Shown: positions 1 to 64,000 of the stretch, in pieces
Layout: each line of letters starts with the position of its first letter
How positions within the stretch are numbered: the stretch's first letter is position 1
Assembly: GCA_003762875.1 (NCBI GenBank)
Contig: RIBL01000014.1
Span: 1 to 64,000, forward strand
DNA from: Muribaculaceae bacterium Isolate-110 (HZI)
GTDB lineage: Bacteria; Bacteroidota; Bacteroidia; Bacteroidales; Muribaculaceae
Direction: 5' to 3'
DNA: 64,000 nucleotides
The notes under the pieces: model-generated
What the model was told of the DNA's origin: nothing
Seen by the model: only the letters and a program-made list of their open reading frames with translations
Database searches by the model: none
Made by a program: the position numbers and the translations under genes

Positions 1-86
1 AGATAGGCTCGTCTCTTGTACTACTTCTATCGTTGCAATTCTTTCAATGTTCTCAGCTTTGCCGTATCTCTTTCGGAAAAGCTCTG

Positions 87-94
87 CAAAGGTA
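87..94 (-). promoter_or_regulatory. Leftward TAnnTTTG -7 box
   Basis: The minus strand reads TACCTTTG, an exact match to the Bacteroidetes -7 consensus. Its target would be a gene lying left of the window. No good -33 TTTG is visible at the usual 19-21 base spacing. Confidence 0.45.
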
Positions 95-220
95 GAGCCT
101 TTTTTGATTCCATGCAAGTTTTTCGCACTATTTTAACACTAATTTAACACTTTTCGGGTGAACTTTTGCAAAAAAGCGGGTTTTAGGCCGTTTTTAGCAG
201 GTTTTGTGGAGGATTTTTGC

Positions 221-228
221 TAATTTTG
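221..228 (+). promoter_or_regulatory. -7 box for the DUF1460 gene
   Basis: TAATTTTG matches TAnnTTTG about 135 bases before the DUF1460 start codon. A TTTG lies upstream but only 14 bases away, shorter than usual, so the promoter is plausible but not certain. Confidence 0.4.
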
Positions 229-364
229 AGCTATCGATTGAAAATGCTCTCCAACGCAAAAAACACTGCTTACGGATAGATTTTTTCAATCCGCGCCATA
301 TTATTTAACCTCACCACCCGACTGTAACCAATGACCACCGTCGGTATTCAAAAAAATTAAAGTC

Positions 365-1252
365 ATGAAGAAACGCCTTGCCACTTTATTATATATAACG
401 GCCGTCATTTGCTCGGCTCTTCCGCTCACTATCCATGCAGCCACGCCAGGCATGGTGAGATGGCACAACGAGGATGCGGACACCACGCGCATCAATAATA
501 TATTGAACGAGGTCTCCCGACAGGATGTCTCTGACGTCAACGGCCTCATGGTGGCAATAGGCGAAAAATTCATCGGGACCACTTACGTTGCCGCTACTCT
601 CGAGGGTTCGCCCGAGACTCTCACGGTGAATTTCGACGGGATGGATTGCACGACGTTTGTCGAGACTGTGGCTGCCTTGGCTATGACAATTGATGAAAAC
701 AGAAATTCGTGGCAGGATTTTCTATACAACCTGCAACAGCTCCGTTATCGCCAGGGACGTGTGGACGGCTACAGCTCGCGACTTCATTATATCAGTGACT
801 GGATTGTCGATAATACTCACCGCGGTATACTCCGAGAGGTCACCGACCGTATTCCGGGAGCTTTATATCAGGTCAAGACGCTCGACTACATGTCAAATCA
901 CCGGGATGCGTATCCAGCCATGGATGATGATGCTGTGTATGAAAAAATAAAAAATTGTGAGGTCGGCTATCGTTCCCACCGTTTTCCTTATATAAAGAGT
1001 GCCGACCTGATGTCCAAAAAGATGGCTTCGCGGCTTAAAGAGGGGGATATAATAGCTTTTACGACCAAGACGCCCGGTCTTGACGTGAGCCATATCGGTA
1101 TTGTGGTGATGAAAGAGGGTGTGCCTTATCTTCTACACGCTTCGTCAAAGGCCGGAAAGGTCACAATTGACCAGTTGCCTCTGTCTGAGTATATGCGCAA
1201 GAACCGCAATCTCACCGGTGCGCGCTTCATCAGATTGAATAAGCAGCAATAG
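365..1252 (+). CDS. DUF1460 amidase-like exported protein
   Basis: The 295-residue protein matches the DUF1460 (N-acetylmuramoyl-L-alanine amidase-like) family of Bacteroidetes, whose fold resembles NlpC/P60 cysteine peptidases. A signal peptide covers about residues 1-25, with likely cleavage after IHA. The putative catalytic Cys95 lies in MDCTTFVE and the His243 in DVSHIGIV, both family hallmarks. Length is normal for the family. The likely role is hydrolysis of peptidoglycan or a related amide bond in the periplasm, which is inferred from the family rather than shown. It is a single-gene unit with its own -7 box, closed by a very strong hairpin downstream. Confidence 0.85.
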   Translation: MKKRLATLLYITAVICSALPLTIHAATPGMVRWHNEDADTTRINNILNEVSRQDVSDVNGLMVAIGEKFIGTTYVAATLEGSPETLTVNFDGMDCTTFVETVAALAMTIDENRNSWQDFLYNLQQLRYRQGRVDGYSSRLHYISDWIVDNTHRGILREVTDRIPGALYQVKTLDYMSNHRDAYPAMDDDAVYEKIKNCEVGYRSHRFPYIKSADLMSKKMASRLKEGDIIAFTTKTPGLDVSHIGIVVMKEGVPYLLHASSKAGKVTIDQLPLSEYMRKNRNLTGARFIRLNKQQ

Positions 1253-1326
1253 CATCTTGAGGATGTATTGACGGTCATACATGTAACAAGGTGTCTTTCA
1301 GACACCTCCTTCGTCGATTCCTAATA

Positions 1327-1367
1327 CCGTAAGCACCCTGAGCCTTCCAGGCTCAGGGTGCTTACGG
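1327..1367. terminator. 18-bp hairpin after the DUF1460 gene
   Basis: An 18-base perfect stem (1327-1344 with 1350-1367, ends CCGTAAGCACCC) with a 5-base loop lies between convergent genes. There is no clean T-run on either side, so it may act as a bidirectional terminator or belong to the adjoining repeat cluster. Confidence 0.6.
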
Positions 1368-1382
1368 CTATCAATCTCCTTA

Positions 1383-1510
1383 TGTCCCTGCCGGGACATC
1401 TTGCCGACATCATCGGGAGGGGGATATTGGTCCACATTTACCGACGATGTCGGGATAGGGTAATGTCGGGGATGCCTGCCGACATCATCGGGAGGGAATG
1501 TTGGTCGGGC
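1383..1510. repeat. Direct and inverted repeat cluster
   Basis: The 20-mer beginning TGCCGACATCATCGGG occurs at 1402-1421 and again at 1477-1496. Between them lies CCGACgatGTCGG, which is partly its reverse complement. A small hairpin GTCCC/GGGAC precedes the array. Nothing here looks coding, although a frame runs through it from the opposite side of the sigma-54 gene. Confidence 0.6.
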
Positions 1511-1534
1511 ATTTCTTATACTTTATATTTGAGG

Positions 1535-2782
1535 CTATTCCATGCCGTATTCCTTGATTTTACGGTAGAGGGTGCGTTCGGAGATATTGAGTTCGGCAGC
1601 TGTAGCCTTGCGACGGCCACCATTGCGCTCAAGTGCGCGACGTATGGTCTCGCGCTCGGTATCCTCGAGCGTGGCCGGTGACACGTCTTCGTAGGCGTCG
1701 CCTGTACGTTCGCTTACCGGCGAGGGTGCCGACAACGGCGAGCAGAATGGTTCAAACTTGACTATCGAGCGGGTTGGCGCGGACGACATCCTCTCGGGCT
1801 CGAAGGAGTCGACAAAACGCGCATCGCTATGCTGCGACATGCGGTCAAGACGCTCAGATAGCGAGTCAATCTGCTGCTGAAGACGCATCACCATACCCAG
1901 AAGCATCTCGCGCTCTACGACATAGTCGTGAGGCTGGTCTGACCGACCGCCGGGAATAGTGGCAAGTCCGGCTCCGTAGCCCGGAAGATAGGGACGAAGG
2001 AGCGATGAGTCGACAGTCTCGCCGGCATGAAACAGGGCCATCTGCTCGACCACATTTTTAAGCTGGCGCACATTGCCGGGCCAGCGATAGGCCATGAGCA
2101 ACTGACGGGCTGTGTCGTCAAACGAGATGCGCGGCATGGTGTAACGCTCGGCAAAATCTGCTGCAAACTTACGCGAGAGCAGCAGTATGTCACCTCCGCG
2201 GTCGCGCAACGGGGGAATGGAGATAGAGACGGTCGAAAGGCGGTAGTAAAGGTCTTCGCGAAAACGACCTTCGGCCACAGCCCTAGCCATGTCGACATTG
2301 GTGGCCGCCACGATACGCACATTGGCACGCTGCACTGTCGATGAGCCGACCTTGATAAACTCGCCGCTCTCCAGCACTCTCAGCAAACGCGCCTGGGTGG
2401 TGAGAGGAAGCTCGGCCACCTCGTCGAGAAATATAGTGCCGCCGTCGGCTTCCTCAAAATAGCCCTTGCGGGTGGCCACCGCACCGGTAAACGCACCTTT
2501 TTCGTGACCGAAAAGTTCTGAGTCGATAGTGCCCTCGGGGATGGCTCCGCAGTTGACCGCTATGTAACGAGAATGCTTGCGTGGCGAAAACTCATGAATA
2601 ATCTTTGGAAAAAATTCCTTGCCCGTGCCGCTCTCGCCCGTCACGAGCACCGACAGGTCAATGGGAGCCACCTGCACGGCACGCGCTATGGACTCCATGA
2701 GCGCGGGCGAATTGCCCACGATGCCAAACCGCTGCCTGGCACGCTCTACCTGCGGAGGATAGTCGAGTCGCTGAAGTTCCAT
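1535..2782 (-). CDS. Sigma-54-dependent transcriptional activator (Fis-type HTH)
   Basis: A 415-residue AAA+ enhancer-binding protein. Walker A is GESGTGKE (residues 49-56), the sigma-54 contact loop GAFTGA is at 96-101, and Walker B GGTIFLDE is at about 114-121. The C-terminus (about 380-412) is a Fis-type helix-turn-helix ending in ISERTLYRKIKEYG. There is no N-terminal receiver, GAF or PAS domain, so no signal input is visible in the protein itself. It should activate RpoN-dependent promoters by ATP hydrolysis. It lies 65 bases downstream of the acyltransferase gene on the same strand and is probably co-transcribed with it. Targets cannot be read from the window. Confidence 0.93.
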   Translation of the reverse strand: MELQRLDYPPQVERARQRFGIVGNSPALMESIARAVQVAPIDLSVLVTGESGTGKEFFPKIIHEFSPRKHSRYIAVNCGAIPEGTIDSELFGHEKGAFTGAVATRKGYFEEADGGTIFLDEVAELPLTTQARLLRVLESGEFIKVGSSTVQRANVRIVAATNVDMARAVAEGRFREDLYYRLSTVSISIPPLRDRGGDILLLSRKFAADFAERYTMPRISFDDTARQLLMAYRWPGNVRQLKNVVEQMALFHAGETVDSSLLRPYLPGYGAGLATIPGGRSDQPHDYVVEREMLLGMVMRLQQQIDSLSERLDRMSQHSDARFVDSFEPERMSSAPTRSIVKFEPFCSPLSAPSPVSERTGDAYEDVSPATLEDTERETIRRALERNGGRRKATAAELNISERTLYRKIKEYGME

Positions 2783-2847
2783 ATTACTATATTATATAAT
2801 GTATCGGGTAATGTGCCGTTCAGGCACACACTCCTATAAAGATTGGT

Positions 2848-3708
2848 CTATTTAAGTTTCTTAAGAGCGTAAGTCTTGGCCTTGAGCCACTCGCCCAATT
2901 CGGGTATAGAAGTGCTGTGAGCCTTGATTTCCTCAGGGGTGATAATGTCGCCCACCGAGATGTGGAGCGTGTCACCCTTGCGGCGGAACACCTCTGCCGG
3001 CAGGCGGAATGTGCGCAACTGCCAACTGATGATGCCGAGCAGACGAAACCACAGACTGTTGTAGCCGTGAAAGAAGATGGGTATCACCGGCACACCGAGC
3101 TGACTGATGAGACGTATGACCACAGGCTGCCACTCGCGGTCCTCAAAACGGAGGTGGCGGTTGTAGTTGCCCACCGCGCCGGCCGGAAAGAAACCTATAG
3201 GCTGGCCTTTGCGCACCTGCATCATGGCCTCCTTGATGCCTCTCATTGACACAGCCTTCTTGGCCGGGTCGTCGCTGGCGGTCTGGTCGACGGCTATGAA
3301 GTTGGGGCGCATGGCGGTAATATGGTTGAGTATCATGTTGACCATTACCTTATATTCGGGTCTGCGCGAGCCAATGATGTCAATAAGCGTGATGCCGTCG
3401 AGCGCACCAAAGGGGTGATTGCTCACCGTGATGAAGGGTCCTTCGGGCAGATTGTCGAGTAGCTGTTCGTTGTCGATACGCAGCTTTATGTCGAGGTCAT
3501 TCAGCAGTCCGCGGCAGAACTGCGGCCCGGGCGTATCAAAATTATGATCGTGAATCCAGTTGACCTTATCGATAGAAAGCATCTTCATAAGCCGCTCCAC
3601 GAGCCGAGACTTTCCCTTGAAGAAAGGTATCATCTCCACGATATCGTCATAATCGAGTACGGTGCGCTTCACCGGCCTTGGCTGCACGGATGCAGTGTCT
3701 TTTTCCAT
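2848..3708 (-). CDS. Lysophospholipid-type acyltransferase (hemolysin-like)
   Basis: A 286-residue PlsC-like acyltransferase, probably membrane-associated and transferring an acyl chain to a lipid head or lysolipid. The catalytic motif is NHPFGALDG (His98, Asp104), and the later motif FFPAGAVG corresponds to the phosphate-binding FPEG block of the family. His and Asp are five residues apart, whereas classic PlsC has HX4D. This longer spacing suits the hemolysin-like branch found in Bacteroidetes. I chose ATG 3708, because the in-frame ATG at 3738 adds ten residues (MYFCVKIIDI) without family character. Relation to the glycine-lipid enzyme GlsA or GlsB is possible but no partner gene is adjacent. 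Confidence 0.8.
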   Translation of the reverse strand: MEKDTASVQPRPVKRTVLDYDDIVEMIPFFKGKSRLVERLMKMLSIDKVNWIHDHNFDTPGPQFCRGLLNDLDIKLRIDNEQLLDNLPEGPFITVSNHPFGALDGITLIDIIGSRRPEYKVMVNMILNHITAMRPNFIAVDQTASDDPAKKAVSMRGIKEAMMQVRKGQPIGFFPAGAVGNYNRHLRFEDREWQPVVIRLISQLGVPVIPIFFHGYNSLWFRLLGIISWQLRTFRLPAEVFRRKGDTLHISVGDIITPEEIKAHSTSIPELGEWLKAKTYALKKLK

Positions 3709-3864
3709 AATATCTATAATTTTGACACAAAAGTACACAAAAAAAGAGAATAATCGTGTCCAAAATGGCCTGTAAAGACGTCAAAAAGGGGTGCACAAAG
3801 CCCCGTTTCAATAAATTAACACTTTTAGAACGATGCAAAACGGGGTAAAATGTGAAAAAATTTC

Positions 3865-3872
3865 TACCTTTG
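3865..3872 (+). promoter_or_regulatory. -7 box for spt
   Basis: TACCTTTG is an exact TAnnTTTG match 70 bases before the chosen Spt ATG. It shows that the longer in-frame ATG at 3852 lies upstream of the transcript, supporting the start at 3942. Confidence 0.65.
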
Positions 3873-3941
3873 CCCCCTGCAAGCGAGAAAACAAGCCTGC
3901 ACCAATCGTCACATGACATATTTGTCACAGGATTTTACAAG

Positions 3942-5132
3942 ATGAATTTACTTCAGGAGAAACTCAGCAAGTACACAGCCCCTCAGCAGGCCAAAGCTGC
4001 CGGCGTATACCCATACTTCAGGGCCATCTCGAGCGAACAGGACCCCGAGGTGATAATTAACGGAAAGAAAGTGCTGATGTTCGGGTCAAACTGCTACACA
4101 GGCCTTGTCAACGACCCCCGCATCAAGGAAGCCGCCATTGAAGCCACACGCAAATATGGCACAGGCTGTGCCGGATCTCCGTTTCTCAACGGCACCCTTG
4201 ACATCCACAAAGAACTCGAAGCACGCCTCGCCGAATATATCGGCAAGGAGGACGTGATGGTCTACTCCACAGGTTTTGAAGTAAACCTCGGCGTAGTCTC
4301 CTCACTCACCGGCCGCGAGGACTACATACTCTGGGACGAGCAAGACCACGCCTCGATCATCGAAGGCCGCCGCCTCTCGTTCAGCCAGCAACTCAAATAC
4401 AAGCACAACGACATGGAGTCGCTCGAGAAACAGCTCAAGAAATGCGACCCCGACAAGGTGAAGCTCATCGTGAGCGACAGCGTGTTCTCCATGGAAGGTG
4501 ACGTAGCCAATGTCAAGGAGATGGTGCGCCTGGCCAAGCAATACAACGCAAGCGTCATGATCGACGAAGCCCACGGCATCGGAGTCTTCGGCGAAGGCGG
4601 ACGCGGAGTGTGTCACCACTATGGTGTGGCCGACGACGTAGACCTTATCATGGGTACATTCTCCAAATCGTTTGCTTCACTCGGAGGATTCATCGCCACC
4701 AACAAGGAAATCACCAACTTCCTGCGCCACCACTCTCGCTCCTACATCTTCACCGCGAGCATCACACCCGCATCGACCGCAGCCGCACTCAAGGCCCTCG
4801 AAATCATGCAGACCGAGCCCGAGCGTCAGGAAAACCTCTGGAAGCTCACCAACCATGCTCTTGACGGATTTCGCGAAGCCGGATTTGAGATCGGCAACAC
4901 CTCGACTCCAATCATCCCGCTCTTCATCCGCGACGACTTCAAGACATTCGCCATCACCCGCGACCTTCTCAACGAAGGCATCTTTGTCAACCCCGTGGTG
5001 TCGCCCGCAGTAGCACCCTCCGACACTCTCATCCGGTTCAGCCTCATGGCGACACACACCATGGAGCAGGTGGACCGCGCTCTCGAGACCATCACCCGCA
5101 TATTCAAGAACTACGGACTGCTCGACAAGTAA
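3942..5132 (+). CDS. spt: Serine palmitoyltransferase
   Basis: A 396-residue PLP-dependent enzyme of the alpha-oxoamine synthase family. It should condense L-serine with an acyl-CoA (or acyl-ACP) to 3-ketosphinganine, the first step of sphingolipid synthesis in Bacteroidales. The PLP lysine is Lys242 in TFSKSFASLGG. The stacking His136 is in DQDHAS and the cofactor-binding DEAH is at 208-211. The sequence resembles Bacteroides Spt more than 2-amino-3-ketobutyrate CoA ligase, but those paralogs are similar and I cannot align them here. ATG 3942 was chosen because the -7 box lies between it and the earlier ATG. The gene stands alone. Confidence 0.87.
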   Translation: MNLLQEKLSKYTAPQQAKAAGVYPYFRAISSEQDPEVIINGKKVLMFGSNCYTGLVNDPRIKEAAIEATRKYGTGCAGSPFLNGTLDIHKELEARLAEYIGKEDVMVYSTGFEVNLGVVSSLTGREDYILWDEQDHASIIEGRRLSFSQQLKYKHNDMESLEKQLKKCDPDKVKLIVSDSVFSMEGDVANVKEMVRLAKQYNASVMIDEAHGIGVFGEGGRGVCHHYGVADDVDLIMGTFSKSFASLGGFIATNKEITNFLRHHSRSYIFTASITPASTAAALKALEIMQTEPERQENLWKLTNHALDGFREAGFEIGNTSTPIIPLFIRDDFKTFAITRDLLNEGIFVNPVVSPAVAPSDTLIRFSLMATHTMEQVDRALETITRIFKNYGLLDK

Positions 5133-5178
5133 GAGACATCACCTGACAGACTTAAAATAACGGACAATAAGTAAGACA

Positions 5179-5215
5179 GAAGGCTATCACCACAGGGTGA
5201 TAGCCTTCCTTCATT
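5179..5215. terminator. Terminator between spt and the yitT-like gene
   Basis: A 13-base perfect stem (5179-5191 with 5196-5208, GAAGGCTATCACC) with a 4-base loop is followed by a pyrimidine-rich tail. It lies between convergent genes and could serve both. Confidence 0.75.
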
Positions 5216-5264
5216 CCGAACTTCGCAAATTCTACTTATTATCATCCCGCGGTTACGATAACGA

Positions 5265-6245
5265 CTACGGCTGCGTTGCAGAGGGTGCGGCCGCTACATC
5301 ATCGGAGGCGGATCCGGATTCCATTATACACTCGGCCTGCTGAAATTCCTCACGGAGCTTAGCATCCTGCTTAAACTTCAATTCGTCAAACCCCTGGCCA
5401 TACACGCCATTGACATTGGCCTGGGTTATAAATGCCGTCTGGTCGATGCTCTTGACTATGCGGAAAATAGTCACCGACTCAATCTTGCGACACACTATAA
5501 GGAGTATCTTTATGTCATGCTTGGTATACCATCCCATGCCGTTCATCACGGTGACACCGCGCCGAGCATGCTGGTTGACCGCCGTGGCAATGCGCTCCCA
5601 CAGCGGAGAGATTATCAAAAACTGCACTGCCTGACGGTTGGTATTGATGACCATGTCGACCATATAGGACACTATGATCAGCACCACAAATCCATAAAGC
5701 ACCTTGGCCACATCGTGGGTAAAAAGGTAAGACGAGGAGATGATGCCGAAATCGACATAGAGCATGGTGCGTCCGATGGTCACATTTGTGCGCTTGGCTA
5801 CAATGGCCGCCACGATGTCGGTGCCGCCCGTACTGCCGTTGTGTATAAACACCAGACCGAGAGCTATGCCCGTAAGGATTGCGCCCAGACACACATTCAT
5901 AAACGGCTGGCCGGGCACCAGAGGCCCGTCAAACAGCGGAGGCATTATAGTGACCACCGCCGACACCATCGTCGCACCGAATATAGTCTTTATCACAAAC
6001 TGCTTGCCTACGATAAAATAGGCAAAACCGAGCAGAGCGAGATTGATGGCATACTGCGTGACTCCAATCATATAAGTCTTGCCTGTGATAAGATAAGCGA
6101 TCGTGCCGATGCCGGTCACACCGCCCATGACCACCTTTTCAGGCAGAATAAAAGCCGAAAATCCGAAGCCGAAAAGACACAGGGCCAAAACGATTATCAC
6201 ATAATCGCGCGATGACATCCATAGTTTCTTTGAGAGGAGCACCAT
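5265..6245 (-). CDS. YitT family membrane protein
   Basis: A 326-residue integral membrane protein of the YitT family. The N-terminal two thirds hold five or six hydrophobic segments, including a conserved GGVTGIGTIAYL stretch, a glycine-rich NGSTGGTDIVAAI segment and MVDMVINTNRQAV. The last hundred or so residues form the soluble DUF2179 domain. A Gln/Ala/Ser-rich tail ends the protein. Function in the family is unproven, with transport suspected. The ATG at 6245 is used; ATG 6218 (MSSRDY) is an alternative that starts closer to the first membrane helix. Confidence 0.88.
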   Translation of the reverse strand: MVLLSKKLWMSSRDYVIIVLALCLFGFGFSAFILPEKVVMGGVTGIGTIAYLITGKTYMIGVTQYAINLALLGFAYFIVGKQFVIKTIFGATMVSAVVTIMPPLFDGPLVPGQPFMNVCLGAILTGIALGLVFIHNGSTGGTDIVAAIVAKRTNVTIGRTMLYVDFGIISSSYLFTHDVAKVLYGFVVLIIVSYMVDMVINTNRQAVQFLIISPLWERIATAVNQHARRGVTVMNGMGWYTKHDIKILLIVCRKIESVTIFRIVKSIDQTAFITQANVNGVYGQGFDELKFKQDAKLREEFQQAECIMESGSASDDVAAAPSATQP

Positions 6246-6267
6246 AGAGATTAGATTTATTACCCTG

Positions 6268-6275
6268 CAAAAGTA
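6268..6275 (-). promoter_or_regulatory. -7 box for the yitT-like gene
   Basis: The minus strand reads TACTTTTG, matching TAnnTTTG, 22 bases before the start codon at 6245. Confidence 0.55.
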
Positions 6276-6525
6276 TGTAAAAAAAAGTCAACTGCAAAAC
6301 ATCACCTCGCCTCATCTCACATCCTAACCGCCTACTTTATAGCCATCTGCTTCACGTTTATAATCACATTCTCACCGAGGCCGCACAATTCGCAACCGAC
6401 AGCACAAGAAAATAATTCAATTTGAAAGTCAAAAAAAGTTACGACACCGCACTTTCAGCACCCCGCCACAGCTTCACAAATGTTAATAATACTTAACCAC
6501 ACATTGATAATCCTTAGAAAATCAC
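6276..6525. other. Intergenic spacer before the ribosomal operon
   Basis: About 250 AT-rich bases between divergent promoters. I find no open frame with coding character, no strong hairpin and no recognisable repeat. Confidence 0.5.
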
Positions 6526-6533
6526 TACCTTTG
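6526..6533 (+). promoter_or_regulatory. Promoter of the rplM operon
   Basis: TACCTTTG matches the -7 consensus exactly. ATTG at 6503-6506, with a 19-base spacer, is a partial -33 element. The transcript would begin near 6540, giving a leader of about 105 bases before rplM. Confidence 0.7.
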
Positions 6534-6559
6534 CAGTCCGATTATGTCCAATTAATAAT

Positions 6560-6607
6560 CCGCGGCACGGGCCATCCGAGCTTCTGGCCAAGCGACGAGA
6601 GCCACGG
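6560..6607 (+). promoter_or_regulatory. Structured 5' leader of rplM (candidate ribosomal-protein leader)
   Basis: Inside the rplM leader, CCGCGGC (6560-6566) can pair with GCCACGG (6601-6607) with one mismatch, enclosing a second hairpin GGCCA (6570-6574) with TGGCC (6585-6589). A structured leader here would suit autoregulation by L13. The folding is by eye only. Confidence 0.4.
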
Positions 6608-6644
6608 CTGCAACAGTAACTATCTATTAATTAAGCATTAAAAC

Positions 6645-7124
6645 GTGGATACTTTAAGCTACAAGACCCTTACACCCAACGCCCAGAGCGTTGAGCACAA
6701 GTGGGTCGTAATCGATGCGACCGACCAGGTACTCGGCCGTCTCTGCGCCACCATCGCCCTCATCCTGCGCGGCAAAAACAAGCCGAGCTACTCACCCAAC
6801 ATGGAGTGTGGCGACAACGTAATTGTCATCAACGCCGACAAGGTAAAGCTCACCGGCAAGAAATGGACCGACCGTGAGTACCTCTCTTACACCGGCTATC
6901 CCGGCGGTCAGCGCGTCTCGACCCCCGAGGTCATGATGAAGAAATCACTCAACAAGCATGTTAAGCCCGGCTACCATCCCCTGTTTATAAAGGTGGTAAA
7001 AGGCATGCTCCCCAAGAATCGTCTTGGCCGTGCCATCATCGAGAACATGCACGTTTACAATGGTCCCAACCATCCCCATGAGGCTCAGAACCCCGAACTC
7101 ATCGATATTAACAAAATCAAATAA
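6645..7124 (+). CDS. rplM: 50S ribosomal protein L13
   Basis: A 159-residue L13 of the large ribosomal subunit. It begins at a GTG codon: the N-terminus MDTLSYKTLTPN is the normal start for Bacteroidales L13, and no suitable ATG lies nearby. The core WVVIDATDQVLGRLCA and the GDNVIVINADKVKLTGKKW block are diagnostic. It is first in the rplM-rpsI-rpsB-tsf cluster, the usual order in Bacteroidetes, and follows a promoter with a structured leader. rpsI begins 8 bases after its stop. Confidence 0.97.
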   Translation: MDTLSYKTLTPNAQSVEHKWVVIDATDQVLGRLCATIALILRGKNKPSYSPNMECGDNVIVINADKVKLTGKKWTDREYLSYTGYPGGQRVSTPEVMMKKSLNKHVKPGYHPLFIKVVKGMLPKNRLGRAIIENMHVYNGPNHPHEAQNPELIDINKIK

Positions 7125-7132
7125 CACGAAGA

Positions 7133-7519
7133 ATGGAATCAGTTAATGCAGTAGGCCGCCGCAAGGCCGCCGTAGCACGCGTAATCGTGAAGGAAGGCAA
7201 CGGACAAATCACCATCAACAAGCGTCCCCTCGAAGTATACTTCCCCTCTTCCATCCTTCAGTACATCGTAAAGCAGCCCCTCCTGACACTCGAGCAGGCC
7301 GAGAAGTATGACATCAAAGTCAACCTCAACGGCGGCGGTTACAAAGGTCAGGCCGAGGCTCTCCGTCTCGCCATCGCCCGCGCCCTCGTGAAGATCAACC
7401 CCGAGGACAAGAGCGCGCTCCGTGCCGAAGGCTTCATGACCCGCGACCCTCGCGTCGTAGAGCGCAAGAAGCCCGGTCGTCCCAAAGCACGCAAGCGTTT
7501 CCAGTTCTCCAAGCGTTAA
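7133..7519 (+). CDS. rpsI: 30S ribosomal protein S9
   Basis: A 128-residue S9 of the small ribosomal subunit. It has the family start VNAVGRRKAAVARV, the glycine-rich NLNGGGYKGQAEALRLAIARAL block and the basic C-terminus RKRFQFSKR, whose tail reaches the P-site tRNA. The gene starts 8 bases after rplM and is clearly in the same transcript. Confidence 0.98.
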   Translation: MESVNAVGRRKAAVARVIVKEGNGQITINKRPLEVYFPSSILQYIVKQPLLTLEQAEKYDIKVNLNGGGYKGQAEALRLAIARALVKINPEDKSALRAEGFMTRDPRVVERKKPGRPKARKRFQFSKR

Positions 7520-7653
7520 TATTGTTACACGCTTACAGAGCCTGATTCGCGCATAGCGATATATAGTGTTTAGCATCTAAACCCCGGAGATGGACACGTT
7601 CCCTACCCCAGGGTTGTAATTTCAAAAAGAACGTAAACAACAACCGACACATC
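7520..7653 (+). promoter_or_regulatory. rpsI-rpsB intergenic leader
   Basis: A 134-base gap inside the operon with no TAnnTTTG box. It holds a small hairpin GTTTAGcatCTAAAC (7568-7582) followed by a C-rich and G-rich stretch that may also pair. It could be a regulatory leader for rpsB, but this is only a suggestion from position and pairing. Confidence 0.3.
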
Positions 7654-8487
7654 ATGTCAACACCCAATTTCGACCAACTCCTCGAAGCAGGATGCCATTT
7701 TGGCCACATGAAAAGAAAATGGAATCCTGCCATGGCTCCTTACATCTTTATGGAGCGCAACGGTATCCACATCATCGACCTCTATAAGACCCAGGCCAAG
7801 CTCGAAGACGCCGCCAACGTGCTGCGCAACTTCGCCAAGAGCGGCAAGAAGATTCTCTTCGTAGCCACCAAGAAGCAGGCCAAGGAAATCCTCGCCGAGA
7901 AGGCCAAGAGCGTAGGCATGCCCTACGTTATCGAACGCTGGCCCGGCGGTATGCTCACCAACTTCCCCACAATCCGCAAGGCTGTGAAGAAGATGGCCTC
8001 CATCGACAAGATGGCCAAGGACGGCACATTTGACAACCTCTCCAAGCGCGAGAAGCTCCAGATCACCCGTCAGCGCAACAAGCTCGAGAAGAACCTCGGC
8101 TCTATCGCCGACCTCAACCGTCTCCCCTCGGCCCTCTTCGTAGTGGACGTATGCAAGGAGCACATCGCCGTAGCTGAGGCCAACCGTCTGGGCATACCCG
8201 TATTCGCTATCGTCGACACCAACTCCAACCCCAACGACGTAGACTACGTAATCCCCGCCAACGACGACGCATCCAAGTCGATCGACCTCATCCTCTCCAC
8301 CGTATGCGACGCCATCAACGAAGGTCTCGCAGAGCGCAAGGTAGAGAAGGCCGACGAGAAGGCTTCGTCGGAGAACGGTGAGGCTCCCCGCCGCGACAAC
8401 CGCCGTCGTGTAAGCCGCCGCGATGCCGAGGCTCCCGCTGCCGAAGCTCCCGCTGCTGAAGAGGCTCCCGCCGAAGTGGCTGAATAA
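7654..8487 (+). CDS. rpsB: 30S ribosomal protein S2
   Basis: A 277-residue S2 with the signature start NFDQLLEAGCHFGHMKRKWNPAM and the block ADLNRLPSALFVVDVCKEH. The last fifty residues or so (from about 228) form a low-complexity tail: a basic RRDNRRRVSRRD patch and then an Ala/Pro/Glu run. Such extensions are common in Bacteroidetes S2. It is followed by tsf after 72 bases, the near-universal rpsB-tsf pairing. Confidence 0.98.
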   Translation: MSTPNFDQLLEAGCHFGHMKRKWNPAMAPYIFMERNGIHIIDLYKTQAKLEDAANVLRNFAKSGKKILFVATKKQAKEILAEKAKSVGMPYVIERWPGGMLTNFPTIRKAVKKMASIDKMAKDGTFDNLSKREKLQITRQRNKLEKNLGSIADLNRLPSALFVVDVCKEHIAVAEANRLGIPVFAIVDTNSNPNDVDYVIPANDDASKSIDLILSTVCDAINEGLAERKVEKADEKASSENGEAPRRDNRRRVSRRDAEAPAAEAPAAEEAPAEVAE

Positions 8488-8559
8488 TTTCAGTCACCAC
8501 CCCCTCTCCTCATCCCCTCTAATTAACCCTATTCAAGAACTACCAAAAACTATATAATT

Positions 8560-9552
8560 ATGGCAGTTACAATGGCAGATATCACCAAGCTGCGCAACCT
8601 CACAAGTGCCGGCCTGATGGACTGCAAAAAAGCTCTCGCCGAGACCGACGGTGACATCGAGGCAGCTGTCGAGATTCTTCGCAAGAAGGGTCAGGCAGTA
8701 GCAGCCAAGCGCGAAGACCGTCAGGCTTCCGAAGGCGTCGTTATCGCCAAGACCGACGGCAAGTTTGCCGCAATCCTCGCACTCAACTGCGAGACTGACT
8801 TCGTTGCCAAGAACGCCGGCTTCGTAGCCCTCGCCAACAAGCTCATGGACATCGCCATGGACAACAAGTTCAAGACAGCCGAAGAGCTCAAAGCCTTCAC
8901 TGTTGACGGACAGACTGTCGCTGACCTCATCACCGAGGAGAGCGGCAAGACCGGCGAAAAGACCGAGATCGGCGCATATGCAGTAGTTGAGGCCGCTACC
9001 ACAGCAGCTTACAACCACTTCAACAACAAGCTCGCCGCTATCGTAGGCTTCAACCTCGAGGGCGTTGACACCCAGATAGGCCGCGAGGTGTGCATGCAGA
9101 TCGCTTCCATGAACCCTGTAGCCGTTTCACGCAACGACGTACCCCAGGCCACTATCGACCAGGAAATCGCTGTCGCTGTCGAGAAAACCAAGCAGGAGCA
9201 GGTGCGCAAGGCTGTTGAAGCCGCTCTCAAGAAGGCCGGCCTCAACCCCAACCACTTCGACTCAGAGGACCACATCGAGTCAAACATCTCAAAGGGCTGG
9301 ATCACCGAAGAAGACGCTGCCAAGGGCCGCGAAATCATCAAGACCACCTCTGAGGCCAAGGCTGCCAATCTCCCCGAGGCTATGATCCAGAACATCGCCA
9401 ACGGCCGCCTCAACAAGTTCTTCAAGGAGTCTTGCCTCATGGAGCAGGAATATGTTCAGGACAGCAAACTCACTGTAGGACAGTTCCTCGACAACACCCA
9501 GAAGGGTCTTGTTGTCGTTGACTTCAAGCGCGTTAATCTCAACCAGGACTAA
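8560..9552 (+). CDS. tsf: Elongation factor Ts
   Basis: A 330-residue EF-Ts, the guanine nucleotide exchange factor for EF-Tu. The N-terminal UBA-like module (about 5-45) contains LRNLTSAGLMDCKKAL, and the core shows the conserved LNCETDFVAKN. It is longer than the E. coli protein because of insertions in the dimerisation region, as in other Bacteroidetes. It ends the ribosomal cluster, with two strong hairpins downstream. Confidence 0.97.
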   Translation: MAVTMADITKLRNLTSAGLMDCKKALAETDGDIEAAVEILRKKGQAVAAKREDRQASEGVVIAKTDGKFAAILALNCETDFVAKNAGFVALANKLMDIAMDNKFKTAEELKAFTVDGQTVADLITEESGKTGEKTEIGAYAVVEAATTAAYNHFNNKLAAIVGFNLEGVDTQIGREVCMQIASMNPVAVSRNDVPQATIDQEIAVAVEKTKQEQVRKAVEAALKKAGLNPNHFDSEDHIESNISKGWITEEDAAKGREIIKTTSEAKAANLPEAMIQNIANGRLNKFFKESCLMEQEYVQDSKLTVGQFLDNTQKGLVVVDFKRVNLNQD

Positions 9553-9578
9553 GCATATAGCTTGATTATAAATCAGAC

Positions 9579-9608
9579 GCCGCCAAAGGTCTCACCACCT
9601 TTGGCGGC
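9579..9608 (+). terminator. Hairpin after tsf
   Basis: A 12-base perfect stem (9579-9590 with 9597-9608, GCCGCCAAAGGT) with a 6-base loop lies 26 bases after the tsf stop. A clear T-run is missing, but position and strength suggest the operon terminator. Confidence 0.65.
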
Positions 9609-9627
9609 ATCTGTCATATATACGGCT

Positions 9628-9673
9628 CCGTCACGCGTCTTCCGGCAAAAGGCTACCGGGAGGCGCGTGACGG
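9628..9673. terminator. Second hairpin after tsf
   Basis: An 18-base stem (9628-9645 with 9656-9673) with two G-T wobbles and a 10-base loop. It lies upstream of the leuA -7 box, so it is not a leu attenuator. It may back up the tsf terminator. Confidence 0.5.
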
Positions 9674-9734
9674 TTCATCCCGACTCGTTTTCTTAAAAAT
9701 TTTAAGCAAATTATGGAAATAAGTAAATAATTAC

Positions 9735-9742
9735 TATCTTTG
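9735..9742 (+). promoter_or_regulatory. Promoter of the leu operon
   Basis: TATCTTTG is an exact -7 match 28 bases before the leuA ATG. The upstream -33 position is AT-rich without a clear TTTG. The short leader leaves no room for a leader-peptide attenuator. Confidence 0.65.
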
Positions 9743-9770
9743 CGCTCCAATAGGATAAAATTTTACGATT

Positions 9771-11267
9771 ATGAGCGACAGACTTTACATATTCGACACC
9801 ACGCTCCGAGACGGTGAGCAGGTGCCGGGATGCCAGCTTAATACGGTAGAAAAGATTGAGGTAGCCAAAGCACTCGAGACTCTCGGAGTCGACGTCATCG
9901 AAGCCGGATTTCCTGTATCAAGCCCGGGCGACTTCAACTCAGTGGTTGAAATATCCAAGGCTGTGACATGGCCAACCATATGCGCCCTCACGCGCGCTGT
10001 CGAAAACGACATCCGCGTGGCAGCCGACGCCCTCAAATATGCCAAACATCCCCGTATACACACAGGCATCGGCACATCCGACCCGCACATACGCTACAAA
10101 TTCAACTCCACACGCGAGGAAATCATCGAGCGCGCCGTCAGAGCCGTAAGCTATGCCAAACGGTTTGTGGAGGATGTGCAGTTTTACGCCGAGGACGCCG
10201 GCCGCACCGACAATGAATATCTCGCCCGCGTGGTCGAGGCCGTAATCAAGGCCGGAGCCACCGTCATCAACATCCCCGACACCACCGGCTACTGCCTGCC
10301 GGCCGAATTCGGTGCCAAAATCAAATATCTCTTCGACCACGTGGACGGCATCGACAAAGTGACCATCGCCACCCATTGCCACAACGACCTGGGCATGGCA
10401 ACGGCCAACACCGTGTCGGGCATCATCAACGGAGCACGTCAGGCCGAAGTCACCATCAACGGCATCGGTGAGCGTGCCGGCAACACTGCTCTCGAGGAAG
10501 TGGTGATGGCATTTCGCTCCCACCGCGAGCTCGGCATCGACACCAATATCAACTCGACCAAAATCACCGGCATCAGCCGTCTCGTGTCGAGCCTCATGAA
10601 CATGCCCGTGCAGCCCAACAAAGCCATAGTCGGACGCAACGCCTTCGCCCACTCTTCGGGCATACACCAGGACGGTGTGCTCAAAAACCGCGAGAGCTAC
10701 GAGATTATCGACCCCAAGGATGTAGGTATCGACGAAAACTCAATCGTGCTCACCGCCCGCAGCGGACGCGCCGCTCTCAAGCACCGCCTGCACGTGCTCG
10801 GATGTGAACTCTCGTCCGAACAGCTCGACAAGGCCTATGAAGAGTTTCTCAAACTCGCCGACCGCAAGAAGGAAATCAATGATGACGATGTGCTCATGAT
10901 AGCCGGCCAGCACCGCAAAGCCTCATCTCGCATCAAGCTCGACTTTCTCCAGGTCACCTCGGGTGTCGGCGTGCACTCGGTGGCAAGTGTCGGGCTCGAC
11001 ATCGCCGGCGAAAAATTCGAGGCCTGCGCCTCGGGCAACGGTCCTGTCGACGCTGCCATCTCGGCCATCAAGATTATCATACGCCGCAGGATGCTTGTCA
11101 AGGAGTTCCTGATCCAAGCCATCAACAAGGGAAGCAACGACATCGGCAAGGTGCACATGACTGTCGAGCACGACGGTGTGTCATACTATGGATTCTCGGC
11201 CAATACCGACATCGTGGCCGCCAGTGCCGAAGCCTTTATCGACGCCATCAATAAGTTTGTAAGATAA
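9771..11267 (+). CDS. leuA: 2-isopropylmalate synthase
   Basis: A 498-residue enzyme that condenses acetyl-CoA with 2-ketoisovalerate, the first committed step of leucine synthesis. The HMGL-like TIM barrel opens with [15 protein letters not shown]. The metal site motif is [13 protein letters not shown] and the substrate loop is [14 protein letters not shown]. The C-terminal third is the LeuA dimer/regulatory domain, through which leucine inhibits the enzyme in the family. It leads the leu operon, and leuC follows after 54 bases. Confidence 0.95.
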
Positions 11268-11321
11268 CAGATTAAAATTTTTAAGGGTTAAAGTTTAATT
11301 TTTACCCCTCCCGATAAGCCC

Positions 11322-12716
11322 ATGCCACAGACACTATTCGATAAAATATGGGATGCCCACGTAGTCAACCGCATCCCCGACGGACCCGACCAGCTCTACA
11401 TCGACCGCCACTACTGCCACGAAGTCACCAGTCCCCAGGCCTTTGAGGGATTGCGTCGCCGCGGCATCAGAGTGATGCGTCCCGAGCGCACCGTCTGCTC
11501 GCCCGACCATAATATCCCCACCATCAACCAGGACCGGCCTATAGCCGACCCTGTGTCGCGCAACCAAGTCGACACCCTTACCCGCAACGCCACCGAGTTT
11601 GGTGTCACGCTCTACGGACTCGGCCACCCCAAAAACGGCATCATACACGTCATCGGCCCCGAAAACGGCCTCACCCTCCCCGGCCAGACACTCGTCTGCG
11701 GTGACTCACACACCTCCACCCACGGAGCCCTCGGAGCAGTGGCTTTCGGCATCGGCACCTCTGAAGTAGAGATGGTGCTCGCCTCGCAGTGTATCATCCA
11801 GCCCAAACCCAAAAAGATGCGCATCACCGTCGACGGCACTCTCCGCTCCAGAGTCACGGCCAAAGACATCGCCCTCTACATCATCGCTCAGATGACTACC
11901 GGCGGAGCAACAGGCTATTTTGTAGAATATGCCGGCGAAGCCATACGCGCCCTATCGATGGAAGAGCGCATGACTCTCTGCAACCTCTCCATCGAGATGG
12001 GAGCTAGAGGAGGCATGATAGCTCCCGACGAAAAGACGTTTGAATACGTGCGCGGACGCGAGTTTGCCCCCAAAGGCGATGACTGGGACAAAGCCCTCGC
12101 CTACTGGCGCACGCTCCACACTGACGAGGGAGCTGTCTTTGACCGCGAGGTGCGTTTTGACGCCGCCGACATCGAGCCGCGCATCACCTACGGCACCAAC
12201 CCCGGCATGGGCATAGGCATCACCGAGAACATCCCCGCTCCCGACCCCTCCGACGAGCAGGGACGCATATCGTTTGAGAAAGCCCTCGACTACATGGGAT
12301 TTAAAGTAGGGCAAAATCTCATCGGCACTCCGGTCGACTACGTATTTCTCGGTTCATGCACCAACGGACGCATCGAGGACTTCCGCGCCTTTGCCGGCTT
12401 TGTCAAAGGACGCCGCAAAGCTCCCGGAGTCACCGCCTGGCTTGTGCCCGGCTCATGGAACGTCGACAGACAGATACGAGAGGAAGGTCTCGACAAAATC
12501 CTGGCCGAAGCAGGCTTTGAACTGCGCCAGCCCGGCTGCTCGGCTTGTCTGGCCATGAACGATGACAAGATACCCGCAGGCCGCCTGGCTGTCTCGACCT
12601 CCAACCGCAACTTCGAGGGCCGTCAGGGTCCCGGCGCGCGCACCATTCTCGCCGGTCCGCTCGTAGCGGCAGCGGCCGCCGTGACAGGCTGCATCACCGA
12701 CCCACGCACACTCTGA
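11322..12716 (+). CDS. leuC: 3-isopropylmalate dehydratase large subunit
   Basis: A 464-residue aconitase-family subunit that with LeuD isomerises 2- to 3-isopropylmalate. The [4Fe-4S] ligands are in the [11 protein letters not shown] segment and in the later [10 protein letters not shown] pair. [15 protein letters not shown] and PEKT-like substrate blocks are present. Length is normal. It follows leuA and precedes leuD after a 101-base gap that holds a perfect hairpin. Confidence 0.96.
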
Positions 12717-12758
12717 CCATCGCCGCGTAATCCTACCCCTCGGACACCGCAGCCCAAT

Positions 12759-12782
12759 CCCTTGGATGAAGGCATCCAAGGG
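12759..12782 (+). repeat. Hairpin in the leuC-leuD gap
   Basis: A 10-base perfect stem CCCTTGGATG/CATCCAAGGG with loop AAGG lies inside the operon. No T-run follows, so a processing or stabilising role is more likely than termination. Confidence 0.55.
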
Positions 12783-12817
12783 CGACCGGTTTACGTGACA
12801 CACAACACACCAAAAGT

Positions 12818-13408
12818 ATGAAAGAAAAATTCACCACCATCATATCGTCATGCGTTCCCCTGCCGATGGAGAACGTCGACACCGACCAGATAATACCCGC
12901 CCGCTTCCTCAAAGCCACCTCGCGCGAAGGATTCGGCGACAACCTCTTCCGTGACTGGCGTTACGACAAAGAGGGCCGCCCGATAGAATCGTTCGTGCTC
13001 AACGACCCGACCTACTCGGGATGCATACTCGTGGCCGGCAAAAACTTCGGCTCGGGCTCCTCGCGCGAACATGCCGCATGGGCCATACACGACTACGGAT
13101 TCCGCGTGGTTGTCTCGAGTTTCTTTGCCGACATCCACAAGCAAAACGAGCTCAACTGCTTCGTGCTCCCCGTCACCGTCAGCGAGCAGTTTCTGGCCGA
13201 ACTCTTCGCCTCCATCGCCTCTGACCCCACAACGCAGGTCAAAGTCGACCTTCCCTCGCAGACCATCACCAACCTCGCCACAGGCTCGTCGGAGACATTC
13301 GACATCAACCCCTACAAGAAACAATGTCTCAGCGAAGGCCTCGACGACGTGGAGTATCTCCTCTCCAAAAAAGCCGATATAGAATTCTTTGAAGCCAACC
13401 GACAGTGA
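12818..13408 (+). CDS. leuD: 3-isopropylmalate dehydratase small subunit
   Basis: A 196-residue swivel-domain partner of LeuC. The family motifs [16 protein letters not shown] and [17 protein letters not shown] are intact; the second binds substrate at the active site. Its TGA stop overlaps a GTG codon of the next gene (GTGA), so translation of the downstream synthase may be coupled. Confidence 0.96.
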
Positions 13409-13416
13409 ACCGTGGC

Positions 13417-14931
13417 ATGACCGTCGAAATAATGGATACCACCCTGCGCGACGGCGAGCAGACCTCGGGAGTGTCATTCTCCACAGCCGAGAAGATGACC
13501 ATCACGCGTCTGCTGCTCAACGAGCTCCACGTCCCGCGCATCGAAGTGGCATCGGCCCGCGTCTCTGACGGCGAGCTCGACACCGTGGGCAAAATCTGCG
13601 CCTGGGCATCAGGCATCGGACGCCTCGAAGCCATCGAGGTACTCGGATTTCTCGACGGCGGACAGTCGGTCGACTGGATTACCCGTGCCGGCGGACGCGT
13701 CATCAATCTTCTGGCCAAAGGCTCGGAGCGTCACTGCCGCCTGCAGCTCGGCCAGACTCCGGCCCGACACTTCGAGCGCGTCACCGCCGAAGTGAACCGC
13801 GCCACAGCCGCCGGCCTCAAGGTCAACCTCTATCTTGAGGACTGGAGCAACGGCATGAAACAGTCGCGCGACTACGTATTCGCCATGATGGACGCCCTCC
13901 GTCATCTGCCCGTCGAGCGGTTCATGCTACCCGACACACTGGGAGTCCTCAACCCCTACGACACCCTCTCCTATGTCCACGACATGGTGAAACGTTATCC
14001 CGGAGTGAGATTTGACTTTCACGCCCACAACGACTACGACCTGGCCACGGCCAATGTCTTCGCGGCCGTCAAGGGCGGAGCCCAAGGCGTGCACTGCACC
14101 GTCAATGGTCTGGGCGAGCGAGCCGGCAACGCCACACTCTCCAGCGCGGTCACAGTCATCCACGACCAGCTCCAGGCCTCCACAGGCATAGACGAAAGCA
14201 AAATTAACAAGGTCAGCCATATCGTCGAGTCGTTCTCGGGCATCATAGTCCCTCCCAACAAGCCCATTATCGGCGAGAGCGTCTTCACCCAGTGTGCCGG
14301 AGTCCACGCCGACGGCGACAACAAACACAAGCTCTATTACAACGCTCTGCTGCCCGAACGCTTCGGCCGCGAACGCGAATATGCCCTCGGCAAGACCTCA
14401 GGCAAAGCCAACATACGCAAGAATCTCGAGGCTCTCGGCATAGAGCTTCCCGAAGAGGACATACGCAAAATCACCGAACGCATCACTCACCTCGGCGACA
14501 AAAAAGAGATAGTCACCCAGAGCGACCTCCCCTTCATCGTGGCCGACGTGCTCAAACACGCCACCATACCGTCGAGAGTATCGGTAGCCAACTACGCGCT
14601 CAATCTCTCTCAGGGACTGCGCCCGACCGCCACCGTCAAACTCATTATCGACGGGGAGGAATATCAGGACTCGGCCGCGGGCGACGGACAGTTTGACGCG
14701 TTCATGAAAGCCGTGCGCAACATCTACACATCAAGGCTCGGCCGCCCCTTCCCGACACTGGCCAACTACACCGTCAACATCCCTCCCGGCGGACGCACCG
14801 ATGCCCTCGTGCACACCGTAATCACCTGGAATTACCAGGACACCGTAATCAAGACCCGCGGGCTTGACGCCGACCAGACCGAATCGGCCATACAGGCGAC
14901 CGTCAAGATGCTCAATCTCATCCAGATATAG
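13417..14931 (+). CDS. Second alpha-isopropylmalate/citramalate synthase family enzyme
   Basis: A 504-residue HMGL-like acyl transferase, paralogous to LeuA. It starts [18 protein letters not shown] and has the metal motif FHAHNDYDLATAN and the loop NGLGERAGNATLSS. A LeuA-type C-terminal domain follows. In Bacteroidetes leu operons this gene usually sits between leuD and leuB, as here. It may make citramalate for isoleucine or be a second isopropylmalate synthase; the sequence alone does not decide. ATG 13417 gives the usual start, while GTG 13405, overlapping the leuD stop, would add MNRG. Confidence 0.85.
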   Translation: MTVEIMDTTLRDGEQTSGVSFSTAEKMTITRLLLNELHVPRIEVASARVSDGELDTVGKICAWASGIGRLEAIEVLGFLDGGQSVDWITRAGGRVINLLAKGSERHCRLQLGQTPARHFERVTAEVNRATAAGLKVNLYLEDWSNGMKQSRDYVFAMMDALRHLPVERFMLPDTLGVLNPYDTLSYVHDMVKRYPGVRFDFHAHNDYDLATANVFAAVKGGAQGVHCTVNGLGERAGNATLSSAVTVIHDQLQASTGIDESKINKVSHIVESFSGIIVPPNKPIIGESVFTQCAGVHADGDNKHKLYYNALLPERFGREREYALGKTSGKANIRKNLEALGIELPEEDIRKITERITHLGDKKEIVTQSDLPFIVADVLKHATIPSRVSVANYALNLSQGLRPTATVKLIIDGEEYQDSAAGDGQFDAFMKAVRNIYTSRLGRPFPTLANYTVNIPPGGRTDALVHTVITWNYQDTVIKTRGLDADQTESAIQATVKMLNLIQI

Positions 14932-14997
14932 CTCCGCGCGCCCATACTGACAATCATTAAGAAACAAACCCAATCACCCCCAAATATTACAGCAACT

Positions 14998-16059
14998 ATG
15001 GATTTCAAAATAGCAGTTCTCCCCGGCGACGGCATAGGCCCCGAAATATCAGTGCAGGGCGTCGACGTAATGTCGGCCGTCTGCGAAAAATTCGGCCACA
15101 ACGTCGAGTATCGTTACGCTCTCTGCGGAGCCGACGCCATCGACAAGACTGGCGGCCCTTTCCCAGAAGACACCTATCAGACATGCCTGTGGGCCGATGC
15201 CGTGCTCTTCTCGGCCGTAGGAGACCCTAAGTTTGACAACAACCCCAACGCCAAGGTGCGTCCCGAGCAGGGTCTCCTGGCCATGCGCAAGAAGCTCGGT
15301 CTCTTTGCCAACATACGCCCCGTCGAGACTTTCGACTGCCTCATACACATGTCGCCCCTGCGCAAAGAACTTGTCGAGGGAGCCGACTTCGTATGCATCC
15401 GCGAGCTCACCGGCGGCATGTATTTCGGTGAGAAACTCGAGGGTGACGACCGCGCCTACGACACCAACGCCTACACCCGCGCCGAGATAGAGCGCATACT
15501 CCGCGTGGCCTACGACTATGCGCGCCGCCGTCGCCGCCACCTCACCGTAGTCGACAAGGCCAATGTGCTGGCTTCCTCGCGCTTGTGGCGCAAAGTAGCC
15601 CAGGAGATGGCCCCGCAGTATCCAGACGTGCAGACCGACTTCATGTATGTCGACAATGCCGCCATGCGCATGATACAGGACCCTCGCTTTTTTGACGTAA
15701 TGGTCACCGAAAACACCTTTGGCGACATCCTCACTGACGAAGGCTCCGTCATCTCGGGCTCCATGGGACTCCTCCCCTCGGCCTCCACAGGCGATAAGAC
15801 ACCAGTCTTCGAGCCCATCCACGGCTCTTGGCCCCAGGCCAAGGGCCAGAACATCGCCAACCCTCTGGCTCAGATACTCTCCGTGGCCATGCTCTTCGAG
15901 CACTTCGACTTACTCGAAGAGGGCGCGCTCATACGCCGTGCTGTCAACGCTTCGCTCGACGCCAATGTCCGCACCCCCGAAATCCAGGTAGCCGGCGGCC
16001 CCGCATACGGCACCCGCGAAGTGGGCGGCTGGATTGTCGACTATATCCGGAAGGCTTAG
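14998..16059 (+). CDS. leuB: 3-isopropylmalate dehydrogenase
   Basis: A 353-residue NAD-dependent beta-decarboxylating dehydrogenase, converting 3-isopropylmalate to 2-oxoisocaproate. It starts with the canonical [15 protein letters not shown]. The substrate-binding arginine block, the [13 protein letters not shown] segment and the metal-binding [12 protein letters not shown] are present, and the NAD-binding [17 protein letters not shown] follows. It ends the leu operon, 66 bases after the preceding synthase. A family A palindrome lies just downstream. Confidence 0.97.
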
Positions 16060-16072
16060 AGTTTTTTCTATG

Positions 16073-16171
16073 GTTTAAAGAGTTAAGGCAAGTAGCGCGG
16101 GAGTTTTTGTGGCTGGGATTTATCCCAACCTATAAGAAACTCCCGCGCTACTTGCCTTAACTCTTTTAAAC
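16073..16171. repeat. Family A palindromic repeat, copy 1
   Basis: Arms 16073-16106 and 16137-16171 are near-perfect inverted repeats of 34-35 bases. The outer part is GTTTAAAGAGTTAAGG and the core is CAAGTAGCGCGGGAG. It lies between the convergent leuB and AraC genes and may terminate both. Confidence 0.8.
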
Positions 16172-16172
16172 T

Positions 16173-17024
16173 TTACGAAGAATGCCGATACCTGTACTCT
16201 CGAGGTGTACAGCCATTAATCTTCCTGAATGTCACATTAAAGCGGCTCACCGAGCCGAATCCGCAGTCATAAGCTATCTGCAACACGCTGTCTGTAGTAG
16301 TAATCAACTGCCGCTGGGCATGTGTGATACGCTCCAGCATCACATGTTCGAGCAAAGTATGGCCAAACGCCCTTTTGAACACACTATTGGCATAATCAGC
16401 ATTCAACCCTACCGCACAACCGATATCAGATATACGCAACGTCCTGTTATAATTTCGCGCAATGTACATGGCCATATCGGCAATCTTTCCGACATCACTC
16501 TGGCGCATCCCTTCTCCGACACCACACTCCACATAATTTTCCGACAAGCGTAGCATCCTGGCCTGTAACTCAAGCCCGACCGGATCGACCCTATCCGAGA
16601 GCAGATCATCACACCATCGCTCAAACATCATGGCATCAATCGTCCCCATAGTGTCAGACGAATCGGAAAACATGCCTCCGTTAAGAACATTTCTTACAAA
16701 GCCAGCCGGCAGATTCCACTTCAGAAACACATACAACGGAATCGTAGCCACATAATAATACTCAACTCCGTCATCGCCGGCCACCCTGTGGGGAATAAGC
16801 CCCCAGAATATCGTCAGACGTCCAGCCGGCACACTCATCATACGGTCATGAAAAACATACGACAGGCTTCCGTCAGGCACCAGATTCAGCTCTATCTCAT
16901 TATGACGGTCATACTTGCCCATCGGGCGCGGAGCCCACTTCTCACATGTCAGTCCATAAGGACGAAATATAGGTCTTCGCTCCTCAAATGTCTTCAAAAT
17001 CTCGGGATCCGATAAGTTTTTCAT
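16173..17024 (-). CDS. AraC family transcriptional regulator
   Basis: A 283-residue regulator. The N-terminal 130 residues or so look like the cupin sensor of AraC proteins (HNEIELNLVPDGSLSYVFHDRMMSV). The C-terminal hundred residues carry two helix-turn-helix motifs, including VFKRAFGHTLLEHV and the hallmark IAYDCGFGSVSRFNVTFRKINGCTPREYR. A sugar or other small ligand is expected but unknown. It is divergent from the DUF1593 pair with only 91 bases between start codons, so those genes are its most likely targets. Confidence 0.92.
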   Translation of the reverse strand: MKNLSDPEILKTFEERRPIFRPYGLTCEKWAPRPMGKYDRHNEIELNLVPDGSLSYVFHDRMMSVPAGRLTIFWGLIPHRVAGDDGVEYYYVATIPLYVFLKWNLPAGFVRNVLNGGMFSDSSDTMGTIDAMMFERWCDDLLSDRVDPVGLELQARMLRLSENYVECGVGEGMRQSDVGKIADMAMYIARNYNRTLRISDIGCAVGLNADYANSVFKRAFGHTLLEHVMLERITHAQRQLITTTDSVLQIAYDCGFGSVSRFNVTFRKINGCTPREYRYRHSS

Positions 17025-17115
17025 TGAAACATGATTGATTTATTTGCAAAACATGCCCAAATTTGCAAAATAAAATCGAATTGAAGAAACGTTGTACCAA
17101 TCTTTTCAACTATTT

Positions 17116-18528
17116 ATGAAACATTTCTTGCCTTACCTCCTTACAGTTGTCCTTGCAGTCATGTCAGCGACACAAGTATGCGCCGTTGACCGCGAGCTCA
17201 AACCACGCATTGTCATACTGACCGACATAGCACCGGCCGACATCGAACCTGACGACATGGAATCGCTCATCAGGCTTCTGACCCATGCCGACCTTTACGA
17301 AATCGAAGCCATAATCACCGGCTCGGGCTGGAACAGCAGCGGACGTGAATATCCGGAAGCCTGGGGCAAATATGCCTATGACGTAATCGACGCGTATGCC
17401 AAGGACGTCACAAATCTGATGAAACGATCGGGGCAGGAATCATTCATGCCGGCAGAGAAAGAAAACAAATCACAACGCATCGGCTACTGGCCATCACCCG
17501 ACTACCTGCGCAGACGCACTATGCCCGGCAGCCGCAATCTCGGCGTGGCCAGCCTCGGAGAAAACAACCGTTCGCAAGGCAGCGATTTCATCATTCAGCT
17601 CGCACTTGAAAAAGACCCGCGCCCATTGTGGATACTCGCATGGGGCGGAGCCAACACTCTTGCCCAGTCTCTATGGCAGCTCAACGACTCCGGCGACTCA
17701 CGACGTCTCAACTCTGTCCTCGATAAAATCAGAGTCTACACCATCACCGACCAGGACATGAACTGGCATCAACGAGACAATTTCGATCTCAGCTCACACA
17801 AATGGATGCGCTCCACGTTCGGCGACCGTCTCTTCTTTATATGGGATGAAAACGCATGGCTGGTGCAAAACTACACCGGCTCAGCCAACTGGGATGAATA
17901 TCAGGACAAAATTCAAGGCCATGGTTATCTCGGCAAAATATATCCCCGCTACAAATGGGGCGTGGAGGGTGACTCTCCATCATTTTTCTACCTCATGCCC
18001 AACGGCCTCAACGATCCCGACATTCCATCACAAGGCAGTTGGGGCGGATTTTTCCGTAAAGCTCTCTCAGCCGACAGCCTGACCATATGTCACACCAACA
18101 CCCCGGCCGACATCCATGATATATCCGAGACCTACGGAAAACTTTTCTATCCGGCAATATTTGATAATTTTGCCGCACGCATGGAGTGGGCCGCCACCGG
18201 TTCCGGCAACCGCAACCCTATAACCGTCATCAACGGCCGCGGCGGTCTCAGCCCCATAGTAATAAATGCCAAAGGCAAAAAATCGGTCACACTTGACTCC
18301 AAAGGCTCATATGACCCCGACAACGACACCATCGACATAAAATGGTGGCTTATACCTGAAGCCGGCAACGGCCCCGACGGTATAATCATATCCGAAAGTG
18401 ACGGTCCGATGACATCAGTCATACTGACCGCCGGAACGAAAGGAAAATCCTACCATATAATATGCGAGGTAACTGACAACGGACCATTCAGACTCAAAAG
18501 CTACCGCAGAATAATCATAAAGTGCTGA
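17116..18528 (+). CDS. DUF1593 nucleoside hydrolase-like exported protein (1)
   Basis: A 470-residue protein of the DUF1593 family (cellulose-binding Sde182 type). A signal peptide spans about residues 1-24. The nucleoside-hydrolase-like domain begins RIVILTDIAPADIEPDDMESL, where the Asp cluster corresponds to the metal site of nucleoside hydrolases. A C-terminal Ig-like Sde182 domain (about 365-470) contains YDPDNDTIDIKWWLIPE. The substrate is unknown, and the family is often linked to polysaccharide use. I chose ATG 17116; the upstream TTG at 17092 would put eight extra residues before the signal peptide. The second copy starts two bases after its stop. Confidence 0.85.
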   Translation: MKHFLPYLLTVVLAVMSATQVCAVDRELKPRIVILTDIAPADIEPDDMESLIRLLTHADLYEIEAIITGSGWNSSGREYPEAWGKYAYDVIDAYAKDVTNLMKRSGQESFMPAEKENKSQRIGYWPSPDYLRRRTMPGSRNLGVASLGENNRSQGSDFIIQLALEKDPRPLWILAWGGANTLAQSLWQLNDSGDSRRLNSVLDKIRVYTITDQDMNWHQRDNFDLSSHKWMRSTFGDRLFFIWDENAWLVQNYTGSANWDEYQDKIQGHGYLGKIYPRYKWGVEGDSPSFFYLMPNGLNDPDIPSQGSWGGFFRKALSADSLTICHTNTPADIHDISETYGKLFYPAIFDNFAARMEWAATGSGNRNPITVINGRGGLSPIVINAKGKKSVTLDSKGSYDPDNDTIDIKWWLIPEAGNGPDGIIISESDGPMTSVILTAGTKGKSYHIICEVTDNGPFRLKSYRRIIIKC

Positions 18529-18530
18529 CC

Positions 18531-19859
18531 ATGCTAAGAACCATCTTATCTGTATTAATGACATTATCCATAATGTCATTATCTCAAGCAGCCGACTACA
18601 GCAAACACCGGCTCATAGTCACCACCGATATAGGCGGCAGTGATCCCGACGACACCCAGTCGCTCATACATCTGCTCGTGTGTTCCGACCGCTTCGATAT
18701 CGAGGGTATCATAAGCGCGCCCGCATGGGTGAGACATCCCGACAACACCGGCAAGATACATCAGTTAATAGACATCTATGGCAAAGTCCGGCCCAACCTT
18801 GCCATTCATTCCAACGGATATCCTGAAACCTCACATCTGCACAATATCGTAGCCCGAGGTCAGGCAATGCCCCATATGTCGGGAGTCGGAGAAGGTAAGG
18901 ATTCTCCCGGGTCCGAACTCATCATACACGCAGTCGACAACCCCGATGACAACCGCCCCGTATGGCTTACGGCCTGGGGCGGAATGAACACCATTGCACA
19001 GGCCATATGGAAAGTCCACACCACCCGCAGCAGTGACGAGTTTAGAAAGTTCATATCCAAGATACGCATCTACGACATATTAGGACAGGATGACGCCGGA
19101 GCATGGATAGCCCGCAACTTTCCCGACATACTCTATATACGCAACAGCCATGTCTACGGCTGGGCACCAGATGACGCCTGGACACGTCTCCACATACAGT
19201 CGCAGGGACCACTCGGAGCAGCATACCCCGACCGTATATGGGCCACCGAAGGCGATTCGCCGGCATTTCTCTATCTCTACTCCAACGGGCTCAACAGTCC
19301 CGAACACCCCGATTATGGAGGCTGGGGCGGACGATTCTCCCCCGACAAGACACTCAATCCGCGTGGCATGGACTTCATCGAAAAGAGCGGCAAAACCGAA
19401 GCCGCATATGACGATTATTACATGACATGCTCCACCTCCGAAGGCAACGAAGCCATCTCACTGTGGAAAGAGCATATCGCCAACGACTTCGCCGCAAGAA
19501 TGCTATGGACCGTGACACCAGACTTCGGCAAAGCCAACCATCACCCCAAACCCGTCATCAACGGCAGCCGAGGCGACGCGACGTTCCACATAAAGGCTCG
19601 ACCCGGACAAACAATACGCCTTGATGCGTCAGGAAGCAGCGATCCCGACGGCGACACACTCACATATGACTGGCACATATATGACCGGCCATCCACCTGC
19701 TCTGCACGCGCGTCGATAACCGATGCTCAGACTCAGCGGTGCAGTCTCACGATACCTCAGGCAATCAAAGGCTCCACCATACACATAATACTTCAGGTCA
19801 CCGATTCCGGCTCACCGGCTCTCACCTCCTACAGACGGGCTATAGTCACCATTATTTGA
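18531..19859 (+). CDS. DUF1593 nucleoside hydrolase-like exported protein (2)
   Basis: A 442-residue paralog of the preceding gene. A short signal peptide ends near SQAAD. The metal-site motif here is the more canonical TTDIGGSDPDDTQSL, closer to nucleoside hydrolases than in copy 1. The internal VWLTAWGGMNTIAQAIW matches LWILAWGGANTLAQSLW of copy 1. The C-terminal Ig-like domain contains SDPDGDTLTYDWHIYD. With a two-base spacing the two genes should be translationally coupled. A family A palindrome follows directly. Confidence 0.85.
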   Translation: MLRTILSVLMTLSIMSLSQAADYSKHRLIVTTDIGGSDPDDTQSLIHLLVCSDRFDIEGIISAPAWVRHPDNTGKIHQLIDIYGKVRPNLAIHSNGYPETSHLHNIVARGQAMPHMSGVGEGKDSPGSELIIHAVDNPDDNRPVWLTAWGGMNTIAQAIWKVHTTRSSDEFRKFISKIRIYDILGQDDAGAWIARNFPDILYIRNSHVYGWAPDDAWTRLHIQSQGPLGAAYPDRIWATEGDSPAFLYLYSNGLNSPEHPDYGGWGGRFSPDKTLNPRGMDFIEKSGKTEAAYDDYYMTCSTSEGNEAISLWKEHIANDFAARMLWTVTPDFGKANHHPKPVINGSRGDATFHIKARPGQTIRLDASGSSDPDGDTLTYDWHIYDRPSTCSARASITDAQTQRCSLTIPQAIKGSTIHIILQVTDSGSPALTSYRRAIVTII

Positions 19860-19862
19860 AAA

Positions 19863-19961
19863 TTTAAAGAATTAAGACAGGAGTACAGGAGTTTTTCATA
19901 AGGTTGTGATTTGCCCCCGACCCGTAAAAAAACTCCTGTACTCCTGTCTTAACTCTTTAAA
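19863..19961. repeat. Family A palindromic repeat, copy 2
   Basis: Arms 19863-19896 and 19926-19961 pair over more than 30 bases. The core is GACAGGAGTACAGGAGTTTTT with outer TTTAAAGAATTAA. An AT-rich tail of CTCTAAACT units follows to about 19985. It likely terminates the DUF1593 transcript. Confidence 0.85.
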
Positions 19962-20038
19962 CTCCCTAAACTCTCTAAACTCTAAGAATCTTTATTGTTT
20001 TTTTGCTTTTGACGTGGCTCAGTTAACGAAAATGTTGT

Positions 20039-20046
20039 TAACTTTG
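20039..20046 (+). promoter_or_regulatory. Promoter of the DUF6242-bamA operon
   Basis: TAACTTTG is an exact -7 match 51 bases before the DUF6242 ATG. No TTTG is visible at the ideal -33 spacing. Confidence 0.6.
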
Positions 20047-20096
20047 CAACTTGAAAACAACTGCCGAAGCCACAAGGCTTCCAAGCCATCAGCATT

Positions 20097-21635
20097 ATGA
20101 CAAAAAGATTTCCGTTATACCTTATCGCCGGCATTCTTGCACTCTGCTTTACAGCAGCTTGCAATGACGACCCCTCGGAGACCACTATCCTCGAAGGCGA
20201 CTATAACAACTGCGCCATATCGACCTTCTCTCTGGCCAAGGACGACAGCATACTCCGTGCCCTCGACTCGGTCTACTTCTCCATTGACCTAATCGATGCC
20301 AAGATATACAACGCCGACTCGCTGCCCAAAGGTACCGACATAACCAAGTTTATAGTCAACGTCACCGCTCCTGCCGCAAGTGCCATCGAGCTCTCGTTCA
20401 AGTCGCGCTTCACAGGCAACGACACCACTGTCAACATCACCGAAAACCCCGGTGACAGCATCAACTTTGCCGCCGGCCCAGTCAAGATGACAGTCACCTC
20501 CTACAACGGACAGACCAAGCGCGATTATGACATCAGCGTGCGCGTCCACACCATGGACGCCGACACCCTCTACTGGGACCGTCTCCAGCAGGTATCCTAC
20601 CCCAAGGCTGCCTCCGCTCAGAAGACAGTCATCTATGGCTCCAGCCCCCACACCCTGCTTGCCGGCACCGACGGAAAGCATTATCTCTGCACCACCGACA
20701 GCCCCGAGGCCTATGACGCATGGCACACAGCCGTGTCGTCACTCCCCTCAGGAGCCGACATCTCCACATTCTCAGCCACCGACAACGCCCTCTACATAGC
20801 CACCGCCGACGGCGCGCTCTACAGCTCGGCCGACGGACTGACATGGACCCCGACCGGAGCCCGCATGCACTGTCTCTACGGCGGTTACGGCTCCACACTG
20901 CTCGGCGCGCGTCATGACAGCGACGGCTGGAAACACGTCACCTGGCCCGCAACCACCGAGCGTGCAGTCCCCGCCGACTGTCCGGTCAGCGGCACAAGCC
21001 AGCTCATAGTCTACCAGACCAAGTGGAGTGCCTCCGACTTGGCCATCATGGTAGGCGGCAAGGACAGCTCTGGTCGCTACTCGGGCGAGACCTGGGCCTA
21101 TGACGGCTCACGCTGGGGCCGCATCAGCTCCACAGGCATCGACGAGCGCGAAGGAGTGGCCCTCTTCCCCTACTCCACCCCGCGTCTCAGCTCCGACTCC
21201 TGGAAAGTCACCGAGCAGTCGGCACTTCTGGCGATGGGCGGACAATACGAGACCGACAAAGGCATAGAGGCCTCCAACACCGTCTACATATCCTATGACT
21301 TCGGCATCACATGGAAAGAGGCCGACAGCTACCTCCAGTTTCCCGAAGACTACCCCGATTTCAGCGCGGCCCAGGCCTATGTAATAGACTATACGCTCCA
21401 CGCCCGCTCCACCTTCGGCAACGGTGCATGGCACGACCTCACCCCGCGCACCATTCCCTGCTGGGCCACCCCCGCAGCCAACGTCGACGACATCCGCTCG
21501 CGCGTGAGCAAGCCCGTCACCTCATGGGAATGTCCTTACATCTTCCTCTTCGGAGGCAAGAAAGCCGACGGGACTCTGCTGCCCCACGTCACCCGCGGTG
21601 TCATCAACCGCTTCACATTCCAGCCACTCTATTGA
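20097..21635 (+). CDS. DUF6242 lipoprotein
   Basis: A 512-residue Bacteroidales lipoprotein matching DUF6242. The signal ends in the lipobox FTAAC with Cys22, followed by acidic NDDPS, a pattern compatible with outer-membrane export. The N-terminal part has beta-sandwich character, and the rest contains repeats resembling Kelch or sialidase-like blades (SADGLTWTPTG, SYDFGITWKEAD). Its function is unknown. It is the first gene of a run that continues into DUF6089, uppS and bamA. Confidence 0.8.
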   Translation: MTKRFPLYLIAGILALCFTAACNDDPSETTILEGDYNNCAISTFSLAKDDSILRALDSVYFSIDLIDAKIYNADSLPKGTDITKFIVNVTAPAASAIELSFKSRFTGNDTTVNITENPGDSINFAAGPVKMTVTSYNGQTKRDYDISVRVHTMDADTLYWDRLQQVSYPKAASAQKTVIYGSSPHTLLAGTDGKHYLCTTDSPEAYDAWHTAVSSLPSGADISTFSATDNALYIATADGALYSSADGLTWTPTGARMHCLYGGYGSTLLGARHDSDGWKHVTWPATTERAVPADCPVSGTSQLIVYQTKWSASDLAIMVGGKDSSGRYSGETWAYDGSRWGRISSTGIDEREGVALFPYSTPRLSSDSWKVTEQSALLAMGGQYETDKGIEASNTVYISYDFGITWKEADSYLQFPEDYPDFSAAQAYVIDYTLHARSTFGNGAWHDLTPRTIPCWATPAANVDDIRSRVSKPVTSWECPYIFLFGGKKADGTLLPHVTRGVINRFTFQPLY

Positions 21636-21645
21636 TTGATACATA

Positions 21646-22350
21646 GTGTTGCGCAGAGTCCTGACATCCCTGACACTGAGCCTGTGCATGCTGGCCGGCA
21701 CACTCCACGGAGCCGCACAGGCCACCGCTCAGCCCGAGACCTACAAGTTTGACCTTGGAGCGGGCATCGGCATGTCGGGCTATCTGGGCGACGCCAACGA
21801 GAGTAGCCTCTTCTCCCATCCGGGGCTGGCGGCCGACATCTCGATGCGCTATCTGCTCAACACACGCTTCGCCCTGCGCGCCATCGCGGGCCTGGCCTCG
21901 CTCAGCGGCTCCACCGCCGACATGGACAATGTGCTCCCCGACGGTGCGGTCTACGACTTCCGCTCCTCGCTCTACGACCTTCAGGTCAGAGGCGAATTTA
22001 ACTTCTTCTCCTACGGCATAGGCGAAAGCTACAAAAAGCTCAGCCGCATCACCCCCTATCTCGCCCTTGGTCTCGGAGTGTCGATGGCCTCGTGCGAGGG
22101 CAAAAACTTCACCGCCATGACCGTCCCGATGGCTCTTGGCGTAAAATACAAGATAAAACCGCGACTCAACCTCGCGCTCGAATGGTCTATGACCAAAGTG
22201 CTTGGCGACCATGCCGACGGCCCCGACCTCTCCGACCTCTACCTAATAAAGAGTTCATTCATAAAGAATACCGACTGGTACTCGACCCTCCGGCTTTCGC
22301 TCACCTATGAGTTTGGCGAGCGGTGTGTGGAGTGCCACAGGTTAGACTGA
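21646..22350 (+). CDS. DUF6089 outer-membrane beta-barrel protein
   Basis: A 234-residue protein with a signal peptide (cleavage near HGAAQ or ATA) and alternating beta strands typical of a small barrel, beginning DLGAGIGMSGYLGD. It matches the DUF6089 family, which in Bacteroidales lies next to uppS and bamA. There is no ATG, so it starts at GTG 21646 (or the next codon TTG). The 10-base spacing to the previous gene supports co-transcription. Confidence 0.78.
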   Translation: MLRRVLTSLTLSLCMLAGTLHGAAQATAQPETYKFDLGAGIGMSGYLGDANESSLFSHPGLAADISMRYLLNTRFALRAIAGLASLSGSTADMDNVLPDGAVYDFRSSLYDLQVRGEFNFFSYGIGESYKKLSRITPYLALGLGVSMASCEGKNFTAMTVPMALGVKYKIKPRLNLALEWSMTKVLGDHADGPDLSDLYLIKSSFIKNTDWYSTLRLSLTYEFGERCVECHRLD

Positions 22351-22363
22351 CCAAACATACACG

Positions 22364-23113
22364 ATGTCCAATAAAGCCGAAATAGATACTACCCGCATCC
22401 CGCGTCACGTCGCCGTCATCATGGACGGCAACGGCCGCTGGGCCACGTCGCGCGGACTCGACCGCAGTTGCGGCCACGTGGAGGGCGTCAACACTGTGAG
22501 ACGCATCACCGAAGCAGCGTCAGAATTAGGCATCGAATACCTCACGCTCTACACCTTCTCGACCGAGAACTGGAACCGTCCACGCGCCGAGGTCGATGCA
22601 CTGATGCACCTCATAGTCATGGCCATAGAGCGCGAGACCCCCGACCTCATCAAGAACGGGGTGCGCCTCAACATGATAGGCGACACCTCGCGTCTGCCCG
22701 CCGAAGCCCTCGAGCGGCTCAACCGATGCATAGCCGACACCGCCGCCGGCACAGGTCTCACCCTCACGCTCGCCCTCAGCTACTCATCGCGCTGGGAGAT
22801 ACTCGAGGCATGCCGCCGGTTTGCCGCCGACGTCGCCTCGGGCGCAAAGACCCCGGCCGACATGGCCTCCGACGCCGACTTCGAGCATTATCTCACCACG
22901 GCCGGAATCCCCGACCCCGACCTGCTCATACGCACCGGCGGCGACCACCGCGTGAGCAACTATCTCCTGTGGCAGATAGCCTACTCCGAGATATATGTCA
23001 CCGACACGTTCTGGCCCGACTTCTCGCGCGAGGACTTCATCAATGCAATAGCCAACTTCCAGACACGCGAGCGTCGATACGGCCTCACGTCAGCACAAAT
23101 AAAACAGCAATAG
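22364..23113 (+). CDS. uppS: Isoprenyl transferase (undecaprenyl diphosphate synthase)
   Basis: A 249-residue cis-prenyltransferase that makes the undecaprenyl carrier for peptidoglycan and surface glycans. The catalytic Asp21 is in VIMDGNGRWA. The C-terminal signature DPDLLIRTGGDHRVSNYLLWQIAYSE is intact. Length is typical. It lies 13 bases after the DUF6089 gene and 15 bases before bamA. Confidence 0.96.
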   Translation: MSNKAEIDTTRIPRHVAVIMDGNGRWATSRGLDRSCGHVEGVNTVRRITEAASELGIEYLTLYTFSTENWNRPRAEVDALMHLIVMAIERETPDLIKNGVRLNMIGDTSRLPAEALERLNRCIADTAAGTGLTLTLALSYSSRWEILEACRRFAADVASGAKTPADMASDADFEHYLTTAGIPDPDLLIRTGGDHRVSNYLLWQIAYSEIYVTDTFWPDFSREDFINAIANFQTRERRYGLTSAQIKQQ

Positions 23114-23128
23114 CGAAACTCACTGACA

Positions 23129-25762
23129 ATGCGTACCAATCCGTCACATATCATCACGCTGCTTGTAGCACTGCTCTTCAGTGCGCTCCCCATCAGAGCC
23201 CAGCTCTCCACCGACACTATCATCAATCCGACGATGATATTCAGCGGCATGCCCAAGACCTACGAAATCGCAGGCATCCGCATAGTCGGAGCCGACAACT
23301 ATGAGGAGAAAAACATCATAGGATACTCCGGCCTCAAGGTGGGCGACCGCATACCCATACCCGGAAGCGACATCAACGACGCCGCCAAGCGACTCTGGAA
23401 ACAGGGCCTCTTCTCCAACGTCAAAATCACCGTCGACAAGGTGGCCGGCAACAAGGCCTGGCTCTGTTTCAACCTACGCCAGCAGCCACGCATCGCCTCA
23501 ATCAATTATATCGGTGTGAAGAAAGGCGAGCAGAAAGATCTCGACGACGCCCTCCAGCTCCACCGCGGCAACCAGATAACACAAAACATCGTCAACCGCG
23601 CCGAACAGATAATCAAGAAATACTACGCCAACAAGGGTTTTGGCAACGCTCAGGTGAAAATCAACCTCGCCGAAGACCTTTCGGCACCCAACGAGGTCAT
23701 CGTCAAAATCAACGTCAACAAGAACGACAAACTCAAAGTCCACAAGATATACATCGACGGCAACGAGGTGCTCTCCGACAATCAGGTGCAGCGCGCCATG
23801 AAGAAGACCAACGAGAAAGGCAAGCTCCTCAACCTCTTCCGCCAGAAAAAGTTTGTCGAGAGCGACTATGAGGACGACCTCGAGCGCATCATAGCCAAAT
23901 ATAACGAAAAAGGCTATCGCGACGCCACGATACTCAGCGACTCGGTAGTGCCCTATGACGACAAGAGCGTCGATGTGTACATCTCGCTCGACGAGGGTAA
24001 GAAATACTACATCAACGACGTGAGCTGGGTGGGCAACACCGTCTATCCCACAGCCGTGCTCGACAATGTGCTCGGCATCCAGAAAGGTGACGTATACAAC
24101 CAGAAGCTCCTCAACAAGCGCACCAACGATGACGATGATGCCATCGCCAACTACTACATGGACAACGGTTATCTCTTCTTTAACCTCGTGCCCATCGAGA
24201 AAAACGTGCACGGCGACTCCATCGATCTTGAAATGCGCATCACCGAAGGCCCCCAGGCCCGCATCAACAACGTGGTGATCAACGGCAACGACCGCCTGTA
24301 TGAAAAGGTAATACGCCGCGAGCTTCACGTCAAGCCCGGCGAGCTCTTCTCCAAGACCGACCTCATGCGCTCGGCCCGCGAGATAGCCCAGACTGGCCAC
24401 TTCGACCCCGAAAACATGGACATACGTCCCGAACCCAACGACGAGAATGGCACCGTCGACATCCTCTTCAACCTCCAGTCCAAGTCAAACGACCAGTTTG
24501 AGTTCTCGATGGGATGGGGCCAGACAGGTATCATCGGCAAGGTAGCCATCAAGTTTACCAACTTCTCCATCAAAAACCTCTTCTATCCCAACTCCTACCG
24601 CGGTCTCATCCCGCAGGGCGAGGGCCAGCAGTTCACCATCTCGGCCCAGACCAATGCCCGCTACTATCAGGCCTACTCCATCTCGTTTCTCGACCCGTGG
24701 TTTGGCGGCAAGCGACCCAACTCGCTCTCCGTCTCGGCCTACTACAGCCGTCAGACCGGCGTCAACTCGTCATACTACAGCAACCGCTACATGAATTATT
24801 ACAATTCATATTACTCGGGACTGTATAACGGCTACGGATATGGCTACAATGACTATTACAACAACGCCATCGAGGACGCCTACGACCCCAACAAGTATCT
24901 CCAGATGCTCGGTGTCAACATCGGCTTCGGCAAGCGTCTCGACTGGCCCGACAACTGGTTCACATTCCAGGCCGAGCTTGGCTACAACTGGTATCATGTA
25001 AAGAACTGGGCCTACCTGCTCAACATGCAGAACGGAACATCCAACTCGCTCGTGCTCGGACTCACCCTCAGCCGCAACTCAATCGACAACCCGCAGTACA
25101 CCCGTACAGGCTCCATCTTCTCGCTCAACCTCCAGCTCACCCCGCCCGCATCACTCTTCGGCAAAAAGGACTGGAAGAAACTCTCGGAGCAAAACACCGA
25201 CGAAGCCCACCGCGAGCTCTACCGCTGGATCGAATACTGGAAACTGCGCTTTACCTCGCGCACCTACACTCCGCTCACCAATCCCGACGGCAAATACACA
25301 CTCGTGCTCATGACCCGCGCCGACATCGGTCTGCTCGGCAGCTACAACCGCTACCTCAAGTCGCCCTTCGAGACATTCTATGTCGGTGGCGACGGCATGT
25401 CGGGCTCCTACACCTATGCCCAGGAGACCATTGCCCTGCGCGGATATGACAACGGACAGCTCACCCCCTACTACGAGGGCGGCGGCCGCGCCTACACCCG
25501 CTTTGGCGTCGAGCTCCACTTCCCCTTCCTGCTCCAGCCTACAACCACCATCTATGGTCTGACCTTCCTCGAAGGCGGTAACGCATGGTCGGATGTCAAG
25601 AAATTCCAGCCATTCGACATCAAGCGTTCGGCAGGCGTGGGTGTGCGCATCTTCCTCCCGATGGTAGGTATGATGGGTATCGACTGGGCCTACGGTTTCG
25701 ACAAAGTATATGGAGAGAAGGGCGGCTCGCACTTCCACTTCATACTCGGTCAGGAATTCTAA
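23129..25762 (+). CDS. bamA: Outer membrane protein assembly factor BamA
   Basis: An 877-residue Omp85 protein, the core of the beta-barrel assembly machine. The signal peptide ends near IRAQ. Successive POTRA domains fill roughly residues 45-450 (for example YEIAGIRIVGADNYEEKNI and KVHKIYIDGNEVLSDNQV). The C-terminal barrel carries the lid-lock motif in IALRGYDNGQLTP and ends HFHFILGQEF with a terminal aromatic. A Tyr/Asn-rich insert (about 555-590) lies within the barrel. It forms an operon with uppS and precedes the two chaperone genes. Confidence 0.96.
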   Translation: MRTNPSHIITLLVALLFSALPIRAQLSTDTIINPTMIFSGMPKTYEIAGIRIVGADNYEEKNIIGYSGLKVGDRIPIPGSDINDAAKRLWKQGLFSNVKITVDKVAGNKAWLCFNLRQQPRIASINYIGVKKGEQKDLDDALQLHRGNQITQNIVNRAEQIIKKYYANKGFGNAQVKINLAEDLSAPNEVIVKINVNKNDKLKVHKIYIDGNEVLSDNQVQRAMKKTNEKGKLLNLFRQKKFVESDYEDDLERIIAKYNEKGYRDATILSDSVVPYDDKSVDVYISLDEGKKYYINDVSWVGNTVYPTAVLDNVLGIQKGDVYNQKLLNKRTNDDDDAIANYYMDNGYLFFNLVPIEKNVHGDSIDLEMRITEGPQARINNVVINGNDRLYEKVIRRELHVKPGELFSKTDLMRSAREIAQTGHFDPENMDIRPEPNDENGTVDILFNLQSKSNDQFEFSMGWGQTGIIGKVAIKFTNFSIKNLFYPNSYRGLIPQGEGQQFTISAQTNARYYQAYSISFLDPWFGGKRPNSLSVSAYYSRQTGVNSSYYSNRYMNYYNSYYSGLYNGYGYGYNDYYNNAIEDAYDPNKYLQMLGVNIGFGKRLDWPDNWFTFQAELGYNWYHVKNWAYLLNMQNGTSNSLVLGLTLSRNSIDNPQYTRTGSIFSLNLQLTPPASLFGKKDWKKLSEQNTDEAHRELYRWIEYWKLRFTSRTYTPLTNPDGKYTLVLMTRADIGLLGSYNRYLKSPFETFYVGGDGMSGSYTYAQETIALRGYDNGQLTPYYEGGGRAYTRFGVELHFPFLLQPTTTIYGLTFLEGGNAWSDVKKFQPFDIKRSAGVGVRIFLPMVGMMGIDWAYGFDKVYGEKGGSHFHFILGQEF

Positions 25763-25776
25763 TCGACATATTAAAA

Positions 25777-25829
25777 AAACTTGAAATGGAAAACGAGCCT
25801 CCCAAAGCCCGATTTTCCATTTTAAGTTT
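25777..25829 (+). terminator. Hairpin between bamA and the first ompH
   Basis: A 17-base stem (25777-25793 with 25813-25829) with one wobble and a 19-base loop. The T-rich arm TTTTCCATTTTAAG could serve as a partial terminator, reducing read-through into the chaperone genes. Confidence 0.5.
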
Positions 25830-25912
25830 CAGAGCTTTAAACTTTCCTCACTCTTACGCGTCTATATCTATATAAATAAGTATAACCCGCAAACAATAAA
25901 AAACTCCTCTTT

Positions 25913-26428
25913 ATGAAAAAAATTCTATTCACTCTTATCATAGCCCTGGGCTCGGTGCTTGGAGCGAGCGCGCAGAAGTTCGCGCTAGTCGACATGGACT
26001 ACATCCTCTCGAGTATCCCCAACTATGAGATGGCCAACGAGCAGCTCAATCAGTTGTCGCAACGCTGGCAGAAAGAGGTCGAAGCCGTGGCCAAAGAGGC
26101 CGAGACCATGTATAAAAACTACCAGAACGAAATGGTGTTTCTGACCGACGACCAGAAAAAGAAGCGCGAGGCCGACATCGTGGCCAAGGAAAAAAGCGCG
26201 GCCGAGCTGCGTCAGAAATACTTCGGCCCCGAAGGCGAGCTCTACAAAAAACGCCAGACACTCATGCGCCCCATACAGGAGGACGTATACAACGCCATCA
26301 AAAAAGTATCGGAGGAACGAGGCTATCAGTGCATATTTGACCGCGCATCCTCGGCCGACATCATCTTTGCCTCACCCCGTATCGACGTATCCAACGAGGT
26401 ACTCGAAAAGTTAGGTTATTCAAAATAA
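25913..26428 (+). CDS. OmpH/Skp family periplasmic chaperone (1)
   Basis: A 171-residue Skp-like chaperone. The signal peptide ends ASA|QKF. The mature protein starts FALVDMDYILSSIPNYE, the family N-terminal strand. A long charged coiled coil follows (about 45-125), and it closes with a short beta region. It should hold unfolded outer-membrane proteins for BamA. It is the first of two tandem copies. Confidence 0.92.
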   Translation: MKKILFTLIIALGSVLGASAQKFALVDMDYILSSIPNYEMANEQLNQLSQRWQKEVEAVAKEAETMYKNYQNEMVFLTDDQKKKREADIVAKEKSAAELRQKYFGPEGELYKKRQTLMRPIQEDVYNAIKKVSEERGYQCIFDRASSADIIFASPRIDVSNEVLEKLGYSK

Positions 26429-26434
26429 AATACC

Positions 26435-26442
26435 TATCTTTG
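26435..26442 (+). promoter_or_regulatory. Internal promoter for the second ompH gene
   Basis: TATCTTTG, an exact -7 match, lies 7 bases after the first ompH gene and 45 bases before the second. TTAG at 26411-26414 with a 20-base spacer is a weak -33. Confidence 0.6.
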
Positions 26443-26486
26443 CACGTCTTAATGAAATTATAATCATAACACCATCTTATACGACA

Positions 26487-26981
26487 ATGATCAAGAAACT
26501 CTTGCTCGCAATCATGATTGCGCTTCCCATGAGCGTGTTCGCTCAGAAATTTGCTGTCATCAACACCCAGCAGCTCATGGAGTCAATGCCCGAAATCAAG
26601 ACTGTAAACGAACAGCTCGAGGCTGCCAACAAGAAATATCAGGACGAGTTTACCAAGCTCCAGGAAGAGTTCCAGAAGAAGTTTGAGGAGTTCCAGGGCC
26701 TCGAAGCCAGCACTCCCCAGACCATCAAGGACCGCCGCATGCAGGAGATGCAGGAGCTCGAAAACAAGATACAGCAGTTCCGCGAAATGGCCGCTCAGGA
26801 CATCCAGCGTCAGCAGCAGCAGCTCATGGCCCCCATTCAGGAAAAGGTCATCAAAGCCATCCAGGCCGTAGGTGCCGAGGGCAGCTACACATTCGTGTTT
26901 GAAAACATGATGCCCCTCTACACCGGCACCGACGTGACCGACATCACCGACACCGTAAAGGGCCGTCTCGGCATCAAATAA
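26487..26981 (+). CDS. OmpH/Skp family periplasmic chaperone (2)
   Basis: A 164-residue paralog of the preceding gene. The signal ends VFA|QKF and the mature start is FAVINTQQLMESMPEIK. The coiled-coil arm is rich in Glu, Gln and Phe. Its own -7 box suggests it can be made in excess over copy 1. A family D inverted-repeat element separates it from the LptF/G gene. Confidence 0.92.
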   Translation: MIKKLLLAIMIALPMSVFAQKFAVINTQQLMESMPEIKTVNEQLEAANKKYQDEFTKLQEEFQKKFEEFQGLEASTPQTIKDRRMQEMQELENKIQQFREMAAQDIQRQQQQLMAPIQEKVIKAIQAVGAEGSYTFVFENMMPLYTGTDVTDITDTVKGRLGIK

Positions 26982-27015
26982 TTTTGACATCCTTCACTAT
27001 GTGTCTTGAAGCATA

Positions 27016-27160
27016 GATACAAAAAGGACAAAAGTTTCAAAAAGAAACACAAGCCGCAGATTTATTTCGTTGAGACCTTGAATTACACCGATTCAGCCTC
27101 CAACATCCGGGAATTAATCCGCAACTTCTGCCGATTTTGAAACTTTTGTCCTTTTGTATC
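27016..27160. repeat. Family D inverted-repeat element, full copy
   Basis: Terminal arms 27016-27042 (GATACAAAAAGGACAAAAG...) and 27135-27160 are inverted repeats of about 26 bases, bounding a 145-base unit. No transposase is encoded, as in MITE-like elements. The interior contains TGAATTACACCGA, which recurs near a partial copy at 57172-57184. Confidence 0.75.
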
Positions 27161-27220
27161 CACCCTCACGGGCAACGACACTGATCATTTTTACCAACCC
27201 CGCAAAAAAACATCTAAGCA

Positions 27221-29143
27221 GTGCTACGTATCAAGCGCATGGACCTGTTCATCCTTCAGAGCTTCCTGCCTCTGTTTGTGATGACTTTCTGCATATGCCT
27301 TTTCATAGTACTCATGCAGTTTTTGTGGCGTTATATCGACGACCTCGTAGGCAAAGGCCTTGGGGTCGATGTCATTTCCGAGCTCTTCTTCTACGCCGCC
27401 CTCACCATGGTGCCCATGGCTCTGCCGCTGGCCATACTTCTGGCCTCGCTCATGATATTCGGCAATCTCGGCGAGAACTTCGAGCTCACAGCCATGAAAG
27501 CCTCGGGCATTTCGCTCCTGCGCACGATGGCTCCGCTCATAGTGCTTATGGTCATGATAGCCACGGGCGCGTTTTTCTTTCAGAACAACGCCCTGCCCAT
27601 AGCGCAGACCAAGATGTATACACTCCTCTACTCCGTAAGGCAGAAATCGCCCGAACTCGAGATACCTGAGGGAGTGTTTTATGACCAGATACCCGGCTAC
27701 AACCTCTTTGTCGAGAGCAAAAACCGCGACACGGGCGTGCTCTACGACATGATGATATACGACGTATCGCGCGGATTTGAAAACTCATCAATCATCCTGG
27801 CCGACTCGGGCAAGATGAGCATCACCGCCGACAAGACCCACCTCTTTCTCGAGCTATGGAGCGGCGAGTCGTTTGAAAACCTCAAGGACGCGGCCACCGG
27901 CATGAAAAACGTCCCCTACCGACGCGAGACATTCACCACCAAGGAAATAATGGTGCCGTTTGACGCCAACTTCAACCGCATGGACGAGCAGGGAATGCGC
28001 TCGCAGTATATCGGCAAAAACATGGCCGAGCTGCAGGCCACCATCGACTCGGTGCAGTTGCGTGTCGACTCGCTCGGCCACGAATACACCCGTGAACTGC
28101 GCGAGACACCCCACATGAACGTCATGCCCTACATCACCGTCCCTGACACCGCGGGCACTCTCCGCAAAGAGCCGGCCCCCGAGGTGATGATGGACCGCCC
28201 CATCGACGTCGACTCACTCTTCCGCGGCTCCTCCTCGGGCGTAGCCCTCAACTATCTCCAAGCGGCTCTCTCCAAAGCACAGCGGGCAAAGCAGGAGTAT
28301 GAATACCGCAGCCTCACCATGGCTGACGACCAGAGAAGCATCCGACGCCACTCCATCGAGCTGATGAAGAAATTCACCCTCTCCTTCGCATGTATCATCT
28401 TCTTCTTCATCGGCGCACCGTTAGGTGCCATCATACGCAAAGGCGGTCTCGGCACACCGCTGGTCATCTCAGTGTTTCTCTTCATCTTCTATTACATCAT
28501 CGACAACATGGGCTACAAGCTGGCCCGCGACGGCAAATGGCCCGTATGGGAGGGCATGTGGCTCAGCGCGGCCGTGCTGCTGCCACTGGGCATATTCTTT
28601 ACCTACAAGGCCGTCAACGACTCGGCCGTCTTCAACAAGGACGCCTATCTCAACTTCTTCCGTCGCTTCTTCGGCGTGAGCGAAGTGCGCTCGGTCGAAA
28701 TGAAAGAGATAGTCATGGAAGAGGTGCATCCCGCACTGGCCATAGAGCGGCTCGGCGAGCTGCGCTCCATGGTGACAGCCTATCTCAAAAACAATCCCGC
28801 CCGGCAGTCCTATGTAGCCTACTGGCGTAAAGGCTATGACCGGCACGGACTCCACGCCCTGCGCGACTATGAGGAAAACCTCGTGGACCGTCTGGCCAAC
28901 TCGCGCGACAAGATGGTAATCATCAAACTCATGGACCTACCAATCCTGCGCTCGCTATGGTTCATCGAGCCCTCGGCCACACCCTGGCTCAGCAATCTCA
29001 TGATAGCACTCTTCCCGCTGGGAATACCCATATGGCTCTATGGCCGCTACACTCAGAAACGTCTGCGCCACGAACTGGAGACCACAGCCTCAGTCGCGGC
29101 TCAGCTCATAACTCTCATTGAAAATGGAAAAGATAAAGCTTGA
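27221..29143 (+). CDS. LptF/LptG family LPS export permease
   Basis: A 640-residue inner-membrane permease of the LptF/LptG family, which with LptB extracts lipopolysaccharide from the inner membrane. The N-terminus [19 protein letters not shown] and the first helix cluster match the family. Periplasmic beta-jellyroll sequence lies between helices (about 130-340), and a second helix cluster is at about 370-450. The C-terminal extension of about 150 residues is typical of the long Bacteroidetes form. It starts at GTG 27221; ATG 27239 is an alternative. It overlaps ribBA by 20 bases. Confidence 0.9.
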
Positions 29144-30335
29144 CACAATCGAAGAAGCCATCGCCGACTTCCGCGAAGGCCGTTTTGTAATCGTAGTCGA
29201 CGACGAGGACCGCGAAAACGAAGGCGACCTCATAATCGCTGCCGAAAAGGTGACCCCCGAGCATGTCAACTTCATGATAACCAACGCTCGCGGCGAGCTG
29301 TGTGCCCCGCTCACCCTCTCTCGCTGCGCCGAGCTCGGCCTCGGCCATCAGGTGGAGGACAACACATCGATGCTCGGCACCCCTTTCACCGTCACAGTCG
29401 ACCTGCTGCCCGGATGCACCACCGGCGTCTCGGCCCACGACCGTGCCGCCACCATCCGCGCTCTCGCCGACCCGACGGTCAAGCCCTCCGACTTCGGCCG
29501 CCCCGGCCACGTGCATCCTCTCTATGCCCAGGACGCCGGAGTGCTGCGCCGCCCCGGCCACACCGAGGCCTCAATCGACCTGGCACGTCTGGCCGGTCTG
29601 CGTCCAGCGGCCTCGCTCATAGAGATACTCAACCCCGACGGCACAATGGCCCGTCTGCCCCAGCTCCGTGTCAAGGCCGACGAGTGGGGGCTCAAACTCG
29701 TGTCGATACGCGACCTCATAGCCTATCGCCTGCGCACCGAGTCGCTCGTCGAGCAGGGCGTCGAGGTCGACATGCCCACAGCCTTCGGCCACTTCCGCCT
29801 CATACCCTTCCGTCAGAAAAGCAACGGACTCGAGCACATAGCCCTCATCAAAGGCGACCTCTCGACTGACGAGCCGGCCCTAGTGCGCGTACACTCGTCA
29901 TGCGCCACCGGCGACATCTTCGGCTCAATGCGCTGCGACTGCGGCGAGCAGCTCCACAAAGCCATGGAGATGATCGAGAAAGAAGGACGCGGATGCATCC
30001 TCTATCTCAACCAGGAAGGCCGCGGCATCGGACTCATGGAGAAAATCAAAGCCTACAAGCTCCAGGAAGAGGGACTCGACACCGTCGACGCCAATCTCCA
30101 TCTCGGACACAAAGCCGACGAACGCGACTATGGCGTGGGGGCTCAGATACTCCGTCTGCTCAACATCCAGAAGATGCGCCTCATAACCAACAATCCCGTA
30201 AAGCGCAAAGGCCTCGAAGGCTTCGGCCTCGAAGTGGTGGAGAACGTGCCGATGGAGATACCGGCCAACCAATACAACCGACGCTACATGCTCACCAAGC
30301 AGGAACGCATGGGCCACTGGCTGCACCTCTCATAA
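29124..30335 (+). CDS. ribBA: Bifunctional DHBP synthase / GTP cyclohydrolase II
   Basis: A 403-residue fusion that supplies both precursors of riboflavin. The RibB half (about 1-205) has the acidic [13 protein letters not shown] and the [11 protein letters not shown] block. The RibA half (about 206-403) has the zinc-binding [19 protein letters not shown] and the [10 protein letters not shown] loop. Both halves look intact. ATG 29124 lies inside the end of the LptF/G gene, suggesting coupled translation. A TTG six bases earlier is a poorer start. Confidence 0.96.
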
Positions 30336-30348
30336 TCACCGCCCGAGA

Positions 30349-30370
30349 GATACAAAAAGACAAAAGTTTT
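30349..30370. repeat. Family D partial end
   Basis: GATACAAAAAGACAAAAG matches the left arm of the family D element at 27016 apart from one base deletion. No partner arm is found. It directly abuts a family A palindrome. Confidence 0.55.
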
Positions 30371-30381
30371 CTTAATCATTT

Positions 30382-30440
30382 AGGACAGGAGTAGGGGGAG
30401 TCAATGATTTCACAATCGACTCACCCTACTCCTGTCTTAA
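30382..30440. repeat. Family A palindromic repeat, copy 3
   Basis: Arms 30382-30402 and 30418-30440 pair as AGGACAGGAGTAGGGGGAGTC against its near complement. AACTTTTAAACTACCTAATC follows as the AT-rich tail. It sits after ribBA and probably ends that transcript. Confidence 0.8.
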
Positions 30441-30549
30441 CTTTTAAACTACCTAATCTCCTTAAACTTTATCATAGCTAAAAGCCGCACTTTTCGATGA
30501 ATTAACATAAAATAACTATTTGTATCTACTTTTATATCCGATGGTTGAG

Positions 30550-30557
30550 TAATTTTG
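30550..30557 (+). promoter_or_regulatory. Promoter of the GH28-GH105 gene
   Basis: TAATTTTG, a -7 match, lies 62 bases before the ATG at 30620. It is downstream of the alternative in-frame start at 30545, which argues for 30620. Confidence 0.5.
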
Positions 30558-30619
30558 TCAAGATATTGAAAAACCACACTCCAAACTGGAATTTTAACCG
30601 TAATACAAAATACCAATCC

Positions 30620-33145
30620 ATGAAAAAATTGCTGATGATGGCCGTAGGGCTTCTTCTCGCAGGAAGCGCGGCGGCAATCACCCCCGACAAGGCGTGGAAC
30701 GAACTGTACCCGCAGATTGAAAAGTCGATAGAGCAGCCCACATTCCGTGCAAAGGACTACAAGCTCTTTGACTATGGCAAAAAATCCAAGACCAAAGGAT
30801 TTCTCTATACCGAGCTTATCAACAAGGTCATCGACGTGTGCTCGCGCGAAGGCGGCGGCCGCGTAATCGTGCCCAAAGGCACATGGCTCACAGGCCCCAT
30901 CACCATCAAAGACAATGTGAACCTTCATCTCGAGGAAGGTGCCACTCTGCTCTTCACCCCCGACACCACACAATATCCCGTAGTGCGCACCCGCTGGGAA
31001 GGCATGGACTGCTATAACTATCAGCCCATGGTCTATGCGATCGGTGCCAAAAACATCGCCCTCACCGGCAAAGGCACTGTCGACGGCGGTGCCGACAACT
31101 CGACATGGTGGGGCATGAGCGCGAAGCGCGGACATGACTACACCGGCCCCGGCACCATCGCCACACAAAAGATAGGACGTCCTCTGCTCCAGGAATGGAA
31201 CGAAAACGGCGTGCCTGTCGAGAAGCGTCAGATGGGCCCCGGCTACGGCATGCGTCCCCAGTTGGTCAACTTCGTGGAGTGTAAAAACGTGCTCATCGAG
31301 GATGTGACCCTCCTGCGCTCGCCGTTCTGGGTAATCCACCCCTTCATGTGCGAGAACCTCACTGTGCGCGGCGTGCACATCCAGAACGAAGGCCCCAACG
31401 GTGACGGCTGCGACCCCGAGAGCTGCAAGAACGTACTCATCGAGGACTGCTTCTTCGACACAGGCGACGACTGCATCGCCATCAAGAGCGGACGTAACCG
31501 CGACGGCATCGTGGCCGCCCGTCCCACCGAGAACGTAATCGTGCGCAACTGCCGCATGAAGAACGGTCACGGAGGCATCGTGGTGGGCAGCGAGATTTCG
31601 GGCGGCTTCAACAACCTCTTCGCCGAAAACTGCGTAATGGACTCGCCCGACCTCGACCGCGTGGTGCGCATCAAGACCAACTCCTGCCGCAGCGGTGTTA
31701 TCGAAAACATCTTCTGCCGCAACATCGAGGTAGGACAGTGCAACGAGGCCGTGCTCAAAATCAATCTCCTCTACGAGCGCAAAGAGGCTTGCGACCACAG
31801 CTATCCCCCCGTGGTGCAGGACGTATATCTCGAGAATATCACCTGCAAAGAAAGCAAGTGGGGCATCATGATCGAAGGCTATGAAGACCTCTGCAACATA
31901 CGCAACATCGAGGTCAAGAACTGCAAATGGGACGGCGTGAAAAACGGCGGAAACTCCATCAGCGGTCTGACACGCGACGTGCGCGTGGCCAACACATATA
32001 TCAACGGCAAACTCGTTGACCAGAACGCTCCTCTCTCACAGGTAATGACCCTCTCGGAGATGAAGCGCAATCCCGAGAGCTGGCAGCTCGACTTCTCCAA
32101 GCGTGCCAAATGGACTTACTCGGTAGGCACCGAGCTCGACGCCATGCTCAACGTGGCCGACCGCTATGGTGACGACAAAATCGCAGCCTATGTGATAAGC
32201 TATGTCGACACCCTCGTTAACCAGGACGGTTCCATCACCGGCTACAAGACCGAGCACTACAATCTCGACCAGGTGAAAAACGGCACCCTTCTCCTCCAGG
32301 CCTATGACCGCACAGGCGAGGAGCGTTACCTCAAGGCTGCCCACACCCTCTGGAACCAGCTCAAGAGCCAGCCCCGCACAGCCGACGGCGGATACTGGCA
32401 CAAGCAGATCTACCCCCATCAGATGTGGCTCGACGGCCTCTTCATGGCCGAGCCCTTCAGTGCCAAGTATGCCAACCGCTTCCTCTCCGGCAAGGAAAAA
32501 GAGGACGCCTGGAATCATATAGCCGACCAGTTTATCGTCGTGGCCAAGCACACCTACGACCCCGCCACCGGTCTCTACCGCCACGCATGGGACGAGAGCA
32601 AGGAGCAGCGTTGGGCCGACAAGCAGACCGGCCAGGCACCCCACGCATGGGCACGCGCCATGGGCTGGACATTCATGGCCCTTCTTGACGTGCTCGAAGA
32701 AATGCCTCAGGACCATCCCAAGCGTCCCGAACTGGTGAAGATATTCCGCTCGTTTGCCGACGGCATCATCAAGGCCCAGGATACCAAAACCGGCATATGG
32801 TATCAGGTGCTCGACGAGCCCGGACGCGAGGGCAACTATCTCGAGGGCACAGCCACAGCCATGTATGTCTACTCGCTGCTGCGCGGCGTGAGAATGGGCA
32901 TCCTTGACGACAGCTATCTCAACGCTGCCCTTACCGGCTGGAACGGCATGAACAAGCACCTCATCCGCAAGGACAAGGACGGCACCATCTCGCTGACCAA
33001 CTGCTGTGCCGTAGCAGGTCTCGGCGGTTCGGGAAGATATCGCGACGGCTCATTTGAATACTACATCTCCGAGCCTATCCGCGATAACGACGCCAAAGGC
33101 GTAGGCCCCTACATCAACGCATGCCTCGAAATGGAACGTCGCTGA
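30620..33145 (+). CDS. GH28 polygalacturonase fused to GH105 unsaturated uronyl hydrolase
   Basis: An 841-residue exported pectinase. The signal peptide ends near SAAA|ITP. The GH28 right-handed beta-helix spans about 35-480: GDGCDPESC, the catalytic pair in GDDCIAIKSG (Asp283, Asp284), GHGG (His317) and RIKTN (Arg350). A GH105 (alpha/alpha)6 domain follows, from about 495 to the end, with the conserved QMWLDGLFMAEPF and GQAPHAWARAMGW. GH28 hydrolyses galacturonan or rhamnogalacturonan, and GH105 removes the unsaturated uronic acid left by lyases. It lies upstream of the pectin block and has its own promoter. Confidence 0.92.
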   Translation: MKKLLMMAVGLLLAGSAAAITPDKAWNELYPQIEKSIEQPTFRAKDYKLFDYGKKSKTKGFLYTELINKVIDVCSREGGGRVIVPKGTWLTGPITIKDNVNLHLEEGATLLFTPDTTQYPVVRTRWEGMDCYNYQPMVYAIGAKNIALTGKGTVDGGADNSTWWGMSAKRGHDYTGPGTIATQKIGRPLLQEWNENGVPVEKRQMGPGYGMRPQLVNFVECKNVLIEDVTLLRSPFWVIHPFMCENLTVRGVHIQNEGPNGDGCDPESCKNVLIEDCFFDTGDDCIAIKSGRNRDGIVAARPTENVIVRNCRMKNGHGGIVVGSEISGGFNNLFAENCVMDSPDLDRVVRIKTNSCRSGVIENIFCRNIEVGQCNEAVLKINLLYERKEACDHSYPPVVQDVYLENITCKESKWGIMIEGYEDLCNIRNIEVKNCKWDGVKNGGNSISGLTRDVRVANTYINGKLVDQNAPLSQVMTLSEMKRNPESWQLDFSKRAKWTYSVGTELDAMLNVADRYGDDKIAAYVISYVDTLVNQDGSITGYKTEHYNLDQVKNGTLLLQAYDRTGEERYLKAAHTLWNQLKSQPRTADGGYWHKQIYPHQMWLDGLFMAEPFSAKYANRFLSGKEKEDAWNHIADQFIVVAKHTYDPATGLYRHAWDESKEQRWADKQTGQAPHAWARAMGWTFMALLDVLEEMPQDHPKRPELVKIFRSFADGIIKAQDTKTGIWYQVLDEPGREGNYLEGTATAMYVYSLLRGVRMGILDDSYLNAALTGWNGMNKHLIRKDKDGTISLTNCCAVAGLGGSGRYRDGSFEYYISEPIRDNDAKGVGPYINACLEMERR

Positions 33146-33167
33146 TTCTTATCTGCCTGAATAATCA

Positions 33168-33318
33168 GAGGGCATTTAATACAAAAGTTAAGCCAAAATC
33201 CATTGTCATGAGTCGTCATGGAAAGAGGTGCATAGCTGTATGCTATGTGACCGACAGACAGGACAAAACGCCACTCATGACAATGGATTTTGGCTTAACT
33301 TTTGTATTAAACGCCCTC
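33168..33318. repeat. Family B inverted-repeat element, copy 1
   Basis: A 151-base MITE-like unit. The 46-base terminal arms (33168-33213 and 33273-33318) match at 45 of 46 positions. Ends read GAGGGCATTTAATACAAAAG. The interior carries the small hairpin CATAGC-TGTAT-GCTATG (33231-33247). No coding sequence and no clear target-site duplication are visible. Confidence 0.9.
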
Positions 33319-33370
33319 AAAAATGAATATAATCAGGAAGTACGAATCATAGATTTTACAATATATTTTC

Positions 33371-35896
33371 ATGAATACCAAACTTATCACTTTGTTTATC
33401 TCGGCTTGTATTGCATTGTCATCAAACTGCAAGAACACCGTTCAGCTCAATGGTGTGTTGCAAGTTAACAATGTAGCACCAAATGCCGTAAGGATTCGAT
33501 ACACAGAAAATGGGAAATCCAATATGCCTGAGCTGCTATTATCGGGTCATAAAGATTCAATAGCAAACAACATCTCTGTAATCCCCGCGAATGATGGCAA
33601 AAAAGTAACTATAACCGATAACCAGGGGCATTCCATAGCCGTATCACATACCCTCACCTCAAGTGAAATCTACGGACAGCCCACATATGAAGCCCGGCTG
33701 ACCTTAAAACCGGTCGACACAGACATGGGGGATGACGAGGAATATCAATTCGGATTAGGACAATTCCAGGACGGATACACCAATGTGTTCGGACTCTCAC
33801 GCCGCCTCACTCAGGTGAACACACAGACAAGTATCCCCATGTTAATCTCAGACAAGGGATATGGTATCTTATGGCATAATTACGGACTTACCGAATTTAA
33901 CCCCGCCGACAACAAGGTTGCCCTGTTGAAACAAAAAGGAAAAGGCAAACAGGAGGTGGTTGACGTGACCACCACCCACGGAGGAGAGAAAGAGGTACGA
34001 GAGCAGAATATTTTCACAGCCGAAATAGAAGTCCCCGAATCGGGCAACTATTCGTTGATGCTCGATGTAGGACAAAATATGGCACGTCGCCATAACCTCA
34101 TTGTTGACACAAGCCTTGTGATAGAGATGCAGAACCGCTGGCTTCCGCCCACAGCATCAAAAATAGTACATCTGACTAAAGGCAAACATAAGATATCGGC
34201 TGAATTAACCAACGGTGACAATCCTACGCTCTATTACAAGAAAGTGACCGATGAGACAGTGTTTCATTCGCCAGTAGGAGATGGAGTGGATTATATTGTA
34301 TTTTTTGGCAGCCCTGACGAGATAATAGCCTCTTACAGGAAACTTACCGGGGATGCTCCGTTGATTCCCAAGTGGGCTTTAGGATATATCCATTGCCGTG
34401 AACGCTTCCACAATCAGAATGAACTGCTTGAGACCGCCACCCGATTCAGGGCTGAGCGGCTTCCGATCGACATGATTGTGCAGGACTGGCAGTATTGGGG
34501 AAAGAACGGGTGGAACTCTATGAGTTTCGACAGCGACAATTATCCCGATCCGAAGCAGATGACCGACAGCCTTCACAAACTCGGCATGAAGCTCATGCTT
34601 AGCGTATGGTCGAAAATCGACCGTAACTCCGAAGTCGGCAAACAGATGGCAACTGACGGATACTTCATACCCGAGACAGAGTGGGTCGATTTCTTTAACC
34701 CAGAAGCGGCTGAAGCCTATTGGAAAAATTTCAGCACCCGATTAGTACCTTTAGGGATTGACGCATGGTGGCAAGACGCCACCGAGCCGGAAAACGACGA
34801 TCTTAAAGGACGAATGATATGCAACGGGAAATATCCGGGAGAAATATATCGAAATGTATATCCGTTGTTCGTAAACAAGACAGTTTACGAAGGTCTGCTT
34901 AAAGACAATCCCGGCAAACGCCCGTTCATCCTTACCCGCAGCGGTTTTTCCGGCATTCAACGCTATGGGACAGCATTATGGTCAGGCGATGTAGGCAGCG
35001 ATTGGGAAAGTTTGAGACGACAGATCACATCCGGATTAGGACTGCAAGCCGCCGGAACACCATGGTGGACCTACGATGCGGGAGGTTTCTTCCGCCCCTC
35101 AGACCAATACACTAATCCTGACTATATCCAATGTATGTTACGCTGGATACAGACATCAGTCTATCTCCCCCTGATGCGCGTACACGGCTTTGTGAGCGAC
35201 ACTGAGCCTTGGAATTACGGCACGGCCACCCAGGCTATAATATCCGATTGCCTGAATGAACGTTATAGACTGCTACCTTATATCTATTCTAATGCCGCTT
35301 CGGTTTCAGAGGATGGCTCAACACTGATGCGCCCGCTGATTTTCGATTTCCCCAATGACAAAATGGCGTTGGAGCAGAACTACCAGTACATGTTTGGCAA
35401 GTCGCTGCTCATAAGCCCTGTTACAGCCCCCGATATCACTGAATGGGACACATATCTCCCGGCAAATGTCGCCGGATGGTATGACTTCAGGACTAAACGT
35501 CACTACGACGGAGGTAAAACAGCCACTACCTCTGTTGATAATTCTTTCATTCCGGTATTCGTGCGTGGCGGAAGCATTCTCCCCTACGCAAGTACAAGCC
35601 AATCCACATCCGAAAGCAATGACACCCCGATTGAGATACAGATATATCCAGGTGCTGACGCGACTTTTACCTTGTATGAAGATGACGGCATCTCATTAGC
35701 CTATCTTAACGGAGAAAAAAGCAAGATAAATTTCAACTGGAATGACACTGCCCGTACACTGACGATAGACGAGCGCACAGGAGCCTACGATGGTATGCCT
35801 GCCGAACGCGAATTTATAATCAGGCTCCCTGATGGCGAAGAAAAAAGAATCGCATACAACGGTAATAAGACTGTGGTGGCATTAGCAGCCCGATAA
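33371..35896 (+). CDS. GH31 alpha-glycosidase with inserted PA14-like domain
   Basis: An 841-residue GH31 enzyme, probably exported. The N-terminus MNTKLITLFISACIALSS is signal-like. Cys20 follows SSN, so a lipobox is doubtful. Residues of about 215-300 resemble the PA14 insert seen in some Bacteroides GH31 enzymes. The TIM barrel has the nucleophile Asp469 in WWQDATEPE and the proposed acid/base Asp540 in WSGDVGSDWE. A DUF5110-like beta domain ends the protein. Substrate (alpha-xyloside, galactoside or glucoside) is not decided. The gene is visibly more AT-rich than its neighbours and is flanked by family B repeats, suggesting acquisition. Confidence 0.88.
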   Translation: MNTKLITLFISACIALSSNCKNTVQLNGVLQVNNVAPNAVRIRYTENGKSNMPELLLSGHKDSIANNISVIPANDGKKVTITDNQGHSIAVSHTLTSSEIYGQPTYEARLTLKPVDTDMGDDEEYQFGLGQFQDGYTNVFGLSRRLTQVNTQTSIPMLISDKGYGILWHNYGLTEFNPADNKVALLKQKGKGKQEVVDVTTTHGGEKEVREQNIFTAEIEVPESGNYSLMLDVGQNMARRHNLIVDTSLVIEMQNRWLPPTASKIVHLTKGKHKISAELTNGDNPTLYYKKVTDETVFHSPVGDGVDYIVFFGSPDEIIASYRKLTGDAPLIPKWALGYIHCRERFHNQNELLETATRFRAERLPIDMIVQDWQYWGKNGWNSMSFDSDNYPDPKQMTDSLHKLGMKLMLSVWSKIDRNSEVGKQMATDGYFIPETEWVDFFNPEAAEAYWKNFSTRLVPLGIDAWWQDATEPENDDLKGRMICNGKYPGEIYRNVYPLFVNKTVYEGLLKDNPGKRPFILTRSGFSGIQRYGTALWSGDVGSDWESLRRQITSGLGLQAAGTPWWTYDAGGFFRPSDQYTNPDYIQCMLRWIQTSVYLPLMRVHGFVSDTEPWNYGTATQAIISDCLNERYRLLPYIYSNAASVSEDGSTLMRPLIFDFPNDKMALEQNYQYMFGKSLLISPVTAPDITEWDTYLPANVAGWYDFRTKRHYDGGKTATTSVDNSFIPVFVRGGSILPYASTSQSTSESNDTPIEIQIYPGADATFTLYEDDGISLAYLNGEKSKINFNWNDTARTLTIDERTGAYDGMPAEREFIIRLPDGEEKRIAYNGNKTVVALAAR

Positions 35897-35935
35897 GACA
35901 ATCAGACTACTGAACATATTACATATTTGGAGTAA

Positions 35936-35970
35936 AATAAGAGGTTGTTTAATAACAACCTCTTATTTTT
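35936..35970. terminator. Terminator after GH31, built from family B ends
   Basis: A 14-base perfect stem AATAAGAGGTTGTT/AACAACCTCTTATT with loop TAAT is followed by a T-run. The stem equals the two outer ends of the family B element at 45219-45554 brought together, as if the element interior had been lost. Confidence 0.75.
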
Positions 35971-36057
35971 ATAGGGACTAATCAACGTTCATGATAAGGA
36001 ATGCGCATTGCTTGAAGTTTCATATGAACTATGTAATAAGGATATTCTAAGAGGGTT

Positions 36058-36137
36058 AAAAGAATTAAGATAACTATACGGATGTTTTATCAGATCGCAC
36101 GAGATAAAAGCCGCCTGTAGAGTTATCTCAACTCTTT
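36058..36137. repeat. Family A-like palindrome, divergent core
   Basis: Arms 36058-36091 and 36103-36137 form a long imperfect stem. The outer part AAAGAATTAAG/CTCAACTCTTT is that of family A, but the core (ATAACTATACGG...) differs. The rest of the 413-base GH31-GH43 gap is AT-rich with no gene seen. Confidence 0.6.
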
Positions 36138-36229
36138 ATCTGTCCGGAACGACAAGAGCCACATTAACGAAAAATCTTAATTTTGAGTTAAAAAAGTGTC
36201 TAATTGGGCGGAAAGTCTTAGTTTTTTCG

Positions 36230-36237
36230 TAAATTTG
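36230..36237 (+). promoter_or_regulatory. Promoter of the GH43-uronate operon
   Basis: TAAATTTG matches the -7 consensus 73 bases before the GH43 gene. It is the only such box found before the run of six genes up to the transporter. Confidence 0.55.
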
Positions 36238-36309
36238 GGACGAATTTTACACACACGGGGATGACAGCATCGTCCCGACACACACTCAACAATACCTTAA
36301 AAACTACAT

Positions 36310-38001
36310 ATGATGAAAAAAAATTACCGTCTCGCGCTCCTCAGCCTCGCGATGGCAGCTTTCACGAGCTCATCAGCAGCCGAATACGTTTCAGAAGTAT
36401 GGTGCCCCGATCTGGGCAACGGCAAATACATGAACCCCATCATTGACGCCGACTATTCCGACCCTGACGTAGTGCGCGTAGGCGATGATTATTACATGAC
36501 TGCATCGAGCTTCTCCGACATCCCCGGACTCCCCGTGCTCCACTCCAAAGACCTCGTAAACTGGACCATAATCGGCCACGCCATCGAAGTTATGCCCGAC
36601 TATGCCAAATTTGCCACCCCCAACCACGGCAACGCCGTCTGGGCTCCGGCCATACGCTATCACAACGGAGAGTTTTACATCTACTACGGCGACCCCGACC
36701 TGGGCATCTTCATGACCAAGACCAAAAATCCCGCCGGTCCGTGGGAACCCCTCGTGCTCGTCTATCCCACCAAAGGCGTCATCGACCCCTGCCCCTTCTG
36801 GGACGAGGACGGCAAAGCCTATCTGGCCCACGGATATGCAGGCAGCCGCGCAGGTGTCAAGAGCATCATCGGCATGATCGAAATGACACCCGACGGCAAG
36901 TCGACCATCGGACAAGACCGCGTGATATATGACGGACACCTCGAGAACGAGACCATCGAAGGCGCGAAGATGTACAAGCGCGGCGACTGGTATTACATCT
37001 TCTCACCCGCCGGAGGCGTGTCCACCGGCTGGCAGGAAGTGCTCCGCTCCAAAAATCCCTGGGGCCCCTATGAAGTGCGCAACGTCATGGAGCAGGGCGA
37101 CACCGACATGAACGGCCCCCACCAGGGCGCATGGATCGACACCCCCGACGGTAAAGAGCACTGGTTCATACACTTCCAGGACAAAGGCCCATACGGACGC
37201 GTAGTCAACCTCGAGCCCATGACATGGCTTGAAAACGGCTGGCCCGTAATCGGCGTCGACCCCGACGGTGACGAGCGCGGCGTGCCCGTACGCACCTACA
37301 AGAAACCCAACGTAGGCAAGACCTATCCCAAGCAGACACCCCAGGAGAGCGACGAGTTTGACTCCATTGAGCTGGGCAAACAGTGGCAGTGGAAGGACAA
37401 CCCCTCGGCACTCTGGTATCACTGCGACGCCCGTGCCTCCAAGCTCCGCCTCTTCTCCAACCTCCAGCCCGAAGGCACCACTCTCTATGACCTCCCCAAC
37501 CTCCTGCTTCAGAAATATCCCGCCCGCGACTTCACAGCCACAGCCAAAGTGCAGTTCTTCCCCCGCAAGAAAGACGGCAAAATCATGGCCGGCGAGCGCG
37601 CAGGCATCGTAGCCATGGGCTACAACTTCGGAGCCCTCGCCCTCGAGAGCCGTGAGGACGGCATCTATCTCGTGCAGACCGACTGCTACAAAGCCAACAA
37701 GGGCGGCAAGGAGACCGAGGTCGAAGCCATCAAGCTCGCCGACGGCGACAAGGAGATGTATCTGCGCATGCGTCTCGACTACACCGGCACCAAGAAACCC
37801 ACCCAGAAGCCCGACTACAAGGCCGAGGCAACATTCTTCTACAGCCTCGACGGCAAGAAGTTCACCAAGGTAGGCCGCCCCGTCAAGGTGGACGTAGGCC
37901 ACTGGATCGGTGCGAAATTCGGCCTCTTCTGCTCGCGCGACTGGCAGAGCAACGACAGCGGATGGCTTGACATCGACTGGTTTCGCGTGACAAAGAAATA
38001 A
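36310..38001 (+). CDS. GH43 family glycoside hydrolase
   Basis: A 563-residue exported enzyme. The signal peptide ends near SSAA|EYV. The five-bladed beta-propeller (about 35-330) begins NPIIDADYSDPDVVRVGDDY, whose Asp is the catalytic base. It continues with DPCPFWDEDGKAYLAHGYAGS (the pKa-tuning Asp) and ETIEGAKMYKRGDWYYIF (catalytic acid Glu). The C-terminal 200 residues form a beta-sandwich of the xylosidase type. It likely removes arabinose or xylose from pectin side chains. It heads the operon that continues with the CE8 esterase and the uronate genes. Confidence 0.9.
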   Translation: MMKKNYRLALLSLAMAAFTSSSAAEYVSEVWCPDLGNGKYMNPIIDADYSDPDVVRVGDDYYMTASSFSDIPGLPVLHSKDLVNWTIIGHAIEVMPDYAKFATPNHGNAVWAPAIRYHNGEFYIYYGDPDLGIFMTKTKNPAGPWEPLVLVYPTKGVIDPCPFWDEDGKAYLAHGYAGSRAGVKSIIGMIEMTPDGKSTIGQDRVIYDGHLENETIEGAKMYKRGDWYYIFSPAGGVSTGWQEVLRSKNPWGPYEVRNVMEQGDTDMNGPHQGAWIDTPDGKEHWFIHFQDKGPYGRVVNLEPMTWLENGWPVIGVDPDGDERGVPVRTYKKPNVGKTYPKQTPQESDEFDSIELGKQWQWKDNPSALWYHCDARASKLRLFSNLQPEGTTLYDLPNLLLQKYPARDFTATAKVQFFPRKKDGKIMAGERAGIVAMGYNFGALALESREDGIYLVQTDCYKANKGGKETEVEAIKLADGDKEMYLRMRLDYTGTKKPTQKPDYKAEATFFYSLDGKKFTKVGRPVKVDVGHWIGAKFGLFCSRDWQSNDSGWLDIDWFRVTKK

Positions 38002-38060
38002 TCATCAATCATCTCTCCTCACCTTTTTTTCAATAATACGAAAGGCAACCTTTACTGACT

Positions 38061-39035
38061 ATGAAGCTGAAACTCACAGCCCTTATAGCCGTCATGCTGC
38101 TCGGATGTCTCGGCATGCGCGCGGCCGACAACAAATGGAAACACGACATCTACGTAGCCCAGGACGGCTCGGGCGACTACAAAACCATAACCGAAGCCCT
38201 CGAAGGGATACGCGCCTATATGGAATATGTGGTCACCGTGCATATAGCCGACGGTGTGTACAAGGAGAAAGTAGTGATACCCTCGTGGCTTAAAAACGTC
38301 GTCTTTGAAGGAAAGAGCACCCAAGGCACAGTCATCACCTTTGACCACCACGCCAACATCGACAAGATGGGCACTTTCCGCACCTACACGGTCAGGGTCG
38401 ACGCCTCCGACGTGACATTCCGCAACCTCACCATCGAAAACAACGCCCCCAAGCTGGGACAGGCAGTGGCCCTGCACACCGAAGGTGACCGTCTGCACTT
38501 CATCAACTGCCGTCTGCTCGGCAATCAGGACACCCTCTTCACCGGCGGCAAGGACACCCGCCTGCTCTTTGACGGATGCTACATCGAAGGCACCACCGAC
38601 TTCATCTTCGGCCCTGCGACAGCCTACTTCAGAGAGTGCACCATCCACGCCAAGAGCAACAGCTACATCACGGCCGCATCCACACCCGAGGATGTAAAGG
38701 TGGGCTACGTGTTCGACCGATGCACACTCACAGCCGCTCCCGAAGCCACCAAGGTCTATCTCGGACGGCCCTGGCGTCCGTATGCCCACACAGTGTTTAT
38801 CAACTGTGAGATGGGTAGCCACATAGTCCCCGCCGGATGGCACAACTGGAAAGACCCTGCCAACGAGACCACGGCCCGCTATGGCGAATATGGCTCGACA
38901 GGACCCGGTGCGAAACAGGCCTCACGTGTAGGCTGGGCCAAAAATCCCTCGGCCGCCGAGGTGGCCGAGCTCCTCGACCTCGGCAAAGTCTTCAGCCACT
39001 CATCATCGTGGACCCCGGCAGACCAACAACATTAA
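38061..39035 (+). CDS. Pectinesterase (CE8)
   Basis: A 324-residue exported carbohydrate esterase that removes methyl esters from homogalacturonan. The signal peptide ends near MRA|ADN. The beta-helix carries all family motifs: GQAVAL, NQDTLF and TDFIFG (the two catalytic aspartates) and YLGRPWRPYA (the substrate arginine). Length is typical for a bare catalytic domain. It is 60 bases after GH43 and 33 bases before uxaB, so one transcript is likely. Confidence 0.94.
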   Translation: MKLKLTALIAVMLLGCLGMRAADNKWKHDIYVAQDGSGDYKTITEALEGIRAYMEYVVTVHIADGVYKEKVVIPSWLKNVVFEGKSTQGTVITFDHHANIDKMGTFRTYTVRVDASDVTFRNLTIENNAPKLGQAVALHTEGDRLHFINCRLLGNQDTLFTGGKDTRLLFDGCYIEGTTDFIFGPATAYFRECTIHAKSNSYITAASTPEDVKVGYVFDRCTLTAAPEATKVYLGRPWRPYAHTVFINCEMGSHIVPAGWHNWKDPANETTARYGEYGSTGPGAKQASRVGWAKNPSAAEVAELLDLGKVFSHSSSWTPADQQH

Positions 39036-39068
39036 GACAACAATAATAAACAATCTATACCTATAACA

Positions 39069-40550
39069 ATGAAAGCTTTAAACAAATTGACAGCCCCCAA
39101 GGCAGTCGCACCCGAGAGAATCATTCAGTTTGGTGAAGGCAACTTCCTTCGCGCTTTTGTCGACTGGATTATCAAAAACATGAACGACAAGACCGACTTC
39201 AACTCATCGGTAGTCGTAGTGCAGGGCACACCCGATGCCTTCGTGATGCAGCTTCTCCAGGGTCAGGACTGTCTCTACCACGTGAACCTCCAGGGCCGTC
39301 TCGACGGCGAGGTTGTCAATTCTTTCACCCGTGTTGACGTCATCAGCCGCGGCCTCAGCCCCTTCACCCAGACCGACGCTTTCTTCGCACTGGCCGACCA
39401 GCCCGAGATGCGCTTCGTAATCTCCAACACCACCGAGGCAGGTATCGCCTATGACGACACCTGCAAGCTCTCCGACCGTCCCGCCGCCTCATATCCCGGC
39501 AAGCTCACCCAGCTCCTCTACCGCCGCTACAAGACATTCAACGGCGCACCCGACAAGGGCTTCATCATCATGCCCTGCGAGCTCATATTTGAGAACGGAC
39601 ACCACCTCAAGGAAATCATCAACAAGTACATCGAGCTCTGGAAAGAAGACCTCGCAGCCGACTATGAGGGCTTCAAGACATGGTTCAACACCTACTGCTA
39701 CGTATGCGCCACCCTCGTTGACCGCATCGTGCCCGGATTCCCCCGCAAGGAGATTGCCGAAATCCAGGAAAAACTCGGCTACAAGGACAACATCGTAGTG
39801 CAGGGCGAAGCTTTCCACCTCTGGGTTATCGAGCGCGCGTCCAACATGACTCTCGAGCAGCTCCGCGCCGAATTCCCCGCCGAGAAGGCCGGCCTCCAGG
39901 TGCTCATCACCGACTCCGAGGCTCCCTACCACGAACGTAAGGTGACCCTGCTCAACGGCCCGCACACAGTGCTCTCGCCCGTAGCATTCCTCAGCGGCGT
40001 CAACATCGTGCGCGACGCATGCAACCACCCCGTGCTCGGCAAGTATATCCACAAGGTGCAGTTTGACGAGCTCATGCAGACCCTCAACCTCCCCATGGAA
40101 GAGCTTCAGAAGTTTGGTGCCGACGTGCTCGAGCGTTTCAACAACCCCTACGTCGACCACCAGGTGACCTCGATCATGCTCAACTCCTTCCCCAAATACC
40201 AGACCCGCGACCTGCCCGGCCTCAAGGTATATCTCGAGCGCAAGGGCGAGCTCCCCAAGGGTCTCGTGCTCGGCCTCGCAGCCCTCATCACCTACTACAA
40301 GGGCGGCAAGCGTGAGGACGGCACCGAAATCAAGCCCCAGGACGACCAGAAGATCATGGATCTCCTCACCGAGCTCTGGGCCACAGGCGACACCCGCAAG
40401 GTAGCCGAAGGCGTTCTCGCCGCCAAAGACCTCATCTGGGGCGAACACGGCGACCTCAACACCATCCCCGGCCTCACCGACCTCGTTGTCGAGTATCTCG
40501 ACAAGATCCAGGCCAAGGGCATGCTCGAGACCGTCAAGGAAATCATCTAA
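39069..40550 (+). CDS. uxaB: Tagaturonate reductase (altronate oxidoreductase)
   Basis: A 493-residue NAD-dependent polyol dehydrogenase family enzyme that reduces D-tagaturonate to D-altronate in the cytoplasm. The N-terminal Rossmann region starts with RIIQFGEGNFLRAFVDW. The central catalytic helix region includes the conserved FIIMPCELIFENGHHLKEII and LNGPHTVLSPVAFL blocks. Together with the adjacent uxaA and uxaC it defines the galacturonate isomerase pathway. A family C repeat separates it from uxaA. Confidence 0.94.
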   Translation: MKALNKLTAPKAVAPERIIQFGEGNFLRAFVDWIIKNMNDKTDFNSSVVVVQGTPDAFVMQLLQGQDCLYHVNLQGRLDGEVVNSFTRVDVISRGLSPFTQTDAFFALADQPEMRFVISNTTEAGIAYDDTCKLSDRPAASYPGKLTQLLYRRYKTFNGAPDKGFIIMPCELIFENGHHLKEIINKYIELWKEDLAADYEGFKTWFNTYCYVCATLVDRIVPGFPRKEIAEIQEKLGYKDNIVVQGEAFHLWVIERASNMTLEQLRAEFPAEKAGLQVLITDSEAPYHERKVTLLNGPHTVLSPVAFLSGVNIVRDACNHPVLGKYIHKVQFDELMQTLNLPMEELQKFGADVLERFNNPYVDHQVTSIMLNSFPKYQTRDLPGLKVYLERKGELPKGLVLGLAALITYYKGGKREDGTEIKPQDDQKIMDLLTELWATGDTRKVAEGVLAAKDLIWGEHGDLNTIPGLTDLVVEYLDKIQAKGMLETVKEII

Positions 40551-40551
40551 A

Positions 40552-40686
40552 TTTTGTTTTCGCGAGCGAAGACAAAAGGTTATAAGGTTATGGGGTTATA
40601 AGGTTAGGAAGTGTCAGTCTGTGACATCCGATTTTCCCCCACCTCTGCTATCCCTGACCTTATAACCTCATAACTTTATAATCTTT
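40552..40686. repeat. Family C element, copy 1
   Basis: It begins right after the uxaB stop with a 12-base hairpin TTTTGTTTTCGC-ga-GCGAAGACAAAA (40552-40577, one wobble at base 7). Next comes GGTTATAAGGTTATGGGG, and after about 50 unrelated bases the inverted form CCTTATAACCTCATAAC (to 40686). It lies inside the operon. Confidence 0.8.
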
Positions 40687-40706
40687 TTAAGCCCAGCTTA
40701 AAACTC

Positions 40707-42221
40707 ATGAAGGATTTTCTCAAAATCAATCCCGCCGACAATGTGGCCGTAGCCATCAACCCTCTGGCCGAGGGCACTGTGGTCAGCGTCGAAGGCGCGG
40801 GCGACATCACGCTCGTAAGCGACATTCCTGCGGGTCATAAATTTGCCCTGCGCGACATCGCCGAGGGCGAAAACGTCATCAAATACGGATTTCCCATCGG
40901 TCACGCGCGCCACGCCGTAGCCAAGGGCCATTTCCTCGACCATAACGACATCAAGACCAACCTCGAGGGTCAGCTCGACTACTCCGACATAGCCATCAAC
41001 AGCCACGACTGCCCCGCCCCCGGCTCGGCTCTCAAAGGCAAGGAAGCGACATTTCGCGGCTATGTGCGTCCCGACGGACAGGTAGGCATCCGCAACGAGC
41101 TCTGGGTCATCCCCACAGTGGGATGCGTAAACGGCATCGTCAAGCAGATAGTGGACCGCGTCAACGCCGAGACCGGAGCCGAGGGTGTCGACGGCATCTT
41201 CGGATTTCCCCACAACTATGGCTGCTCGCAGCTCGGTGACGACCATGAAAACACCAAGAAGATACTCCGCGACATGGTGCTCCACCCCAATGCGGGCGGC
41301 ATACTCGTGGTAGGCCTCGGATGTGAGAACAACCAGCCCAAGATATTCGAGGAATTCTGCGGCGACTATGACCGCGACCGCGTGAAATTCATGGTGTGTC
41401 AGGAAGTCGAGGGCGACGAAGTGGAGACCGGCGTGAAAATGCTCACCGCCCTCTACGAGCAAGCCCGCAAATGCGAGCGCACCGAAGTGCCCGCCTCCAA
41501 GCTGCGCATCGGCCTCAAGTGTGGCGGCTCCGACGGCTTCTCGGGCATCACAGCCAACCCGCTGCTGGGCGAGTTTTCCGACTGGCTCTGTGACGTCGAA
41601 GGCGGCACCACCGTACTCACCGAAGTGCCCGAAATGTTTGGCGCGGAGACCATCCTCATGAAGCGTTGCGCCTCTGACGCCCTGCTCGGACAGACCGTAT
41701 CGCTCATCAACAACTTCAAGCAATACTTCCTTAGCCACGGCGAGCCCGTAGGCGAGAATCCCTCGCCCGGCAACAAGGCCGGCGGCATCTCCACACTCGA
41801 GGAGAAAGCCCTCGGCTGCACCCAGAAGTCGGGCAAGAGCCCAGTATTCGGCGTCATGGAGTATGGCGAGCGCATCAGCGAGCACGGCCTCAACCTGCTC
41901 TCGGCCCCCGGCAACGACCTCGTGGCCTCGACAGCACTGGCTGCCGCTGGCTGTCAGATGGTGCTCTTCACCACCGGCCGCGGCACACCCTTCGGCACTT
42001 TTGTCCCCACGATGAAAATATCCACCAACTCGGGCCTCGCACAGCGCAAACCCACTTGGATTGACTTCAACGCCGGACGCCTTGTCGAAGACCAGTCAAT
42101 GGAGCAGGTAGTAAGCGAGTTTATCGACTATGTGCTCAGCGTAGCCAACGGCGAGCAGGTCAACTCGGAGAAAGCCGGCATACACGAAATCGCCATCTTC
42201 AAAAACGGCGTGACACTCTAA
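40707..42221 (+). CDS. uxaA: Altronate dehydratase
   Basis: A 504-residue full-length UxaA that dehydrates D-altronate to 2-keto-3-deoxy-D-gluconate. The N-terminal SAF-like domain (about 1-95) contains NPLAEGTVV and IKYGFPIGHA. The large catalytic domain includes GYVRPDGQVGIRNELWVIPTVGCVN, FPHNYGCSQLGDDHENT and GLKCGGSDGFSGITANP. It precedes uxaC by 78 bases. No KDG kinase or aldolase lies in the window, so its product must be handled elsewhere. Confidence 0.95.
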   Translation: MKDFLKINPADNVAVAINPLAEGTVVSVEGAGDITLVSDIPAGHKFALRDIAEGENVIKYGFPIGHARHAVAKGHFLDHNDIKTNLEGQLDYSDIAINSHDCPAPGSALKGKEATFRGYVRPDGQVGIRNELWVIPTVGCVNGIVKQIVDRVNAETGAEGVDGIFGFPHNYGCSQLGDDHENTKKILRDMVLHPNAGGILVVGLGCENNQPKIFEEFCGDYDRDRVKFMVCQEVEGDEVETGVKMLTALYEQARKCERTEVPASKLRIGLKCGGSDGFSGITANPLLGEFSDWLCDVEGGTTVLTEVPEMFGAETILMKRCASDALLGQTVSLINNFKQYFLSHGEPVGENPSPGNKAGGISTLEEKALGCTQKSGKSPVFGVMEYGERISEHGLNLLSAPGNDLVASTALAAAGCQMVLFTTGRGTPFGTFVPTMKISTNSGLAQRKPTWIDFNAGRLVEDQSMEQVVSEFIDYVLSVANGEQVNSEKAGIHEIAIFKNGVTL

Positions 42222-42299
42222 GAGAGAGTGTGTGTTCAATCCCCCCAATCTAAAAAAATAACACCAACATTACTAATTTTTCATAATTCCACAATTATT

Positions 42300-43715
42300 A
42301 TGAAACCATTCATGGACGAAAACTTCCTGCTGCAGACCGAGACTGCACAGAAACTATATCACGAGCATGCGGCCAAGATGCCCATCATCGACTATCACTG
42401 CCACCTCATCCCCAAGATGGTGGCCGACGACCACCGCTTCAAGTCAATCACCGAGATATGGCTTGGCGGAGACCACTACAAGTGGCGCGCCATGCGCTCC
42501 AACGGTGTGGAGGAGCGTTTCTGCACAGGCACTGACACCACCGACTGGGAAAAATTCCAGAAGTGGGCCGAGACCGTACCCTACACCTTCCGCAACCCCC
42601 TCTACCACTGGACACACCTCGAGCTCAAGACAGCCTTCGGCATCGACAAGCTGCTCAACCCCGAGACCGCACGCGAAATCTTTGAAGCCTGCAATGACAA
42701 GCTGCTCAACGACCCCTCGATGACCGCACGTGGCCTCATGCGCCGCTACAACGTCGAGACCGTCTGCACCACCGACGACCCCGTTGACTCGCTCGAATAT
42801 CACAAGGCCGTGCGCGACAGCGGCTTTGAAATCAAGATGCTCCCCACCTGGCGTCCCGACAAGGCCATGGCCGTCGAGGTGCCCGCCGAGTTCCGCGCCT
42901 ATGTCGAGAAACTCGCCGAAATGTCGGGTGTGACCATCAATAAGTTCAGCGACATGATCGACGCCCTTCAGAAGCGTCACGACTTCTTCGAGGAAATGGG
43001 CTGCCGCCTCTCCGACCACGGCATCGAAGAGTTCTATGCCGCCGACTACACCGACGCCGAGATTGAGGAAATCTTTAACAAAGTGTATGGAGGCAAAGAG
43101 CTCACAGCCGAGGAAATCAACAAGTTCAAGAGCGCGATGATGATTATCTTCGGCGAGATGGACTACGAGTCGGGCTGGACACAGCAGTTCCACTACGGAG
43201 CCATCCGCAACAACAACACCAAGATGTTCAAGCTCCTTGGCCCCGACACCGGCTTCGACTCCATCGGCGAGTTTACCACAGCCAAGACCTGCGCCAAGTA
43301 TCTCGACAAGCTCAACACCCGCGGCAAGCTCACCAAGACCATCCTCTACAACCTCAACCCCAGTGCCAACGAAGTCATCGCCACTATGCTCGGTAACTTC
43401 CAGGACGGCAGCGTAGCCGGCAAGATACAGTTTGGCTCAGGATGGTGGTTCCTCGACCAGAAAGACGGCATGCAGAAACAGATGAACGCCCTGTCGTTGC
43501 TGGGTCTGCTCAGCCGCTTCGTAGGCATGCTCACCGACTCGCGCTCATTCCTCTCCTACCCTCGTCACGAATACTTCCGCCGCACACTCTGCAACCTCGT
43601 AGGCAACGACATCGAGAACGGAGAGATTCCCTACACCGGCTATGAAGAGCAGCGCGTCAACCAGATGATCGAAGACATCTGCTACAACAATGCCAAAAAC
43701 TATTTCAAATTCTAA
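42300..43715 (+). CDS. uxaC: Uronate isomerase
   Basis: A 471-residue amidohydrolase-fold isomerase that interconverts galacturonate with tagaturonate and glucuronate with fructuronate. The metal-binding start IIDYHCHLIPKMVADD is intact, as are VETVCTTDDPVDSLE and WTQQFHYGAIRNNNTKMF. ATG 42300 was chosen; an earlier in-frame ATG at 42228 would add 24 residues with no family character. The transporter gene begins 3 bases after its stop. Confidence 0.96.
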   Translation: MKPFMDENFLLQTETAQKLYHEHAAKMPIIDYHCHLIPKMVADDHRFKSITEIWLGGDHYKWRAMRSNGVEERFCTGTDTTDWEKFQKWAETVPYTFRNPLYHWTHLELKTAFGIDKLLNPETAREIFEACNDKLLNDPSMTARGLMRRYNVETVCTTDDPVDSLEYHKAVRDSGFEIKMLPTWRPDKAMAVEVPAEFRAYVEKLAEMSGVTINKFSDMIDALQKRHDFFEEMGCRLSDHGIEEFYAADYTDAEIEEIFNKVYGGKELTAEEINKFKSAMMIIFGEMDYESGWTQQFHYGAIRNNNTKMFKLLGPDTGFDSIGEFTTAKTCAKYLDKLNTRGKLTKTILYNLNPSANEVIATMLGNFQDGSVAGKIQFGSGWWFLDQKDGMQKQMNALSLLGLLSRFVGMLTDSRSFLSYPRHEYFRRTLCNLVGNDIENGEIPYTGYEEQRVNQMIEDICYNNAKNYFKF

Positions 43716-43718
43716 CAT

Positions 43719-45218
43719 ATGGCATCAGCAACCTCACCCCTCGCAGCGGCCAATCAGAAGATGACCAACTTCCGTTGGACCATCTGTGCCCTGCTCTTCC
43801 TTGCCACAACCGTCAACTACATGGACCGTCAGGTGCTCTCGCTCACCTGGAAAGAGTTCATCGCTCCTGAATTTCACTGGACCGACACCAACTACGGTCT
43901 GATCACAGCCGTCTTCTCCATCGTCTATGCCGTGGCCAACCTCCTGGCAGGCCGCTTCATCGACTGGATGGGCACCAAGAAAGGCTACCTCTGGGCCATC
44001 GGCGTATGGTCGGCCGGCGCGTGTCTCCACGCAGTCTGCGGCGTAGCCACCGAATGGACCCTCGGCATCCACGACGCCGCCGGTCTGGTCAAAGCCACAG
44101 GTGACGTGGCCATGACCATCGCCACCGTATCGGTCTACTTCTTCCTTGCGGCCCGCACCATCCTCGCTCTCGGCGAGGCCGGTAACTTCCCCGCCGCCAT
44201 CAAGGTGACAGCCGAATACTTCCCCAAGCGCGACCGCGCCTATGCAACCTCAATCTTCAACGCCGGCTCGGCCGTGGGCGCGCTCATCGCACCCTTCACC
44301 ATCGGTCCGCTCGCTATGTTCTTCAAGAGCATCGGATGGGGCAACGGATGGGAGATGGCCTTCATCATCATCGGTGCACTCGGCTTCATCTGGATGGGAT
44401 TCTGGATTTTCCTCTACACCAAACCCGCTGAAAGCAGCCACGTCAACGCAGCCGAACTCGCCTATATCGAGCAGGACAACCACGCCGACGAGACCGCCCG
44501 CGAGAAAGCCGTGACCGAGGACAGCGACACCGCCACAATCCCCTTCATCAAGTGCTTCAAGTATCCCCAGACATGGGCCGTATTCTTCGGCAAATTCCTC
44601 ACCGACGGTGTGTGGTGGTTCTTCCTCTTCTGGACACCCGCCTACATCACCGACGTGTTCAAGCTCTCCACCTCGTCGGGCGAAGGCATGCTGATGATCT
44701 TCGTGCTCTATCTCATCACAATGCTCTCCATCTATGGCGGCAAGCTCCCGACCATATTCATCGACCGCGCGGCAGCCAAGGGCCTCAACATCGACCCCTA
44801 CGCAGCACGCATGCGCGCCATGCTCATCTTTGCAGTGTTCCCCCTGCTGGCCCTCCTCGCCCAGCCCCTCAGCTCGCTATCGCCCTGGCTCCCCATCATC
44901 ATCATCGGTATAGCCGGAGCCGCCCACCAGTCATGGAGTGCCAACATCTACTCGGTCGTAGGTGACATGTTCCCCAAGTCGACCATCGCCACCATCATCG
45001 GCATCGGCGGCATGGCCGGAGGTCTCGGATCATTCCTCATCAACTACTGCTCAGGCATCCTCTTTGACTATGCTGCCCAGAGCAACATGTCATTCATGAG
45101 CTTCCAGGGCAAGCCCGCAGGCTACTTCATCGTATTCTGCATCTGCGGCGTAGCCTATCTCGTAGGATGGCTCATCATGAAGGTGCTCGTGCCCCGCTAC
45201 AAGCAGGTAATCCCCTAA
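43719..45218 (+). CDS. exuT: MFS hexuronate transporter
   Basis: A 499-residue major facilitator with about 12 membrane helices, of the anion:cation symporter (ExuT/GudP) branch. The first helix region has the branch motif TTVNYMDRQVLSLTW, and the loop 2-3 motif is GRFIDWMGTKKGY. The RTILALGEAGNFPAAIKVTAEYFPKRDRAYATS segment is strongly conserved in ExuT-like proteins. It should import galacturonate and glucuronate into the cytoplasm. It ends the operon, and its stop codon directly abuts the left end of a family B element. Confidence 0.9.
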   Translation: MASATSPLAAANQKMTNFRWTICALLFLATTVNYMDRQVLSLTWKEFIAPEFHWTDTNYGLITAVFSIVYAVANLLAGRFIDWMGTKKGYLWAIGVWSAGACLHAVCGVATEWTLGIHDAAGLVKATGDVAMTIATVSVYFFLAARTILALGEAGNFPAAIKVTAEYFPKRDRAYATSIFNAGSAVGALIAPFTIGPLAMFFKSIGWGNGWEMAFIIIGALGFIWMGFWIFLYTKPAESSHVNAAELAYIEQDNHADETAREKAVTEDSDTATIPFIKCFKYPQTWAVFFGKFLTDGVWWFFLFWTPAYITDVFKLSTSSGEGMLMIFVLYLITMLSIYGGKLPTIFIDRAAAKGLNIDPYAARMRAMLIFAVFPLLALLAQPLSSLSPWLPIIIIGIAGAAHQSWSANIYSVVGDMFPKSTIATIIGIGGMAGGLGSFLINYCSGILFDYAAQSNMSFMSFQGKPAGYFIVFCICGVAYLVGWLIMKVLVPRYKQVIP

Positions 45219-45554
45219 GAGGTTGTTTAAAAACAAATGTGAAAGCCGGAGTCCATTCTCTTGAGATGGATTTTGGGATGAATTGAAGGAGCAATGCTGT
45301 AGCATTGTGACTGAAATTCAGCACGAAATACATCCAAGAGAATGGATGCAAACAAGCATTTTTTATAACTTCAATAAAGCAATTTTAATGTATAATAATG
45401 TTAATATAAGTTACTATCGCCTGCATGGATGTCTTTTTGGCTCCCCTGTCCCTAATCTTCAGTCACCATGCTACAGCATGGCTCCTTCAGATTATGAACA
45501 GGTTAGCTCAAAAATACATCCACTCCGGCTTCACATTTGTTATTAAACAACCTC
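45219..45554. repeat. Family B inverted-repeat element, copy 2 (compound)
   Basis: A 336-base unit with ends GAGGTTGTTTAAAAACAAATG and its near inverse. Inside are two smaller inverted modules facing each other, each centred on a hairpin: CAATGC-TGTA-GCATTG (45292-45306) and, on the other strand, CCATGC-TGTA-GCATGG (45466-45481). The modules are bounded by CCATTCTCTTG/CAAGAGAATGG and by GGATGT/ACATCC. An 87-codon frame inside has no coding character. Confidence 0.85.
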
Positions 45555-45588
45555 TAAACCTCTGAGAAGACACCACAAAGTCTCTTAA

Positions 45589-45652
45589 ATATCACGACAG
45601 GAGTACAGGAGTAAGATTTCATCCTCTCTGTACTCCTGTCACGATTTTATTA
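45589..45652. repeat. Family A palindromic repeat, copy 4
   Basis: GACAGGAGTACAG (45596-45608) pairs perfectly with 45628-45640, identical in core to copy 2. The flanks are shorter than in other copies. Confidence 0.75.
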
Positions 45653-45681
45653 ACCGCATTAAGAGACAGTGCCACTCTTAA

Positions 45682-45708
45682 TTTTTCAAACTTTTGTATT
45701 TTTGTACC
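45682..45708. repeat. Family D partial end (reverse orientation)
   Basis: TTTTTCAAACTTTTGTATTT resembles the right arm of the family D element at 27135-27160. It lies just upstream of the ferredoxin promoter. No partner arm is visible. Confidence 0.4.
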
Positions 45709-45718
45709 GCATAAAAAT

Positions 45719-45749
45719 TTTGACGATTGAGGGAAAAGCATTACCTTTG
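45719..45749 (+). promoter_or_regulatory. Strong promoter of the ferredoxin gene
   Basis: TTTG (45719-45722) and TACCTTTG (45742-45749) with a 19-base spacer match the full Bacteroidetes -33/-7 consensus, one of the two best two-part promoters in the window. Confidence 0.8.
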
Positions 45750-45802
45750 TCGGACAATTCAACAATAACGAAGTTTTTTATCCATCTTAATCCTACTAAA
45801 CA

Positions 45803-45976
45803 ATGGCTTACGTAATCACAGACACCTGCATCTCCTGCGGAGCTTGCGCCGCTGTTTGCCCCACCGAGTCTATCTCAGAAGGTGCTGAGCACTACGAAAT
45901 CAACCCCGACACCTGCATCGACTGCGGTGCTTGCGAGGCTGAGTGCCCCACCGGCTCAATCCATCCCGGAGAATAA
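45803..45976 (+). CDS. 2[4Fe-4S] ferredoxin
   Basis: A 57-residue ferredoxin, easily missed because of its length. It starts MAYVITDTCISCGACAAVCP and carries two CxxCxxCxxxC-P clusters: Cys9, 12, 15 and 19, and Cys38, 41, 44 and 48. Each set supplies three ligands to one cluster and the fourth to the other. It is a low-potential electron carrier in the cytoplasm, for example for pyruvate:ferredoxin oxidoreductase. It stands alone between a strong consensus promoter and a strong terminator, consistent with high expression. Confidence 0.95.
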   Translation: MAYVITDTCISCGACAAVCPTESISEGAEHYEINPDTCIDCGACEAECPTGSIHPGE

Positions 45977-46028
45977 TCCGCCACTCCTCCCACACTAAGG
46001 GAGCGACAAAAGGACTAACCCACACACA

Positions 46029-46072
46029 CGAGACACACGCTGCGGCAACGCGGTATGTGTCTCGTTTCTTTT
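46029..46072 (+). terminator. Terminator of the ferredoxin gene
   Basis: CGAGACACA (46029-46037) pairs with TGTGTCTCG (46056-46064), and TTTCTTTTA follows. An inner CGC/GCG pairing can extend the stem. Confidence 0.8.
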
Positions 46073-46120
46073 ATGCTCTACAACATAGCGCAAATTTCTC
46101 TCCAACACACTGATATTTCG

Positions 46121-46128
46121 TATCTTTG
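46121..46128 (+). promoter_or_regulatory. -7 box for the small lipoprotein gene
   Basis: TATCTTTG is an exact -7 match 56 bases before the lipoprotein ATG. The -33 region lacks TTTG. Confidence 0.55.
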
Positions 46129-46184
46129 CAGGAAACGTCAACATACGGTCACATCACAGACTCACCCCTCGAAAAACCACCCCT

Positions 46185-46733
46185 ATGCGAAAACCATTCA
46201 TCATCTCCATCCTGATTGCCTCGGTCATGCTCCTGCCGGCATGCATGAACAGCGATAAAATCGACCAAAAGCTCCAAGCTCTGAATGAACAGTTGCAACA
46301 ACAGCAGTCTGACTCCGAAATGTCAACCGAAGAGATACAGGGACTTATCGAAAAAATCGAACTTTACACCACTCCCACACCCGGCATGGCACGTGACATT
46401 GTCAATGAAAACCGCTATATCGACATCGATGTCAATGCTGTCGCAAAAAGCGTAAACGAATATCGGGAGGAGTCACGCCCTATCGACAAGACCTATACCG
46501 ACAATCTGGCGATAGTCCGTGCGGCAAGTTACCGATACTTTTCACACGTAAGACTGGACAATGGCCGATATACCGTCGGCAATATCACCGCCAAAGACCT
46601 CAACATGTCCGAGAGTACATTTGAGGCATATCAGAAAGGACTGGAGGAATTGAATGTCTCACTCAGCACGATGGAAATGGAGATGGATTCCATCCCCTTC
46701 CCGCAGAAAGAGCTCGACCGCATGCTCGAATAG
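46185..46733 (+). CDS. Small coiled-coil lipoprotein, unknown function
   Basis: I do not recognise a family. The 182-residue product has a lipoprotein signal with lipobox LLPAC (Cys20). A short coiled-coil, Gln-rich region follows (about 24-65, DQKLQALNEQLQQQQ), then a mixed region with VNAVAKSVNEYREESRPIDKTY. The C-terminus is again helical and acidic. It has its own promoter and a terminator-like family A palindrome, so it is probably a single-gene unit in the cell envelope. Confidence 0.7.
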   Translation: MRKPFIISILIASVMLLPACMNSDKIDQKLQALNEQLQQQQSDSEMSTEEIQGLIEKIELYTTPTPGMARDIVNENRYIDIDVNAVAKSVNEYREESRPIDKTYTDNLAIVRAASYRYFSHVRLDNGRYTVGNITAKDLNMSESTFEAYQKGLEELNVSLSTMEMEMDSIPFPQKELDRMLE

Positions 46734-46760
46734 CCACGCTCCCAAATGGCTTAATCAATA

Positions 46761-46826
46761 AAAAAAGCTAAGACAGGAGTCCTGGAGTGTGAAATCTCAC
46801 TCCAGGACTCCTGTCTTAACTTTTTT
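46761..46826 (+). terminator. Family A palindrome acting as terminator, copy 5
   Basis: A 23-base stem (46767-46789 with 46798-46820; GACAGGAGTCCTGGAGTG core) with an 8-base loop, flanked by A6 on the left and T6 on the right. It is a textbook bidirectional intrinsic terminator and a member of repeat family A. The remaining 175 bases before the gdhA promoter are AT-rich with nothing else seen. Confidence 0.85.
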
Positions 46827-47001
46827 AACTTAACCATAAGAGTTTTTTTCAAGGGCTTTTGTTGCTTTTTGTGTCTTTGCAGAGCCGTTTTCAGACATTC
46901 CGTCACTCTTTTCGGCATTTAGGTATTAGAGCAGAAAATATCGCTAAAAACGTATGTTTCACAACATATTTTTTTCGATTCGTTTATCCGAAAACAATTC
47001 T

Positions 47002-47009
47002 TACATTTG
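47002..47009 (+). promoter_or_regulatory. -7 box for gdhA
   Basis: TACATTTG matches the -7 consensus 63 bases before the gdhA ATG. Confidence 0.6.
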
Positions 47010-47072
47010 CATCGGTCAAGGACCAGAACAACAATATAAACACCTTATCAACACCCATCAAAATCTTAAGCC

Positions 47073-48410
47073 ATGGATATTAATAATATTCTGAGTGGGC
47101 TTGAAGCCAAGCACCCCGGCGAAAAAGAATACCTGCAGGCCGTAAAGGAAGTTCTCATCTGCGTAGAGGACGTTTACAACCAGCACCCCGAATTTGAAAA
47201 AGCAAAAATCATCGAGCGCATGGTAGAGCCCGACCGCATCGTCACATTCCGCGTGACCTGGGTCGACGACCGTGGCGAGGTGCAGAACAATATTGGTTAT
47301 CGCGTACAGTTTAACAACGCCATCGGTCCCTACAAGGGCGGCATTCGTTTCCACGCCTCTGTCAACCTCTCGATTCTGAAGTTCCTCGGCTTTGAGCAGA
47401 CTTTCAAGAACGCCCTCACCACCCTGCCCATGGGCGGAGCCAAGGGCGGCAGCGACTTCTCGCCCCGCGGCAAGAGCGAAGCCGAAATCATGCGCTTCTG
47501 CCAGGCCTTCATTCTCTGCCTCTGGAAAAACCTCGGTCCCGACCGCGACGTTCCTGCCGGCGACATCGGCGTAGGCGGCCGCGAGGTAGGCTACATGTAT
47601 GGCATGTATAAGAAACTCGTCAACGAGTGCACCGGCACCTTCACAGGCAAGGGGCTCGACTTCGGCGGCTCACGTATCCGTCCCGAAGCTACTGGATTTG
47701 GCGCACTCTACTTCGTGCAGAACATGCTCGCCAAGAAAAACGACTCCATCGAAGGCAAGACCATCGCAGTGTCGGGCTTCGGCAACGTGGCATGGGGCGC
47801 AGCCCTCAAGGCCACACAGCTCGGCGGCAAGGTTGTGACCATCTCGGGTCCCGACGGATATATCTATGACCCCGAAGGCATCTCGGGCGATAAGATCGAC
47901 TATATGCTCTATCTCCGCGCAACAGGCGAGGACATCGTGGCTCCCTATGCTGAGAAATATCCCGAAGCAACATTCTATCCCGGCCGCAAGCCCTGGGAGC
48001 AGAAGGTGGACATCGCTCTGCCCTGCGCCACCCAGAACGAGGTCAACGGCGACGATGCCAAGGCTCTCGTGGCCAACGGCGTGCAGATTGTAGCCGAAGT
48101 GTCCAACATGGGCTGTACACCCGAAGCCATCGACACATTCATCGAAGCCCGCGTGAACTATGCCCCCGGCAAAGCAGTAAACGCCGGCGGCGTGGCCACC
48201 TCAGGTCTCGAAATGAGCCAGAACGCCGAGCATCTCCAGTGGAGTGCCGAGGAAGTGGATGATCGTCTGCATGAAATCATGAGCAACATCCACACCCAGT
48301 GTGTAGAGCACGGCACCGAGCCCGACGGCTTTGTCAACTACATGAAGGGAGCCAACATCGCCGGCTTCATGAAGGTAGCCAACGCTATGATCGGACAAGG
48401 CATCATCTAA
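47073..48410 (+). CDS. gdhA: NADP-type glutamate dehydrogenase
   Basis: A 445-residue hexameric glutamate dehydrogenase that assimilates ammonium into 2-oxoglutarate. The glutamate-binding start GYRVQFNNAIGPYKGGIRFH and the catalytic Lys124 in PMGGAKGGSDF are intact. The Rossmann region has VSGFGNVAWGAA. Length and motifs fit the short bacterial NAD(P) class; coenzyme preference is inferred from similarity to Bacteroides GdhA. It is a single-gene unit with a strong terminator. Confidence 0.96.
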   Translation: MDINNILSGLEAKHPGEKEYLQAVKEVLICVEDVYNQHPEFEKAKIIERMVEPDRIVTFRVTWVDDRGEVQNNIGYRVQFNNAIGPYKGGIRFHASVNLSILKFLGFEQTFKNALTTLPMGGAKGGSDFSPRGKSEAEIMRFCQAFILCLWKNLGPDRDVPAGDIGVGGREVGYMYGMYKKLVNECTGTFTGKGLDFGGSRIRPEATGFGALYFVQNMLAKKNDSIEGKTIAVSGFGNVAWGAALKATQLGGKVVTISGPDGYIYDPEGISGDKIDYMLYLRATGEDIVAPYAEKYPEATFYPGRKPWEQKVDIALPCATQNEVNGDDAKALVANGVQIVAEVSNMGCTPEAIDTFIEARVNYAPGKAVNAGGVATSGLEMSQNAEHLQWSAEEVDDRLHEIMSNIHTQCVEHGTEPDGFVNYMKGANIAGFMKVANAMIGQGII

Positions 48411-48486
48411 TAGGAACAGTTAAAGTTCAGCAGCCGGGCCTACCGGCTGACCACAAGATAACATCCATCTAACATCCTTACCTTAG

Positions 48487-48530
48487 GGGAGTGCGCGGAC
48501 ACCGTAACACCGCGTGCTCCCTATTTTATT
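48487..48530 (+). terminator. Terminator of gdhA
   Basis: GGGAGTGCGCGG (48487-48498) pairs with CCGCGTGCTCCC (48510-48521) with two wobbles, then TATTTTATT follows. Confidence 0.8.
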
Positions 48531-48545
48531 ACCCAATAGTTTAAG

Positions 48546-48585
48546 GACAATGGACTTTGGCTTTAACATTTGTTATTAAACCCTC
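48546..48585. repeat. Solo right end of a family B element
   Basis: GACAATGGACTTTGGCTTTA...TATTAAACCCTC matches the right arm of the family B element at 33279-33318 with few changes. No left arm is present. The rest of this 438-base gap holds the gdhA terminator, the relic below and the nhaD promoter. Confidence 0.7.
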
Positions 48586-48593
48586 TAAAAAGC

Positions 48594-48690
48594 CAATACA
48601 GGAGTATCGGGATGTATAAATGGCTGACAGCACGCAGCCGAGCCAATCACTTTTATCTTAACATTCTCAACTCCATTAACTTTTTAAACT
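48594..48690. repeat. Degenerate family A relic
   Basis: AATACAGGAGTATCGGG resembles the left core of family A, and CTCAACTCCATTAACTTTTTAAACT the right tail, but the two no longer pair well. It directly follows the solo family B end. Confidence 0.4.
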
Positions 48691-48696
48691 ATAAGT

Positions 48697-48727
48697 TTTG
48701 TTATTAGTGAGATAATTGCGACCTTTG
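48697..48727 (+). promoter_or_regulatory. Promoter of nhaD
   Basis: TTTG (48697-48700) and GACCTTTG (48720-48727) are separated by 19 bases. The -7 has G in place of the first T. Confidence 0.6.
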
Positions 48728-48848
48728 CACCAAATTTTTCATTTACCGCATTGCTTCTCCTCACCATGCCAACCAACCATCCCGACCGATCATTACCATA
48801 CACAACCTCACGGATATACAACACTTAAATCTACAATAAAAAACTACC

Positions 48849-50138
48849 ATGGTAACAGCAATCGTCATTTTCTTCATTCTCGGCTATCTGTGTATAGCAC
48901 TCGAGAGTGTGCTAAAAATCAACAAAGCCGTGCCCGCACTGCTCATGTGTGTGGTATGCTGGACACTCTATGCCTGTGGCGGCGGTCCGGCCGACGGCGA
49001 GACATCCGAACGTCTGCTCCATCATCTGGGCGAGACGTGCGAGATACTCTTCTTCCTTATGGGCGCAATGACAATCGTAGAGATTGTAGATGCCAACGGC
49101 GGCTTCTACTTCGTGCAGGACGCCCTCGCCACCAAGAGCAAGCGAACTCTGCTGTGGCGCATCACATTCATGACATTTTTCCTCTCGGCCATCCTCGACA
49201 ACCTCACCACGAGCATCGTCATGGTGATGGTGCTGCGTAAACTGGTGGCCGACAGCAAAGACCGCATGCTCTTCGGAGGCATGATCATCATCGCGGCCAA
49301 TGCCGGCGGCGCGTTCTCACCCATCGGCGACGTCACCACCATCATGCTGTGGATCAAGGGCATGATTTCGACCGGCGGAGTCATCAGCCAGTTGCTCCTG
49401 CCCTCGCTCGTGTCGGCCTTCGTGTCAATGCTCTGCGTGAGCCTCTATCTCAAGGGCGAGCTGGAGATGCCCAAGCATGACGAGGCTCCCGGCGCGGCCA
49501 ATAATCCCGACCGCCTGCTCATACTCTGCGTGGGCGTGGGCGGCCTCATCTTCGTGCCCATCTTCCGTATGCTCACCGGCCTCGCACCCTTCATGGGCAT
49601 ACTACTCGCACTCGGTGTGCTGTGGCTCGTGAGCGAATATCGCTGCAACCGCAACGCGCTCTTCTGCGAATCAAGCCATCTCAAAGTAACCACACTCCTC
49701 TCACGCATCGACATGGCCACCATACTCTTCTTCCTCGGCATACTTCTTGCCGTGGCCACTCTTCAGGAGACCGGCGTGCTCACCTCGTTTGGCGCATGGC
49801 TCAACGAGGCATCCGACGGCAACCACTATCTCGTTACCGGCATCATCGGCGTCGTGTCGAGCATCGTCGACAACGTGCCCCTCGTGGCCGGATGCATGGA
49901 GATGTATCCCATCGCCCCCTCAGGCGACTTTGGCGTCGACGGACTCTTCTGGCAGTTGCTGGCCTACTGTGCCGGCGTGGGCGGCTCGATGCTCATCATC
50001 GGTTCGGCCGCAGGCGTCGTGGTCATGGGTCTGGAGAAAATCAGCTTCGGATGGTATCTGCGCCGCTTCACCTGGATAGCCTTTGTCGGCTACGTGGCAG
50101 GTATCGCAACCTATGCCCTCGAGACACTCTTCTTCTGA
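48849..50138 (+). CDS. nhaD: NhaD-type sodium:proton antiporter
   Basis: A 429-residue inner-membrane protein of the ion transporter superfamily with about 11-12 hydrophobic segments. The family signature AILDNLTTSIVMVMVLRKLV and the following AANAGGAFSPIGDVTTIMLW are clear. A second matching half contains SSIVDNVPLVAGCMEM and GVGGSMLIIGSAAGVV, the inverted repeat of the fold. It should exchange Na+ for H+ to control pH and sodium. Confidence 0.92.
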   Translation: MVTAIVIFFILGYLCIALESVLKINKAVPALLMCVVCWTLYACGGGPADGETSERLLHHLGETCEILFFLMGAMTIVEIVDANGGFYFVQDALATKSKRTLLWRITFMTFFLSAILDNLTTSIVMVMVLRKLVADSKDRMLFGGMIIIAANAGGAFSPIGDVTTIMLWIKGMISTGGVISQLLLPSLVSAFVSMLCVSLYLKGELEMPKHDEAPGAANNPDRLLILCVGVGGLIFVPIFRMLTGLAPFMGILLALGVLWLVSEYRCNRNALFCESSHLKVTTLLSRIDMATILFFLGILLAVATLQETGVLTSFGAWLNEASDGNHYLVTGIIGVVSSIVDNVPLVAGCMEMYPIAPSGDFGVDGLFWQLLAYCAGVGGSMLIIGSAAGVVVMGLEKISFGWYLRRFTWIAFVGYVAGIATYALETLFF

Positions 50139-50203
50139 CACAGGCCAACGGCAGGGCGTGGTCTCTTTAAGAGTTTAACAGTTAACAGTTTAAAGTTTAG
50201 CAT

Positions 50204-50890
50204 ATGCTCTCATTTAACATTAACACCCCGATATTAAGCATGATTCCGGGACTACTCTTCCTCGCCCTTGCCACATCTTGCATCGACAGTCACACCTCCG
50301 GGAGTGATGACGCATGGGCAACCACCGACGACGATAATGAGCTCTTCGAGACCTCCGATCTATCGCTCTTCGAGCTGCGCCACCGCGTCAAGCGCGTCAC
50401 CACAACGACCTTCTATAACGTCACCCCGGGCCCTGACTCGGTAGCCATCGACACCACTGCGGTAAAACCACTCGTGACCACAGTCTATTTTGACCAATTG
50501 GGTCACTACGTGCCGCGTCGCGACGAGCGCGTCAAGCGCGACGAGTGGGGACGTATCATCCGCTGGGAGGACCGCCGTCCCAACCTGCGCCGTCTCCATG
50601 GAGGTTTTCTGAAAGACACGCTCACCTACCGCCACGATTCGCCCAACGTTGTACGCACCTCGGGCATGGGCGACTATGCCGTGACCGTCTATGATGACAA
50701 CCGCCGCGTGGTGGGTCAGTACACCGACCCATTGGCCGACGGCGAGCACACCGCGGTGTTTAACCTCTATCGCAAGGAGGACCGTCGCGGCAACTGGACC
50801 GAACGCCTCAGCGTATGGACCACACAGACGACGGGCGCACGCCCTCACGTGTCATACTCACTCGACCGAAGAGAAATCACATACTATTGA
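50204..50890 (+). CDS. Lipoprotein of unknown function
   Basis: I do not recognise a family with certainty. The 228-residue product has a signal with lipobox LATSC (Cys26) followed by an Asp-rich linker (SDDAWATTDDDNE). The rest is beta-rich with repeated motifs such as VYFDQLGHYVPRRDERVKRDEWGRI and VTVYDDNRRVVGQYTDP. These resemble the strand-turn repeats of RHS-like or bacterial beta-wrap proteins, but too few are present to claim it. It starts 65 bases after nhaD and may be co-transcribed. Confidence 0.6.
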   Translation: MLSFNINTPILSMIPGLLFLALATSCIDSHTSGSDDAWATTDDDNELFETSDLSLFELRHRVKRVTTTTFYNVTPGPDSVAIDTTAVKPLVTTVYFDQLGHYVPRRDERVKRDEWGRIIRWEDRRPNLRRLHGGFLKDTLTYRHDSPNVVRTSGMGDYAVTVYDDNRRVVGQYTDPLADGEHTAVFNLYRKEDRRGNWTERLSVWTTQTTGARPHVSYSLDRREITYY

Positions 50891-50898
50891 CTCCTATG

Positions 50899-51017
50899 AT
50901 TTAAAGAGTTAAGATAGTCAAGAAAGTTAAGGCAGGAATACATGAGTTTAACTGATCGGACTGTAATAGGTTGCCGATTAAAAAACTCCCGTACTCCCGC
51001 CTTAACTTTTTTAAATC
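50899..51017. repeat. Family A palindromic repeat, copy 6
   Basis: Arms 50923-50950 and 50980-51011 pair imperfectly: AAAGTTAAGGCAGGAATACA against CTCCCGTACTCCCGCCTTAA. The T-rich right flank could terminate the lipoprotein transcript. The left flank contains two further GTTAAG units. Confidence 0.7.
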
Positions 51018-51035
51018 ATTAAATTTCATTAACAC

Positions 51036-51131
51036 CAAACAGACCAATTTACCGAAAATGTTGGTCTGTTTGACGCAAAATTAGTGGGATAATTTTCATA
51101 TTTAAAATTTATTTGGTTATTTTGCGTCAAA
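51036..51131 (+). promoter_or_regulatory. Overlapping hairpins upstream of the LruC lipoprotein gene
   Basis: CAAACAGACCAA (51036-51047) pairs perfectly with 51061-51072. TTTGACGCAAAATTA (51069-51083) pairs with 51117-51131 at 13 of 15 positions. The two structures share bases 51069-51072, so they could be alternatives or an operator plus a hairpin. No consensus promoter was found nearby. Confidence 0.45.
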
Positions 51132-51202
51132 TCACAGCACAGGTAACTACAACACCTGACATATATTCAGAGATTATACATACATAATTTACCTTCCAGT
51201 TT

Positions 51203-53581
51203 ATGAGACTTTCTCATATCCTTGCCATATCCCTATGTGGCATATCATCTGTCGCATGCCATGTCGACGAAATCGAGGTGCCAAGCGAAGAATTGTTCAC
51301 GCGTTCGTTTATCAAAGAATTTGGCATAGCCGACTCAGACCAGGATTGGACACTCGCCACACGTGTCACCATGCACATCAATCCTTCAGCCATGAGCGGA
51401 GCCGAGACTGTCAGCATATATGACCGCATGCCGGGCACACCCGGCTGTCAGCTTGCCGCCCGATTTTCTGCCTCGGCTGAAACATTCGCGTTTGACTTCG
51501 CCAAGAGCAACAGCTCAGCCTATGTGCAGGGAGTAAACTCCGACGGCAAAATCACATTCTCCGGCTATTATCCCATACGTGACGGTATACTGTCAGTAAG
51601 CACCCGTTCACGCGCAGTAGAGTATACAGACGCCTCAAGCATCAGACTTCAGGAAATCACTGGTGACAGCCCTTGGGGCAACGGATTCGGTTCATTCAAC
51701 CCCAACGAGTATGAACGAGAAGGCATGCAGGCTTGCAATTTTCATTATTGGAATACACTAAAAGGCTGGAACGGAGCGATAAAATACAAGCCGATCCTTG
51801 ATGTCTTTTCGTTCTATGGTATGTATTCGGGCGGCACGTTCAACGACTCATATCTCAAAGGCTGTTATGACGATATCGAGGAAGGCACCCCCTGCTCCAC
51901 ACTGATACATATCGTGGGAGAGAAGGGCGTGTTTCACGAAGGTGTTGTCGACGGACACTGCAACATTAACCTCTATAGCGAGCGTCTGAAACCCGAGGAC
52001 GGTGTGATCTACCGCTCCGATGGCGGAGAGATAGTGCTCAAATATGTCTACGGCGCAGGCATATTCTCCAACAGTTTCGGATATTTCTACTATCCCGAAG
52101 GTGCCACGACACAACAGATAATGGAGGCCCCGAAATTCATGCTTATGTATGACGCATCGCCATGGAACAACCTTCAACGCAATGCCGGGGACGGTTACAG
52201 CAACTTTGAAAACATCGGAGGACATGGCACCGAAAACAAAACCATACTCACGCAAGTAGGCATTGACAACTATTCGGGCATGCGAACAGCCAATGATGTC
52301 AATGACTATGAAAACAATTCAGGCAAGGATGTATTGTACAAACCCTCATATCACAAGCTGGTCTACTATGAGCTCGACTCCGACAACAAACCCATCGAAG
52401 GCTCGGCCACTTACACCTTTCCCAAGGGGATGAACATCGGATTCTTCATACTTGTACAGGGCCATGAGAAACTTAGACGCAACGGCTCGCTTGAGGGTCT
52501 GAATCACTCGTCCAACAACAGTTGGTGGAAAGTGGAAGGAGTCGATGTCCGATTCTCCATCCCGTGGATGAACCAACTGATGGGTGCGTATTATAAGTCA
52601 GTGCCCGGCCATGGCAACACTACATATGACAAACACGCGCTTGACTTCTCGCTCAACGACGGCCGCACCGGCTCAATACCGGCTGACTACACTCCCCATA
52701 TGTCGTTTGTGACATTTGCCTACAACGGCCACACCGTATTAGGCGTGGAGGACGGACAATATCACAACAACGACCACGATGTCAACGACATGCTCTTCTA
52801 CGTAGAAGGTGTCAACGACGACCAGGAGGAGATAGGCGAAAAGCCTCAGGTGCAATCATGGATTATCGGATGCGAGGACCTGGGCAGCAGCTTTGACTTC
52901 GACTTCAACGACGCGGTGTTTGGCGTGTCACACTTCTCAACCGACGACAAATCACAGAACTATCTCAAGGTCAAGGCTCTCGCCGCCGGCGGCACACTGC
53001 CCATACAGCTCTTGTGGACCGACCCCGCCGGAACCACCCACAATGTAGGCACCGACTATGACAAGACATATCTCAGATGGAACAACTGGTTTGGTGTCGA
53101 CAATGTGTCACAGATCATAAACTGCAACCATAGCAACGACGGCGACGCTTATGAGGGGGCCACTGTGACCATACCGCTCGACCGATTTCCCGACTATACC
53201 ATCACGGCCGACAATTTCAAGGACGGCACCCCCTATCTGATGGGAGGCTTCTCGCTGGCCGTGTATGACAATACTGGCTTTGAGATATCCCGCGAGGTCA
53301 AGCCCATAGGCAACTACAAGGACGATGCCGAGAGATGGACACGCACGCCTCAGATGATACTCGTCCACAGCGGATGGAAATGGCCCGTAGAGTGCCGCCC
53401 TATATTTGACGCCTACGACGGACGCACATCCTTTGGCGACTCGCACTCCCAGAAGATGTCGGGTTTCAGAGACTGGGTGCAGGACAAGTTTGCAATCGAC
53501 TGGACCGAACATATCAGCACCCCCTCATATGTCACCGACCACAGGTGGACAGGCGAGGCGGAGCCCGATATCACGAAATAA
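51203..53581 (+). CDS. LruC domain-containing lipoprotein
   Basis: A 792-residue surface or periplasmic lipoprotein. The lipobox is SSVAC (Cys19). The N-terminal TRSFIKEFGIADSDQDWTLAT is typical of Bacteroidetes LruC and DUF4842 proteins. A DUF4114-like acidic motif lies near residue 550 (CEDLGSSFDFDFNDAVFGV), probably calcium-binding. The remaining C-terminal part is the beta-rich LruC domain. Its role is unknown, with adhesion or matrix functions suspected in the family. It is a single gene between unusual hairpins and a strong terminator. Confidence 0.82.
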   Translation: MRLSHILAISLCGISSVACHVDEIEVPSEELFTRSFIKEFGIADSDQDWTLATRVTMHINPSAMSGAETVSIYDRMPGTPGCQLAARFSASAETFAFDFAKSNSSAYVQGVNSDGKITFSGYYPIRDGILSVSTRSRAVEYTDASSIRLQEITGDSPWGNGFGSFNPNEYEREGMQACNFHYWNTLKGWNGAIKYKPILDVFSFYGMYSGGTFNDSYLKGCYDDIEEGTPCSTLIHIVGEKGVFHEGVVDGHCNINLYSERLKPEDGVIYRSDGGEIVLKYVYGAGIFSNSFGYFYYPEGATTQQIMEAPKFMLMYDASPWNNLQRNAGDGYSNFENIGGHGTENKTILTQVGIDNYSGMRTANDVNDYENNSGKDVLYKPSYHKLVYYELDSDNKPIEGSATYTFPKGMNIGFFILVQGHEKLRRNGSLEGLNHSSNNSWWKVEGVDVRFSIPWMNQLMGAYYKSVPGHGNTTYDKHALDFSLNDGRTGSIPADYTPHMSFVTFAYNGHTVLGVEDGQYHNNDHDVNDMLFYVEGVNDDQEEIGEKPQVQSWIIGCEDLGSSFDFDFNDAVFGVSHFSTDDKSQNYLKVKALAAGGTLPIQLLWTDPAGTTHNVGTDYDKTYLRWNNWFGVDNVSQIINCNHSNDGDAYEGATVTIPLDRFPDYTITADNFKDGTPYLMGGFSLAVYDNTGFEISREVKPIGNYKDDAERWTRTPQMILVHSGWKWPVECRPIFDAYDGRTSFGDSHSQKMSGFRDWVQDKFAIDWTEHISTPSYVTDHRWTGEAEPDITK

Positions 53582-53793
53582 TATGATTGGCTATATGCTT
53601 TGACGTTTATATGACTATATATTCCATGTAATCAAGCACTTTCACTGCATAAAAACACATTTTGCTCAAATAACATAAAAGCACAACCGACCTGACACTC
53701 ATTGACTGACCAGCCTCTCTCCACAATATAGCATAAGCGCAGAATGAAAAATTCAGGTAATTAAACAGTGAATAATAGATAGATAGTAGCATC

Positions 53794-53828
53794 CCCCCGC
53801 ATGCCGCAGATGGCAAGCGGGGGTTTTT
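53794..53828 (+). terminator. Intrinsic terminator after the LruC gene
   Basis: CCCCCGC (53794-53800) pairs with GCGGGGG (53817-53823), with an inner TGCC/GGCA extension, and five T follow. It lies 212 bases after the stop, and the intervening sequence shows no gene. Confidence 0.85.
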
Positions 53829-53830
53829 AC

Positions 53831-54069
53831 TTACATTTGAGCAAGCTCAGATGTAAAGATTATGAGGTTATAAGAGGGCGGACTTCTCTATATTCAAGAT
53901 AAAACTGTAACCATTTATTTGAGCAAGCTCAAATAAATGGTTACACAGAGTTATAGCTTACAAGAAGTTTGTGCTATGCACGAGGCTATAAGCCGATGAG
54001 ACAATAAGGTTCATAAAAACCTCAACCTCACAACCTTATAGCCTTTGATTTGAGCAGGCTCAAATCAAA
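53831..54069. repeat. Family C element, copy 2 (two ends plus an internal hairpin)
   Basis: Left end: hairpin TTACATTTGAGC-aa-GCTCAGATGTAA (53831-53856), then TTATGAGGTTATAAG. Right end, inverted: CCTTATAGCC, then hairpin TTTGATTTGAGC-ag-GCTCAAATCAAA (54044-54069). In the middle lies a perfect 18-base hairpin GTAACCATTTATTTGAGC (53907-53944). The right hairpin covers the gpmI stop codon, so gpmI's last codons are part of the repeat. Confidence 0.8.
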
Positions 54070-55576
54070 TAAGAGCGTGTCCGGTCATCTCGGAGGGCTG
54101 CCGGAGACCCATGATCTTGAGGATAGTGGGAGCCACATCGGCCAGACGGCCGTCTTCTACATGAGCATCCTTATTGTCAGAGATATAGACACAGGGCACG
54201 GGATTGAGCGAATGAGCGGTGTTGGGAGTCCCGTCGGGATTTATGGCATTGTCGGCATTGCCGTGGTCAGCGATGATGATAGTCTCATAACCGGCAGCCT
54301 TGGCAGCCTCCACAGTGTCGCGCACACACTCGTCGACAGCCTTGACAGCCTTGCATATAGCCTCATAGATGCCGGTGTGGCCCACCATGTCACCGTTGGC
54401 ATAGTTCACAACGATGAAATCATACTTCTCCTCCTTGATAGCCTCCACGAGCTTGTCCTTAACCTCATAGGCACTCATTTCTGGCTTGAGGTCATAGGTA
54501 GCCACCTTGGGAGAAGCCACGAGGATACGTTCCTCGCCCTCGTAGGGAGTCTCGCGTCCGCCGTTGAAGAAGAATGTCACGTGGGCATACTTCTCTGTCT
54601 CGGCTATGTGAAGCTGCTTCTTGCCCTCGCTGGAGAGATATTCGCCAAGAGTGTTGCTGACGTTCTCCTTGGGGAAGAGGATATGCACGCCGGTAAACGA
54701 AGCGTCATAGGGAGTCATGCAGTAATACTGCAGTCCGGGGATAACCTTCATGTCGGCCTCGGGGATATCGTGCTGTGTGAGAGCCACAGTGAGCTCCTTG
54801 GCACGGTCGTTGCGATAGTTGAAGAATATCACGGCGTCGCCCTCCTTGATGGTGCCGTCGACGGTCGAGTTGTTGATCGGCTTGATAAACTCGTCGGTCA
54901 CGCCCTCGGCATAGCTATCCTCGACAGCCTTGACCATATCAGTGGCCTGAGTGCCCTCGCCCTTTACGAGCAGGTCATAGGCAACCTTTACGCGCTCCCA
55001 ACGCTTGTCGCGGTCCATGGCATAGTAGCGGCCGACAATCGAGGCCACGACGCCCGCGCTCTTGGCACAGTGGGCCTGAAGCTCCTCGATGAAACCCTTG
55101 CCGCTGCGGGGGTCGGTGTCGCGGCCGTCCATGAAGCAGTGGATATAGACTTTCTCCAGGCCATACTCCTTGGCAATGTCACAGAGGGCATAGAGATGGT
55201 CGAGCGACGAGTGAACGCCACCGTCACTGGTGAGGCCCATGAAGTGGATGGCCTTGCCGTTATCGCGGGCATAAGTGAACGCGCTGACGATTTCGGGGTT
55301 CTTGAGTATTGACTTGTCGGCACACGCCTTGTTGATTTTCACGAGGTCCTGATACACCACGCGACCCGCGCCTATATTGAGGTGACCCACCTCCGAGTTG
55401 CCCATCTGGCCGTCGGGCAGACCTACGTTCTCGCCCGAAGCCTGGAGCTCGCTGTGGGGATAAGAGTTCATGAGATAGTCCCAGTAGGGAGTGGGAGTTG
55501 ACGAGATGGCATCGCTCTTGGTGTGGTTGCCGATGCCCCATCCGTCAAGGATGATTAACAATGCTTTCTTTGCCAT
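54065..55576 (-). CDS. gpmI: 2,3-bisphosphoglycerate-independent phosphoglycerate mutase
   Basis: A 503-residue glycolytic enzyme interconverting 3- and 2-phosphoglycerate. It belongs to the alkaline phosphatase superfamily. The N-terminal [11 protein letters not shown] supplies Asp11, and the phospho-acceptor Ser61 is in [16 protein letters not shown]. The C-terminal metal site includes [12 protein letters not shown] and [10 protein letters not shown]. Length is standard. It has its own promoter, and its stop lies inside a repeat hairpin that may end the transcript. Confidence 0.96.
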
Positions 55577-55626
55577 AATAATATATGTACGCTTATTGAA
55601 GTTGTTTTGTTTTCGTTTGACGGCTG

Positions 55627-55648
55627 CAAAGTTACGAAAAATTTTCGT
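55627..55648 (-). promoter_or_regulatory. Promoter of gpmI
   Basis: The minus strand reads TAACTTTG at 55627-55634, an exact -7 match 51 bases before the start codon. It abuts a 15-base palindrome ACGAAAAATTTTCGT (55634-55648) that could be an operator. Confidence 0.6.
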
Positions 55649-55662
55649 GGAGTCTCTTGTTT

Positions 55663-55708
55663 TCTTATAGTTTATCTTATAGTTTATCTTATAGTTATCT
55701 TATGGTTA
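55663..55708. repeat. Tandem repeat of a 12-base unit
   Basis: TCTTATAGTTTA occurs twice exactly (55663-55686), followed by two 11-base variants (to 55708). The stop codon of the ABC ATPase gene (55695-55697) lies inside it. Confidence 0.85.
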
Positions 55709-57089
55709 AGAGAGACCGACTATAAGAGACGCACGAAGGGAGCTCCTCGGGATAATGGGTCACAAATATCAGCGACGAAGCACGGACCTCGACAATAGCG
55801 TCGATGACACGGCGCACACGCTCCTTAGCCGTCGGGGCAAGCCCCTGAAACGGCTCATCAAGCACCAGCAGAGCCGGCTGTCGCGAAAAAGCACGCGCCA
55901 GCAACACCATACGCTGCTCGCCCGACGAAAGTGTCGAAAAATCACGCTCAGCCAGATGACTGATAGCCAGACACTCAAGCCACGCATCGGCAATCGCGCA
56001 CTCACGCTCGGTGTGCAGTCTGTAACGCTCCAGCACAGGACGCATCCCCTCGACAACTATTCCCCTCACAGTGAGCCGACTACGGAAATAAAGCTGTATC
56101 TCGGGACACACATAGCCCACATTGTTCTTAATGTCCCATATCGACTCGCCCGAGCCACGCTTATGGTCAAAGATAACTATATCATTTGCATAGGCCTGCG
56201 GATTGTCACCACACACCATACTAAGCAACAACGACTTGCCCGAGCCGTTAGGCCCCGTAAGCATCCACCGTTCCCCGCGCTTAACCTCCCAGTCGAGCCC
56301 CGAAAAGATATCGCGGCCGCCATATCCGGCCCGGCCATTGCGTATGCTGAACGCTACAGCATGGTCAGGCACAGGCGCGGGAGCCTCGGGAAGCGTCACA
56401 TGCACCGGCAGCTCCATTGCCGCACAGCCATAAGGCCGTGTTGTCCCTACAAACCGACACCCACACATAGCAAGCACCGCGTCGGCCGTGTCGGGCACTT
56501 CGTCAGGGTCGGAGAGCAGAAGCACAATATGAAGCCCTCGGTCACGCAGAGCGGCAAGGGCGTCGCGCAGCTCGGCCCGAGAAGGAGAGTCGAGACCGAT
56601 AAACGGATTGTCGAGCACAAGAATATCGGGAGCCGCAAGCAATGCGTTTATAATAAGCAGCTTGCGCAATTCGCCGCTCGACAGATAGTTGATGCGTTTG
56701 GCAGCTACATCGCGCAGTCCGAGACGGCCACACATGTCGTGCCACATCTCGCTCTCCATGGCTTTGCCGAATATCTCGCCCACCACGGGCACGTATTCGT
56801 TTTCGCTCGACTCGAGACGCTGGTCATAGCGTAAGACATCGACTCCGGTAAAGGAGTGTATATCTGTAAAGGCCAGCATCCTGACCTTCATGCCGTCACG
56901 CTGAAACTTCAGACGGTTGCCAAATCCATAGCGTCCGCGTTCTATCACATAGCCGAGCGTAGTCTTGCCCGCACCGTTTGGTCCGACCACCACCGTGATG
57001 CCGGCGTGTATGCCGAACCCCTCGGCCCCACTGAGCGTCACCTGTCCGAAGCAGAGCGTCGGGGAGAGAAATTCTATAATGTAATCCAT
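55695..57089 (-). CDS. Tandem ABC ATPase (ModF-like)
   Basis: A 464-residue soluble protein with two ABC nucleotide-binding domains and no membrane segment, like ModF/PhrA proteins. NBD1: Walker [10 protein letters not shown] (36-44), signature LSSGE (136-140), Walker B ILVLDN (156-161). NBD2: Walker A GPNGSGKS (279-286), signature LSSGE (387-391), Walker B LLVLDE (407-412). The catalytic Glu after Walker B is Asn161 in NBD1, so that site may bind but not hydrolyse ATP well. Function is unknown. ATG 57089 is used because the -7 box lies just upstream of it; the frame extends further only by chance. Confidence 0.83.
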
Positions 57090-57094
57090 AGGGG

Positions 57095-57102
57095 CAAAGT
57101 TA
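57095..57102 (-). promoter_or_regulatory. -7 box directly before the ABC ATPase gene
   Basis: The minus strand reads TAACTTTG only five bases upstream of the start codon, so the transcript would begin at or very near the ATG (leaderless or nearly so). Confidence 0.55.
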
Positions 57103-57118
57103 CGAAGAAAAAGGAGGG

Positions 57119-57184
57119 GATACAAAAGTTTCCCCGAAAGACATAGGCAATATGAGAGGACACAACATCGCTGAATTACACCGA
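57119..57184. repeat. Family D relic
   Basis: GATACAAAAGTTTCC (57119-57133) and TGAATTACACCGA (57172-57184) match parts of the family D element at 27016-27160. The other arm is missing. The rest of this 318-base divergent gap has no gene. Confidence 0.5.
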
Positions 57185-57379
57185 AAAAACACCTCCATTT
57201 GTAAAATTTTGTAATAATCTCACTATTCAACATCCTCTGAAAAGGTTAATTGACTTCAAAAAGATAGAGTGGTTATAAACTCAATTCGGATTTTTAAAAC
57301 CACAAAACTCTGCCACAAAAGTAGAAATTAAAGATAATTTGCGCGTAATATGGACAAACCATGACCGCGCGAAAAGTGT

Positions 57380-57387
57380 TAACTTTG
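57380..57387 (+). promoter_or_regulatory. Promoter of the PCMD gene
   Basis: TAACTTTG is an exact -7 match 20 bases before ATG 57408. The alternative start at 57339 lies upstream of this box and can be excluded if the box is used. Confidence 0.65.
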
Positions 57388-57407
57388 CAAACTCAAACGT
57401 TTCAACT

Positions 57408-58382
57408 ATGTCATTCTCAAAAAGGCTCTATATACTCGTCCTGCTGATTTTATCGTCAGGACTATTGTCCTCACTCACCGCCGCCCGCACAGGTCGCGAG
57501 GTGCCCATACGCTTCGGCGACATGGAACACTGGACAGAACGCAACATCACCGAATCGGCCGTCATCGGAGGTGCTAAAAAGACTCTCTTTGAGATAGCCA
57601 TCGACAGCGTTATCAACGGCAACACCCCCTATCGCAACCTCGGAGGTTCTCCCTGGGGCACATCCAATGTCATGGCCAAGGTGGCCGGAGTGGTCAAGAC
57701 CAACAACACCGTGAGCCCCGATACCCACCGTGGCGGACGCTGTGCCAGACTATCCACCCACATAGAATCGCTCAAAGTGCTTGGCGTCGTCAACATCAAC
57801 GTGCTCGCGGCAGGCTCGATATTTCTCGGTGACGTGCGCGAACCCATCACCGGCACCAAAGAGGGGCTCAAAAGCATCAACTGGGGTATTCCGTTCAAAA
57901 ACCGCCCACAAGCCCTGCGCTTTGACTATAAGGTAAAGACACCAGGCACACCCAACCGCATCAAGCAGACAGGCTTCAGCCACAAATCGACCGTCCCCGG
58001 CCCCGACTATGCCGTGGCTGTGCTACTGCTGCAAAAACGCACCGAGGATGCCTCTGGCAACATCTCGGCCAAACGCATCGGCACACTGGTGGTGAAATAT
58101 GGCAAATCGACCGCCGGATGGGTGGAAAACGCCACATACGAAATACTCTACGGCGACATCTCCGGCCGCAGCGACTATGACCCCTCGCTCATGGGGCTGC
58201 GCGACTATGACTATGCCACCAATAGCAAAGGTGTCAACGTAAAAGTCACCGAGACCGGATGGGCCGACCCCCGCGAGACACCGACCCACCTGATGGTACA
58301 GTTCTCGTCAAGCCATGGCGGAGCCTATATTGGAACCCCCGGCAACACCCTCTGGGTCGACAACGTCCGCCTCGTATATTAG
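57408..58382 (+). CDS. PCMD domain exported protein
   Basis: A 324-residue exported protein matching the PCMD (putative carbohydrate metabolism) beta-sandwich family of Bacteroidetes. A signal peptide covers about 1-25 (cleavage near LTA|ART). The mature protein begins PIRFGDMEHWTER, and the jellyroll ends in the typical GAYIGTPGNTLWVDNVRLVY. The fold suggests carbohydrate binding, without a known catalytic role. A family C hairpin begins one base after its stop codon. Confidence 0.8.
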   Translation: MSFSKRLYILVLLILSSGLLSSLTAARTGREVPIRFGDMEHWTERNITESAVIGGAKKTLFEIAIDSVINGNTPYRNLGGSPWGTSNVMAKVAGVVKTNNTVSPDTHRGGRCARLSTHIESLKVLGVVNINVLAAGSIFLGDVREPITGTKEGLKSINWGIPFKNRPQALRFDYKVKTPGTPNRIKQTGFSHKSTVPGPDYAVAVLLLQKRTEDASGNISAKRIGTLVVKYGKSTAGWVENATYEILYGDISGRSDYDPSLMGLRDYDYATNSKGVNVKVTETGWADPRETPTHLMVQFSSSHGGAYIGTPGNTLWVDNVRLVY

Positions 58383-58474
58383 TCCGCTGACGCGGAAGGT
58401 TATAAGGTTATGAGGTTATAAACAGGCTTGCGCGACGCAACGCCCCCGAAACTTTATACTCTAAACTTTAAACT
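58383..58474. repeat. Family C element, copy 3 (shortened)
   Basis: A short hairpin TCCGC-tgac-GCGGA (58383-58396) is followed by GGTTATAAGGTTATGAGG, the same phrase as in copies 1 and 2. The right part is the AT-rich ACTTTATACTCTAAAC tail. Confidence 0.7.
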
Positions 58475-58495
58475 CATCCCCCTCTATACTAAAAT

Positions 58496-59653
58496 ATGCG
58501 ACTTATACGTACATACCTGCTTCTCGGACTTATTCTTATGCACGGAGCATGCGCATTGGCCGACACTCCGGCCGACACCATAACCGCCGACGCGACACGT
58601 CAGGGACTGGTGAATCGTATTCTCGCATATTTTGCCGACGCCAACAAAAGCAAGAACTCCTCAGGCCTGGACTTCAGCCTCATCGGCGGCCCCTACTACA
58701 CCTCCGACATAGGCGTAGGCATCGGGCTCGTGGCATCGGGACTCTACGGCACCGGCGTGGCAGACTCGCTGATACCCCCGTCCAATATAGGCATTTTCGG
58801 CAAAATCAGCACCAAAGGATTTGCCACCATAGGCGTCGACGGCACCCATATATCGCCGGCCGACACCTATCGAGTGACCTATCTTACGGAATTTTTCGCC
58901 GACCCGAGCGACTACTGGGGCATAGGCTACGAGATGGGCAACAACGACGCCAACAAGTCAAGCATGAAACGCATCGGCATCAAAGCCGAGGGCGCGATGC
59001 TCTTTCACGTAGGCTCAAAGCTCTATATCGGCCCTATGGTGGCTCTCGACTATATACACGCCTTCGAGATAGAGCGGCGCGACCTCCTCGACGGCATGCG
59101 CTCAACCTCATGGAGCTACGGAGCAGGCATAAAACTGACCTACGACACTCGCGACGTGCTCACCAACCCCCACCACGGCATCTATGCCTCGGTCACACAG
59201 TGTTTCCGGCCCAAGTTTCTAGGCAACCGCTACGCTTTCAGCTCGACGGAAGTACAGTTTGACGCCTACCGCACCCCCTGGACAGGAGGCATACTCGCGT
59301 GTGACTTCCGGTCCAAATTTGATTTCGGCAATCCCTCCTGGCACATGATGGCCCAGACCGGCGGCTCACACTTCATGCGCGGCTATTACGAAGGCCGTTA
59401 CCGCGACAAATACATGATGGCGGCCCAGGTGGAACTGCGCCAGCACGTGTGGCGCAGAAGCGGCATCGTGGTGTGGGGTGGCGTGGCCACAGTGTTCGAC
59501 CGCCTGAGCGACGTGATGATGAGCCGTCTGCTCCCCAACCTTGGCGCAGGCTACAGATGGGAGTTCAAGAAGGATGTCAACGTGCGTCTTGATGTCGGAT
59601 TCGGCAAAAGCGGCCAGTGGTCATTCATGTTTGGCATAAACGAGGCCTTCTGA
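58496..59653 (+). CDS. POTRA-less Omp85/BamA-like outer-membrane protein
   Basis: A 385-residue exported beta-barrel with a signal peptide (about 1-22). It resembles the C-terminal barrel of BamA/TamA and bacterial surface antigens: LTYDTRDVLTNPHHG is the strand-turn motif and FMRGYYEGRYRDK is the lid-lock region. The last residue is Phe, as expected for a barrel. No POTRA domain precedes the barrel. The substrate is unknown, with transport of lipid or protein suspected. The phosphoethanolamine transferase follows after 45 bases. Confidence 0.82.
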   Translation: MRLIRTYLLLGLILMHGACALADTPADTITADATRQGLVNRILAYFADANKSKNSSGLDFSLIGGPYYTSDIGVGIGLVASGLYGTGVADSLIPPSNIGIFGKISTKGFATIGVDGTHISPADTYRVTYLTEFFADPSDYWGIGYEMGNNDANKSSMKRIGIKAEGAMLFHVGSKLYIGPMVALDYIHAFEIERRDLLDGMRSTSWSYGAGIKLTYDTRDVLTNPHHGIYASVTQCFRPKFLGNRYAFSSTEVQFDAYRTPWTGGILACDFRSKFDFGNPSWHMMAQTGGSHFMRGYYEGRYRDKYMMAAQVELRQHVWRRSGIVVWGGVATVFDRLSDVMMSRLLPNLGAGYRWEFKKDVNVRLDVGFGKSGQWSFMFGINEAF

Positions 59654-59698
59654 CAATAAATTCTGACTTCCGGGGTTATATTAAACACCCACCAAGAT

Positions 59699-61351
59699 AT
59701 GGCAAATAATGCAAATTACAGTAAAATCAAACCGGTGTGGCTTCTGACGGCCACCCTCATAGTGCTCCTGCTCCCCAACATCGTGCTCTCCATCACCGAG
59801 CCGATGACTCTGATGGCCCGCATATGCAACATACTCCTCCCCGCAGGAGTGTATATGATGTTGCTCTCGCTGCTGCGCAATCCCGCTCGGAGCGTGTGGA
59901 TGCTCTTTCTGCTGATATTTCTCTCTGCTTTCCAACTCGTGCTGCTCTATCTCTACGGCCACTCCATCATAGCCGTCGACATGTTTCTCAACCTCGTGAC
60001 CACCAATTCGGCCGAGGTCACAGAACTGCTCGGCAGCATGCTCCCCGCCATGATAGGCGTGACGGTGATATTCGTGCCCATACTATATGTTGCCGCCACG
60101 CACGCGCGCTCGGCCGCCTACGTCATATCCCCCTCTCTTCGCCGCCTCATGCGCCGCGGAGGTCTTGCAGCGACCATCGCCGGAGCGGCATGCATGGCCG
60201 TATGTTATGCCGGTGACAACTACCGCGCCAAGGACAACCTCTATCCCCTTAACGTGTGCTACAACATGTATCTCGCCGTCGATCGCTCCATACGCACCGC
60301 CGCCTATGACGAGACAAGCCGCGACTTCACCTTCGGAGCCGTAGCCACCCATCCGGCCGACTCGCTCCCCGAGATATACGTGCTGGTGATAGGCGAGACA
60401 GCTCGGGCCGACAACTTCGGCCTCTACGGCTACAACCGCGACACCACGCCTCGACTGAGCGCGGAGGAGGGTCTGATAAAGTTTCCGCGGGCCTACACCC
60501 AGTCCAACACCACCCACAAGAGCGTGCCCATGCTGCTCTCGGCCGCCTGTGCCGGAGACTATGACCGCATATATCGCGAGAAAGGGATAATCGCAGCCTT
60601 CCGCGAAGCAGGATTCCACACCACATTCCTGTCCAACCAGCGGCCCAACCACTCGTTTATCGACATCTTCGGCTGCGAAGCCGACTCGTGGCAGTTTCTC
60701 AAAGAGACACTACCGGCCGATTCCAATCTCTGCGACCTCGACATGCTCGAGCCGGTAAAACAACTCCTCGCCGACCGCAGCCGGCCGCAACTCATAGTGC
60801 TCCACTCCTACGGCTCACACTTCAACTATCACGAGCGTTACCCGCGCTCAATGGCACGGTTTACCCCCGACCTGCCCGACAAAGTAAGCCCCTCCAACCG
60901 CCAAAGCCTGCTCAACGCCTACGACAACACCATAGCCTATACCGACCACTTCCTCCACTCGCTCATCACCGAGCTGCGGCGCGACAACGCCACGGCCGCG
61001 TTGCTCTACACCTCCGACCATGGCGAAAACATCTTTGACGACGAGCGCGAACTCTTTCTCCACGCCTCGCCACGCCCGTCGGTCTACGAGCTCCATGTGC
61101 CCCTGCTCGTATGGCTTTCCGAAAGCTACCGCGAGCGTCACCCCGACACGGCATCCCACCTGGCAGACAACACCGCCCGCATGGTCCAGACCTCGGCATC
61201 GGTGTTTCACTCCATGCTCGACATAGCCGGCATCTCCACCCCCCTGCGGGCCGACTCGCTTTCTGTGGCATCGCCCCGCTTCACCACCACCCCCTACCGC
61301 TATCTCACCGACCGCAACGAAGCCATAAGCCGGGACATAAACGACAAATAA
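59699..61351 (+). CDS. Phosphoethanolamine transferase (EptA-like)
   Basis: A 550-residue inner-membrane enzyme. Five hydrophobic segments occupy about 1-170. The periplasmic sulfatase-fold domain begins IYVLVIGETARADNFGLYGYNRDTTP. The phospho-acceptor threonine is in QSNTTHKSVPMLLS, and the metal ligands include LHSYGSHFNYHERYP and YTSDHGENIFDDE. It should transfer phosphoethanolamine from phosphatidylethanolamine to lipid A or another envelope glycan, reducing negative charge. Homologs lower sensitivity to cationic peptides. The acceptor is not known here. Confidence 0.9.
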   Translation: MANNANYSKIKPVWLLTATLIVLLLPNIVLSITEPMTLMARICNILLPAGVYMMLLSLLRNPARSVWMLFLLIFLSAFQLVLLYLYGHSIIAVDMFLNLVTTNSAEVTELLGSMLPAMIGVTVIFVPILYVAATHARSAAYVISPSLRRLMRRGGLAATIAGAACMAVCYAGDNYRAKDNLYPLNVCYNMYLAVDRSIRTAAYDETSRDFTFGAVATHPADSLPEIYVLVIGETARADNFGLYGYNRDTTPRLSAEEGLIKFPRAYTQSNTTHKSVPMLLSAACAGDYDRIYREKGIIAAFREAGFHTTFLSNQRPNHSFIDIFGCEADSWQFLKETLPADSNLCDLDMLEPVKQLLADRSRPQLIVLHSYGSHFNYHERYPRSMARFTPDLPDKVSPSNRQSLLNAYDNTIAYTDHFLHSLITELRRDNATAALLYTSDHGENIFDDERELFLHASPRPSVYELHVPLLVWLSESYRERHPDTASHLADNTARMVQTSASVFHSMLDIAGISTPLRADSLSVASPRFTTTPYRYLTDRNEAISRDINDK

Positions 61352-61380
61352 AATATCCCCCCGGCCCGCACAGGCTACTG

Positions 61381-62334
61381 TCAGAACGTTATTTTCAGCG
61401 AAAAGCCCTTGTAGTCACCTGAGATTACCGGAGCCAAAGAGCTCTCTATGCGACGCGTCGGCTGACTGTCATAAGCCATGTCGCCATCCGCCCCGGGGAG
61501 AGACAGACACCCCGAGCAATGAGTGTTGCGCCCGCGAAACAGGTCGACAACCTCGTTGACCGGATCGATAAGAAACACCACCACATTGCCAAGCACCTTC
61601 GACCCTAACAGATGATAATCATTCTCGACAATGCTGCGCTTGGCCCTGTAAAAACCCTCGCCAATCACACTGCCCACGAGCGGAGTGATAAAAATATCCT
61701 GTATCGAAGGCCGTTCCATAAACGCCTCTATGCCAAACTCCCACCCTATGGTCGACACACACGCACTGTAGAGCAGCGACCGCCAGAAATTAAATCCGCA
61801 CGAACGCGCCGCCATAAAATAAGCCGCCCCCGCATAGGGATGTAACACATAGTTGAATATCGGATTGTCATGGTCAATCTCAGGCCCCGACCTTATCACA
61901 TGATTATACCAACGCTTGAAGAGAGGCACATCCTGAATCTCGGCACGGTTCCACGACGTAGCGTCGGCCGGCAGACACTCCAGCACCAGCAGCGTGCCCA
62001 CATAGGCACTCGCCAGCACAGCCGTGTTGGTCCACATACGCTTCCAGTCGGGACTATTGAAAGTCATCGAATAAGGATGACAATATATCGACCTGTCATC
62101 GGGCACAGTCACAATAGCCGGATGAAACACCCCGGCCACAGCCGTATCGAGAGCACACGTGTTGGCCACATCGTCAAGCTCCACCTCGACCACATCGGCC
62201 ATCGACCCGGCCACATCGACCGAATCGGGATATATCACCGCAAAAAACGGATCGCTCTCCCCGCCCCGGACACAAGGCAGAGACAACACACACAATATAA
62301 TCACAGATATGATTCTGACCATAAATAAACTCAT
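61381..62334 (-). CDS. DUF3943 exported protein
   Basis: A 317-residue protein of the DUF3943 family. A signal peptide covers about 1-25. The conserved core runs from WKRMWTNTAVLASAYVG through HPYAGAAYFMAARSCGFNFWRSLLYSACVSTIGWEFGIEAF to PLVGSVIGEGFYRAKR, with several helical hydrophobic segments. Function is unknown. The ATG at 62334 lies in the arm of a hairpin that may end the upstream protease transcript; ATG 62322 is an alternative start. Confidence 0.82.
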   Translation of the reverse strand: MSLFMVRIISVIILCVLSLPCVRGGESDPFFAVIYPDSVDVAGSMADVVEVELDDVANTCALDTAVAGVFHPAIVTVPDDRSIYCHPYSMTFNSPDWKRMWTNTAVLASAYVGTLLVLECLPADATSWNRAEIQDVPLFKRWYNHVIRSGPEIDHDNPIFNYVLHPYAGAAYFMAARSCGFNFWRSLLYSACVSTIGWEFGIEAFMERPSIQDIFITPLVGSVIGEGFYRAKRSIVENDYHLLGSKVLGNVVVFLIDPVNEVVDLFRGRNTHCSGCLSLPGADGDMAYDSQPTRRIESSLAPVISGDYKGFSLKITF

Positions 62335-62378
62335 TGAAACGTTCTCACAATATTACAACCACAACACGTCTCAATGAG
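62330..62378 (-). terminator. Hairpin between the C25 protease and DUF3943 genes
   Basis: CTCATTGAAACG (62330-62341) pairs with 62367-62378 at 11 of 12 positions. On the minus strand GTTTATTTAT follows, so it can end the protease transcript while overlapping the first DUF3943 codons. Confidence 0.5.
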
Positions 62379-62402
62379 TTCAATTAAGGTTTATATAGCC
62401 AT

Positions 62403-64000
62403 TTACTGCAATCGTCCGGCAGTCTGGATCAGTTCGGCAGACAAAGCCGGAGGCAACGATGTGTCATCAACCATACGGCGACAATAGTCAATAATCTCAC
62501 CCTTACGCGATGAATATCTGAACCATCCAAGGGCCTCAGCCATATTGACTCTTACGGCATCAGAGTTGCCATCGTCTGATATAACAGCAAGATAACTGTC
62601 TATATTAAAGTGATATGGATTATTTCGCACAAAGCGTATGGCTGAAATACGTTTCCTATCGTCAAGCGACTTGTCGACAATACGTTTATTATAGTCTTCA
62701 GCAAACTCAAACGTCCGGGCTAATCCATCAATCACAGCTTTTTTCTCTTCTTCGAAATTATAACGCGGATTCATTACATAGTAATTGTCTATACATCTCA
62801 TCACATCCTCTCGAGGGAAAAGTGCGAGTGAATTACTGAGAGTATAATTGACTCGCTGACGTTCTCCACCGTCAATATATGCAGCCACGACAGCCGGCAA
62901 CAGCGATACGTCACCGATTTCACCAGCCAAGTCTGCACTCATGCGGGCTATACGTTCGTAAGGATCATTGATTCCCATGCGTACCGCTTCTCTGAACTCA
63001 TCATTACTATACACACCCAGAAGCTTCAGAGCCTCCATGCGGGTAGTACAGAACGGTGACGAGCGAAAGACCTCAAGCAGACGTGGTGAAAACGAACTCT
63101 CCGGCACAAGGTGTGACAACATGCGCAGAGCCAAGGATCGCACATCAGCATAAGGCGAGTCGAGCAACGATTCCCAATAAGACTCGTCATCACGATGCAG
63201 AGTCAGGGCTGAAGATAGAGTATTGGACTGAAGAGGTGCAAAATGCATAGTAGGATCCCCTATCATATGACCTTCAAGCGTTGCAACCAGACGGTTATAC
63301 TGTCCGGCTCGTACTCCGTGCGAGAGGAGACCTATCATCTCGATGGTCCAACGGTCCTGAAGCACATTGCGTGTATTTCCTTGAGTGACCACAGTCGCTC
63401 CCGGATTAAATATATACTCTCCTGCAATATAGTCGTCTTCATGAAACGAACCATTGTAGCACGCATCAAACATCACCATCCTCGGCATAGTCACACGATC
63501 ATGAAACTCTTCGGCATAAATATCCTTAGCCGCGACCTCCGACGAATCACGGGCAATGAGATCCGAATTATCAAAATCAGCGAAAAACGTGGAGGTAAGA
63601 TTAAATTCCTTGGCAAACGCATCAATGACCTCATCGCGCGGATTGCCCTTGCTTATAGCTCGTCTCACCCGCGAATATATGTCTTGACGAAAGTGGCGAA
63701 CGCGGTCATCAAACTTGTCAGCCTCACCGAATCCATTGATATACTGAGTAGTCGGAGCTCCATGCTCATGAAACATAAACAAATCGATTCCCGGACGTTC
63801 AAGTTCAGAAAAGATACGATGTTTCATAGGTTCCAACATGCGAAAATTCCAGTGTTTAAATCCTGTGGCCGATGTAAATGCTTCCGGGAAATGTTCCTTA
63901 TAAGCCTTCTCCTCATCCATCCAGGCAATAAGACAATCACCATTATAGCCATGACCGTTAAACGACACTACACGGTCAACACGGTCAACAGCCATGTCAG
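62403..64000 (-). CDS. Gingipain-like (C25) cysteine protease with HEAT repeats, partial
   Basis: The C-terminal 530 residues and more of a protein that continues past the right edge: the frame is open to base 64000, so the ATG at 63995 is probably internal. It shows the caspase-like C25 fold: His78 in FHEHGA and Cys179 in MFDACYNGSF, followed by GATVVTQGNTRNV and EGHMIGDPTMHFAP, all resembling gingipain (numbers counted from 63995). The His-Cys distance is longer than in gingipains because of an insert of about 70 residues. From about 265 onwards come HEAT-like helical repeats (AVRMGINDPYERIARMSADLAGEIG). No type IX secretion tail is seen at the end. Confidence 0.75.
   Translation of the reverse strand, partial: DMAVDRVDRVVSFNGHGYNGDCLIAWMDEEKAYKEHFPEAFTSATGFKHWNFRMLEPMKHRIFSELERPGIDLFMFHEHGAPTTQYINGFGEADKFDDRVRHFRQDIYSRVRRAISKGNPRDEVIDAFAKEFNLTSTFFADFDNSDLIARDSSEVAAKDIYAEEFHDRVTMPRMVMFDACYNGSFHEDDYIAGEYIFNPGATVVTQGNTRNVLQDRWTIEMIGLLSHGVRAGQYNRLVATLEGHMIGDPTMHFAPLQSNTLSSALTLHRDDESYWESLLDSPYADVRSLALRMLSHLVPESSFSPRLLEVFRSSPFCTTRMEALKLLGVYSNDEFREAVRMGINDPYERIARMSADLAGEIGDVSLLPAVVAAYIDGGERQRVNYTLSNSLALFPREDVMRCIDNYYVMNPRYNFEEEKKAVIDGLARTFEFAEDYNKRIVDKSLDDRKRISAIRFVRNNPYHFNIDSYLAVISDDGNSDAVRVNMAEALGWFRYSSRKGEIIDYCRRMVDDTSLPPALSAELIQTAGRLQ

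Follow-up and report, generated by a model that had tools for sequence, protein, structure and literature searches.

The gene at the end of the window, by which we mean the whole stretch of 64,000 nucleotides that was analysed (positions 1-64000 of contig C8 of a 3.42 Mb genome), raises the question of what a gingipain-like protease does when its C-terminal half is a HEAT-repeat scaffold. The original prediction was a C25 protease controlled or targeted by a protein-binding scaffold, rather than a classic secreted gingipain. The minus-strand open reading frame 62403-63998 runs off the window edge; the full gene, which had been proposed as the first thing to obtain, was read beyond position 64000 and adds 203 N-terminal residues with a putative signal peptide and the N-subdomain (Table 1).

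Table 1. Features of the C25-HEAT gene and its cassette (contig positions; cassette genes above 64000 lie outside the window)
Feature	Position	Strand	Description
C25-HEAT protease gene (H2-type paralogue)	62403-64607	minus	734 aa, GTG start
In-window gene part	62403-64000	minus	residues 204-734 plus stop; gene continues to 64607
C25/caspase-like domain, in-window part	63222-63998	minus	residues 204-462; domain start at about residue 30, outside the window
HEAT-repeat solenoid	62406-63221	minus	residues 463-734; Pfam HEAT_2, orthologue model helices, solenoid structure matches
His282, probable catalytic His (HG motif)	63762-63764	minus	invariant in relatives; window re-translated
Cys383, probable catalytic Cys (DACYNG; FDACYNGSF)	63459-63461	minus	invariant in relatives; window re-translated
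Helical insert between His and Cys	63498-63713	minus	about residues 299-370; orthologue model helices between 298 and 369
H1-type C25-HEAT paralogue	64632-66878	minus	upstream cassette gene
DUF6850 barrel	66882-68435	minus	PF21012, E 1.1e-115
DUF4876 probable lipoprotein	68455-69717	minus	PF16215, E 3.1e-47
TonB-dependent receptor	69722-72574	minus	Plug domain

Predicted fold, active site and HEAT half

The assignment to C25 rests on predicted structure and motifs, since the sequence-profile links are weak or absent. Pfam PF01364 (Peptidase_C25) gave no match in the window protein at E up to 1, which places it outside the family as defined by sequence. The same model found two other proteins in the genome and matched one (E 0.013) of the 59 sequences used for the Pfam and NCBIfam scans of the family. 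Alignment with hhalign against 24 C25 domains, retained from 32 loci by a length filter, returned a probability of 12.7 and an E of 0.0023, and the 124 columns involved leave the dyad uncovered. A PDB profile search listed 27 rows, no C25 chain among them. An AlphaFold2 model of the Heminiphilus faecis orthologue (L009:10001-12205, 64% identical), built on 102 aligned relatives, reached a mean pLDDT of 95.9 and a pTM of 0.93. Residues 29-458 of this model were aligned to RgpB (1cvr) with Z 29.6 (2.9 A, 295 residues, 15% identity; VIA-align), followed by Kgp with Z 28.5, and the next non-C25 match was separase with Z 16.3. The caspase-like C25 catalytic fold that had been predicted was thus recovered in the orthologue model. 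No C25 entry was present among the 50 matches listed by Foldseek, and the gingipain emerged only from VIA re-alignment of Foldseek candidates; a search of viral structures gave no match at E <= 0.001.

The two motifs from which the family had been recognized proved to be strongly constrained. His282 and Gly283 of HEHG (residues 280-283, window 63759-63770, minus strand, re-translated) and Cys383 of FDACYNGSF are identical in 193/193 aligned relatives. This set is not redundancy-reduced and comprises 199 protease reading frames, minus seven (four fused, three under 600 aa), plus two added rows, namely the window protein, replacing its own reading frame, and the copy on contig C5, which hence occurs twice. 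The HG histidine and the cysteine also remain invariant in all 102 rows of alignment A3, drawn from the 193 as 102 of the 117 sequences below 80% mutual identity (the 15 others were dispensable or had N-termini that were long or cut), and both are conserved in 24/24 of the ordinary C25 domains compared. In the orthologue model, strands 275-279 and 376-380 precede His281 and Cys382, respectively, so that both motifs follow core strands. Model and motifs together make a gingipain (C25) fold with a His-Cys dyad almost certain for the family and an active protease likely. An inactive caspase-fold scaffold would gain nothing specific from these data beyond the variability of the other histidine of HEHG (residue 280, His in 161/193), and it is extremely improbable in view of the invariant HG histidine and cysteine in 102/102 divergent relatives.

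The insert between the two catalytic residues, which had been called unusual, is indeed long: family members have a median His-to-Cys spacing of 101 residues (range 38-127) as against 41 alignment columns in the 24 ordinary C25 domains. It is also variable, and none of its 73 columns (residues 297-369) reaches 95% identity. The prediction that the C-terminal half is a HEAT scaffold held as well. HEAT_2 is the sole Pfam family over cut-off in the window protein (E 1.6e-07) and, at E up to 1, was matched by all 59 members of the family that were scanned, and parts of orthologue residues 460-735 match HEAT, ARM and alphaRep solenoids with Z of about 11-13 (VIA-align), in keeping with a HEAT/ARM alpha-solenoid. 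Within this half, Glu551 and Arg585 are invariant in 193/193 aligned relatives, which indicates strict constraint on part of the solenoid; perhaps the HEAT half binds an imported substrate or a partner.

A conserved TonB receptor cassette and its distribution

Conserved neighbours were sought by a genome scan that returned 358 relatives, the closest being 71% identical (from a metagenome-assembled genome labelled Paenibacillus, probably mislabelled) and 64% identical (H. faecis), which makes a member of the Muribaculaceae the likely host of the gene. The best 80 of the 358 loci, which by record title come from Bacteroidota and Ignavibacteria, the one labelled Paenibacillus excepted, were fetched and joined by the two loci of the window's own genome (contigs C8 and C5), which carries the cassette twice. 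The protease accompanies a contiguous, co-directional trio of genes for a TonB receptor, a DUF4876 protein and a DUF6850 protein in 77 of these 82 loci; it follows the barrel gene in 73, whereas in four (L067, L068, L075 and L080) its sole position is ahead of the receptor gene. Of the five other loci, four are truncated at a contig end, and in the fifth (L084) the 8.6 kb upstream contain none of the trio genes. Spacing is operon-like, with median gaps of 13 bp (receptor-lipoprotein), 16 bp (lipoprotein-barrel), 27 bp (barrel-protease) and 6 bp (protease-protease), and the barrel-protease gap is up to 200 bp in 70/75. The DUF6850 model (pLDDT 91.6) is an outer-membrane barrel whose best structural match is CymA (Z 19.3), and DUF4876 has a solved relative (4q1z); by sequence, no solved relative was found for the receptor at E <= 0.001 and no convincing one for the barrel (best E 0.19). 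Such a conserved context suggests that the protease takes part in TonB-dependent import. The earlier reading is thereby redirected, with partial support, from a lone scaffold-controlled protease to a conserved part of an uptake cassette.

Most cassettes hold two or three tandem, diverged protease paralogues, and in a FastTree phylogeny of 191 sequences the paralogue clades largely track operon position. The H1 proteins group in a single clade of 63 (support 1.0), 61 of 64 H2 proteins fall into clades of 43 and 25 (support 1.0 each), and the other 60 are H3, most single-gene and upstream copies, which join H1 at a weak node (support 0.377). The window gene is of the H2 type and its neighbouring paralogue, 36% identical, of the H1 type; the third copy of this genome, in the full cassette on contig C5, groups with an H3, a single-gene and upstream copies. 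The four loci with the protease before the receptor contain single reading frames of 1419-1452 aa that resemble two fused C25-HEAT proteins. Elsewhere, the receptor of L016 (1591-4903; B. xylanisolvens) is read as two overlapping frames of 355 and 756 aa, a split not seen in its near-identical relatives. Three ignavibacterial loci (L071 7716-9935, L073 7697-9922 and L083 7699-9921) encode a similar protein of 739-741 aa between barrel and protease; in L071, Pfam identifies this protein as BNR/YCF48/Vps10-like and detects a T9SS sorting tail on it.

The flanks of the cassette are less uniform. All-against-all clustering of 557 flanking reading frames gave five clusters present in six or more loci, none of them near universal; in some lineages downstream peptidases occur, in clusters spanning 12 loci (the largest, one member being S9) and 8 loci (one member being S37) by Pfam. 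The DUF3943 gene that adjoins the protease gene (61381-62334) was considered as a cassette part and rejected, as relatives were found in only 3 of 87 loci, a set that includes those of its own genome (phmmer).

The C25 family also includes PorU, the sortase of the T9SS. A sortase-like mechanism for T9SS substrates is described in PMC4560394. By analogy, the C25-HEAT protein could be a maturation enzyme or sortase-like transpeptidase that cleaves or re-ligates a partner from its own operon, such as the lipoprotein or the receptor, instead of an imported ligand. Tight co-localization with three envelope proteins would suit such a PorU-like activity; two or three diverged paralogues, however, are better explained by substrate breadth than by one maturation step, and related trios exist that have no protease, so that this reading is unlikely. 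In a sample of 149 genomes, DUF6850 matched with E below 1e-70 at seven loci, and four of them are such trios with no protease gene nearby; one further, partial match over cut-off (E 1.3e-7) is not part of this count. The occurrence of such trios implies that the protease is not required for transport as such. The trio resembles a transport module able to combine with various processing components. Inspection by eye of the protease-free loci (L119, L120, L121 and L122) found a PepSY-type reading frame near L120 and L121, recognized also by comparison with the BT3625-33 locus as given in excerpts of PMC10434189, and an ABC transporter reading frame in L120.

The protease has a patchy distribution. 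At E <= 1e-50 it was detected in 12/149 genomes of a family sample and 11/295 of an order sample, own genome included, and nine other genomes of the same genus had no match at this threshold; a search of the 149 genomes with A3 reported 20 genomes, most with the HEAT part only and two with full-length matches. Blocks of 12-16 kb of cassette DNA are >99.9% identical between records of B. bouchesdurhonensis, Phocaeicola faecicola, B. xylanisolvens and a Butyricimonas sp., and two tyrosine-recombinase-like reading frames were seen by eye near these cassettes. A copy in B. finegoldii, identical across three protease genes (named 'hypothetical', 'HEAT repeat' and 'hypothetical' in RefSeq), lies in a region that also contains integrases, ParA, DUF3408 proteins and, together with an iron ABC transporter, a second TonB receptor. 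Sequence identity of this degree suggests that the cassette was recently mobile, with contamination of some draft records as the alternative. Among the identical cassettes L014-L017, the segment 16132-17459 of L014, inside a methylase-like gene, is inverted in L016 and L017 (by eye), and these four loci (L014, L015, L016 and L017) probably represent a recent mobile element with a phase-variable methylase. One of 72,556 plasmid records matched (NZ_OY725920.1; L123 and L124), named plasmid 18 of B. finegoldii; as it carries carB, trpS, mutL, clpX and rpmF, it resembles a chromosome fragment rather than a plasmid.

Patchiness and apparent mobility across Bacteroides, Phocaeicola and Butyricimonas records are what a fitness module would display, and the protease could in that case serve periplasmic quality control or defence, destroying bacteriocins or phage proteins that enter via the receptor. 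Yet receptor and lipoprotein travel along with it, which points to ligand acquisition, and the absence of any match among 50,697 phage records gives no support for a phage role. A defence function is therefore considered distinctly improbable.

Export and site of action

A signal peptide had been proposed as a further check, and the N-terminus of the window protein is signal-peptide-like. Among the 193 N-termini a crude rule classed 169 as SPI-like, 11 as lipoprotein-like, two as without signal and 11 as too short. The type IX sorting tail, noted as missing in the original prediction, was found neither in the window protein (Pfam and NCBIfam, E up to 1) nor in the 59 scanned members (NCBIfam, E up to 0.1, 20 families matched), and no such tail model is among the 25 of 58 Pfam families listed for these members. 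SprA was over cut-off in 24/50 carrier genomes, with one weak match below it and none in 25/50, where absence may reflect draft incompleteness; these genomes represent 50 of the 80 loci, selected for diversity and named isolates. The SprA-negative carriers include B. xylanisolvens XB1A, titled 'complete sequence', and the window's own genome has SprA. As carriers without a SprA match exist and the sorting tail was not found, the C25-HEAT family appears to be T9SS-independent. On the same two grounds a classic secreted gingipain was rejected, in line with the original prediction.

Gingipains, the nearest solved structures, act outside the cell. A surface or secreted C25-HEAT protease would, by extension, leave by an unknown route, perhaps with help from the DUF6850 barrel, and cut environmental proteins to feed the receptor. 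The barrel is a partner of unknown role, and the T9SS tail on the BNR/Vps10-like protein beside the protease in L071 indicates that some cassette products are exported. The protease itself, however, has mostly SPI-like N-termini and no detected sorting tail and occurs in 25/50 carriers without a SprA match, and the best structural matches of the barrel are ordinary porins and similar barrels, which renders a surface protease rather unlikely. A periplasmic C25-HEAT protein is reasonably likely, although a protein with an SPI signal need not end up in the periplasm.

Proposed role and relation to known systems

The reading that best accommodates these observations, to which we assign a probability of about 0.5, is that of a T9SS-independent, Sec-exported HEAT protease of predicted C25 fold, probably periplasmic, that would process the ligand of the TonB receptor. 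Its location in an outer-membrane uptake operon makes it probable that the protease cuts something imported rather than targets outside; the odds that it processes an imported ligand are put at about even. In this mechanism the C25-HEAT protein would be exported by Sec and stay in the periplasm, the receptor would import a peptide or small protein, possibly iron- or haem-bearing, the HEAT coil would hold the substrate or dock the protease at the transporter and the His-Cys dyad would cut the ligand, with H1, H2 and H3 paralogues perhaps differing in specificity. The model for such a route is FusC with its TonB-dependent partner FusA; PqqL is thought to act likewise with YddB. Iron or protein as the cargo is a tentative assignment. 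Equally speculative is the wider possibility of an unrecognized T9SS-independent, protease-associated import system in Bacteroidota and Ignavibacteria. In such a system a whole protein carrying iron or haem would be imported by a TonB receptor with two dedicated envelope partners and then dismantled in the periplasm by between one and three proteases of gingipain fold whose HEAT parts cradle the substrate, some copies travelling on mobile elements among gut Bacteroidales.

If the proposed role is correct, a large family labelled 'hypothetical' or 'HEAT repeat' (in one RefSeq record) would be a branch of gingipain-fold proteases without T9SS dependence. Protease-associated nutrient import would then extend from the M16 enzymes of Proteobacteria to another protease fold in gut Bacteroidota, and vaguely annotated, iron-regulated DUF4876/DUF6850/TonB loci would become a testable pathway. 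No description of the C25-HEAT family as a protease was found among the titles and beginnings of abstracts of the open-licence PMC articles listed in searches for this combination and its neighbours.

The gingipains RgpB and Kgp resemble the C25-HEAT proteins in catalytic-domain fold, HG and Cys motifs and N-terminal signal. They differ from them in that the C25-HEAT family has a helical His-Cys insert, a HEAT solenoid and no detected T9SS tail, resides in a TonB receptor cassette and includes carriers without a detectable T9SS translocon. Likeness to PorU is limited to the C25 fold family, by inference. Besides a PorU-like protein on contig C2, which from its length we take to be PorU, the genome holds a second Pfam-C25 protein (G000:C18:18157-19251; L002; frame of 1163 aa). 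Both are found by the Pfam C25 model, have no HEAT repeats and stand in a different gene context, whereas the C25-HEAT protein is not found by that model.

A link to iron is suggested by the iron ABC transporter in the integrase-bearing region of the B. finegoldii copy and by loci described in excerpts of PMC10434189. In that paper, BT1933-39 of B. theta (annotated as an IS256 transposase, hypothetical proteins, a HEAT repeat protein, DUF4876 and a TonB receptor) is induced 3.5-7.4-fold in low iron, a modest response relative to other iron loci of that study, and PG1019-22 of P. gingivalis (DUF4876, receptor and hypothetical proteins) is induced 20.8-214.5-fold. According to excerpts of PMC12119571, the change in PG1019 has the same sign as those in HmuY and flavodoxin. 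Both loci (PG1019-PG1022 and BT1933-BT1939) have the pair of DUF4876 and TonB receptor in common with the cassette, and the BT locus in addition has the HEAT-repeat protein; we infer from annotation wording and gene order, not from sequence, that BT1933-39 is a C25-HEAT cassette. In the same excerpts of PMC10434189 the HEAT protein of BT1933-BT1939 is not called a protease, and the terms 'C25' and 'gingipain' do not appear.

The closest functional parallel is provided by FusA/FusC and YddB/PqqL, which excerpts of PMC6793856 describe as TonB-dependent transporters that are paired with periplasmic M16 proteases and expressed in an iron-dependent manner, so that a receptor combined with a periplasmic protease is an established arrangement. 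The C25-HEAT cassette shares with these systems a TonB-dependent transporter encoded together with an exported, here predicted, protease, as found in 77/82 loci with 169/193 SPI-like N-termini. The Fus and Pqq proteases are M16 metallopeptidases of Proteobacteria, whereas a C25-HEAT enzyme combined with DUF4876 and DUF6850 proteins is found here in Bacteroidota and Ignavibacteria. The cassette may thus work in a Fus-like manner, but it is not classed as a Fus system because its protease has a C25 fold in place of the M16 type of FusC and PqqL.
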